The translations under genes were made by a program, and so were the position numbers. A stretch of DNA of 41,922 nt from Candidatus Magasanikiibacteriota bacterium (GTDB taxonomy: Bacteria; Patescibacteriota; Patescibacteriia; Magasanikbacterales; UBA922): assembly GCA_903837125.1 (NCBI GenBank), contig CAILTG010000082.1, positions 1-41,922 on the forward strand, read 5' to 3'. The notes below the pieces were generated by a model. It made no database searches. It saw nothing but the letters and a program-made list of their open reading frames with translations, and was not told where the DNA came from. Shown piece after piece: positions 1-41,922 of this stretch. The stretch's first letter is position 1, and every line of letters begins with the position of its first letter.

Positions 1-143
1 ATCAATGCCAAATCTCAAAATCCAAAAATCAAATTATGCATTTAAATTTTGTACTTGATTTGACATTGGAAATTAGAATTTTGATATTTTTTAGATGAAT
101 TAAAAATTAGGTGAATTAGGTAAATTTAAAAAAATTAATTAGC

Positions 144-1643
144 ATGAAAAAATTCCTACAAAAATGGTACCCCGCAATAATAATTTTAATTGGCGCGTTA
201 ATTTTACGCCTTTATTTTTTAATTTTTGTTAAAGCTGATTTTAATTTTGATGAAAATTTCAGCTTGCATTTTAGTACTCTACCTTGGCGTGAAACTCTAA
301 AATACGCGATTATCGAAACCAATCCCCCACTCTACACTCTCATTTTACGTTTTTGGAGTATATTATTTGGACAAAATGAAATTATTTCCCGTTTACTCTC
401 ACTAATCTTTGGCAGTTGTTCCATTTTATTAATTTATGAATTAACTTATAAATTTTTCTGCCGTCGCGTGGCCATTTTTTCCACTGTCATTTTTTCTTTA
501 AGCGCGATAAATATTTATCTAAATTTAGAAGCTCGCTGCTATAGTTTATTAATTTTACTGTCAATTCTTTCGTCTTATTTATTTTTAAAATTTTATCAAA
601 CAAATCAATTTACCAAAAAACAACTAAATTTTTACACTTTGGTACAAACCTGTTTACTTTACACACATTTAACCGCCCTACTTATTCCTTTAATTCAAGT
701 CTTTCAAACCCTAAACGATGATGCTTTTGACAAATCTAAAAAGAAAGCAATCAGCAGAGCCAATATCTTGGCCTTTGGGATATTTTTAATTTGGTTTATT
801 CCTTCAACTTTTTTTAAATTAAACAACCATTTGGCCAACAGCTGGTATTTTAATTTTGTACAAAACGGACCAGCTAATTTTTTAAACGGCTTGACCAATC
901 TCTTGCTTAGGCCTGATGCCTCAATTTTAACTTATTGGCCAACCATAATTATCATTCTTATTATATTTTGGTTAATTATAAAAGCAATACTAAAAAACCA
1001 AACCATTGAAAAGAAAATTTTGATTTATTTATTATTTTTAACCCTCTTACCAGTTATACTTTCTTCATTTTTAGGAATTTTAAGCGCCAAATATTTTTGT
1101 TTATCTCTTCCGGCCCTAGCTCTCATTTTGGCCTACGGTCTAAATTTATTCAAAAAATCTACCAATCTAATAATTTTTTTCTGCCTAGCAATAATAATGT
1201 TCTATTCCTCATTTGGTTATTTTAGTGAACCCATCTACGGGGTACAGACAGTAACCAACTATATTAAAAATAATGAAACACCAAATAGCCTTACCATAAT
1301 TATGCCTTTTAGTGAAAAAATAATTTTGGATAGATACTACCATGGAAAAAATCCTTTAATTGGAGCTTACCCTTTTACCGATAACTTAACCGAAGATGAA
1401 AGAATCGCGCGCTATAATTGGTCCAAACTACCAGTTACCCCAGAAATTTTAGATAGGTGGTTAACAAACATTACCAATAAAAAAGACAAAATATTTTATT
1501 TTGCCTACCAAACTGAAAATGATTTAATCATTAATTGGCTAATTAAACATAATTGGCAAGCTACCCACACTTTAGAAACTACAGGCAAAATACAACAGTA
1601 TTTAACTGAATTCCATGCCCCAACATCCACAAACAAAGATTAA
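144..1643 (+). CDS. GT39/PMT-like multi-spanning membrane glycosyltransferase
   Basis: 499 aa ORF; many TM segments; N-terminal acidic motif (FNFDENFS) and NPPLYTLILRFW typical of ArnT/PMT_2 proteins. Confidence 0.8.
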   Translation: MKKFLQKWYPAIIILIGALILRLYFLIFVKADFNFDENFSLHFSTLPWRETLKYAIIETNPPLYTLILRFWSILFGQNEIISRLLSLIFGSCSILLIYELTYKFFCRRVAIFSTVIFSLSAINIYLNLEARCYSLLILLSILSSYLFLKFYQTNQFTKKQLNFYTLVQTCLLYTHLTALLIPLIQVFQTLNDDAFDKSKKKAISRANILAFGIFLIWFIPSTFFKLNNHLANSWYFNFVQNGPANFLNGLTNLLLRPDASILTYWPTIIIILIIFWLIIKAILKNQTIEKKILIYLLFLTLLPVILSSFLGILSAKYFCLSLPALALILAYGLNLFKKSTNLIIFFCLAIIMFYSSFGYFSEPIYGVQTVTNYIKNNETPNSLTIIMPFSEKIILDRYYHGKNPLIGAYPFTDNLTEDERIARYNWSKLPVTPEILDRWLTNITNKKDKIFYFAYQTENDLIINWLIKHNWQATHTLETTGKIQQYLTEFHAPTSTNKD

Positions 1644-1667
1644 AAAATTGAATGATTAGGTGATTAA

Positions 1668-2621
1668 ATGATTACCAACATGACAACAATTAAAGATATT
1701 TTAATTAAAAATAATAAAAATATAGACACTCTGGATACAGAGTTGCTTTTGTCTTACATCTTGAAAAAACCACGGGAGTGGATTTTGGCACACCCAGACG
1801 AAACAATAGACAAAATACACATAATAAAATACAAACAATTGTTTGCCAAACGAGCTAAAAGTGTGCCGTTGGCGTATTTGACTGGGCACAAAGAATTTTT
1901 TGGGTTGGATTTTATAGTGAATAAAAATGTTTTGATTCCCAGACCGGAGACGGAATTAATGATTGAACTGGTACTCGACAAAATTAAAAAACTAAATGAT
2001 TGTAAAATTATTTTAATTGACATCGGCACCGGAAGCGGATGTATACCAATCTCAATCGCCAATCAAATCCGTAAATCAGAATTATCCGTAATCCGTAATG
2101 TTTATGCTACAGATATATCACAAAAAGCTTTGCTTGTGGCACGAAAAAATGCCAAACTTCACCATACTAAAATTAAATTTATTCATGGCAATCTATTGTC
2201 GAAATTTCCAATTTCTAATTTCCAATTCCCAATCAAATCCAAATTACCAAATTTTCAAATTATTATAACAGCAAACCTACCATATTTAACAAATCAACAA
2301 TTCAAACACGAACCATCAATCCAACACGAGCCCAAACTCGCTCTAGTTGCAGGGCATGATGGACTCAAATATTACAAAAAACTTCTCATGCAAATCAAAT
2401 CAACACTTTCAACTTTAAAACTTTATCCCGATTCGAAATCGAGGATCCTCGACCTTCGAGGTCGGGATAACTTTATAACTTTCATAGAGATTGACCCTTC
2501 TCAATCTCAAGCAATCAAACTTCTTATCAAAAAATATCTTCCAACATCAAAAATTGAATTACACAAAGATTTAGCTAGTTTAGATAGAATCGTCGAAATA
2601 AAAATAAAAAATTCCGTTTAA
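1668..2621 (+). CDS. prmC: Peptide chain release factor N5-glutamine methyltransferase (PrmC/HemK)
   Basis: PLAYLTGHKEFFGLDF, VLIPRPETE, DIGTGSGCIPIS, NLPYL; contains repeat-like in-frame segments (see findings). Confidence 0.88.
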   Translation: MITNMTTIKDILIKNNKNIDTLDTELLLSYILKKPREWILAHPDETIDKIHIIKYKQLFAKRAKSVPLAYLTGHKEFFGLDFIVNKNVLIPRPETELMIELVLDKIKKLNDCKIILIDIGTGSGCIPISIANQIRKSELSVIRNVYATDISQKALLVARKNAKLHHTKIKFIHGNLLSKFPISNFQFPIKSKLPNFQIIITANLPYLTNQQFKHEPSIQHEPKLALVAGHDGLKYYKKLLMQIKSTLSTLKLYPDSKSRILDLRGRDNFITFIEIDPSQSQAIKLLIKKYLPTSKIELHKDLASLDRIVEIKIKNSV

Positions 2622-2633
2622 ACGGAATTTTTT
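2606..2633. terminator. Bidirectional terminator between convergent prmC and the DUF3048 gene
   Basis: Perfect 28-nt palindrome AAAAAATTCCGTTTAAACGGAATTTTTT; includes the prmC stop codon. Confidence 0.85.
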
Positions 2634-2654
2634 ATTTTGTTACACATTACTTGA

Positions 2655-3725
2655 TTATTTATAACTCACAATCGCTAAATTCGGCACCACCTCTATCCAA
2701 ACATGCCCAGGATTCAAACTAATTTCATTACCAATAGCATCATAAAATTCTGTGCGAACGATTTTTGAACTTTTATTCCAAGTGCCAGAAATCACTTGTC
2801 CATTCTCAAAAACTAATAATTTTCCTTTACCAATAGTGGTCACCTGTTTCCGACCCTCCTCATCAATCACCTTCATTTTCATTTCTTCCACAATCACGGT
2901 GTCGGCCATTATTGGCTGGCTGTTTTCCATTAAATGAATCTCCCCTGCTTGATAACGTGCATATTGATTAGTAGAACTAGAATATTTCCAATCTATTAAA
3001 TAAGTTGGCGGCGCAAAAGAGATACTCATCTGTTGTGTGGTTAGTGGTAAGGTAATTAGGTGGTCAGGTGATGAAGTATTAAACTTCCACCCAGCCCAAT
3101 TTCCATCGGCTATTTTATTACTGGTAATAATTTTATTCCACAAATCACTACTGGTATAAACATTATGCGGGGCTGTCCGAGAATTTTCGCGCCAATAACT
3201 CTGTCCATTGTAAAATTGATTCCAATCATTAATATGATCAGTTTTTATTTTATCTAAAGCGTCTGGCGATCCACCCACGTGCAAATAAATTATATTATTA
3301 TATTCTTCCAGCCAATCTAAATAATATGGTCGGGCACTGCGTACTGGCCCAACTTTGTCTACTTTGGTATCAGCTGGATAAATTGCTAAAAAGCGTGGAA
3401 TATTGGCCTCGGTAGGTGCTTCATAAACAATTGAAGCCTCAGCCAAACCAGCCTGTGGCCAACTATCAAAATGATTTTCAACCATTACGCCCACGAGTGG
3501 TGGATTAACTTTATCGGCTGAATCCACACATACACCATCTAGCAAACGGCGGTAATTACAATTTTCTGTTTTCTTTTCCTGCCCCATTTGTACGGACAGG
3601 TCGCGACCTGTCCCTAACGCCTTAAAATATCCCCAACCAAACCAAACTAAAAGACCAACGCCAGTTAAAAAAACTAATCCGGCTAATAAATAAACAAATT
3701 TTGCTGTTGAAGAATTTTTAGTCAT
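2655..3725 (-). CDS. DUF3048 (YerB-like) domain protein, N-terminal membrane anchor
   Basis: 356 aa; NPPLVGVMVENHFDSWPQAGLAEASIVYEAPTEANIPRFLAIY, VGPVRSARPYYLDW. Confidence 0.85.
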   Translation of the reverse strand: MTKNSSTAKFVYLLAGLVFLTGVGLLVWFGWGYFKALGTGRDLSVQMGQEKKTENCNYRRLLDGVCVDSADKVNPPLVGVMVENHFDSWPQAGLAEASIVYEAPTEANIPRFLAIYPADTKVDKVGPVRSARPYYLDWLEEYNNIIYLHVGGSPDALDKIKTDHINDWNQFYNGQSYWRENSRTAPHNVYTSSDLWNKIITSNKIADGNWAGWKFNTSSPDHLITLPLTTQQMSISFAPPTYLIDWKYSSSTNQYARYQAGEIHLMENSQPIMADTVIVEEMKMKVIDEEGRKQVTTIGKGKLLVFENGQVISGTWNKSSKIVRTEFYDAIGNEISLNPGHVWIEVVPNLAIVSYK

Positions 3726-3774
3726 ATTATTTTAATACCATTAACATTCTAACATAAAATTAAACATTTTAAAA

Positions 3775-3796
3775 CCACCCACATTTCTGCGGGTGG
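3775..3796 (-). terminator. Hairpin terminator, minus strand
   Basis: Minus strand CCACCCGC-AGAAAT-GTGGGTGG followed by TTTT. Confidence 0.6.
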
Positions 3797-3862
3797 AATA
3801 AATTTTGATCCTGCGCTTTTTGATTTGAATGGAAGCGCTAAACCATTCATTCCTGTCCCTTA

Positions 3863-4096
3863 TCACCGCCCCCAACGATTTCCTCTTGTCCAGGAATGAG
3901 ACTGCTCATGGCCGCACTTAGGGCATCGATACCACCGCCACAGCTTGTCTACAGTCCAGTCTCGAGTTGGCCTCATCAAAGAACCACAAACACCGCATTT
4001 CGGCCACAAGAGGAGGATAAACACTAGCGCAAAAGGACAAAAGGCCAGTGCCACCACCCATTCTGAACCCATTCCAACCTCCACATCAAAAAACAT
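3863..4096 (-). CDS. Small membrane protein with C-terminal zinc ribbon
   Basis: 77 aa; one hydrophobic segment then CGVCGS...CPKCGHE (two CxxC pairs). Confidence 0.5.
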   Translation of the reverse strand: MFFDVEVGMGSEWVVALAFCPFALVFILLLWPKCGVCGSLMRPTRDWTVDKLWRWYRCPKCGHEQSHSWTRGNRWGR

Positions 4097-4175
4097 TATA
4101 AATATATTAATTATTCACATTTTTGTCTATAAAATACAACGGAATTGTCAAAAAAAGACAATAAGACTCTAGATA

Positions 4176-4205
4176 TTGACATAATTGGCATAATTAAGCT
4201 AAAAT
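4176..4205 (+). promoter_or_regulatory. Sigma70-like promoter for the TrmB-family gene
   Basis: TTGACA (4176-4181), 18-nt spacer, TAAAAT (4200-4205). Confidence 0.6.
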
Positions 4206-4233
4206 ATTAGTAACTAAACTTTAATCTTTTTGT

Positions 4234-4998
4234 ATGGAAAAAAATACATTTTTTGCACAAATTGGTTTTCAGCCAAACAAAGCCAAAATTTATGAGGTCT
4301 TATTATCGCTTGGCACTGCCCCGGCAGGAACCATTGCTAAAGATGCAATTATTGTTCGTTCCACTACCTACAAAATTTTAGACGAACTAATAACTGAAGG
4401 TCTGATTGAAATGAATGAAGTAAAAGGTAAAGCCAAACAATATACTGCTTTACCACCGAGTAAACTTTTGGAAGTAATAGAAAATAAAAAAACCGCGGTG
4501 GAAAATTTTTTACCAGAGTTAATGGGTGTATTTACCTCTTCAAATTTTAAGCCAAAAATGAAATTCTACGAAGGATTAGCAGGTAAGAAAAAAGTTTTTG
4601 AAGATATTTTAACTTTAAAAAATAGCACGGTTTACACTTTCTCGCCAATGAAAGAAGTACTCAATTTGTTTGGAAAAAATTATATGCACCATTATACAGA
4701 AAAAAGAGTTAAAAATAAAATTTGGCGTCACGCTCTGCGTCCAGCCTCGGACATCAGTGAAAAAAAAAGCGACTGGGAATTTTATGGATCCAATGAAAAA
4801 GTAATGCGCGAAATCCGTTTTCTCCCCAAGGGAATTGATGATGATACTTTGATTCATATTTACGCCGACAAAGTGGGAGTAATTGCCTCTGAAAAAGAAA
4901 ATTATGCTTTTATTGTGGAAAGTAAAGAATTAACTAAATTAATGAAGCAAGTTTTTATGCTATTATGGTCCACTGCCACTCCGGTATACAAACCTTAA
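4234..4998 (+). CDS. TrmB-family transcriptional regulator
   Basis: N-terminal wHTH (GFQPNKAKIYEVLLSLGTAPAGTIAKDAIIVRSTTYKILDELITEGLI) plus TrmB-like C-terminal domain. Confidence 0.8.
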   Translation: MEKNTFFAQIGFQPNKAKIYEVLLSLGTAPAGTIAKDAIIVRSTTYKILDELITEGLIEMNEVKGKAKQYTALPPSKLLEVIENKKTAVENFLPELMGVFTSSNFKPKMKFYEGLAGKKKVFEDILTLKNSTVYTFSPMKEVLNLFGKNYMHHYTEKRVKNKIWRHALRPASDISEKKSDWEFYGSNEKVMREIRFLPKGIDDDTLIHIYADKVGVIASEKENYAFIVESKELTKLMKQVFMLLWSTATPVYKP

Positions 4999-5014
4999 AT
5001 TTAAAAAAATACAT

Positions 5015-5046
5015 AAAACCACCCGCATTTCTGTGGGTGGTTTTTT
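5015..5046. terminator. Bidirectional terminator between convergent TrmB-like and L25 genes
   Basis: AAAACCACCCGC-ATTTCT-GTGGGTGGTTTTTT. Confidence 0.85.
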
Positions 5047-5074
5047 ATTCTGTTTCAATCTGTCTGAATCAATG

Positions 5075-5785
5075 CTATTTTTTCTTCTCTTCTTTCTTTG
5101 GTGCCACAGCCGGTGCACCAGCGGCAGGAGCCGCGCCTTCTTCACCTTCGGCCACTTCTTCCTTGCCCTTCTTTTCCACTTCAATCTGTTCAAGACTTGG
5201 AGCAGTAGTTTCTTCCATAGCTTTCAATTCTTCTTCAGTTAATGGAGCCAACACCTTGGCCAACACCAATTCAGCTGCATTAGCTACCTTAATACCAGCT
5301 GGTACAGCCAAATCTTTTACACGAATTACATCGGTAAAAGTCTTTAGTACGCTCAAATCCACATCAATGTGAGAAATTAAATCCTGAGGTAAACATTTTA
5401 TTTCCAAAGTATCATGAGTCTTCATTAAGGTGCCGCCAAATTCCTTTACAGCTGGAGCTTCACCAACAAAATGCAACTCAATATTGACATGCATTTCCTT
5501 ATTCATATTAATCTGACGAAAATCCACATGAACTATTTTTCCTTTTACTGGATCATATTGTAAATCCTGAATCAAAACTTTTACTGGTTTATCTGAACCA
5601 ACAATTAAATCTACCAAACTAGACTCTCCGGCTTCGCTATAAAACTTAACAAAAGTATTATAAGGCAAAGTTAAAGACTGTGGCTTCGTGGTTGGACCAT
5701 ACAAAACTGCTGGTATAAAACCAGTGGCTCTTAAACTTTCAACTTTTTCTTTTCCTCTCTTTTGTGCTGCAAAACTAAATGTCAT
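5075..5785 (-). CDS. rplY: Ribosomal protein L25/general stress protein CTC
   Basis: 236 aa; GFIPAVLYGP, DLQYDPVKGKIVHVDFRQINMNKEMHVNIELHFVGEAPAVKEFGG; acidic/Ala-rich tail. Confidence 0.92.
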   Translation of the reverse strand: MTFSFAAQKRGKEKVESLRATGFIPAVLYGPTTKPQSLTLPYNTFVKFYSEAGESSLVDLIVGSDKPVKVLIQDLQYDPVKGKIVHVDFRQINMNKEMHVNIELHFVGEAPAVKEFGGTLMKTHDTLEIKCLPQDLISHIDVDLSVLKTFTDVIRVKDLAVPAGIKVANAAELVLAKVLAPLTEEELKAMEETTAPSLEQIEVEKKGKEEVAEGEEGAAPAAGAPAVAPKKEEKKK

Positions 5786-5798
5786 AAATTTTAAAATA

Positions 5799-6158
5799 TT
5801 ATATTTGATTATTTTTTAATGTTTGATAAAAATCCAACAATTCATCCTCGGTAATTCCTCCGCTATTTTTTAAACGCTGTACATCATTGGCATTTAAATC
5901 TGTTATCACACCTACAGTGCTGGTTCCTAATTTGGAAACCAGAATGAGGGCTATAATTGCGCTTTGACAATGTGAACAGGTTATATGCACTAAATGCGCT
6001 CCAGATTTTTTTTCCAAGATATTAGCGGCTGTGGGCCGATATTCTTTTTGGCAAACCGGACAACGATTCATGAGCCGTAAACTCTCCTGAATTGGATTGG
6101 ATTGTGAATCGGGCATAATATTTTTGAACCCTTTTTCGTGGGAATAATATAACACCAT
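5799..6158 (-). CDS. Zinc-ribbon small hypothetical protein
   Basis: CPVCQKEYRP...CSHCQSA; N-terminus uncertain (internal ATG at MPDSQSNP or MNRCPVC). Confidence 0.6.
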   Translation of the reverse strand: MVLYYSHEKGFKNIMPDSQSNPIQESLRLMNRCPVCQKEYRPTAANILEKKSGAHLVHITCSHCQSAIIALILVSKLGTSTVGVITDLNANDVQRLKNSGGITEDELLDFYQTLKNNQI

Positions 6159-6217
6159 TAAATAATAAAGTCAAGAGCCACTCCTTTCCACTCTTGTTCA
6201 AGAGACCAAGTCCAAAA

Positions 6218-7333
6218 TTATTCTAAATTTACAAAATAATTTGACTTGGCCACACTTTGGGCTATGCCTACAAGTATTAAACTAATTATCAAAGATGATC
6301 CTCCATAGCTTAAAAAAGGCAAAGTAACCCCAGTCATGGGCAAAATTCCACTGGCTCCGCCAATATTAACCAAAAGTTGAATTAAAAAATATAGTAAAAT
6401 CCCTAAAACTAAATAAGCATCAAAATCATTGGTACACTTAAGAGAAATTTTCAAAAGTCGCCAGAGCAAAAGAAAATAAAATGCCAAGGTAATTAACACC
6501 CCCACAAATCCCAACTCCTCGGCTACCACCGAAAAAATAAAATCGGTTTGCGCCTCTGGTAAAAAATGTAATTGGCTTTGAGAACCAAACCCCAAACCTT
6601 GACCAAAAAATTTTCCCGAACCAATGGCGATTACCGACTGATTAACATTATAACCAGAATTTAAAGAATCCTGCGTAGGGTTTAAAAAAATTAAAATTCT
6701 TTGTTTTTGATAATCTTTGAACACAAAAAACCAACCAATAAGCGCCACCAAGGTAGCTATTCCCACAATTCCCAAAATATATCTTTTTTTAGTGCCAGTT
6801 AAAAAAAGCAGACCAAACCAAATACCAAAAATAACCAATGAAGAACCTAAATCCGGCTGAAACATTATTAAAACAACTAAAAATAAAGCCAGCAAAAACG
6901 TAGAAACCACAAACTGTAAACGATCAAAACGACGACCATATTTTTCAATCCACCAAGCTAAAAAAATAATAAAGGCTGCTTTGGCAAACTCCACCGGCTG
7001 AAAAGAAAAACTGCCAAGGTGGAACCAACCACGCGTGCCTCTAACTGCCTGTCCCAAAAAAAGCACCAGAAATAACAAAACCAACGCCAAAAGATAAACC
7101 ATACGCGCGGAAGAACGATAAAAACTAACCTGTACTAAACTGGCAATAAAAAGACCCACAAAACCAACCGCCACTGCGATAGCTTGAGTGGAAAAATAAG
7201 TAAGCTGATCACCGCGCGACAAATCTATACTGTAAATAACCGAGAGTCCAATGGCCACCAATACCAAAACTATGATTGACAAAAGCCAATCATAGTTTTT
7301 AAAAGAAATAATTTTCCGATTTAATAATACCAT
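6218..7333 (-). CDS. rodA: Rod shape-determining SEDS protein RodA
   Basis: 371 aa; QPVEFAKAAFIIFLAWW, FLPEAQTDFIFSVVAEELGFVG, MTGVTLPFLSYGGSS. Confidence 0.92.
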   Translation of the reverse strand: MVLLNRKIISFKNYDWLLSIIVLVLVAIGLSVIYSIDLSRGDQLTYFSTQAIAVAVGFVGLFIASLVQVSFYRSSARMVYLLALVLLFLVLFLGQAVRGTRGWFHLGSFSFQPVEFAKAAFIIFLAWWIEKYGRRFDRLQFVVSTFLLALFLVVLIMFQPDLGSSLVIFGIWFGLLFLTGTKKRYILGIVGIATLVALIGWFFVFKDYQKQRILIFLNPTQDSLNSGYNVNQSVIAIGSGKFFGQGLGFGSQSQLHFLPEAQTDFIFSVVAEELGFVGVLITLAFYFLLLWRLLKISLKCTNDFDAYLVLGILLYFLIQLLVNIGGASGILPMTGVTLPFLSYGGSSLIISLILVGIAQSVAKSNYFVNLE

Positions 7334-7335
7334 AA

Positions 7336-8259
7336 CTAATCTGTTCCAGTCGCTCCTTGAGCTTCTGGTAAAATATACGAATCACTATCAAAAACATTCA
7401 CCACCGGATAAACTTTAATATCACTAACATAAATATTATCAACCAAAACAGCTTTTTCAACTTGCCGTACTTCTTTAGTCATTAATTTTTCCACTGGCAC
7501 ATAAGCATAGCCCACCACACTTCCCTCATTCAAAAGTTCCACATAAAAATCTATGTGCCAATAACTATAAGGACTATTATTAGTGATCTCAAATTTAATA
7601 TCATTCTGAGGGACGTTATAAAAAGAATTGGCTGGAATAAATCTAAAATTAACTATTTCAAAATTGGTTTTTTCCTTAACAAATGAAGCCACATCTACCA
7701 AACTATGGGGGTTAACTTTTAACCATTTAATCTGCACAATCTGCAAACTCACGGGAGTAGGATAATAATCAGAATATTGCCCAAAAATTATTAAAGGGCG
7801 GCTAGCCATTGGCATTATTACAGTAGTTTGGGTATCACTATCTTTTCCTGAATAAGAAAATTTATAAGTTAAAATAGCTATCCAACGATCATTGGGATTT
7901 TTCATTTGGGCCACCAAATCATATTGTTTAGAAGCACTTTGATAAACTTCCACATTACTAATTTGCAGCTCTTTGGCTCCATACATTTGATGCATCGCCA
8001 CATAATTAGGGACCTGAATTGCCTGCAGATTGGCCATTTGTTGATCCAAATTATAACCGATCATTAAATAGTAACCCCAATAAAACAAACTGCCCACCAC
8101 TGAAACCACTGACCAAGTAATTAAGATTAGTAAAAAGATTCGACGTAATTTTAGTTTATGCAATACATACCATTCTCCCATTTTTAATTCCCGGTTACTA
8201 AATTCACCAGTAGGATCTTCATAACGAGAAAAATTATTTTTTGTTTTGTTGTCAGACAT
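7336..8259 (-). CDS. Conserved single-TM hypothetical protein adjacent to rodA
   Basis: 307 aa; one TM near the N-terminus; ends 2 nt before the rodA start on the same strand. Confidence 0.65.
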   Translation of the reverse strand: MSDNKTKNNFSRYEDPTGEFSNRELKMGEWYVLHKLKLRRIFLLILITWSVVSVVGSLFYWGYYLMIGYNLDQQMANLQAIQVPNYVAMHQMYGAKELQISNVEVYQSASKQYDLVAQMKNPNDRWIAILTYKFSYSGKDSDTQTTVIMPMASRPLIIFGQYSDYYPTPVSLQIVQIKWLKVNPHSLVDVASFVKEKTNFEIVNFRFIPANSFYNVPQNDIKFEITNNSPYSYWHIDFYVELLNEGSVVGYAYVPVEKLMTKEVRQVEKAVLVDNIYVSDIKVYPVVNVFDSDSYILPEAQGATGTD

Positions 8260-8288
8260 AATTTTACTTATTAAAGTACTTGATGAAT

Positions 8289-10805
<2,517 letters not shown>

Positions 10806-10840
10806 ACAACATACAAAATATACATAATAAAATACAAAAA

Positions 10841-10868
10841 AATACCAGCGATTAAGCTGGTATTTTAT
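10841..10868. terminator. Terminator after gyrB (convergent with the 10880-11176 gene)
   Basis: AATACCAGC-GATTAA-GCTGGTATTTTATT. Confidence 0.75.
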
Positions 10869-10879
10869 TATTTATAAAT

Positions 10880-11176
10880 TCACTTTCTTGCTTCAACTAT
10901 AGCAATCAATCTAGTTATAGCGTCAGCCAAAGTTGCCATGTCATCTCCAACCTTTCCAAAAGAAGCCAAAATAACTTCCTTTACTCTCTCATCTTGTATT
11001 AAATCAACTTCTGGTGGAACTATAGCTGTGGCGTTCCTACGTAATCGTTCTACATACATAAGTAAATCCGCCGGACGAATTCCATTTAAAAATTTTTTAT
11101 TTAAATCTTTTGGTTGTCCATCAACCATTGGCATATCACCAACAGCTTCTGGTGTTTTTCCCTGACCATCTACCAT
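10880..11176 (-). CDS. Small hypothetical protein
   Basis: 98 aa; near-consensus upstream promoter on the same strand and terminator downstream. Confidence 0.6.
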   Translation of the reverse strand: MVDGQGKTPEAVGDMPMVDGQPKDLNKKFLNGIRPADLLMYVERLRRNATAIVPPEVDLIQDERVKEVILASFGKVGDDMATLADAITRLIAIVEARK

Positions 11177-11210
11177 ATAATTACTAATTTAATAAATTAA
11201 CAACTGCTCA

Positions 11211-11239
11211 AGTATAGCACATTTTTACCCTTTTGTCAA
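11211..11239 (-). promoter_or_regulatory. Strong sigma70 promoter, extended -10
   Basis: Minus strand TTGACA-17 nt-TATACT with TGC before the -10. Confidence 0.75.
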
Positions 11240-11285
11240 TACCTTGGCTAAGTTAAGCCAAAATTTTGTGCACACCTACCCCCTA

Positions 11286-11314
11286 TTGACACTCTTCTTA
11301 AATTCAGGTAGTAT
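11286..11314 (+). promoter_or_regulatory. Promoter of the secE-nusG-rplK run
   Basis: TTGACA (11286-11291), 17-nt spacer, TAGTAT (11309-11314). Confidence 0.6.
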
Positions 11315-11359
11315 ATCAACGTAAATCGGCCTAAGGGCCGTTTTAAAAACCTTAATTTT

Positions 11360-11542
11360 ATGAACAAAATCACTAGCTATTTCACCGGCGCCATTACTGA
11401 AATGAAAAAAGTAGTCTGGCCCAGCAAAAAACAAACCACCACTTATACTCTCATTGTAATTGGTATGAGTATTGGAGTGGCTTTATTTTTCGGCATACTG
11501 GATTATATTTTCAGCATGGGCTTAGCACAATTAATTAAATAA
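11360..11542 (+). CDS. secE: Preprotein translocase subunit SecE
   Basis: 60 aa; FTGAITEMKKVVWPSKKQT; immediately upstream of nusG. Confidence 0.93.
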   Translation: MNKITSYFTGAITEMKKVVWPSKKQTTTYTLIVIGMSIGVALFFGILDYIFSMGLAQLIK

Positions 11543-11544
11543 CT

Positions 11545-12090
11545 ATGGCCAAACAAACCTTAAACCTTGGACGCCGCTGGTATGTGCTCCACACTTACTC
11601 TGGCTACGAGGAAAATGTAAAACGCAACTTAGAACAACGTATTGAATCTTTTGACATGCAAGAAAAAATCTTCAATGTCATGGTACCTAAAGAAAAAAAG
11701 ATTAAAATTAAAAATGGCAAACGTACTTTGGTGGAAGAAAAAATCTTTCCTGGTTACGTGCTAGTAGAAATGTTGGTAACTGATGATTCTTGGTACGTGG
11801 TTAGAAATACTCCAAATGTAACTGGTTTTATTGGTTCTGGAACCACTCCTACACCAATTGATGGCAAAGAAATGGATGCTTTACAAAAACGCATGGTGGT
11901 AGAAGAACCTAGTCACAAAATTGATGTGGAAGTTGATGATCCAGTTAAAATTACTGATGGTCCATTTAAAAACTTTGAAGGAAAAGTTTCCAATGTTGAT
12001 GAAACCCGCGGTAAAATTAAAGTACTAGTTTCCATGTTTGGCCGAGAAACTCCAGTGGAATTAGATGCCCTACAGGTTAAGAAAATTTAA
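11545..12090 (+). CDS. nusG: Transcription termination/antitermination protein NusG
   Basis: WYVLHTYSGYEENVKRNLEQRIES, FPGYVLVEMLVTDDSWYVVRNTPNVTGFIG, KOW segment DPVKITDGPFKNFEGKV. Confidence 0.96.
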   Translation: MAKQTLNLGRRWYVLHTYSGYEENVKRNLEQRIESFDMQEKIFNVMVPKEKKIKIKNGKRTLVEEKIFPGYVLVEMLVTDDSWYVVRNTPNVTGFIGSGTTPTPIDGKEMDALQKRMVVEEPSHKIDVEVDDPVKITDGPFKNFEGKVSNVDETRGKIKVLVSMFGRETPVELDALQVKKI

Positions 12091-12179
12091 TATAATAATT
12101 TGTAAGATTGTTTGCTTCTAAAGAGCGCTTCTAAACAATTTTAAAAATTAAAAATTAAAAATTAAAAATTTTCAAATAT

Positions 12180-12602
12180 ATGGCTAAAAAATTAATCACC
12201 CAAATCAAACTACAAATTCCCGGCGGAGCAGCTAATCCAGCGCCACCGGTTGGACCAGCACTTGGTCAACATGGCGTAAATATCCAAGCTTTTTGCAAAG
12301 AATTTAATGAAAAAACTCAAGATAAAAAAGGCGAAGTAGTACCAATCGTTATTAGTGTTTTTGAAGATCGCACATTTTCTTTTATCATGAAAGTGGCTCC
12401 AGCTTCAGAATTAATTAAAAAAGCGGCTGGTATTAAATCCGGAGCGCACAATGCATTGAAAGAAAAAGTAGGCAAAATTAGCAAAGCCAAATTACGTGAA
12501 ATTGCTGAAAAGAAAATGCCCGACATGAATTGCCACACCATAGAAGCAGCCATGAAAACTTTAGAAGGTACTGCTAGACAAATGGGTGTGACGGTTGAAT
12601 AA
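12180..12602 (+). CDS. rplK: 50S ribosomal protein L11
   Basis: [37 protein letters not shown]. Confidence 0.97.
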
Positions 12603-12625
12603 GAACCACTAAATCTACACAAATA

Positions 12626-12657
12626 AACAAAACTCGCCAAAACTGGCGAGTTTTGTT
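12626..12657. terminator. Terminator downstream of rplK
   Basis: AACAAAACTCGCC-AAAACT-GGCGAGTTTTGTT, near-perfect hairpin with T-rich end. Confidence 0.85.
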
Positions 12658-12708
12658 ATAATAAGACCATAATTTACAATTTGAAATAAAAAATTAAAAA
12701 TTATCACT

Positions 12709-13146
12709 ATGTCCTCCACCAAAAACATCATCCGCAACATCTATCTATATATCGTAACTCTTATTGGTTTAGTAATGTTAGTTATTGCTTTAGTTGATTT
12801 AATTCAACTAGGATTAAAAACTTGGATTTTTACTTTGGCTGACCAACAAGATACTTATCAATCAATACCAACAACCCCTTATGGTATAAAAAATATTAGC
12901 ACTACTAATTTACAAAATGCCACATCTACCAATTTAACTATTGAAGACCGCCAAGCTTTTGAACAATGGAAAAATGATTATCAAAACTGGGAAACTAATA
13001 CCAAAAATATTGATCAGAAAAAAGCCCAAAAACAACGTGACGCAGTGCGAGACATTGCTTTACTCATTGTCGGTTTAGGACTATTTTTGAGTCATGGCTA
13101 TGTGGTTAGGAAAGATAGAAAATTAGAACTTCAAAATGTTAATTAA
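12709..13146 (+). CDS. Small two-TM membrane protein
   Basis: 145 aa; hydrophobic segments at both ends. Confidence 0.65.
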   Translation: MSSTKNIIRNIYLYIVTLIGLVMLVIALVDLIQLGLKTWIFTLADQQDTYQSIPTTPYGIKNISTTNLQNATSTNLTIEDRQAFEQWKNDYQNWETNTKNIDQKKAQKQRDAVRDIALLIVGLGLFLSHGYVVRKDRKLELQNVN

Positions 13147-13193
13147 AATTTATTAATTAAAAATTGTTTAAAAATTGAAAATTAAAAATTATT

Positions 13194-14135
13194 ATGAAAT
13201 CACCCACTTTTTCCAAATCAAAAATTGCCATTATCGGTGCCGGAGCTGTTGGTTCCACAGCCGCTTATGTAGCCACTTTAAAAAATCTAGCAGCCGAAAT
13301 TATTTTAATTGATGTTAATGAACAAAAAGAGGCTGGCGAAGTAATGGATATTGCCGACGGCTTATGTTTTGTGGAAACTGGTTGCATAAAAGGCGCTGAT
13401 TTTAAAGACGCTCGTGATGCTGACATTATTGTAATCACTGCCGGACTGGCACAAAAACCTGGAGAAACCCGTTTGGATTTAGTGAAAAAAAATTCAGCCA
13501 TTTTAAAATCCATTTTTAAACAAATCGGTAAATTAAAATCCAGCGCCATTATTATAATGGTAGCCAATCCAGTAGATATTCTTACTTATTTTGCCCAAGA
13601 ATTGAGCGGTCTGCCCAAAAATCAAGTTTTTGGCTCAGGCACCGGACTTGATACTGCCCGTTTAAGAACCGACTTAGGAGATTACCTAAAAGTCAACCCT
13701 AAAAGTATTCATGGTTATGTAATGGGTGAACATGGAGACAGCGAATTTGTAGCCTGGAGTACGGTAGAAGTTGGTGGTATACCTATTGCCAAAACAAAAA
13801 TGATTAACAAAAAAACACTTAAGGATATTGAAATAAAAGTAAAAAAAGAGGCCTATGAGATCATTAATCGCAAAGGAGCCACCTTTTATGGAATTGGCCT
13901 AGTAATCGCTGAAATTATTGAAGCTGTATTAATGAATCAACATAAAATTATGCCAATTTCTAGTCGTTTGACCAATTACAATGGTGTTAATGATGTTTGT
14001 TTGGGTGCCCCAACAGTCATTGGCCGTTCCGGAGTAGAAAAAGTTTGGCCAGTAGAATTATCGTCTTCCGAAAAAAACAAATTCAAAAAATCGGCAGAGA
14101 CTTTAAAAAATTACCTGAAACAAGCAATGGAATAA
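13194..14135 (+). CDS. ldh: L-lactate dehydrogenase
   Basis: IIGAGAVGSTAAY, AGLAQKPGETRLDLV (Gln before KPGETR, as in LDH rather than MDH), GSGTGLDTARLR, GYVMGEHGDSEF. Confidence 0.88.
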   Translation: MKSPTFSKSKIAIIGAGAVGSTAAYVATLKNLAAEIILIDVNEQKEAGEVMDIADGLCFVETGCIKGADFKDARDADIIVITAGLAQKPGETRLDLVKKNSAILKSIFKQIGKLKSSAIIIMVANPVDILTYFAQELSGLPKNQVFGSGTGLDTARLRTDLGDYLKVNPKSIHGYVMGEHGDSEFVAWSTVEVGGIPIAKTKMINKKTLKDIEIKVKKEAYEIINRKGATFYGIGLVIAEIIEAVLMNQHKIMPISSRLTNYNGVNDVCLGAPTVIGRSGVEKVWPVELSSSEKNKFKKSAETLKNYLKQAME

Positions 14136-14144
14136 ATTAATTTT

Positions 14145-14978
14145 ATGAAAAAATTATTTTTGCTAACAGCTATTTTTCTGTTAACCCTGTTAGTCAATGG
14201 CTGCAGCTCCAGCTCCCCAAATCAAAAACTAGTAACTTCAACAACCGAAAAAACTAACGGAGTAACCAACACCACTCTAACTGTTAGCAGTACTGACTTT
14301 TGTAAAAATCACGGCTACGAAATAATTATCCGCTTTGACAAAGACACCCAAGGCTCCAAAATTTTTTGTCGCTTCCCCGATAAAAAAGAATGTGTGGCCA
14401 ACGACTTCCAAAAAGGAATTTGTACCCCTGAAAAAGGAGCCGTCTATTATGTTTTAAAATCAACACCGGTTTATAATTGCCAAAAAGCTGATCCTCCAGT
14501 CTGTGGCACTGACGGAAAAAATTACGTCAACCATTGCGGTGCCGACTTAGCAAATATTCCTATCAGCCATCTTGGCTCTTGTGGTACTATCATTAGTTTT
14601 AGCGAAAATACCACTGATTTTATAGACAATAAAATTGGTCCACTGCCTGTTATCACCTCATCTTCTACACCTATTGAAAAATCAGAAAATATAGTTAAAA
14701 TCACTTCTACTCTTCCCGATTGGCTAAAAACCGCTGGTGATATTATTAAATCACAATCAAAAAGTAGCCCATCAGCATATATTAAAAAATGTAATTCAGG
14801 CGCCGGAACTTTGTATTACCAAGTAGATTCCTGCCCCAATTGTTTTTCCACTCTTTATCAAGAAAATGGTGAAGTAATTTGTTACCCAAACCATGATCTT
14901 ACCCACAATTGCCCAGTTAATTTTAATATAAATAATTCAAAAAATGATTGCACTACTGTCTGGGTGGACAACCGCTAA
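14145..14978 (+). CDS. Lipoprotein with DUF333-like and Kazal-like domains
   Basis: Signal and lipobox LVNGC; FCKNHGYEIIIRFDKDTQGSKIFCRFPDKKECVANDFQKGIC (DUF333-like); CQKADPPVCGTDGKNYVNHCGADLANIPISHLGSC (Kazal-like). Confidence 0.75.
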   Translation: MKKLFLLTAIFLLTLLVNGCSSSSPNQKLVTSTTEKTNGVTNTTLTVSSTDFCKNHGYEIIIRFDKDTQGSKIFCRFPDKKECVANDFQKGICTPEKGAVYYVLKSTPVYNCQKADPPVCGTDGKNYVNHCGADLANIPISHLGSCGTIISFSENTTDFIDNKIGPLPVITSSSTPIEKSENIVKITSTLPDWLKTAGDIIKSQSKSSPSAYIKKCNSGAGTLYYQVDSCPNCFSTLYQENGEVICYPNHDLTHNCPVNFNINNSKNDCTTVWVDNR

Positions 14979-15040
14979 CCACTAACTTAAACCAGCATCT
15001 CACAAGATTCGTGTGTATTCGTATTAAGTTTAGTGTCTCC

Positions 15041-15069
15041 TTGACACTTTATAAAAAATAATGTATAAA
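15041..15069 (+). promoter_or_regulatory. Promoter for rplA
   Basis: TTGACA (15041-15046), 17-nt spacer, TATAAA (15064-15069). Confidence 0.75.
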
Positions 15070-15070
15070 T

Positions 15071-15133
15071 ATAGCACCCGAAAATGGGTGCTATTAATAT
15101 GTGGGACCTTGAACACTCAAGGGATTGAACCAC
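15071..15133 (+). ncRNA. Candidate structured leader of rplA with L1-binding-like motif
   Basis: 5' hairpin ATAGCACCC-GAAAAT-GGGTGCTAT, then GUGG-GA-CCUUGA-ACAC-UCAAGG-GAUUGAA-CCAC (15101-15133). Confidence 0.6.
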
Positions 15134-15213
15134 TAACAACATAATACACATAATAAAATACACAATAAACAAATTGTATTTTAATCCATGTATATTGTAT
15201 CTTGTAAAATTGT

Positions 15214-15894
15214 ATGTCTAAAAGAATGGACGCGCTCAATGCTAAAGTAGACAAAAATAAAGCCTACACCATTGTTGACGCAGTTAAACTGGTAAAAGAA
15301 ACTAGTAATGTTAAATTCGATTCCTCGGTTGAAGTTCATGTCAAATTAGGTATTGACATTAAAAAAAGTGACCAACAAATTAGATCCACCGTGGCCTTGC
15401 CTCATGGCACTGGCAAAAGCAAAACTATAGCCGCTTTTGTAGGACCAAATGATGAAAAAATAGCCAAAGAAGCTGGAGCTGACTTGGTTTATGGTGAAGA
15501 TGATATTAAAAAAATTAAAGATACTGGTAAAATTGATTTTGAAATTGCCGTGGCCACTTTAGAAATGATGCCAAAAATGGCTGCTTGTGCCAAAATTCTT
15601 GGTCCAAAAGGTTTGATGCCTAGTCCTAAAACTGAAACTGTGGGACCAGATATTAAAAAAATAATCACCGCCTTAAAAAAAGGTAAAGCTGCTTTTAAAA
15701 ATGATGATACTGGAAATATTCACCAAGTTATTGGCAAAGTAAGTTTCAGCGAAGAACAACTAAAAGACAATTTACAAGCATTTTTAGATGCCTTACTAAA
15801 AGCCAAACCAAAATCTGCCAAAGGTACCTACATCCAAGCACTCTACCTTACCTCTGCCATGGGACCAAGCATTAAATTACAAATTTCTCAATAA
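15214..15894 (+). CDS. rplA: 50S ribosomal protein L1
   Basis: FDSSVEVHVKLGIDIKKSDQQIRSTVALPHGTGK, PKMAACAKILGPKGLMPSPKTETVG. Confidence 0.97.
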   Translation: MSKRMDALNAKVDKNKAYTIVDAVKLVKETSNVKFDSSVEVHVKLGIDIKKSDQQIRSTVALPHGTGKSKTIAAFVGPNDEKIAKEAGADLVYGEDDIKKIKDTGKIDFEIAVATLEMMPKMAACAKILGPKGLMPSPKTETVGPDIKKIITALKKGKAAFKNDDTGNIHQVIGKVSFSEEQLKDNLQAFLDALLKAKPKSAKGTYIQALYLTSAMGPSIKLQISQ

Positions 15895-15913
15895 AATAAC
15901 AAAATTCTTCCCC

Positions 15914-15943
15914 ACACCCTCACATAATTGAGGGTGTTTTTTT
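15914..15943 (+). terminator. rplA terminator
   Basis: ACACCCTCA-CATAAT-TGAGGGTGTTTTTTT. Confidence 0.88.
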
Positions 15944-16003
15944 CGTACTTGCGCCATGGTTCTTTTTTTGCTAAAATTCAACTGTAATTTTAACTACAAT
16001 TTT

Positions 16004-16507
16004 ATGGCTGATCCAACTAACACTTACACTCGTCCCACGTGGGATGAATATTTTTTAAAACTGGCCATGTTAGCATCCGAGCGAGCCACTTGCCCCCGCA
16101 TGCATTGTGGCTGTATTTTAGTTAAAGACAAAAATGTCGTAGCCACAGGATATAACGGCTCAATTCCTGGCGATGAACACTGTGAAGACGTTGGTTGTTT
16201 GGTAATTAATAATCATTGTGAACGCACAATCCACGCTGAAATGAACGCTTTAACCCAGGCGGCCAAACGAGGCCACTCAGTAGATGAGGCAACTGCCTAT
16301 GTCACCAATATGTCTTGTACCAATTGTGCCAAAGCCTTAATCGCCGCTGGAATAAAAAGGATTGTTATATTTTCCGATTTTCATGATACTTTGGCAGTTG
16401 ATTTCTTTAACAAAGCCGGAGTTAAAATTGACAAACTACCCATGCCAGCCTGCAATATCTGCTATGATCTTAAAAATTATTCTTCGGCCAAGCCACTAGT
16501 TAAATAA
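16004..16507 (+). CDS. dCMP/cytidine deaminase family protein
   Basis: RPTWDEYFLKLAMLASERATCPRMHCGCILVKD, HAEMNAL, MSCTNCAKALIAAG; ATG 16004 preferred over the 15956 ORF start. Confidence 0.88.
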   Translation: MADPTNTYTRPTWDEYFLKLAMLASERATCPRMHCGCILVKDKNVVATGYNGSIPGDEHCEDVGCLVINNHCERTIHAEMNALTQAAKRGHSVDEATAYVTNMSCTNCAKALIAAGIKRIVIFSDFHDTLAVDFFNKAGVKIDKLPMPACNICYDLKNYSSAKPLVK

Positions 16508-16517
16508 GCCTAAAGAT

Positions 16518-17078
16518 ATGCCAAGCAATAAAATAATTTTAGGTATTATTGGTAGAAATGCTGGAGGAAAAACTACTGCTACCGAGTATCTTATAAAAAA
16601 ATATCAAGCTGTATCACTACGTTTTTCTGATCCTTTAAAAGATGTGCTAGTTAGATTGCGTTTAGAAACTAACCGGCCAAATTTCCAAACCCTATCAACA
16701 ATTTTAAGACAAAATTTCAGTGAAGACATTTTATCCAAAATAATTGCCCAAGATGTAATTGATTGCCAGGCCAAAATAATTATCACTGAAGGGGTAAGAA
16801 GACCAAGCGATATTACTTATTTAAGTAAAATACCCGGATTTTATTTAATTTCAATTGAAACCGAACAAAAAACTAGATTTGCCAGAACCAAAAATAGAAC
16901 CGAAAAAACTGATGATCAAAATAAAACCTGGGAAGAATTTTTAAGCGAAGATAACAAAGAATCCGAACAAAAAATCGAGGAAATTGCTAAGCAAGCCAAA
17001 CTTCATATTGATAATAATGGCAGTTTAGAAAATTTATATAAACAATTAGCTGAGTTAATAATCAAATTAAATAATTAG
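16518..17078 (+). CDS. P-loop NMP/dNMP kinase-like protein
   Basis: Walker A GRNAGGKTT; LRFSDPLKDVLVRLRLETN; position between dCMP deaminase and dut. Confidence 0.65.
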   Translation: MPSNKIILGIIGRNAGGKTTATEYLIKKYQAVSLRFSDPLKDVLVRLRLETNRPNFQTLSTILRQNFSEDILSKIIAQDVIDCQAKIIITEGVRRPSDITYLSKIPGFYLISIETEQKTRFARTKNRTEKTDDQNKTWEEFLSEDNKESEQKIEEIAKQAKLHIDNNGSLENLYKQLAELIIKLNN

Positions 17079-17107
17079 TATAATTAGAGTCGTCAAATTA
17101 GTGAACT

Positions 17108-17530
17108 ATGAAAGTAAAAATAAAACGCATTGATAAATCACTCCCCTTACCAGAATACCACACCCCTGGTGCTGTGGCTTTTGATTTATACAGTCGAATT
17201 GACATGACTATTCTTCCCCAGGCTATTGAAAAAATGCCGACTAACATTATAGTTGCTATCCCTTCTGGATATGTTTTAGAAATCAAAGACCGTTCTAGTG
17301 CAATGCAGAAAAAAGGGCTTTTGTGCACAGTGGGATATATTGATCAAGATTATTGTGGGGATGAAGATGAAATATTGCTTCAAGTTTATAATATTACTAA
17401 TAATCCTGTCAAAATAGAAAAGGGCGAACGAGTGGGCCAAGCAGTATTTATTAAAATTGACACAGCTGAGTGGGAAGAAACTGATAAAATGGCAGACAAA
17501 AGCCGAGGAGGATTTGGGACAACAGGCTAA
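17108..17530 (+). CDS. dut: dUTP diphosphatase-like protein
   Basis: PLPEYHTPGAVAFDLYS, KDRSSAMQKKGLLCTVGYIDQDYCGDE, KGERVGQAVF, SRGGFGTTG. Confidence 0.88.
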   Translation: MKVKIKRIDKSLPLPEYHTPGAVAFDLYSRIDMTILPQAIEKMPTNIIVAIPSGYVLEIKDRSSAMQKKGLLCTVGYIDQDYCGDEDEILLQVYNITNNPVKIEKGERVGQAVFIKIDTAEWEETDKMADKSRGGFGTTG

Positions 17531-17619
17531 CCATAACAATAGACAAAATACATGGAAAAAAAATACAACAATATTTTACTCCATGTATGTTATTATGTGT
17601 ATATTGTATTTTATTTTAT

Positions 17620-18492
17620 ATGCAATCATATTTAGACATTGTTAAAAAAATCTTAGAAAAAGGTGAAAAAAAAGCTGACCGTACTGGCACTGGCACTTTA
17701 GCAATTGCCGGCGCTATGTTTGAACATGACATGGCAAACGGTTTTCCTCTTTTAACAACAAAAAAAATGCCTTTTAAAGTAATGGCCACTGAATTAGAAT
17801 TTTTTATCAAAGGCCTTACGGACAAACAATGGCTAAAAGACAGAAACTGTCATATTTGGGATGAGTGGTGTTCACCCAAAAAAGTATCTTATGCCCATGA
17901 TGAAGACACACTGAAAAAGATGGCCGAAGAAAGAGACTTGGGGCCAATTTATGGTTTTCAGTGGCGACATTTTAATGCACCCTACTATGATTTCGCCACC
18001 GATTATTCAGGACAAGGTATTGACCAACTTAAACATGTTGTGGAAGAAATAAAAAAAGACCCCAAAGACCGTCGCATGATTGTGATGGCCTGGAACCCCT
18101 GCATGCTAGACCAAATGGCTCTTCCACCCTGTCATTATGGCTTTCAAATAACAGTAATTAATGGCCGGCTAAATTTACTTTGGAATCAACGCTCAGTAGA
18201 CACTATGTTAGGACTACCTTTTAATATTTCTAGCTATGCTCTACTTTTACATTTGCTAGCCAAAGAAACCAGTTTAAAAGAAGGAAAACTGGTTGGTTTT
18301 TTGTCTGATGTACATATTTATTTAAATCATCTAGATGGTGCTAAAGAACAACTAACACGAGATCCCAATGTCTATCCCCTGCCTCAAATCGTAACAGAAA
18401 ATTTTACTTCTATTTTTGCTTGGCAAGCGAGTGACACAAAATTAATAAACTACCAATCACACCCTTCAATCAAGTTTGAAATCGCCGTTTGA
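17620..18492 (+). CDS. thyA: Thymidylate synthase ThyA
   Basis: ADRTGTGTL, FPLLTTKKMPFKVMATELEFFIKG, PKDRRMIVMAWNPCMLDQMALPPCHYGFQ, QRSVDTMLGLPFNISSYALLL. Confidence 0.95.
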   Translation: MQSYLDIVKKILEKGEKKADRTGTGTLAIAGAMFEHDMANGFPLLTTKKMPFKVMATELEFFIKGLTDKQWLKDRNCHIWDEWCSPKKVSYAHDEDTLKKMAEERDLGPIYGFQWRHFNAPYYDFATDYSGQGIDQLKHVVEEIKKDPKDRRMIVMAWNPCMLDQMALPPCHYGFQITVINGRLNLLWNQRSVDTMLGLPFNISSYALLLHLLAKETSLKEGKLVGFLSDVHIYLNHLDGAKEQLTRDPNVYPLPQIVTENFTSIFAWQASDTKLINYQSHPSIKFEIAV

Positions 18493-18506
18493 CTTACCAA
18501 CTTTTT

Positions 18507-18621
18507 AAATTTCTAATTCACCTAATATCTAATTCACCTAATAAAATTTACAATGTCCAATTTTAAAATTTAATAATTGGATATTTTATTAGAAATTAGG
18601 TGAATTAGATAATTAGAAATT
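18507..18621. repeat. Inverted-repeat spacer, AATTCACCTAAT/ATTAGGTGAATT family
   Basis: Left arm CTAATTCACCTAATAAAAT, right arm ATTTTATTAGAAATTAGGTGAATTAG; second copy at 28576-28692. Confidence 0.85.
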
Positions 18622-18644
18622 GAACAACTTATTTAGAATACTTT

Positions 18645-19136
18645 ATGTTTTCATTGATCGCAGCTGTAGCTGATAATAACTGTATAGGAATTAAGAATCG
18701 CATTCCTTGGAACATTCCTGAGGATTTTCAATATTTTAAAAAAACTACTTTAGGAAAAACTTGCTTAATGGGCCAGGCTACTTTTGAATCAATTATTGGA
18801 TACCTAGGTAAACCATTACCTGGAAGAAAAACTGTGGTCTTGAGCCGTGACCCAAATTTCAAAGTACCCACAGGCGTGAGAGTATTTAATGATTTAGATA
18901 AAGCCTTTGCTGAACTTAAAGATGAAGACGTTTTTATTTGTGGTGGCGCTTCAATTTATAAACAAACCATTAACCGAGTAGATATTTTATATATTACCCA
19001 TGTTCACCAAATAATTGACGGTGATACTTTCTTCCCGAAAATTGATAAGAATATGTGGCATGAAGTGTGGCGAGAAGATCATAAAGGGTTTAGTTTTGTG
19101 ATTTATCGTCGTATAATCTCGAACCCCTCAGGGTGA
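18645..19136 (+). CDS. folA: Dihydrofolate reductase
   Basis: FSLIAAVADNNCIGIKNRIPWNIPEDFQYFKKTTLG, LPGRKTVVLSRD, VFICGGASIYKQ. Confidence 0.94.
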   Translation: MFSLIAAVADNNCIGIKNRIPWNIPEDFQYFKKTTLGKTCLMGQATFESIIGYLGKPLPGRKTVVLSRDPNFKVPTGVRVFNDLDKAFAELKDEDVFICGGASIYKQTINRVDILYITHVHQIIDGDTFFPKIDKNMWHEVWREDHKGFSFVIYRRIISNPSG

Positions 19137-19232
19137 GAGATCCCTTTTCAAGAAAAGTAAATTGCATAAAAAAAATAATTTTATTAAAATTTTCTGAGCG
19201 TTAAAAAGGGATTTCTCGCTTCGCTCGGAATT
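19117..19232. repeat. Inverted-repeat element, copy 1 (CGAACCC..GGGTGAGAxATCCCTTT)
   Basis: Left arm TCTCGAACCCCTCAGGGTGAGAGATCCCTTTT, right arm AAAAAGGGATTTCTCGC; near-copy at 24914-25032. Confidence 0.75.
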
Positions 19233-19241
19233 ACCAACTAT

Positions 19242-19922
19242 ATGAAAAAGGGCCTATTCATCATGATTGAAGGTACCGACGGTTCAGGCAAAAGCTTGCA
19301 AACCGAACTTTTGGTTAAGCACTTAAAAAAAGCCAAACAAAAAGTAGAACAAATCAGTTTTCCACAATACGGTAAAAAAAGTGCTGGCATGATTGAAGAT
19401 TATTTAAATGGTAAATTCGGTACAGCCAAAGAAGTTGGACCCTACCGTGCCTCTATTTTTTATGCAATTGATCGTTATGCTGCTGCTCCCCAAATAAAAA
19501 CTTGGCTTGCTCAAAATAAAATAGTAATTGCCAATCGCTATGTGGCCTCTAATATGGGACACCAAGGCGGTAAAATAGCTAATCTAAAAGAAAGAAAAAA
19601 GTACTTTGATTGGAATTATAATTTGGAATATAAAATCTTCGGCATTCCCAAACCAGACGTGAATTTGATATTACATGTCACCCCAAAAATTTCCCAAAAA
19701 CTGATCGATAAAAAAGGAGCTCGTGAATATTTACACGGTAAAAAACGTGACATTCATGAAGCTGACTTAAACCACCTAAAAGATGCCGAGCAAGCCTATA
19801 TAAATATCACCAAGTTATATCCTGAATTCAAACTTATTGAATGTGTAAAAAACGGACAAATTTTACCTCCAGAGCAAATACATGCTATAATATCTAAAGA
19901 AATACAAAAATATCTCAAATAA
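19242..19922 (+). CDS. tmk: Thymidylate kinase
   Basis: FIMIEGTDGSGKSLQTELL, RYVASNMGHQGGKI, 226 aa. Confidence 0.92.
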   Translation: MKKGLFIMIEGTDGSGKSLQTELLVKHLKKAKQKVEQISFPQYGKKSAGMIEDYLNGKFGTAKEVGPYRASIFYAIDRYAAAPQIKTWLAQNKIVIANRYVASNMGHQGGKIANLKERKKYFDWNYNLEYKIFGIPKPDVNLILHVTPKISQKLIDKKGAREYLHGKKRDIHEADLNHLKDAEQAYINITKLYPEFKLIECVKNGQILPPEQIHAIISKEIQKYLK

Positions 19923-19944
19923 TACCTATCTTAATAATAAATAT

Positions 19945-20733
19945 ATGTTAATTACCGTCACCGAACTTATTGGCAAAAGCCTAGAATTTTATAGAAAGAA
20001 TGCTCTACTTTTTTTGAAGTACATGCTCTTACTTTTTATTCCCGCCGGCATCACCGCCGTTATTTCCTCCATTGTTGGTCCATTTATCAATAGTCTCATG
20101 ACCTATGGTTTCGGCCTGCCAATTCTACTATATCTTTTAGTAATCATTATTTGCTTTATTTTTAGTCTGTGGATCAACATTTCCTTTATCAAAGCCATTG
20201 CAAAGTGTCTAAAAGGAGAAAAGATTCTTCCTATAAAAGAAGAATTCCAACTTAATTTAAATTTGCTCTGGCCGGTCATCTTAACTAGTGTGTTAACTTC
20301 AGTATTTATTTTGCTAGGTTTTATACTAGTGGTAATTCCCGGTATTATAATTTCTGTTTGGCTGGCTTTTTCAATAACTGTACTGGTTTTGGAAAATAAA
20401 AAACCAATGGAAGCCATTAAAACCAGTAAAGAATTATGCCGCAGAAGATGGTGGGCAGTTTTATGGCGTCTATTTGCCCCAGCCTTAGTATTCAATCTAG
20501 CACTTTTGGCTGTTCAGTGGCTGGTAAACACACCTTACAATTTAATACTCAATGAAAGTTTAAGTACCCACCCCTCAACTCTACTTTTTGTTTCAATAAT
20601 TTTTACCATTCTTAATACTATTGTGGCCCTGCTTTTTGCTCCATTATCTATTATTTTTCAAACTGTGCTTTATTTTAATTTAAAAGAAACACCACTACCA
20701 GAGCCACTACCAATGGAACTAAGCAATAAATAA
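19945..20733 (+). CDS. Polytopic membrane protein
   Basis: 262 aa; about six TM segments. Confidence 0.65.
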   Translation: MLITVTELIGKSLEFYRKNALLFLKYMLLLFIPAGITAVISSIVGPFINSLMTYGFGLPILLYLLVIIICFIFSLWINISFIKAIAKCLKGEKILPIKEEFQLNLNLLWPVILTSVLTSVFILLGFILVVIPGIIISVWLAFSITVLVLENKKPMEAIKTSKELCRRRWWAVLWRLFAPALVFNLALLAVQWLVNTPYNLILNESLSTHPSTLLFVSIIFTILNTIVALLFAPLSIIFQTVLYFNLKETPLPEPLPMELSNK

Positions 20734-20742
20734 TTCAAATCA

Positions 20743-20764
20743 GGCCCCCGCTAGGGGGTCTTTT
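20743..20764 (+). terminator. Terminator after 19945-20733
   Basis: GGCCCCC-GCTA-GGGGGTCTTTT. Confidence 0.75.
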
Positions 20765-20812
20765 CAATTAAGGACGGTAGTGGTAAAATTGATAAATAAA
20801 ATAACCATGTTC

Positions 20813-20892
20813 GAATATACAAATAAATTTACGAATGTACAAATATATCACGATTCGTAAATTCGTATTAAATTCGTACATTCATAAATACT
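20813..20892. repeat. Inverted-repeat spacer directly upstream of gatB
   Basis: TTCGAATATACAAATAAATTTACGAATGTACAAAT / ATTCGTAAATTCGTATTAAATTCGTACATTC. Confidence 0.6.
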
Positions 20893-22434
20893 ATGCCTCA
20901 ATACACAACAATAATTGGGATGGAAGTACACGTAGAGCTTAAAACCAAAAGCAAAATGTTTTGTAGTTGCCCTAATGATCCGGATTTAAAAGAACCAAAT
21001 ATCAATATCTGCCCCATTTGTTTGGCCCATCCAGGAACTTTACCGGTACCCAATAAACAAGCCATTGCTTGGACAGTGCTTATCGGTCGTGCCTTTGACT
21101 GTTCCATTCGCGAACTTTCTAAATTTGATCGCAAGCATTATTTTTATCCTGATCTGCCTAAAGGTTATCAAATCTCTCAATACGACGAACCAATTGCCGA
21201 ACGCGGTTCAATTACTTTAAAATTTCCTTTAAATGACAATTTAAGAGACGAAGCCAAAATTGGTATCACCCGCGCTCATTTGGAAGAAGATACAGCTAAA
21301 TTATTACATGACACCGACGGTAATACTCTGGTTGATTTTAATCGCGCTGGCACGCCGTTAGTAGAAATCGTCACTGACCCTGATTTTAAATCTGCCTTAG
21401 AAGCCAAAACTTATTGCCAAGAATTGCGTTCCATTTTTAGATATTTAAATGTATCTGATGCAGACATGGAAAAGGGTCACCTGCGCTGTGAAGCCAATAT
21501 TTCTGTACAAGAAGCTGGCAAATTTGAAATTGTCGATGGAATAGTAAAACCGCTTGGCAATTATAAACTAAACAATAAAGTAGAAGTAAAAAACATCAAC
21601 TCTTTCAAAGCTGTAGAAAAAGCTATTGATTTTGAAATTAAAAGACAGACAGAATTATTGGAAAAAAATGAAGGCTGGCCGCAACAAACTCGCGGTTGGG
21701 ATGATAATAAAGGCGAGACGGTGTTACAACGCATTAAAGAAAATGCTGCTGATTATCGCTACTTCCCAGATCCAGACATTCCTCCATTTCATCCCTTAAA
21801 ATTGGCTGGAAAAATAATTATTCCTGAATTACCGCAAGAAAAAAGAACCAGATTCCACGAAGAATATGAATTATCTTATGCTGATGCTAAAATTTTGAGT
21901 GAAGACAAACTTTTGGCTGATTTTACCGATGAAGTGATGAGCGAACTTACTGAATGGCTGGATTCTTTACCAGAATCAAAAAATAAAGCTGAAAATATAC
22001 CACAAAAAACTGCCCGTTTAGCTGGTGGTTGGATCACCAGTAAACTTTTAGGAGCTCTAAATGAAAAAGAGCTGGATATTAGCCAAATTAAATTTTCCGC
22101 AGAAAATTTTGCCGAACTAATTGCCCTAGTTTACGACAATCGCGTTAATTCTACCAATGCCTACAAAATTCTACTGATTATGATTGGTTCGGATAAGGAC
22201 CAAGACCCTACCCACATTATGGAAGACAAAGGCTGGGGACAAGTAGCTGATGAAAATCAACTGGGCGGAGTGGTAGATGAAGTAATAAAAAATTACCCCA
22301 CCCAAGTAGCCCAATTTAAAGCTGGTAAAGACCCGATTTTACAATTTTTAAAAGGTATGGCGATGAAAGCAACCGAAGGTTCGGCCGATCCAGTGGTGGT
22401 GGAGAAATTATTAAGAGAAAAAATGAAGAATTAA
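20893..22434 (+). CDS. gatB: Asp-tRNA(Asn)/Glu-tRNA(Gln) amidotransferase subunit B
   Basis: TTIIGMEVHVELKTKSKMFCSC, KFDRKHYFYPDLPKGYQISQYD, DFNRAGTPLVEIVTDPD, YRYFPDPDIPP. Confidence 0.96.
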   Translation: MPQYTTIIGMEVHVELKTKSKMFCSCPNDPDLKEPNINICPICLAHPGTLPVPNKQAIAWTVLIGRAFDCSIRELSKFDRKHYFYPDLPKGYQISQYDEPIAERGSITLKFPLNDNLRDEAKIGITRAHLEEDTAKLLHDTDGNTLVDFNRAGTPLVEIVTDPDFKSALEAKTYCQELRSIFRYLNVSDADMEKGHLRCEANISVQEAGKFEIVDGIVKPLGNYKLNNKVEVKNINSFKAVEKAIDFEIKRQTELLEKNEGWPQQTRGWDDNKGETVLQRIKENAADYRYFPDPDIPPFHPLKLAGKIIIPELPQEKRTRFHEEYELSYADAKILSEDKLLADFTDEVMSELTEWLDSLPESKNKAENIPQKTARLAGGWITSKLLGALNEKELDISQIKFSAENFAELIALVYDNRVNSTNAYKILLIMIGSDKDQDPTHIMEDKGWGQVADENQLGGVVDEVIKNYPTQVAQFKAGKDPILQFLKGMAMKATEGSADPVVVEKLLREKMKN

Positions 22435-22451
22435 AATTACAAAGTAAAGCT

Positions 22452-23798
22452 ATGTCATTATTAACAATCTCTCCCATTGACGGCCGCTATGCCGAAGAAA
22501 CAAAAGAACTTTCAAACTATTTTTCCGAAATGGCTTTATTTAAATATCGTACATTGGTTGAAATAGAATATTTAATTGCTCTTAATCACTGCTTAAAGTT
22601 AAAACCAACTTTTACCAACGAGCAAATAAAAAAATTAAGAAATTTATATCAAAATTTTTCTACTACCGCTGCCGAAGAAATAAAAACCATTGAACAAAAA
22701 ACTAACCACGATGTTAAAGCTGTAGAATATTTTCTGCAAGCCCAATTCAAAAAAAATAACCTTACTCAACATCTACCTTTCATCCACTTTGCGTTAACCA
22801 GCGAAGACACCAACAATCTTGCCTACCGTTTGATGTGGCAAAAAGCAATTAAAAATATTTATCTACCATTACTTATTGATCTGCAAAAAAATCTTAAAAA
22901 AATGGCAAAAAAAAATTCAGACATTCCACTCTTATCTCTTACCCATGGACAGCCAGCCACTCCTACGACTGTAGGTAAAGAATTAAATATTTTTGCTACA
23001 CGTTTAGAAAGACAAATTAAACAATTACAAAAACAGCAACTGCAAGGAAAATTAAACGGCGCTACCGGTACTTTTGGCGCTCACACCATTGCTTATCCAG
23101 AAATTGACTGGTTAAATTTTAGCCAAAAATTCATTACCTCTTTAGAATTAGCACCAAACTTAGTTACTACTCAAGTGGAAACAAATGATTCCTTAATTGA
23201 AAGCTACCAAAATATCATTAGAATCAATTCAATTCTAATTGATTTATGTCGAGATTTTTGGCTTTACATTAGCCGGGGAATTTTCAAACAACAAAAAAAA
23301 GAGGCAGAAGTTGGCTCCAGCACCATGCCCCACAAAATTAATCCTATTCAATTTGAAAATGCTGAAGGGAACCTTGGTTTGGCCAATGCTTATTTCAACT
23401 ATTTAACTGATACTTTACCTATTTCTCGTTTACAAAGAGATTTAAGTGGCAGTACGGTAATTAGAAACCAAGGTGTGCCATTCACCCATTCATTTTTGGC
23501 AATTAAACAAATAGTCAAAGGCTTAGAAAGAATTACCATTGACGTTGATAAAATAAACCAAGAATTAACTGAACATCCAGAAGTACTAAGCGAAGCAATC
23601 CAAACAATTTTTAGAAAATATGGCGATGATACAGCATACGAAAAATTAAAAGAATTAACCCGTGGCCAAAAAATAACCAAAGAAATTTTAAAAAAAATAA
23701 TTAATGAAGGTGATTTACCAATTATAGAAAAAAACAAGCTATTATCATTAACCCCACAAAATTACTTAGGATTAGCCAAAAAACTGGCCAAAATTTAA
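22452..23798 (+). CDS. purB: Adenylosuccinate lyase
   Basis: LTISPIDGRYAEETKELSNYFSEMALFKYRTLVEIEYL, SSTMPHKINPIQFENAEGNLGLAN. Confidence 0.94.
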   Translation: MSLLTISPIDGRYAEETKELSNYFSEMALFKYRTLVEIEYLIALNHCLKLKPTFTNEQIKKLRNLYQNFSTTAAEEIKTIEQKTNHDVKAVEYFLQAQFKKNNLTQHLPFIHFALTSEDTNNLAYRLMWQKAIKNIYLPLLIDLQKNLKKMAKKNSDIPLLSLTHGQPATPTTVGKELNIFATRLERQIKQLQKQQLQGKLNGATGTFGAHTIAYPEIDWLNFSQKFITSLELAPNLVTTQVETNDSLIESYQNIIRINSILIDLCRDFWLYISRGIFKQQKKEAEVGSSTMPHKINPIQFENAEGNLGLANAYFNYLTDTLPISRLQRDLSGSTVIRNQGVPFTHSFLAIKQIVKGLERITIDVDKINQELTEHPEVLSEAIQTIFRKYGDDTAYEKLKELTRGQKITKEILKKIINEGDLPIIEKNKLLSLTPQNYLGLAKKLAKI

Positions 23799-23824
23799 TT
23801 CCCAATTATCCACACTTTGCAGCC

Positions 23825-23853
23825 TTGCCGATAAAAACAATTAATGCTAAACT
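23825..23853 (+). promoter_or_regulatory. Promoter upstream of the CodA-like gene
   Basis: TTGCCG-17 nt-TAAACT with extended -10 TGC. Confidence 0.5.
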
Positions 23854-23862
23854 ACCCCCGAT

Positions 23863-23901
23863 ATGAAACATTTAGACGATACAATCTACAAAAACTTTTA
23901 A
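23863..23901 (+). other. Short candidate leader ORF (MKHLDDTIYKNF)
   Basis: ATG AAA CAT TTA GAC GAT ACA ATC TAC AAA AAC TTT TAA between promoter and terminator. Confidence 0.35.
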
Positions 23902-23907
23902 CAACCG

Positions 23908-23932
23908 GCCACCCGAAGAGGGTGGCTTTTTT
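23908..23932 (+). terminator. Intrinsic terminator just upstream of the CodA-like start codon
   Basis: GCCACCC-GAAGA-GGGTGGC-TTTTTT; start codon at 23941. Confidence 0.85.
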
Positions 23933-23940
23933 AAAAAAAT

Positions 23941-24912
23941 ATGCAACCATGGAATTTAAAAACCCAACTGCTTGAAAATATAGAAAAAAATGGCGGCTTT
24001 GTAAATTGTCACGCTCATTTTGACAAAGCTTTTTATATTACCAAAGAAGGTTTGGATTTGAGTATGAAACTGCATATGAAAGAAAAATGGAATTTAAGCG
24101 ATCAGATAAAGAGAAGTTCTACTCAAGAACAAATTGAAGAGCGCCTCTGTACAGCCCTGGATATAATGCTCTCTCAAGGGGTAAAATTGGCCTCAAGTTT
24201 TGTAGATGCTTACGAGGCAGTAAATCACAAAGCGATTGATGCTGCTTTAAAAGTAAAACAAAATTACAAAGATAAAATAAAATTTTTAATTGCCACTCAA
24301 CCTTTGGGCGGTTTAATAACCCCAGAAGCTAAAAAACTATACGAAGAAATCACAGCCAAAGCCGATATTGCCGGTGGTCTGCCTTCCAAAGACCGTCCAC
24401 GCGAAGATGAAAACCTAAATAATTTATTTTCTATTGCCAAAAACTTAAATAAACCAATTCACGTGCATATAGATCAAGAAAATGATATAACAGAAAGAGA
24501 TACAGAAAAACTAATCAAAACCACAATTAAACATGGCTACCAAGGACGGGTAGTGGCTGTGCATGTAATTTCCGTCTCTGCCCAACCCCAAGAATACCGG
24601 CGGGAACTATACAAAAAAATAGCCGACGCCGGAATATTTGTCGTTGTTTGTCCAAGCGCTGGCTTATCAATGAAACAGCCAGACCAAATTTCACCTACGC
24701 ATAATTGTATTGCTAATGTGGCAGAAATGATTGAGGCAGGCCTGACAATTGGAATTGGCTGTGACAATATTCATGATTTTTACCAACCATTTATTGACGG
24801 CGACCTGTGGACCGAATTAAGAATGTTGCAAGAAGCCTGCCGTTATTACAATTTTGAAGAATTATTAAAAATTGCCACCACAAATGGCAAAAAAATATTA
24901 GAAATTCGCTAA
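23941..24912 (+). CDS. CodA-like metal-dependent amidohydrolase
   Basis: NCHAHFDKAF, HVHIDQEN, AVHVISV, CPSAGLSMKQ, IGCDNIHDFYQPF resemble cytosine deaminase motifs; substrate not certain. Confidence 0.75.
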   Translation: MQPWNLKTQLLENIEKNGGFVNCHAHFDKAFYITKEGLDLSMKLHMKEKWNLSDQIKRSSTQEQIEERLCTALDIMLSQGVKLASSFVDAYEAVNHKAIDAALKVKQNYKDKIKFLIATQPLGGLITPEAKKLYEEITAKADIAGGLPSKDRPREDENLNNLFSIAKNLNKPIHVHIDQENDITERDTEKLIKTTIKHGYQGRVVAVHVISVSAQPQEYRRELYKKIADAGIFVVVCPSAGLSMKQPDQISPTHNCIANVAEMIEAGLTIGIGCDNIHDFYQPFIDGDLWTELRMLQEACRYYNFEELLKIATTNGKKILEIR

Positions 24913-24913
24913 T

Positions 24914-25032
24914 TTCGAACCCGGCAGGGTGAGAAATCCCTTTCCCACACATTGGATGTTGTGTTAAATAAAAAATTTTAAAAGCAAATTAAAATCCCTA
25001 AAAAGGGATCCCTCACCTTTGGGTTCGGGATT
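24914..25032. repeat. Inverted-repeat element, copy 2
   Basis: TTCGAACCCGGCAGGGTGAGAAATCCCTTT ... AAAGGGATCCCTCACCTTTGGGTTCGGGATT. Confidence 0.8.
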
Positions 25033-25046
25033 AAGCAAAAATTTTT

Positions 25047-26336
25047 ATGGCTAAACTTTGGCAAACTGCCTCGACAAAATTACACCCGCTCGCGGAAAAA
25101 TATACGGTAGGCAACGACTACGAATTGGACAATCGTTTATTGCCATATGACATTGAGGCCTCTAAGGCCCACGCCGAAGCCCTGGTTAAATTAAAAATTT
25201 TAACCAAAACAGAAAAAGAAAAGTTAGTTGCCGGCCTAAATGAAATTTTAAAACTCCATGAGGAAGGAAAATTTGTCATCACCCAAGCAGACGAAGACTG
25301 TCATACTGCTATTGAAAATTATTTAGTACAAAAATTAGGACAACTTGGAAAAAAAATCCACACTTGCAGGTCAAGAAATGACCAAGTGCTAGTGGCTACC
25401 CGCCTTTACACCCGCAAAAAATTGAAACAAATTAGCGAGGAATTAATTAAATTGGAAAAAATATTTTTAAAAACAGCCAAAAAATACGAATTTTTACCCT
25501 TGCCTGGTTATACCCACACCCGTCGCGCTATGCCTTCAAGTATTGGCCACTGGTCCGCGGCCTACTTAGAAGAAATGATTAATGACCACATGCTTTTGGA
25601 AACTGCTTACAAACTTAATGATCAAAACCCTATGGGCGCGGCTGCTGGTTTTGGCATCAATATGCCTCTTGATCGCCACCTCACCACCAAACTAATGAAA
25701 TTTAAAAGATTACAAATTAATTCGCTTTATTGCGTGAACAGTCGTGGTTCCACTGAAAGTTTTATCTTGTCGGTCTGCACCAAAATTATGATGACCCTAG
25801 GACGACTGGCCAATGAACTAATTTGGTTTACTACTCCAGAATTTAATTTTTTTGATTTACCCTTAGAATTTACCACGGGCTCTTCCATTATGCCCCAAAA
25901 ACGCAATCCTGATGTATTTGAAATTGTACGCAGTAATGTTAATGTAATTGTCGCCTTACAAACTCAAGTAAAAGATATTAGTAAAAATTTAATTAGCGGC
26001 TACAATCGCGACACTCAACTTACCAAAGAACCTTTAATTAAAGGTTTGGGAATAACCAGACGCAGTTTGGAAATAATGGGAGTGGTAATGACTAAAATTA
26101 AACCCAAAAAAGAAGTGCTGATGAAATCACTCACCCCAGAATTGTTTGCTGTACATGAAGCCAACCGCTTGGTTAAAAATGGCATGCCCTTCCGTGATGC
26201 GTATCAATATATAAAAGAAAATTTGGACAAATTAAAAGTATCTGATCCGGTTAAGGCTATTAAAGAAGTGACTTCTCTTGGTGGACCGGGAAATTTAGGC
26301 CTAGAATATTATAAAATTGATAAACCTTTAAAATAA
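25047..26336 (+). CDS. argH: Argininosuccinate lyase-like protein
   Basis: DEDCHTAIENYL, CRSRNDQVLVATRLY, GSSIMPQKRNPDVFEIVR; motif variant GYTHTRRAMPSS. Confidence 0.82.
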   Translation: MAKLWQTASTKLHPLAEKYTVGNDYELDNRLLPYDIEASKAHAEALVKLKILTKTEKEKLVAGLNEILKLHEEGKFVITQADEDCHTAIENYLVQKLGQLGKKIHTCRSRNDQVLVATRLYTRKKLKQISEELIKLEKIFLKTAKKYEFLPLPGYTHTRRAMPSSIGHWSAAYLEEMINDHMLLETAYKLNDQNPMGAAAGFGINMPLDRHLTTKLMKFKRLQINSLYCVNSRGSTESFILSVCTKIMMTLGRLANELIWFTTPEFNFFDLPLEFTTGSSIMPQKRNPDVFEIVRSNVNVIVALQTQVKDISKNLISGYNRDTQLTKEPLIKGLGITRRSLEIMGVVMTKIKPKKEVLMKSLTPELFAVHEANRLVKNGMPFRDAYQYIKENLDKLKVSDPVKAIKEVTSLGGPGNLGLEYYKIDKPLK

Positions 26337-26337
26337 T

Positions 26338-27660
26338 ATGAAAATACTTTACGGCGAAGAAACCAAAAAAGCTATAGATAATTTTATTGTTACCGGTCAC
26401 CCATTTTCAGCGCGGCTGGCACACCGCTTATCAATGGTAAAAATTGCGGCGGCCAAAGCCAATGAGACAACCAAAATTTTACCAAAAAAAATTAGTACAG
26501 CTATTTGTCAGGCAGCTGAAGAAATTATCAGGCACGACTACGATGACAATATCGTGGTAGACATGATCCAAGGTGGAGCGGGCACCTCTATTAACATGAA
26601 CGTAAATGAAATTATTGCCGCGCGCGCTGAGGAAATCCTAAACGACGGTACAATTATCCATCCTCTTGATCATGTTAACCTCTCACAATCAACCAATGAC
26701 GTGGTCCCAACTGCAATGAAAATAGCCACCTTACAATTAATTGATAAACTCTTGGAAAAATATGAAAAGTACGCCGGAGTCATGGAACAAAAAGCAGTTG
26801 AATTTAAAACCGTACTGAAAATTGGCCGCACGCACTTGCAAGACGCCATCCCCATGACGCTAGGACAGGAATTTGGCGCTCACGCAGCGGCAGCACGCGC
26901 CGATATTGCCAGAATTAAACGCACTAGGCCAGGTTTATTTGAAGTCAATTTGGGTGGAACGGCAATTGGCACTGGGCTTAATGCTACCCGTGAATATCAA
27001 AAAATTGCCATAGAATATTTAGCCAAGCGCACTGGTTACCCACTCAAAGCAGCTAAAAATTTAATTTATGCCACTCAATATGCTGACAGTTTTATGGAGG
27101 TAAGCGCCATGCTCACAGTAATTGCCGCAAATTTGATTAAATGCATGAATGATTTACGTTTCTTAGCCTCTGGCCCAAGAACAGGTTTATCAGAAATAAA
27201 ATTTGATACTTTGCAAAAAGGTTCCTCAATTATGCCAGGCAAAATAAATCCAGTTTTGGCAGAAACAGTTAATCAAATTTGTTTCCAAATTATTGGCAAT
27301 AACCAAGCCACTTTTATGGCCGTACAGGCTGGGCAACTAGAATTAAATGTAATGCTACCCATAGTAGCTAAAAATCTTTTTGAATCTATCAATTCTCTGG
27401 CCAACGGTCTAGAAGTATTTACTAACAAAGCTCTTAAAACTTTACAAGCAAATACTGAACAGTGCCGAAAGCTCTTAGAAAATAGTTTTGCTCTGGCTAC
27501 GATTTTAACGCCAAAACTTGGTTATGATAAAGCTACTGCAATAGTAAAACAGGCCACAGCAGAAAATAAATCACTTAAACAAATACTAATAGAAAAAAAA
27601 TTAATGACTGAACAAGAATTTGATAAATTACTCAAAAACCCTAAGCTAGTTGGCTGGTAA
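26338..27660 (+). CDS. aspA: Aspartate ammonia-lyase (aspartase/fumarase class II)
   Basis: MIQGGAGTSINMNVNEIIAARA, SQSTNDVVPTAMK, GSSIMPGKINPVLAETVNQICFQIIGNNQA...GQLELNVMLPI (more AspA-like than FumC-like). Confidence 0.8.
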   Translation: MKILYGEETKKAIDNFIVTGHPFSARLAHRLSMVKIAAAKANETTKILPKKISTAICQAAEEIIRHDYDDNIVVDMIQGGAGTSINMNVNEIIAARAEEILNDGTIIHPLDHVNLSQSTNDVVPTAMKIATLQLIDKLLEKYEKYAGVMEQKAVEFKTVLKIGRTHLQDAIPMTLGQEFGAHAAAARADIARIKRTRPGLFEVNLGGTAIGTGLNATREYQKIAIEYLAKRTGYPLKAAKNLIYATQYADSFMEVSAMLTVIAANLIKCMNDLRFLASGPRTGLSEIKFDTLQKGSSIMPGKINPVLAETVNQICFQIIGNNQATFMAVQAGQLELNVMLPIVAKNLFESINSLANGLEVFTNKALKTLQANTEQCRKLLENSFALATILTPKLGYDKATAIVKQATAENKSLKQILIEKKLMTEQEFDKLLKNPKLVGW

Positions 27661-27667
27661 ACACTTT

Positions 27668-28576
27668 ATGCTTGAAACTTCTTTTCTTAACAAACAGTTC
27701 ACCAATCCCCTAGTTCTCGCCTCTGGTATTCTTGGGGTTACTGCCGCTAGTTTAAATAATGTTATTAAAAATGGTGCTGGCGGAGTAACTGTAAAATCTA
27801 TTTCACTTGAACCCAGAACCGGACATCCCAACCCCACCATGGTTCCTTACAAACATTTTTTTATCAATGCAGTAGGGCTTGCTAATCCAGGAATAGAAAA
27901 AGCGATTGAAGAATTAATCAAATTTAAAAAATTATCTAATGCTCCATTAATTGGGAGCATTTTTGCTGGCACACCAGAAGAATTCGGAGAAATTACCGAA
28001 CGGATTTGTGAAGCACCAATTGATTTTCTAGAAGTGGACATTTCTTGCCCTAACGTCAGCCGCGAATTTGGCGACCCTTTCGCCTATTCTGTTTCTGCGG
28101 TGGAAAAAATTACCAAATCAGTAAAAATTAAATCAAAAGTACCAATTTCTATTAAGTTATCTCCTAATGCTTGGAATATTGATGCAATTGCCAAAGCAGC
28201 TGAAGCCAGTGGTGCCAACGCTATTACTGCAGTAAACACCATTTCTGGAATGATGATTGATGTCCACGCCCGCCGACCAGTTCTACACAACAAACAAGGC
28301 GGAATTTCCGGTCCAGCTCTCTTCCCTATAGCCCTTAAATGCGTCTATGATATCTTTAAAGCGGTTAAAATCCCAATTATCGGTACTGGAGGGGTGACTA
28401 CGGGCGAAGACGCCCTAGCGATGATTATGGCAGGAGCCACTCTTGTTGGAGTTGGCTCAGCAGTATACTTTAGAGGAGTAGATTGTTTTGCTAAAATTAC
28501 CAGTGAAATGGAAGAAATAATGAAAGAAGAAAAAATAAAATCTTTAGATGAAATAAAAGGTGTTGCCCATTCTTAA
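27668..28576 (+). CDS. pyrD: Dihydroorotate dehydrogenase, class 1 (1B by PyrK neighbour)
   Basis: FTNPLVLASGILG, DISCPN (Cys base), KLSPNAWNI, NTISGMMIDVHARRPVLHNKQGGISGPALFPIAL, GTGGVTTGEDALAMIMAGA. Confidence 0.93.
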   Translation: MLETSFLNKQFTNPLVLASGILGVTAASLNNVIKNGAGGVTVKSISLEPRTGHPNPTMVPYKHFFINAVGLANPGIEKAIEELIKFKKLSNAPLIGSIFAGTPEEFGEITERICEAPIDFLEVDISCPNVSREFGDPFAYSVSAVEKITKSVKIKSKVPISIKLSPNAWNIDAIAKAAEASGANAITAVNTISGMMIDVHARRPVLHNKQGGISGPALFPIALKCVYDIFKAVKIPIIGTGGVTTGEDALAMIMAGATLVGVGSAVYFRGVDCFAKITSEMEEIMKEEKIKSLDEIKGVAHS

Positions 28577-28692
28577 AATTCACCTAATTATCTAATTACC
28601 TAATTCACCTAATAAAATTCCTAATATCAAATTCAAAAATTGTGTATTGGACATTTTATTAGAAATTAGGTGAATTAGGTGAATTGGAAATT
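28576..28692. repeat. Inverted-repeat spacer, AATTCACCTAAT/ATTAGGTGAATT family, copy 2
   Basis: Shares ATTTTATTAGAAATTAGGTGAATTAG exactly with 18507-18621. Confidence 0.85.
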
Positions 28693-29484
28693 ATGAATTT
28701 TCTTAAAATCTCCAAAATTGAAAAAGAAAACGAATTTGTAAAAACGTTCTATTTTAGTTTCTCATTAAACTCCAAGCCTGGTCAATTCGTCATGCTCTGG
28801 ATTCCAGGAATTGATCAAAAACCATTTTCTATTGCCCATGACGATGGCCAAACTTTTGGTTTAACAATTTTTAAACGCGGTGCCTTAACAGAAAAACTGT
28901 TTGAAATGAATGCTGGCGACCGAGTAGGTATTTCCGGTCCTTACGGCACTTTTTTTACTGTTCAACCAAACACTCATTATATTATGATAGCCGGTGGTTA
29001 TGGTGCCGCTCCGTTAGGATTTTTAGCTGAGAAAGTAACCAAAGAAAAAAATGTTAAAATTGATTTTATTGCTGGCGCTCGCAGTGCAGAAAATTTATTA
29101 TTTGAAGAACGTTTATTAAAAATACCAAACCTTACCTTGCACATTACTACCGACGACGGTTCAAAAGGACATAAAGGATACGTAACAGATTTACTTTCTA
29201 ATATAATTAATGTTGATTCGTGTAAAAATTTAGTGGTTACTTGTGGGCCAGAACTCATGCAAAAAAAAGTAATAGATTGCTGTAATCAATATAATGTTGA
29301 CTGTGAAGTAAGCATTGAACGCTATATGAAATGCGGTATTGGTGTTTGTGGACAATGTGCAGTGGATGATTTGGGGATTTGTATGTGTACCGAAGGACCA
29401 GTAGTTAAACGCGAATTGGCTAATAAAATTATAGAATTTGGAAAATATTATCGAGACAAAGCTGGCGAAAAAATATTCTTTTAA
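28693..29484 (+). CDS. pyrK: Dihydroorotate dehydrogenase electron transfer subunit
   Basis: FAD/NAD domain (KPFSIAHDD, MIAGGYGAAPLGFLAEK); 2Fe-2S CGIGVCGQCAVDDLGICMCTEGPV. Confidence 0.93.
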   Translation: MNFLKISKIEKENEFVKTFYFSFSLNSKPGQFVMLWIPGIDQKPFSIAHDDGQTFGLTIFKRGALTEKLFEMNAGDRVGISGPYGTFFTVQPNTHYIMIAGGYGAAPLGFLAEKVTKEKNVKIDFIAGARSAENLLFEERLLKIPNLTLHITTDDGSKGHKGYVTDLLSNIINVDSCKNLVVTCGPELMQKKVIDCCNQYNVDCEVSIERYMKCGIGVCGQCAVDDLGICMCTEGPVVKRELANKIIEFGKYYRDKAGEKIFF

Positions 29485-29491
29485 TTAATAT

Positions 29492-30088
29492 ATGATCAAA
29501 GAACTAATTATAAAACTATTCGAAATCAACGCCGTAAAATTTGGCGATTTCAAACTAAAAAGTGGTATCATGTCCCCTATTTATATTGATTTACGTGTGA
29601 CGGTTTCTTATCCAGAAATTTTAAAAATGGTCGCTGAAGCCATGTGGGAAAAAGTTAAAAATCTAAATTTTGATTTAATCTGCGGCGTGCCCTACACTGC
29701 CCTACCAATTGCCACAGTTATTTCGGTTGAACATAACAAACCAATGGTCATGCGCCGTAAAGAAATAAAAGATTACGGTACCAAAAAAGCCATTGAGGGA
29801 AATTTCTCAGCTGGTCAAACTGTATTGGTAGTTGAAGACCTAGTTACTAGTGGTTCAAGTGTTTTTGAAACTATTGAACCGCTTCAACTTGAAGGACTAA
29901 AAATTAATGACATTGTGGTTTTGATTGATCGTGAACAGGGTGGTAAAAAACATTTACAAGAAAAAGGCTATAATTTACATTCAGTAATTACTATTTCTGA
30001 AATGTTGGAAGTGCTGGGAAATGAAGGAAAATTGGCTAAAGAAATGGCTGCTAGAGTAAAATCATTTATCATAAATAACCAAGTTTAA
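29492..30088 (+). CDS. pyrE: Orotate phosphoribosyltransferase, UMPS-like
   Basis: FGDFKLKSGIMSPIYIDLR, CGVPYTALPIATV, MRRKEIKDYGTKKAIEG, VVEDLVTSGSSVFETIEPL. Confidence 0.93.
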   Translation: MIKELIIKLFEINAVKFGDFKLKSGIMSPIYIDLRVTVSYPEILKMVAEAMWEKVKNLNFDLICGVPYTALPIATVISVEHNKPMVMRRKEIKDYGTKKAIEGNFSAGQTVLVVEDLVTSGSSVFETIEPLQLEGLKINDIVVLIDREQGGKKHLQEKGYNLHSVITISEMLEVLGNEGKLAKEMAARVKSFIINNQV

Positions 30089-30095
30089 AAAATCT

Positions 30096-30198
30096 AAATT
30101 TCCAATGACAAATTTCCAATCAAATCCGAAATCCTAATATCAAAAATTTGGATTTTGATATTTGAACTTGATTTGACATTGGAAATTGGTAATTTGAA
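30096..30198. repeat. Inverted-repeat spacer, TTTCCAATGACAAATTTCCAATC/GATTTGACATTGGAAATT family
   Basis: ACTTGATTTGACATTGGAAATT exactly shared with 53-74; related to prmC-internal 2205-2262. Confidence 0.8.
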
Positions 30199-30202
30199 AT
30201 TT

Positions 30203-30967
30203 ATGCTATCATATTCTCAACGCGCCGACCTCTGTTCTAATCCCACCGCTATCCATTTATTAAAACTAATGGATCGCAAAAAAACTAATCTCTGTATTGC
30301 CGCTGATGTGGTAATGAAAGATGAATTATTAAAAATTGCTGACGAATTGGGCCCAGAAATTTGTATCTTAAAAACGCATATTGATATTATTGCTGATTTT
30401 GACGCTGATTTACTTATTGAACTGCAAAGATTTTCAGAAAAACACGACTTTCTGTTATTTGAAGATCGTAAATTTGCTGATATTGGTAATACAGTTAAAT
30501 ACCAGTATCAAGACGGTATTTATAATATTGCTGATTGGGCTCATATAACCAATGCCCACAGTGTTCCTGGCCCAGGAATTATCCAGGGATTAAAAGAAGT
30601 GGGTTTACCCAGAGGCCGAGGATTATTATTACTCGCTGAAATGAGTTCCAAGGGAACTTTAGCCAAGGGCAATTATACCGAAGAAACCCTTAAAATGGCA
30701 CAAGAAAACAAAGACTTTGTAATTGGTTTCATTACCATGCGGCAATTAATTGATGATCCTTGTTTTATTAACATGACTCCTGGTGTACAACTGGCCACAG
30801 GCGGCGATACACTAGGACAGCAATACTATACGCCAGAAAAAGTAATTAAAGAAAACAAATCCGATATTATTATTGTCGGACGAGGAATTTATGAAGCAGA
30901 CAACCCACTAGCTGAAGCCAAAAAATACCGAGAGGCAGGCTGGTTGGCTTATCAAAGCAGAACATAA
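30203..30967 (+). CDS. pyrF: Orotidine 5'-phosphate decarboxylase, eukaryotic UMPS-like
   Basis: [100 protein letters not shown]. Confidence 0.94.
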
Positions 30968-31006
30968 AAAAGTAGAGACGAGGCAGTGCCTCGTCTCTAC
31001 TTTTTT
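30966..31006. terminator. Long bidirectional terminator between pyrF and the SET gene
   Basis: AAAAAAGTAGAGACGAGGCA-G-TGCCTCGTCTCTACTTTTTT. Confidence 0.88.
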
Positions 31007-31017
31007 ATGTGTTTAAA

Positions 31018-31758
31018 TCATTTTTTTATTGGACAAGACAACAACAGGCCATCCATAACGCCATATACTGACAATTTTAATTTACTAAATTTAAGACAAC
31101 GTCCACTTTCCCTAATTCTTTTTCTGAGCTCTTTTATTGAAGGTAAAAAACTGTCTAAAAAAACCAACGGTTTTTTACTAAGATTTCCATAAATATCATA
31201 TGCTAAATAATCTGGTATAAATTCTGGATATTTTTTTAACGGAGGCAGGACCTGTCCAATTTTCACTTCCATTTTATTCCAGTACTTCTTATCAAGTTTT
31301 TTGGAAAAAACACTCCAACGACTGGTCCGGTCATCGGTACAATACATAGTAGCGCGACAAACCGGACTACCACAATGACAAATATCCACACAATCAAAAT
31401 CTTTTTCCGGAGGATAAAAATAATTAATTGTCAGTTCTTCTCCAACAAAAATCTTTCTCAAAGCAAAAAAGAGCATATGACCATGAAATTGAAAACTTTC
31501 GCAATTAGGCGAACAAGAATGATTAAACAAATATAAATCTGGTTTTTTTATATCCGGAAAGATCGCCGTTTTTGTGGTGTAGCACATACTATAAAAACCA
31601 AACTTTTTTTCATATTTTTCAAGATCATCATCAGCAATAATTATGCCTAAATAATCACCAATTAGAGTGCCGGCTTCAATATTTTTTGAAGCATATACTC
31701 CTCTACCTTTTTTCTTGGTTTTCCTTATTTCGTAATAGTCGCTAGAAATTAAAAACAT
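31018..31758 (-). CDS. SET-domain protein (lysine methyltransferase-like) with post-SET Cys cluster and about 90 aa C-terminal extension
   Basis: KGRGVYASKNIEAGTLIGDYLG, LFNHSCSPNCESFQF, GEELTINYFYP, CHCGSPVCRATMYC. Confidence 0.88.
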   Translation of the reverse strand: MFLISSDYYEIRKTKKKGRGVYASKNIEAGTLIGDYLGIIIADDDLEKYEKKFGFYSMCYTTKTAIFPDIKKPDLYLFNHSCSPNCESFQFHGHMLFFALRKIFVGEELTINYFYPPEKDFDCVDICHCGSPVCRATMYCTDDRTSRWSVFSKKLDKKYWNKMEVKIGQVLPPLKKYPEFIPDYLAYDIYGNLSKKPLVFLDSFLPSIKELRKRIRESGRCLKFSKLKLSVYGVMDGLLLSCPIKK

Positions 31759-31763
31759 AAACT

Positions 31764-34232
31764 TTAGATCCAGTTAGTCTGCAAATGATTATAAGGTGGA
31801 TTATTTTTGTAACGCTTAATGGCCATTCTAATTACTTCTTCCAAAAAGTCGCCATAATTCATGCCAATTAATTCTGCCACGCCCGGTGTACTATCTCCTT
31901 CGTTGATAGAAGGGTTAGGATTTAATTCCAGTACATAAGGATTATCATCTTTATCTACTCTAATCTCAATCCGGCCATAATCATGGCAATCTAAAATATT
32001 ATAAGTGTCTAAAGCAATCTCCGAAAGTAATGATTCTAATTTTTTACTAACATTTCTAGGCGGAGTTTGAATAATAATTTTATCGTAAACAGCATCATTA
32101 ATACCCCACTTGGCGTCAAAAGGATAAATATGCCAATAACCTTCGGGCATCTCTTTAAAAATAGAACGAGAGAGCGGTAAAACACGCAAATCTTTAGCAT
32201 CATTGCCAATTACATTCACATCATATTCATCTCCTTCAATATACTCTTCAATTAAGGCCGGAGACTTCAATCCCTCAATAACTTTTTTTAATTCACGATT
32301 CAATTCCTCTTTATTAGTAACTACTGAATCATTGGTGATACCTATGGAATTGTCACTATTGGCCGGCTTAACTATCAAAGGATACTGTAAATCTTCTCTA
32401 ATATCATCATCCATGGTATAAACATAATCCCATTCTGGAGTAGGTATATTATGATAAGACAATAATTTTTTTACCCTAATTTTATCTATACACAAAGCCA
32501 GAGTGGTAGGATTGGAACCAGTGTAAGGAATTTGTAATACATCTAATATTGAAGCGGCATGCGGCTCTAAAAGGCTAGAATTATTAATACGCTCACAAAC
32601 ATTAAAAACCACATCCACATCGCTATTTTTAAGTTGGTTAAAAGCTTCACCAATATTATTAAAATCAAAAAAAGTAACTTTATAACCCAACCCCTGCAAA
32701 GTTTTCTGGATAATATTACCTATGGAAGTTAAATCCGCCTCTATTGGATTTTGGCTATCATTAACATTGCAGGCAATACCAATATGCAAATTACGTTGAT
32801 TTTCTTTGGTAATTCTTTTTTTAATACTTTCTACTTTAGCCGCCTGAATAAGTAAATTTTTATTCAGAACCGCTGAAGAATACCGATCTTTACGCGTGGT
32901 TTTACCGATTGAAGAACTGTTGGTAAATTTAACCACACTATAACTAATATAAGACAAGGCCTCTTTTAAATTATCTTGGGCATCCAAATAATTAGCTCCT
33001 GAAACTGTTAACCAACCTAAACTTTCATAACCTTCTGGTGGTAAAAGAATGGCATCACCAACTTCCCGATAAAGATCAATATCCTCCAAATATTTCTTTC
33101 TCTTTAATTCATCTGAAACAGATAATTCCACTACCAAACCAGAATTATCCGGATACAAATCCCAGCCCACCACATACTTTCTGGGCATTAAATTTTTCAT
33201 GTTTTTCAAAAATGAACCAAAAGCAATCTTAACTGCGCCTTCAATCAAATCTACCCCCCAAGCATCTTTAATATAAGAATAAACATAATCACCTCCCAAG
33301 CGCAAATTAACTTCCAAAGGCACTGGACCATTTTTAGTAGACTTGGCTTCAAAATGAATACAACCATTTTGAATTCCCAATTTTTCCAAAGTTTCCTCAG
33401 CCATTTCAATCAATTCTTTTTGATTAACCTCTGGCAAAGTAGACGGTGTGGCCTGTCCACTATCAATAAAAAATTCACCCTTATCTTTATTAAAATTATC
33501 GGAAACCGCATAAAACTTGATTTTCCCATTTTGCAGCAAAATATCAATATCCACCTCATTACCGCTTATATATTCTTCCACAAAAATATCCATGCCATCA
33601 GCCAAAGCAGTTTCCACATCTGACGAAATAATTTTTTGGATGTAATTAAAAGCCTCTTCTAACCCGTTCGCCTCATCAACTTTGAGCACAAAAGCACCTC
33701 TGGACCCAAAAACCGGCTTAACTACCAAGGGAAAATTAAAACTATTTTTTACATATTCTAGATCATCTTTGTTCTTTATTATTTTATAATGCGGAGTAGT
33801 AATTCCATTTTTACCGCAAAATTCCCTAAATAGATACTTGTTTCTTACCTGTGCAGAAATATTGAAAGGCACACCAATCAAATCAAGTTTGTCCACGATT
33901 TTGGAAGTTAATAAAACGTCGTCCTCCCAAAAAGTAACCACTCCATCAATTTTAATCTCTGCATTATTCTTTAAAAATAAATTTAATTTTTTTATTGAAT
34001 CAGCATGGTTAAAAGTGTCGGCAATAATCCAATGATCCACATATGGCTCAGCCCAATTTTTTTCTCCATTTAAAACCACAATCTTCAAATCCATTTTCTT
34101 TAATTTTTGAAAAATAAATTTTTTCTCTAGTGGTCCGGTATTTATCACCAACAAAGTTTTTCCATGGTAGCCATTACCAGAGTCAACTTCAGTTAAATTA
34201 TTTAAATTTTGACTTTCAAGATTATTATCCAT
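31764..34232 (-). CDS. Double ATP-grasp protein: N-terminal carboxylate-amine ligase-like, C-terminal D-Ala-D-Ala-ligase-like
   Basis: 822 aa; module 1: NFPLVVKPVFGSRGAFVLKV, VEEYISGNEVDIDILL, PLEVNLRLGGDYVYSY; module 2: PYTGSNPTTLALCIDKIRVKKLLSYHNIPTP, YPLIVKPANSDNSIGI, IEEYIEGDEYDVNVIG, GRIEIRVDKDDNPYVLELNPNPSI. Confidence 0.85.
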   Translation of the reverse strand: MDNNLESQNLNNLTEVDSGNGYHGKTLLVINTGPLEKKFIFQKLKKMDLKIVVLNGEKNWAEPYVDHWIIADTFNHADSIKKLNLFLKNNAEIKIDGVVTFWEDDVLLTSKIVDKLDLIGVPFNISAQVRNKYLFREFCGKNGITTPHYKIIKNKDDLEYVKNSFNFPLVVKPVFGSRGAFVLKVDEANGLEEAFNYIQKIISSDVETALADGMDIFVEEYISGNEVDIDILLQNGKIKFYAVSDNFNKDKGEFFIDSGQATPSTLPEVNQKELIEMAEETLEKLGIQNGCIHFEAKSTKNGPVPLEVNLRLGGDYVYSYIKDAWGVDLIEGAVKIAFGSFLKNMKNLMPRKYVVGWDLYPDNSGLVVELSVSDELKRKKYLEDIDLYREVGDAILLPPEGYESLGWLTVSGANYLDAQDNLKEALSYISYSVVKFTNSSSIGKTTRKDRYSSAVLNKNLLIQAAKVESIKKRITKENQRNLHIGIACNVNDSQNPIEADLTSIGNIIQKTLQGLGYKVTFFDFNNIGEAFNQLKNSDVDVVFNVCERINNSSLLEPHAASILDVLQIPYTGSNPTTLALCIDKIRVKKLLSYHNIPTPEWDYVYTMDDDIREDLQYPLIVKPANSDNSIGITNDSVVTNKEELNRELKKVIEGLKSPALIEEYIEGDEYDVNVIGNDAKDLRVLPLSRSIFKEMPEGYWHIYPFDAKWGINDAVYDKIIIQTPPRNVSKKLESLLSEIALDTYNILDCHDYGRIEIRVDKDDNPYVLELNPNPSINEGDSTPGVAELIGMNYGDFLEEVIRMAIKRYKNNPPYNHLQTNWI

Positions 34233-34240
34233 AAAAAAAA

Positions 34241-35164
34241 TTAAACATTATCAAAAAAATAAGTCGGTCTTTTTTCCAAACGCCAATGGTCTTTCCAGCC
34301 ACATTCATCAGCTAAATAATTAATTTCTTTGGCTTTTAAACCAATAGCATCCTTAATACATTCTACATTCAAATATTTATAAATATTGTTTATCTCTTCT
34401 ACATTACCAGACTGTAATAAAGTGTATACTCCATTATAAAAAATGTTGACAGTTGCTGCTTTTAACTCACCATCAATCTCTAAACTAACCATTCTGATTT
34501 TGTCTTTTAAAGACTTCTCCGCCAATAAACTTTTAAAAACCAAACGAAAACTATCTTCACTAAATAAAGATTCCTCCCCAAATCTTTTTTTATTCATTTT
34601 TACCATTTCTTCAAAATCAGCAAAACGATTGAAAAAAACTTGTGGCTGGAGAGCGGCTATTTTTTTAAGCTCATTATTAATATTTTTACGACTTTTTTTG
34701 CTAAAAGATAAAAAATACTTTTCCAAACTGTAATCGTATTTTTCTAAATCTAAAAAATAAATTTCTTCATCTGGCTGTAATTCAGGTAAATAAACTAATT
34801 CTTGATGATCAATAAATGATAAACAAACTTTTTGCCCAGGGACATTGGCTAAAAACAACTTTAAATATTCTCGCTTAAATTCTTCTTTTATATAAAAAGT
34901 AAATTCTTCCAACCAGTCTCCTCCTCCCCAAAAAACATAATAACCATCATTTTGATCATTATCATACTCTTCATAGAGCAAAGGCAAAAAACCAATATCT
35001 TCGCCATTTAGATTTCCCACCAAAAAACTAGGAGGGTATTTTGATTGTTTGGCAAAAATATTTCTTACCTCCCACAAATCTGCAAAACTTTTCTTTGGTG
35101 AAAAAAAATTCCAAAGTTTCTGACATTCTTTCAGATCATTCTCCACTCTAAACGTTATAGCCAT
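34241..35164 (-). CDS. GNAT-fold protein of the CelD/FemAB-like (Acetyltransf_6) type
   Basis: 307 aa; KKSRKNINNELKKI, FADFEEMVKMNKKRFG, RMVSLEIDGELKAATVNIFYNGVYTLLQSGNVEEINNIYKYLNVECIKDAI, WRLEKRPTYFF. Confidence 0.75.
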   Translation of the reverse strand: MAITFRVENDLKECQKLWNFFSPKKSFADLWEVRNIFAKQSKYPPSFLVGNLNGEDIGFLPLLYEEYDNDQNDGYYVFWGGGDWLEEFTFYIKEEFKREYLKLFLANVPGQKVCLSFIDHQELVYLPELQPDEEIYFLDLEKYDYSLEKYFLSFSKKSRKNINNELKKIAALQPQVFFNRFADFEEMVKMNKKRFGEESLFSEDSFRLVFKSLLAEKSLKDKIRMVSLEIDGELKAATVNIFYNGVYTLLQSGNVEEINNIYKYLNVECIKDAIGLKAKEINYLADECGWKDHWRLEKRPTYFFDNV

Positions 35165-35171
35165 AATTTAT

Positions 35172-35200
35172 AAAAAACCAAGTTCGCCTACCGAACTTGG
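35172..35200 (-). terminator. Terminator-like hairpin in the leader of the GNAT/ATP-grasp/SET operon
   Basis: Minus strand CCAAGTTCG-GTAGG-CGAACTTGG-TTTTTT; GNAT ATG at 35164. Confidence 0.85.
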
Positions 35201-35265
35201 TTGAATGATTTCGATATTAGCAAACAAATTTTTTGAAAAAATAATTTTCAAACACTTCTACCAAT

Positions 35266-35293
35266 ATTGTATCATTATTAGAATATTAGTCAA
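35266..35293 (-). promoter_or_regulatory. Promoter upstream of the leader hairpin
   Basis: Minus strand TTGACT-16 nt-TACAAT with TGA before the -10. Confidence 0.65.
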
Positions 35294-35322
35294 CAATTTT
35301 TTTAATGTTTATCCACTTTTTT

Positions 35323-36033
35323 TTAGGCATGAGGAAGATTACTAATTAAATTTCCCAAATCATCCACATCGGCCTTACTCACAATTCCTTTACGACGATC
35401 CATTTCCATTTTATATTTCATTTCTCGTCGTGCCTGGCGCGAAATAGGTTTACCTACCCCCACACCCTTAACATAAGGTTTAACTAAATCAAAAAAATAT
35501 TTTTGGTCTTTATCACTAATATTTTTAAAGGCCACTGGATTTAATTTACGCAAACGATAAAATTGTCGCCTAAAACTAGTAACACTTCTATCCATTCTAA
35601 AACCACTACCTGTCTTCACATTCATTTTTTCATAAACCCCCCCACTAGCCGCCTCAGCTAGTTTAGCAATCTCTTTGGCTTTTTCATTAGCTCTTTTTTG
35701 CATTGCCAATCGTTGTCCATAATGATATCTTGTCTCATTAGCCTCCTCATTATAAAGACCCTCCACAGCAGTAGCATTTTTGTCTCCCAAATGAGCTACA
35801 GAAGTGGTGGGAGACAATTCATCATTGCCAACTCGTGACACCGAAGTAGTGGCTTTACTACTAGGGTGTACCAACTGATTCATGGACACTTTGGCATTGT
35901 CAAGATCTTTTTTTTGATTTAATTTGGAAATCGAAAAATTTTGCGCCCGTGCTATACCACTTGATGGTACTGAACCAGAAGATTTAGAATTAGGCAAGAC
36001 TGATGGTAAATTTACAGCTGGATTGATAGGCAT
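35323..36033 (-). CDS. Hypothetical protein, Ser-rich N-terminus, basic C-terminus
   Basis: 236 aa ORF; stop 6 nt before miaA is in the same direction (miaA stop at 36040); no family recognised. Confidence 0.6.
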   Translation of the reverse strand: MPINPAVNLPSVLPNSKSSGSVPSSGIARAQNFSISKLNQKKDLDNAKVSMNQLVHPSSKATTSVSRVGNDELSPTTSVAHLGDKNATAVEGLYNEEANETRYHYGQRLAMQKRANEKAKEIAKLAEAASGGVYEKMNVKTGSGFRMDRSVTSFRRQFYRLRKLNPVAFKNISDKDQKYFFDLVKPYVKGVGVGKPISRQARREMKYKMEMDRRKGIVSKADVDDLGNLISNLPHA

Positions 36034-36039
36034 AAAATA

Positions 36040-36993
36040 TTATTTACTATTTACAAAATCATTAACCAAGCTCTCTGCCTCTTCATATTCACCACACCAC
36101 TTAACCCTCTTATCACGTTTAAACCAAGTCATTTGACGCTTGGCATAGTTATGATTATCTTGTTTTAATTTTTTTAAGGCTTCCTCTAAACTTATTTTAC
36201 CGGCAAAATAATCTTTAAATTCCCGATAGCCAATTCCACTCATACTGGGCAAATTCCAATCATATTTTTGTTTTACTAAACTTTCCGCTTCTTTAACCAG
36301 CCCTTCGGCCATCATTTTATCTAACCGTTTATCAATTTTTTCATGCAAAACCTCTTTCGGCACATCAATGCCAATCTGTAAAAAATTAAACAATGGTTCT
36401 CCGACCAGACGCTGTTTAGAAAATGGCTGTCCACTTATTATACAAACTTCCAAGGCTCTAATTAAACGACGTTTGTTTTTCTGATCAATAACAAGTACAG
36501 TATCCGGATCAAATCTGTTTAACCAATTAACTAATTCTTCATTACTTTTGTTTTCCAAACTTTCCCGCAATTTTTTGTTAGCCACCACCCGCGGTATTTG
36601 CCAATTATCTACCAAAGCCTGAATATACAAAGCAGTGCCACCAACTATTATAGGTAACCGCCCATTTTCCAAGGTAATTTTAATATATTTAATTGCCTTA
36701 TCTCTAAATTCTGCCACAGTAAAAACTTTACTAGGATCTAAAAAATCCATCAGATGATGCGGTATTCCTTCCACAAAATAAGTACGGCGGAGTCCGTTCC
36801 AGCGCCAACCTCCCCTTGCTTTGGCTGTTCCCACATCCATTTTTTTATAAACCTGACGTGAGTCAGCCGAAATAATTTCACCAGCAAATTTTTCTGCCAA
36901 TTTTAAGCCCCAACCGGTCTTGCCACAAGCTGTCGGTCCAAGCAATACCACCACTTTGGGCAATTCTTTATTTTTTTGATGATCATTATGCAT
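36040..36993 (-). CDS. miaA: tRNA dimethylallyltransferase
   Basis: VVVLLGPTACGKTGWGLKLAEKFAGEIISADSRQVYKKMDVGTAKA, PHHLMDFLDPSKVFTVAEF, YAKRQMTWFKRDKRVKW. Confidence 0.95.
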   Translation of the reverse strand: MHNDHQKNKELPKVVVLLGPTACGKTGWGLKLAEKFAGEIISADSRQVYKKMDVGTAKARGGWRWNGLRRTYFVEGIPHHLMDFLDPSKVFTVAEFRDKAIKYIKITLENGRLPIIVGGTALYIQALVDNWQIPRVVANKKLRESLENKSNEELVNWLNRFDPDTVLVIDQKNKRRLIRALEVCIISGQPFSKQRLVGEPLFNFLQIGIDVPKEVLHEKIDKRLDKMMAEGLVKEAESLVKQKYDWNLPSMSGIGYREFKDYFAGKISLEEALKKLKQDNHNYAKRQMTWFKRDKRVKWCGEYEEAESLVNDFVNSK

Positions 36994-37000
36994 ATGATTA

Positions 37001-38368
37001 TTATAGCATTCTCCCCAATAAAATCCACTCTTCAGCCTTATAAATTTTAACTTTAACTATTTTACCAATTAGCTCTCTTGTTCCCTTAAATCTAACCATT
37101 TTCATCTCTTCCGAATTTCCAGATAACCACCCGCCTTTTACCAAACTATCCACCAAAACCAAAACTGTTTGCCCAACATATTTTTGATTCTTTTGATAAG
37201 TAGTTTTCTCCATTAACTTTTGTAATTTTTGCCAACGCTCTTTTTTTACTGGCAAAGGCACATCATCTTTAAATTTTTTAGCCGCCAAAGTACCACTTCT
37301 TTCGCTATAAACTGCATGAAAAGAAATATCAAAATCGCATTTCTTATATAAATCATAAGTATTATTAAACTGTTTTTCTGTTTCACCGCAAAAACCCACA
37401 ATGATATCTGTACCCAAAGCAATGTTAGGTTTAACTTTTCTAATCTTCTTCACTAATTCTAGATAGGCCTCTCGCGTGTATTTACGATTCATTTTTTTTA
37501 AAATCTCGTTATCTCCACTCTGTACTGGTAAATGCAAATAATTAACCACTTTAGGCAAGGCCAAAGCTTGAATTTGATAATCATTAAAATATTGCGGATC
37601 AGCTGCCGTAAAAAAAATCCGTTCAATACCAGAAATATTATTAATCTCCCACAACAACGCCGCAAAATCATCTTTTCTCGCAAACAGGTTATCGCTGTGC
37701 AGAAGTCCAAAGTCTGAAGTCTGAAGTCTGTAATTATTCACTACCTGTCCCAACAAAGCTACTTCTTTACAACCTTTTTTTGCCAAATCCTTAATTTCTT
37801 TAATAATTTCTGCCAATTTACGATTAACTTCCCGGCCCCGAGAGTATGGTACTACACAATAAGTACAAAAATTATTACAACCATTTTGAATAGTTATAAA
37901 AGCTCTAAATTTTTCCGTTCGTTTAGGAACAAACTGCCAATATTCCTCTAAATCATCAAAATCCTTCCCGCCAAACTTGGAATTAATGGCCTGCAAACGC
38001 TCTGGTAAAAAGGGCAATTCCATAATGGGGAAAAACAAATCTACCCCTGCTAATTTTTTTTGCAATTTACCGTCTTTATCTCGTCCGGGCAAACAACCGG
38101 TAATGCCAATTATTATTTGTGGATTTTTCTCTTTTAATTTACGCCAATTTTCAATTATTCCCCACACCCGATCTTCAGCATGCTGACGTACACTACAAGT
38201 GTTGATAAACAAAATACTGGCCTGTTCAGGCCTGCTTGTTTCTTTAAAACCCAACTCTTCCAATACACCTGCTAATCTTTCCGAATCATTCTTATTCATC
38301 TGACAACCAAAGGTAAGAATGTAATATTTTCCCTTATTTTTCATATTTTTTCCATTAATTATCCACAC
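37001..38368 (-). CDS. miaB: tRNA-2-methylthio-N6-dimethylallyladenosine synthase (radical SAM)
   Basis: YYILTFGCQMNKNDSERLAGVL, NGCNNFCTYCVVPYSRGREVNR, LHLPVQSGDNEILKKMNRKYTREAYLELV, TDIIVGFCGETE; probable start at MKNKGKYY. Confidence 0.94.
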   Translation of the reverse strand: MWIINGKNMKNKGKYYILTFGCQMNKNDSERLAGVLEELGFKETSRPEQASILFINTCSVRQHAEDRVWGIIENWRKLKEKNPQIIIGITGCLPGRDKDGKLQKKLAGVDLFFPIMELPFLPERLQAINSKFGGKDFDDLEEYWQFVPKRTEKFRAFITIQNGCNNFCTYCVVPYSRGREVNRKLAEIIKEIKDLAKKGCKEVALLGQVVNNYRLQTSDFGLLHSDNLFARKDDFAALLWEINNISGIERIFFTAADPQYFNDYQIQALALPKVVNYLHLPVQSGDNEILKKMNRKYTREAYLELVKKIRKVKPNIALGTDIIVGFCGETEKQFNNTYDLYKKCDFDISFHAVYSERSGTLAAKKFKDDVPLPVKKERWQKLQKLMEKTTYQKNQKYVGQTVLVLVDSLVKGGWLSGNSEEMKMVRFKGTRELIGKIVKVKIYKAEEWILLGRML

Positions 38369-38470
38369 TTACAACTTCTAATTATCCTGCCATAAGAAAC
38401 AGTATTATAGTTAAAACCCCTGAAAAAGGCAAGTCTTGGCTAAATTTAGCTAAAAAACTACAAACTAGGC

Positions 38471-38499
38471 TTGACAAAATCTTGAAAGTATGCTATACT
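38471..38499 (+). promoter_or_regulatory. Strong promoter for the 38549 gene
   Basis: TTGACA (38471-38476), 17-nt spacer ending in TGC, TATACT (38494-38499); second TGCTATAAT at about 38516-38524. Confidence 0.78.
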
Positions 38500-38548
38500 G
38501 AGTTGTTAATTTATATGCTATAATACTACATATTTAACTATAAACGAT

Positions 38549-39535
38549 ATGCGTAGCTTATTAAGAGATTTCCCTGAGCGTCCACAACCAGCAACTGAGA
38601 GAAAAGACTCTGCCCCTGATGTTGTTGAGACTACTTCTAATTCACCAATATCTCCTAAAAAAGAAGCACGAGAAGCTATTGTTGGTTTTAATTTAGTCAA
38701 AAAAGCAGACACCTTGCGACGTGCTCAAGACAATTCTAATGTTGATTTTGTAAAATTAAAGGCTGATTTTGAAAAAGAACTTATAATAAATTATGATCAT
38801 TACTTAGAAATTATCTCCCAAAAACAGGTTTTGAATAAATTAAGAAAAATGGACATGAAAGGTTCTGTGGCCTCAATGTTAAGTAAACGAAAAGAACACC
38901 TTGAACCGGTTGCTAGATATGAAGAAATGGAAACAAGATTTAAAGAAGCACTTGATTCAGCTTGTGATCTAGCCGGTGGCAAAGAGGCTGGTTATACTTT
39001 TGAAAGTTTAGCTGGTTTGAAAAAAGAAGTTGATGCCAAAAAACTCGCAGACCAAGCAATTCAAGAAGCTCAAAAAAATGATAGTATTACAGAAGCGCGC
39101 AAAAAAGTAGCTAAGATAGAACTTAGTCCTGAAGCTAAACTGGCTGCTTGTAAAAAAGAATATAAATCTTTACTTGAAAATACTCCAATGGATACCGACC
39201 AAAAAGAATTACTCTTGCAAGATGATTCAAGAATTTATTCTGAATTAACCAAAGCCGATTTTTTCGCTGCCCCAGTAGATAAAAAAGTTCAGATTCTCTT
39301 AGCTGTTCTTGATAAAGCTATGGAAGAATCAATAAAATTGCTTACTACTAACGGTTTTAAAGTAAAAGACGGAAAACCAGTCTTGCCTTGGTGGAAACTG
39401 GGTAGAAAAGAAATGGATGATAAAAATTATCAAATATGGAATGCTCAAAGTGAATTAACCAAATCAGTAATTTCTAATCCTGCTAAAACATTAGGATATT
39501 CAAGAGGTCTTTATGGTGGTACTCCGGTTATATAA
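38549..39535 (+). CDS. Hypothetical alpha-helical protein
   Basis: 328 aa ORF with strong promoter; Lys/Glu-rich, coiled-coil-like. Confidence 0.7.
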   Translation: MRSLLRDFPERPQPATERKDSAPDVVETTSNSPISPKKEAREAIVGFNLVKKADTLRRAQDNSNVDFVKLKADFEKELIINYDHYLEIISQKQVLNKLRKMDMKGSVASMLSKRKEHLEPVARYEEMETRFKEALDSACDLAGGKEAGYTFESLAGLKKEVDAKKLADQAIQEAQKNDSITEARKKVAKIELSPEAKLAACKKEYKSLLENTPMDTDQKELLLQDDSRIYSELTKADFFAAPVDKKVQILLAVLDKAMEESIKLLTTNGFKVKDGKPVLPWWKLGRKEMDDKNYQIWNAQSELTKSVISNPAKTLGYSRGLYGGTPVI

Positions 39536-39596
39536 GGTTAAAAATTATACCCAATCCAGAATTTTTTCTGGAATAAATTTTAAATAAAATAAATCT

Positions 39597-41922
39597 ATGA
39601 CTTATAAAGAAGGAGATGGACAAAAATCAAACCCAAAACCTCTTGGTATTAGGGACACGGACCAACCACCATCTTTATTACCAATTCTAGCTAAAGAAAT
39701 TCAAGCAGCTACTGATGAAGAAGCTGATCTTTTATCACCTGGAAGTCCATCAATGACCAGCGAAGCAGATGATGCTTTAAAAGAACAAAAATTATTTGCT
39801 CATCTCGCTGAGGAAGTTGCAAAACTTAATAAACAAATTGAGAGAATCTCAGAAAATGAAACTACCCCTGCTCTAATAAATTTAAGACAATCTTTGATTA
39901 GAGAAAGAGATTCTATTGAGCAAAGAATGAATTTAAATCCAACACTGAAATCACAGGCAACGGATAAAGTATTATTTCCAAATCTCGCTAAAAGGATTAC
40001 TAGATTAAACGCAGAAATTGGAACTATCTCGCCAGACGAAACTAATCCTGAAAAACTAGCCTACAGACAACGTCTGGTTGATACAAAAGAAAGAATAGAA
40101 GCTAGAATGTGGGAAAACCCGACACTGGCAGCCAAAACAATTATGAAAGAAACAGAACGGCTGGAACAAAAACAAACAGAAACATTTACAACTACTCAAT
40201 CCTCAACTTCACTGGAAACTGATCATCCATTTTTTACACAAAGTACTGATGAAGAAATTATAGATAATCTTGATGATTCTGATTTTTATAGACCAAAAAA
40301 CCAAAAAGAAGCTCAGAAACAAAAACCTAATTTTTTGCAACGACATAAAGGCAGGTTTGCTGCGATGGCATTTGCTGCTGGCGCTGCTTTAGGCTTTGTA
40401 AAAGTAGGAGAAAAAATTGACAGTCCACCAGAAAAACCAACCCCTCTGACCGATACTGTTAAACAAGGTGGTTCCACTGCTGACAGAAGCGGTGATTTTC
40501 TTAAGGTTGGTTCCCCCACTAGACAAGAGGCAAAAAAAGTTGAAACTGATGGTGGCCCTAATAAAGGTATTGAACTAATAAAAGAACAATTTGCCAGTCT
40601 ATTCCCTAATTTAACTAAAGACGAACTTAACCAGATAATTAATGCTACTGAAGTCCAGCCTGGATCCAGTCGCATTCTCAATCTTGAAAAACAATTAAGA
40701 GCTTGCTGGGAACTGGCTGCTAAAAATCCAGAGGTAAAAAATTTCCTGGCAAAATTAGGAATAAAAGATGCTAAAAAAATAGCCAGCATGGCTTTTGAAT
40801 TATCTACTAATGATCAAGGAATAACCACTGCTGGACAGGGGCTGTATTTAAAAGATGCAAAACAATTTTTTGGAATCGGTGCCGACGGCAACTTGTTTTT
40901 AGTTAGCGATAATACTCAAAAAACTACAGCCAAACAAGTAGCTAAAGGAACGAGAGGAAAAGACAGAGAAACTGATAAATTATTTGGCGCTTCAGTTGGA
41001 TCCAAAAAAGTAGACATAACTAACGCTCAGCCGCATTTCAAACCAATGGTTGGTCCAGAAAAGGTAACCTTAGAAGGCGACCTAAAAACAGATCTTAATA
41101 AATTTAAAGAATTATTTCCTGAATTACAAAGTTCTTTTCTTAAAGTCCAAGAAAAATTTCCTGGGGTTACAAATTTTTCCGAAGCAGCAGCCAAAGATCC
41201 AGAGTTTGCCAAACTTTTCAAGCAAGTAAAGACTTTAGCTGATACCATTGATAATGTAAGCACTTTACTCGGACGGCCAACAAATTTAAGGATTGGCATT
41301 GAACCTCCAAATGATAAAGAAGAACTTGCAATTGAAGTAAGAGGGGAAAAAAGATTTGTTAGTTCCTTACCTACTGGTAAACAGATCAAACCTGTACAAG
41401 TAAAAGAAAGGCCAGCTGATGATATAAGAGAGATTACCGCCCATACCCCACCATTACTACCAACCCAATTAACTGACAATCGGCCACTATTCGGTAGTAT
41501 ACCTTTTGAGCCTGATTTAGATACCGCCCCTGTTAAAGAATTAGCCAAAGCAACACGTAAAGTAATTCCACCAGCTGACCTGGCACAAGTTGATAGAGAT
41601 GGTGCCCAAGCTCTAAAAGATTATCATGCTAAAATTGCTGCGGAAAAAGCAGCAGATAAATTAGCCGGAGAAAAATTATATCAAAAACAACTCCTGACCA
41701 CTGCCGCTGAACAAGCAACAACAAAAGCAGGCGATCTTCGTAAAGAACTTGATAGAATGCTGGCTGATTACAAAATCAAGAAAGGCCTTAAAACAAATCT
41801 AAAATGGGATGAAGTTAATGATGATGGGTTTAGAAACAAACGCATAGAATGGTATGTAACTACCCGACAAGTTGAAAACTTATACCAACAAATAGAAAGT
41901 TTAGATAAACCAGAAAAACCAG
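39597..41922 (+). CDS. Large hypothetical protein, truncated by the window end
   Basis: Frame opens at ATG 39597 (MTYKEGDGQKSNPKPLGIRD...) and I find no stop to 41922; missing from the ORF track because it has no stop; one Ala/Gly-rich hydrophobic segment (RFAAMAFAAGAALGFVKVG). Confidence 0.75.
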   Translation, partial: MTYKEGDGQKSNPKPLGIRDTDQPPSLLPILAKEIQAATDEEADLLSPGSPSMTSEADDALKEQKLFAHLAEEVAKLNKQIERISENETTPALINLRQSLIRERDSIEQRMNLNPTLKSQATDKVLFPNLAKRITRLNAEIGTISPDETNPEKLAYRQRLVDTKERIEARMWENPTLAAKTIMKETERLEQKQTETFTTTQSSTSLETDHPFFTQSTDEEIIDNLDDSDFYRPKNQKEAQKQKPNFLQRHKGRFAAMAFAAGAALGFVKVGEKIDSPPEKPTPLTDTVKQGGSTADRSGDFLKVGSPTRQEAKKVETDGGPNKGIELIKEQFASLFPNLTKDELNQIINATEVQPGSSRILNLEKQLRACWELAAKNPEVKNFLAKLGIKDAKKIASMAFELSTNDQGITTAGQGLYLKDAKQFFGIGADGNLFLVSDNTQKTTAKQVAKGTRGKDRETDKLFGASVGSKKVDITNAQPHFKPMVGPEKVTLEGDLKTDLNKFKELFPELQSSFLKVQEKFPGVTNFSEAAAKDPEFAKLFKQVKTLADTIDNVSTLLGRPTNLRIGIEPPNDKEELAIEVRGEKRFVSSLPTGKQIKPVQVKERPADDIREITAHTPPLLPTQLTDNRPLFGSIPFEPDLDTAPVKELAKATRKVIPPADLAQVDRDGAQALKDYHAKIAAEKAADKLAGEKLYQKQLLTTAAEQATTKAGDLRKELDRMLADYKIKKGLKTNLKWDEVNDDGFRNKRIEWYVTTRQVENLYQQIESLDKPEKP

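Follow-up and report, generated by a model that had tools for sequence, protein, structure and literature searches.

A fused double ATP-grasp ligase with FemX-like and SET-domain neighbours: a candidate peptide-forming operon in a CPR bacterium

A three-gene operon in a 41,922-nt contig of a Candidatus Magasanikiibacteriota bacterium (the whole contig is hereafter the window) encodes a FemX-like GNAT protein, a ligase composed of two fused ATP-grasp modules and a SET-domain protein (Table 1). Comparison with related loci reveals that the double ATP-grasp ligase is a hub with interchangeable partners and that the strict trio is not a conserved unit. We lean towards the view that the operon supplies some of the enzymes of a pathway, independent of ribosome and NRPS, to a short modified peptide, and this peptide probably contains lysine. 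The host is a CPR bacterium with a tiny genome; members of this group are usually described as biosynthesis-poor and mostly host-dependent.

The ORF calls reproduce exactly the layout of the preliminary description, in which three minus-strand genes are separated by 8 nt (GNAT/ATP-grasp) and 5 nt (ATP-grasp/SET). The terminator-like hairpin downstream and the promoter-like site upstream fit a stand-alone operon; the latter, about 100 nt ahead of the GNAT gene, scores 10/12, a level that the scan alone also reaches in shuffled sequences. The hairpin and T run in the presumed leader are possibly an attenuator or upstream terminator, and comparison of the 5' leader with known riboswitches returned only sub-threshold chance matches. 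A defence or phage origin of the operon was dropped on finding neither PADLOC nor PHROG matches, the PADLOC anti-phage models having been searched with four proteins.

Table 1. Features of the operon and its flanks (positions in the window)
Feature	Position	Strand	Description and basis
FemX-like tandem-GNAT protein (PF13480), first gene	34241..35164	-	307 aa; ORF call, Pfam, model
Double ATP-grasp ligase	31764..34232	-	822 aa; ORF call, Pfam, family matches
SET-domain protein	31018..31758	-	246 aa; ORF call, Pfam, motifs
Terminator-like 20-pair hairpin, T-rich at flanks on both strands	30965..31007	.	between convergent pyrF-like gene and SET gene
Promoter-like site TTGACT-16-TACAAT, TG ahead of second hexamer	35266..35293	-	weak evidence
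11-bp hairpin then T run, presumed leader	35176..35202	-	11 nt before GNAT ATG

Pfam matches and the presence of ELNPNPSI bear out the reading of the central gene product as two fused ATP-grasp modules, the C-terminal one being Ddl-like. The N-terminal half (residues about 25-435) finds its best match in the L-amino acid ligase BL00235 (2e-30, aligned over residues 37-416) and possesses the features of that enzyme class, namely the N-domain, the ATP-grasp core (several ATP-grasp families over residues 130-340) and LAL_C2 (359-432); K132, K172, E226, E295, E307, R311, G313 and G314 are invariant in all 43 members of the family. The C-terminal half (residues about 480-810) matches Dala_Dala_lig_C (PF07478; 3.8e-33 at residues 608-801), with D760 and P774 invariant and E769 kept in 39 of the 43 members, while the Asn at position 771 is replaced by Asp or Glu in 8/43 relatives. 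Resemblance of both halves to RimK or TTL is weak. A Priestia cluster that encodes a PEP-mutase-family protein and an M20 peptidase also contains a homologue of the N-terminal half.

An ordinary Ddl is ruled out on three counts. The C-terminal half matches TIGR01205 at 9e-44, yet its 149.8 bits lie below the family cut-off of 245.65. The match starts after the segment of GGxSxE, the N-terminal Ddl motif that holds the first D-Ala, and this D-Ala-recognition motif is present in none of the 43 members. Finally, no mur-ddl neighbours accompany the gene.

The first gene product, described beforehand as FemAB-like, matches Acetyltransf_6 (PF13480) at 2e-14, and its model (pLDDT 85) displays a tandem GNAT fold closest to FemX (3e-11), with further structural matches to the aminoacyl-tRNA-dependent peptide synthases Sbb17/Sba18 (4e-9) and to MprF. 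The protein carries a basic helix at residues 156-170 and a W290-K291 motif. Such an aromatic-Lys pair, as read from the motif, is present in 15/16 GNAT members and appears equivalent, by position and not by superposition, to the catalytic residues described for FemX (Lys305) and DhpH-C (Phe328-Lys329) (PMC12945691). The protein is predicted to be an aminoacyl-tRNA-dependent transferase. Searching PDB profiles with the GNAT alignment returned only weak matches to the effector SidK, which ran along charged helices and were judged spurious.

The third product is indeed a SET protein with intact NHSCSPNC and post-SET Cys cluster, as Pfam (SET, 5e-19) and motif reading agree: NHS is located at residue 79, EELTINY at 107 and the CxCx4C cluster, CHCGSPVC, at 127, and a C-terminal extension of about 110 aa is conserved. 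The best PDB matches of this protein with its post-SET cluster are MLL1. Its structural model (mean pLDDT 60) is weak and supports the fold, not the pocket. In the small SET proteins of some loci, the post-SET cluster or the histidine of NHS is absent, and a plasmid search with the SET protein returned no match. To our knowledge, SET proteins have so far been known as protein (lysine) methyltransferases.

Full-length relatives of the double ATP-grasp ligase are encoded at 43 loci across the phylum, in roughly 6% of the sampled class genomes and also elsewhere; a 44th locus (ORF at L103 14657-17056) was counted and left out for its extreme branch length. Within four genes of the hub we identified FemX-like GNATs (15 loci), MurL-like peptide epimerases (14), SET proteins (8), DAP-decarboxylase-like proteins (8), a third ATP-grasp (7) and L-Ala-D/L-Glu-epimerase-like proteins (5). 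Partner matches reach 2e-56 for the Ala/Glu epimerase and 3e-42 for LysA, lie above the cut-off for KamA and include LPG_synthase_C. The MurL-like partners match NF041275 in 7/11 cases (best 6e-10, far under the family cut-off), and their alignment retrieved no solved structural relative. Among 59 relatives, such an ATP-grasp lies next to every homologue detected for the operon's GNAT subfamily (7/7) and for the MurL-like family (4/4), and in 383 class genomes a SET gene stands beside the hub in 6, against 0.09 expected (P about 8e-10).

Because the adjacency of the GNAT, MurL-like and SET families is not due to chance, the genes are taken to be functionally linked, and the requirement of at least six changes of the SET label on the hub tree indicates that the SET-hub pairing was repeatedly formed or lost. 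The notion of the trio as a system thus holds only in part: its genes do lie near each other in relatives, but the full trio forms a single operon only in the window, and the only other locus with all three genes (L038) has the GNAT gene in divergent orientation and a MurL-like gene in between.

The earlier suggestion that the operon builds or tags a peptide or protein can be narrowed. The MurL-like, LysA-like, KamA and third ATP-grasp partners argue for a small-peptide pathway and not for protein tagging; the substrates of KamA, LysA-like enzymes and epimerases are free amino acids or short peptides. In such a pathway, the LAL-type half would phosphorylate the carboxylate of an amino acid or peptide and couple it to an amine, the Ddl-type half would then add a second amide bond to this product, the FemX-like GNAT would move one further amino acid from aminoacyl-tRNA onto a peptide amine, and the SET enzyme might use SAM to methylate the peptide at the side chain of a lysine. 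Elsewhere among related loci, a MurL-like epimerase, an L-Ala-D/L-Glu-type epimerase, KamA or a LysA-like decarboxylase takes the place of the GNAT or SET protein, and such swapped tailoring enzymes would yield a family of related peptides. What is shown comprises the domain content, the motifs of the active sites, the operon layout and the non-random linkage; the reactions and their order, a peptide as SET substrate and the presence of lysine are inferred. The full scheme, with a fused LAL-Ddl core, FemX-like transferases bringing in tRNA-activated amino acids and SET proteins tailoring a small peptide by methylation, seems to us possible rather than likely. The confinement of the one-operon trio to the window, the standing of SETs as protein methyltransferases, the motif-less small SETs and the weak SET model were all counted against a small-peptide product.

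The main rival is a role in the cell envelope, where the enzymes would make or decorate a non-canonical stem or bridge peptide of peptidoglycan type, the Ddl-like half forming the terminal dipeptide, the GNAT adding a bridge residue and the SET protein methylating a stem or bridge lysine; we regard this reading, roles included, as unlikely. The host genome (98% complete) has five PBP transpeptidase matches and MurC/Mpl-like, MurE-like and two MurF-like ligases, yet its only Dala_Dala_lig_C matches lie inside the double ATP-grasp gene. MurL, Ddl, the Ala-Glu epimerase, LysA and FemX are likewise peptidoglycan-type enzymes, which suits this rival. Against it, a strong Ddl match is missing from most members of the same family, whether or not they have the double ATP-grasp, and in one genome (G057) the hub coexists with a canonical Ddl, so simple replacement of Ddl by the double ATP-grasp is not general. 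The missing GGxSxE also counts against it, as does the neighbourhood of the hub, where no mur or division genes adjoin and partners differ from genome to genome.

Modification of a cellular protein, to which the ligase and GNAT would add amino acids and which the SET enzyme would methylate, is decidedly improbable. Characterised SET enzymes methylate proteins, the SET protein of the window is closest to MLL histone methyltransferases, and RimK- and TTL-like ATP-grasps tag proteins. However, the ligase halves resemble enzymes acting on free amino acids or dipeptides (BL00235, Ddl), RimK and TTL only weakly, and neither a conserved candidate protein target nor a precursor-peptide substrate gene was found near the hub; the KamA, LysA-like and epimerase partners also speak against it. 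A RiPP or graspetide cluster, in which an ATP-grasp modifies a ribosomally made precursor, is very improbable: graspetide clusters are predicted in two CPR branches (PMC8939145), but 451 small intergenic ORFs near hubs yielded no precursor whose conservation extends past close relatives, neither a RiPP peptidase nor a leader-type gene was seen, and the closest sequence relatives are L-amino acid ligases and Ddl. That the genes are chance or housekeeping neighbours is hardly credible and is disfavoured by the linkage counts and the tight operon, even if 8/43 hub loci have no recognised partner and the hub occupies a conserved slot near ileS in some genomes.

If the small-peptide reading is true, it would place a peptide-metabolite pathway in mostly host-dependent CPR cells, give SET enzymes a new setting beyond protein methylation and offer a testable handle on possible CPR products directed at hosts or competitors. 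Neither the fused ligase nor its SET link turned up in the open-access literature that we searched, a scope outside which the possibly relevant 2009 amidoligase survey of Iyer et al. falls.

Among known systems, the BL00235 and BacD L-amino acid ligases, which synthesize dipeptides by ATP-grasp chemistry, share the Lys, Glu and Arg residues and LAL_C2 with the N-terminal half, but the present enzyme is fused to a second, Ddl-type ligase and accompanied by FemX-like, MurL-like and SET partners. The C-terminal half matches the Ddl families and mostly keeps their ATP and metal residues; it differs from Ddl in lacking GGxSxE, scoring under the family cut-offs and lying outside a mur operon. The GNAT shares with FemX, Orf11/Sbb17, DhpH-C and PacB a predicted tandem fold, a basic helix and an aromatic-Lys pair near the C-terminus, whereas its identity to FemABX-type and natural-product transferases is about 10-14%, its family is PF13480, its use of tRNA is predicted and its operon includes an ATP-grasp and a SET gene. 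Like MLL/KMT2 methyltransferases, the SET protein has NHS, EELTxxY and post-SET CxCx4C, with MLL1 as best PDB match; unlike them, it is encoded beside a predicted peptide ligase in a CPR operon, with no histone context seen, and has a conserved extra C-terminal region. The MurL-like partner family, absent from the window, resembles the peptidyl-glutamate epimerase MurL by its NF041275 matches, but stays far below the cut-off and is linked to ATP-grasps, not to MurD2. Finally, the CPR graspetide clusters (PMC8939145) also represent ATP-grasp peptide biosynthesis in CPR, but they use precursor peptides, whereas the hub loci have no conserved one and encode ligase halves whose nearest relatives are LAL and Ddl.

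Among the 59 nearest genomes, 10 carry the double ATP-grasp ligase (the hub), counting the window's own genome and any split or divergent copies; about 24 of the 383 genomes of the class have it too, and a further dozen loci are spread over the phylum. Its named relatives are Parcubacteria and Gribaldobacteria. Forty-four loci were mapped by script, and removal of one spurious ORF left 43, at which the partners found within four genes of the hub were FemX-like GNAT (15), MurL-like (14), SET (8), LysA-like (8), third ATP-grasp (7), Ala/Glu-epimerase-like (5), PurD-like ATP-grasp (3), M17 aminopeptidase (3), DegT-like (2), KamA (1) and LPG_synthase_C-type GNAT (1) proteins. The same-strand gene directly following the hub encodes a GNAT protein in 10 cases, a SET protein in 5 and a MurL-like protein in 5; one genome (G031) carries two tandem hubs with MurL-like, KamA, SET and M17 genes. 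Genes of the trio singled out in the preliminary description recur near one another in relatives, but the trio is present in full only in the window and at locus L038 (genome G020).

ORF calls reproduced the three minus-strand genes and both short gaps described previously (see table). Upstream lie an orphan ORF and then what we take, by eye, to be miaA-like and miaB-like genes; downstream, a presumed pyrimidine gene cluster is convergent with the operon. A promoter-like site is located ~100 nt upstream of the GNAT start, in a promoter scan that overall stayed at chance level. The leader hairpin is a possible attenuator, and comparison of the operon 5' leader with Rfam returned no fitting family. 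At loci L036, L037, L039, L041, L042 and L043, all from the window's order, the hub is flanked by ileS on one side and ruvA-like/NIF3-like genes on the other, a conserved location that differs from that of the window hub by the pyr cluster.

Features of the operon and its flanks
Feature	Coordinates	Strand	Remarks
GNAT protein, 307 aa	34241-35164	minus	gene 1 of 3
Double ATP-grasp protein, 822 aa	31764-34232	minus	gene 2; 8-nt gap after GNAT gene
SET protein, 246 aa	31018-31758	minus	gene 3; 5-nt gap after ATP-grasp gene
Hairpin, 20 pairs, T-rich flanks	30965-31007		terminator-like; at end of operon
Hairpin and T run	35176-35202		11 nt before GNAT ATG, in presumed 5' leader; fold z-score -3.2
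ORF, 236 aa	35323-36033	minus	between operon and miaA-like gene; no match in Pfam, NCBIfam, PHROGs or PADLOC
Pyrimidine genes, presumed by eye	26338-30967	plus	PyrD (27650), PyrK (28684), PyrE (29492), PyrF (30155); PyrF-like protein with a 13-residue stretch that, by eye, resembles eukaryotic-type OMP decarboxylases

The hub consists of an N-terminal half of the L-amino-acid-ligase (LAL) type (ATP-grasp families plus LAL_C2), whose best solved relative is BL00235 (2e-30), and a C-terminal half of the Ddl type (PF07478, 4e-33), which matches TIGR01205 at 9e-44 with 149.8 bits, below the cut-off of 245.65. K132, K172, E226, E295, E307 and R311 of the former and D760 and P774 of the latter are invariant among 43 relatives, and E769 (39/43), K622 (41/43) and K584 (40/43) nearly so. 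Tandem single Ddl-like ATP-grasp genes stand beside a MurL-like gene at L049 (G047) and L050 (G040), and L050 additionally has a SET gene at a distance of about 3 kb; these pairs represent an unfused form of the hub. In another part of the phylum (L112-L114; G622, G675, G697), a second LAL-like ATP-grasp follows the hub, together with a third ATP-grasp, a divergent GNAT and a LysA-like gene. Outside the phylum, a Priestia plasmid encodes a relative of the N-terminal half (29% identity) in a cluster that also contains TPP enzymes, an M20 peptidase and a protein of the PEP-mutase family, a content compatible with peptide metabolite synthesis.

The GNAT protein yielded a good structure model (pLDDT 85), matching best FemX of Weissella (3e-11), followed by the aminoacyl-tRNA-dependent peptide synthases Sbb17/Sba18 (4e-9) and MprF-type lysyl transferases. 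Position-blind searches of 59 genomes with alignments derived from the hub loci, able to pick up comparably strong homologues lying away from the hub as well, gave seven GNAT matches in four genomes, all adjoining a hub or, on one short G009 contig, a Ddl-type hub piece, and four MurL-like matches, two by a double hub and two by paired single Ddl-like ligases. Elsewhere in the window's own genome (L098, contig C94, 512-2556), a MurC/Mpl-like ligase lies beside a protein of 223 aa that shows weak similarity to arginyltransferases (3e-8), possibly another tRNA-dependent peptide step.

As previously described, the SET motif NHSCSPNC is intact, and EELTINY and CHCGSPVC are also kept; fold search with a weak model (pLDDT 60) pointed to MLL1. 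SET genes occur in 96 of the 383 class genomes, more commonly in those with a hub (12/24 versus 84/359 others; Fisher P 0.006), and across these 383 genomes six adjoin the hub, where SET density alone would predict 0.09 (P about 8e-10). Hub-linked SET proteins fall into two types: those of the window, L003 and L081 carry a post-SET cluster and are extended at the C-terminus, and the others are short. Since the SET label requires at least six changes on the hub tree, the link has been made or lost many times; in the genus-level group g130, the hub is followed by SET in a single genome and by GNAT in four others.

The main rival to a small-peptide reading of the hub concerns the cell wall. The window's own genome encodes five PBP-transpeptidase matches, MurC/Mpl-, MurE- and two MurF-like ligases, and no Ddl-type domain was found there besides that of the hub, which could therefore supply a cell-wall peptide. 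However, close relatives devoid of the hub likewise have no strong Ddl match, genome G057 possesses a canonical Ddl together with a hub, and the family lacks the D-Ala motif: the GGxSxE segment, which in Ddl holds the first D-Ala, is present in none of 43 hub relatives. Synthesis of a small peptide is the reading we favour, at slightly better than even chances. The presence of two ATP-driven ligase modules in a single chain points to the formation of two amide bonds, one after the other; the FemX-like protein would add one further, tRNA-derived amino acid, and variants may contain D-, beta- or decarboxylated residues, given that epimerase, aminomutase and decarboxylase families recur among the partners. 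Because lysine or its precursor is what the families of the SET, KamA, LysA-like and LPG_synthase_C enzymes act on, one may reasonably guess, though no more than guess, that the peptide contains lysine; we are less sure of the small peptide, rather than a protein, being the SET target than of the small-peptide reading itself.

The open-access papers searched contain no description of a fused LAL-Ddl hub partnered by FemX-like, MurL-like and SET proteins. Each enzyme class is already known, and graspetides have been predicted earlier in CPR bacteria (PMC8939145). In the GNAT family, an aromatic-Lys pair near the C-terminus (15 of 16 members) and a general basic helix agree with the description of FemX (Lys305) and DhpH-C (Phe328-Lys329) in PMC12945691; judged by position, the family lysine may correspond to the catalytic lysine of these two enzymes.

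Follow-up and report, generated by a model that had tools for sequence, protein, structure and literature searches.

The operon of a GNAT-fold acyltransferase, a double ATP-grasp ligase and a SET-domain protein in an ultra-small Candidatus Magasanikiibacteriota bacterium starts with a leader in which a promoter, an intrinsic terminator and the ATG of the first gene follow one another, and the same anatomy recurs in front of orthologous ligases. This arrangement is best explained, with a probability of about 0.6, as a leader in which a terminator gates the GNAT-ligase-SET operon; the likeliest gate is coupled to translation and is possibly degenerate in this copy. The relevant features of the window, that is, the entire analysed DNA stretch of 41,922 nucleotides, are listed in Table 1.

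Table 1. Features of the GNAT-ligase-SET locus in the window, with the grounds for each assignment.
Feature	Position	Strand	Basis
Sigma-70-type promoter, TTGACT-16-TACAAT with TG extension	35266..35293	-	sequence; enrichment of the class upstream of genes
Possible GTG-initiated leader ORF, MFENYFFKKFVC followed by stop	35217..35255	-	weak; stop 14 nt ahead of terminator
A/T-only hairpin, TTTGAAAA-TTATT-TTTTCAAA	35232..35252	-	present, not significant
Possible TTG-initiated ORF, 27 codons	35168..35251	-	weak; crosses terminator, stop 3 nt before GNAT ATG
Intrinsic terminator, 11-bp hairpin and T-run	35172..35202	-	sequence; -15.4 kcal/mol
GNAT-fold acyltransferase (Acetyltransf_6, PF13480), first gene of operon	34241..35164	-	domain match; start backed by homologues
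Double ATP-grasp ligase	31764..34232	-	N half L-amino-acid-ligase-like, C half D-Ala-D-Ala-ligase-like
SET-domain protein, third gene of operon	31018..31758	-	domain match
orf236, last gene of miaB-miaA-orf236	35323..36033	-	no own terminator ahead of GNAT promoter
Bidirectional terminator common to SET and convergent pyrF	30965..31007	.	sequence

The promoter consists of a -35 element (TTGACT, 35293-35288) and a -10 element (TACAAT, 35271-35266) on the minus strand, separated by 16 nt, with a TG one base ahead of TACAAT that makes it an extended -10 promoter. The raw count of consensus sites is close to chance (51 found vs 43.8 expected). In the 738 kb of the genome that were sampled as stretches, the 60 kb of intergenic DNA upstream of genes contain 24 sites of the class to which this one belongs (10 of 12 matches plus the TG), and the 1170 kb of coding sequence (counting both strands) contain 19, i.e. 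an approximately 25-fold higher density upstream of genes, these counts being approximate as genes were simply called as the longest ORFs. Because of this enrichment, and despite the near-chance raw counts, the site is probably a genuine promoter, with transcription predicted to start at about 35259. The start codon of the GNAT gene, ATG 35164, is backed by the N-termini of homologues (MAITFRVEN vs MTITIKKIED, MGIDLRIAQS and MDKEIQFKIEN); the missing Shine-Dalgarno sequence is normal for this genome, where no Shine-Dalgarno enrichment is detectable across the 738 kb. A search of the PDB with the GNAT protein gave no match, and the N half of the ligase resembles the L-amino-acid ligase BL00235.

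The terminator hairpin, AACCAAGTTCG-GTAGG-CGAACTTGGTT (35202-35176), adds two A-T pairs to a 9-bp core and, with 5 G-C pairs among the 11 and a 5-nt loop, is a strong site; it runs into T6 (35177-35172), which leaves 7 nt to the GNAT ATG. As far as can be judged from the sequence, the leader thus has the order of an attenuator, with the promoter upstream of the terminator and the terminator between the promoter and the first gene. Another promoter between the terminator and the ATG is ruled out, as merely 11 nt are left after the stem. The original prediction had named both elements, and both are there: the TTGACT-16-TACAAT promoter letter for letter, and the 9-bp hairpin with T6 about 7 nt ahead of the ATG, its pairing extending to 11 bp. 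The A/T hairpin that it placed between them is also present in the sequence but is not significant, since the pre-terminator leader that includes it is equalled or surpassed in folding by 113 of 200 shuffles. Folding of the whole leader has a z-score of -1.48. No antiterminator competing with the terminator in the manner of His/Trp-type attenuators was found in the GNAT leader, the strength of the best pairing being matched in 43 of 400 shuffles. Rfam covariance models yielded no match for this leader, nor for 12 loci including the related ligase leaders, and the GNAT leader accordingly falls in no known riboswitch, T-box or other Rfam leader class.

Between the promoter and the terminator of the GNAT leader, there is no ATG-initiated ORF, no leader peptide of the His/Trp type, with an ATG start and runs of cognate codons, and no acidic-proline motif of the kind described below for ligase leaders. 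A canonical leader peptide is therefore not supported in the GNAT copy. The two frames that could substitute for it start with GTG and TTG and are expected by chance; in a pyrBI-type attenuator, the stop of the leader ORF would lie at the terminator or beyond it. The GTG frame is weak, as an ORF of at least 8 codons arises in 439 of 500 shuffles of the leader, and the TTG frame is weak because TTG starts are rare in the genome (8 of 411 long genes in the 738-kb sample, compared with 401 that start with ATG, a preference due to the choice of the script). It is extremely improbable that the leader is a classical amino-acid attenuator with MFENYFFKKFVC as a Phe/Tyr-rich leader peptide and the pairing of TATCGAA with TTCGGTA as the antiterminator. 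That pairing exists, and five F/Y residues in 12 codons are matched in 25 of 500 shuffles, but the frame starts with GTG, the pairing is the one equalled in 43 of 400 shuffles, the operon is not one of Phe/Tyr synthesis, and the other ligase leaders contain no such peptide.

The layout of the leader is rare in the genome. The sampled 738 kb yielded 43 co-directional terminators, 25 of which start no more than about 40 nt past the stop codon of the upstream gene, and only three of which combine a distance of more than 100 nt from that stop with one of no more than 15 nt to the next ATG, namely, those of GNAT, hisG and the amidohydrolase gene at 23941. The hisG leader (L089, G000:C12, near 2030 on the minus strand) lies after a TrpR/YerC-like gene, and its terminator is 4 nt ahead of the hisG ATG. 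It contains MNLLTNQQFNHHLTCPK, and the tandem-His ORF is kept in relatives (L185 by translation, L182-L184 judged by eye); by its sequence, this leader is likely a his attenuator in Patescibacteria. The candidate hisG attenuator resembles the GNAT leader in the terminator that ends just before the first ATG and in the kind of promoter, and differs from it in having tandem His codons and, before the terminator, a strong hairpin, both of which the GNAT leader lacks. The amidohydrolase (PRK06886-like, NF005365) leader occupies positions 23799-23941 of the window (plus strand), upstream of the pyrD/pyrK/pyrE/pyrF region, and comprises a promoter-like site, a short ORF, a pyrimidine-rich stretch and a terminator abutting the ATG. 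In all 13 cases compared (the same genome and 12 relatives; loci L187-L199), the short ORF stops at, in or past the terminator, and the layout is kept while the hairpin sequences are entirely different. This leader looks like a pyrBI-type attenuator. The promoter-leader-terminator-ATG layout thus appears to mark regulated leaders in this lineage, a rule that would extend to GNAT by analogy.

The GNAT leader itself has no detectable kin: a DNA search of 86 genomes of the order returned only short A/T-rich matches that miss the terminator hairpin. A scan of genome contigs found no relative with GNAT as the query and four loci with the ligase. Operons that begin with GNAT are not found among the sampled relatives, most of which have the ligase before GNAT or a ligase without GNAT. 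With no GNAT-first relative in the sample and no relative of the leader DNA in the order, attenuation of the GNAT copy itself can only be presumed. The lack of relatives also bears on the alternative, raised in the original prediction, that a small RNA ends at the terminator. A stand-alone RNA of about 85 nt acting elsewhere is very unlikely: a promoter and a strong terminator do lie about 85 nt apart, but Rfam gives no match, a second copy is lacking, the 86 genomes contain no relative, nothing apart from the terminator folds significantly, and an ATG directly adjoins the terminator.

The ligase leaders of relatives are more informative about architecture. Of the 26 loci where the gap before the ligase is 90 nt or longer, 14 have a terminator no more than 40 nt ahead of the ligase ATG, against a background of 17 of 206 genes in the genome of the GNAT copy (Fisher p 1e-7, too small a value as related genomes were counted separately); the automated scan detected no such terminator in the other 12. 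A set of 17 ligase leaders (L008, L009, L011, L013, L014, L110, L113, L120, L124-L126, L131, L204-L206, L209 and L213) from across Patescibacteria share a terminator and a short ORF, 15-50 codons in length. The promoter is clear in most of them, and weak or unclear in L113, L124 and L125. The layout is common to these leaders, and the sequences are not alignable. The ORFs stop anywhere from about 14 nt ahead of the terminator to beyond it. In 15 of the 17 leaders, the ORF encodes a proline with an acidic residue a short way ahead of it (e.g. MDSDDQPPG..., MHTSSLEEPPSIVLN, MESNYSRSEEPDS..., MNQGENDEPPG...), compared with 68 of 702 intergenic mini-ORFs, with the reservation that the set was assembled by inspection, so that the motif statistics carry some selection; L113 was scored as ORF-less by the script, yet the ORF MNSQEDNQPPGVKINLFNNII is visible there. 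Leaders of this kind are absent from operons led by a gene other than the ligase and from the divergent ligase/GNAT pair of G015. The GNAT leader shares with the group the promoter and the terminator beside the first ATG of the operon, and lacks the short ATG-initiated ORF with the [DE].{0,2}P motif. Taken together, the ligase relatives and the hisG and amidohydrolase leaders support the architecture of the attenuated leader with read-through control that had been predicted, whereas the antiterminator of a classical attenuator is not supported.

Several ligase loci show further peculiarities. In L202 (G603, 3978-3900, minus strand), the ligase has the N-terminal extension MEKKVSIAGQDDPPPPGIDP, in which the leader motif QDDPPPPG is fused in frame to the enzyme. 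In L224 and L201 (G767), a Cys-rich, metal-binding-like ORF of 53 amino acids (MSDDCKCGCDCPFCEGCGYPECECRC...) directly precedes the ligase. In L117 (G374), the gap between ligase and SET contains a terminator-like hairpin (GCCGGTTTTTTAATGCCGGC followed by T8) that ends 8 nt before the SET ATG.

In peptide-antibiotic clusters, for example mccA-mccB, a small peptide gene is followed by a terminator and genes for modifying enzymes. The succession of short ORF, terminator and ligase genes in the relatives is similar, and the acidic-proline ORFs could conceivably encode, rather than regulatory leader peptides, ribosomally synthesized peptides on which the ligase and its GNAT/SET partners act, with the terminator keeping the peptide in high excess over the enzymes; the fusion of QDDPPPPG to the ligase N-terminus in L202 can be cited alongside this reading. 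It is nevertheless improbable. Unlike in mccA-mccB, the peptide is missing from the GNAT copy and from operons led by another gene, and the five leader peptides that were compared with NCBIfam gave no match. If it were true, the window copy would have lost or moved its peptide.

The operon upstream provides another account of the hairpin. It is possible, albeit rather unlikely, that the hairpin merely terminates miaB-miaA-orf236 and that GNAT-ligase-SET is expressed by constitutive partial read-through and an internal promoter, with no signal sensed. No other terminator lies between the orf236 stop codon (35323) and the GNAT promoter, and about half of the orf236 orthologues in relatives are followed by a terminator (automated scan, L021 not counted). 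Furthermore, orf236 has probably been separated from its old terminator by insertion of the three-gene operon, because in six loci of relatives (L024, L025, L027, L033, L034 and L037) miaA-orf236 is directly convergent with pyrF, and the orf236/pyrF terminator of L025 shares AAAAAAGTAGAGACG with the SET/pyrF terminator of the window. Such an insertion would have left orf236 in need of a new terminator. However, the stem starts 120 nt past the orf236 stop, well beyond the roughly 40 nt within which 25 of the 43 terminators begin, a good promoter sits upstream of the hairpin, and in relatives an equivalent terminator is present despite a divergent upstream gene (L120) or a further terminator upstream (L013). 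The suggestion that the terminator of the upstream operon overlaps the leader thus holds insofar as this is the sole candidate terminator for miaB-miaA-orf236, and is weakened by its distance from the stop codon. The two roles are compatible, and the hairpin at 35202-35172 may stop these transcripts as well.

For a terminator-gated leader, the following scheme can be proposed. RNA polymerase would initiate at the predicted start and synthesize an RNA leader about 85 nt long. Most transcripts would stop at the terminator, and a variable share would continue into GNAT. The gate, as the relatives suggest, would be a short leader ORF that ends at or inside the terminator. A ribosome reaching the end of this ORF would block the hairpin and turn the operon on, and one that stalls or drops off earlier would let the hairpin form and turn the operon off. 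In the relatives, stalling at the acidic-proline motif would close the operon. In the window copy, the leader ORF would be one of the unusual GTG/TTG frames, or else it has been lost, leaving a fixed partial terminator, which probably also halts the transcripts of miaB-miaA-orf236. Read-through, the ribosome as the gate and the signal are presumed components of this scheme.

An intrinsic terminator is repressed when a ribosome occupies a stop codon no more than about 27 nt ahead of it (PMC4824070), consecutive prolines encoded ahead of the terminator in the pyr leader lead to termination without EF-P (PMC5021804), and acidic-proline starts destabilise ribosomes, as in MgtL (PMC11282234). The leaders of the relatives agree with these findings. 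Surveys of 5' terminators discovered new attenuators by the same signature, a terminator that recurs before one gene family (PMC2965389). The closest working relatives appear to be attenuators of the pyrBI type, and the closest peptide is MgtL. The Escherichia coli pyrBI (pyrL) attenuator likewise has a promoter, a leader ORF overlapping an intrinsic terminator, and the structural gene, and translation close behind the polymerase prevents termination (PMC5021804, PMC4824070). Unlike pyrBI, the GNAT copy has no ATG leader ORF and its target is an amino-acid ligase operon; the pyrBI type fits the amidohydrolase leader better. The EPDP motif of MgtL, encoded in the mgtL leader of mgtA (PMC11282234), is mirrored by EEPDS, DEDPFP, DEPPG and EEPPS in the ligase leader ORFs of relatives. 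In contrast to these leaders with their intrinsic terminators, MgtL employs Rho and a structural switch, and the GNAT copy has no peptide.

The literature that we searched contains little on gene regulation in Patescibacteria. The leaders of the his genes, of the amidohydrolase near the pyrimidine genes and of the peptide-ligase operon suggest that switches made of a leader ORF and a terminator are a recurring device in this group. The acidic-proline leader ORF, which was not encountered in the Patescibacteria literature searched, could be a means of coupling a peptide-ligase operon to ribosome stalling.
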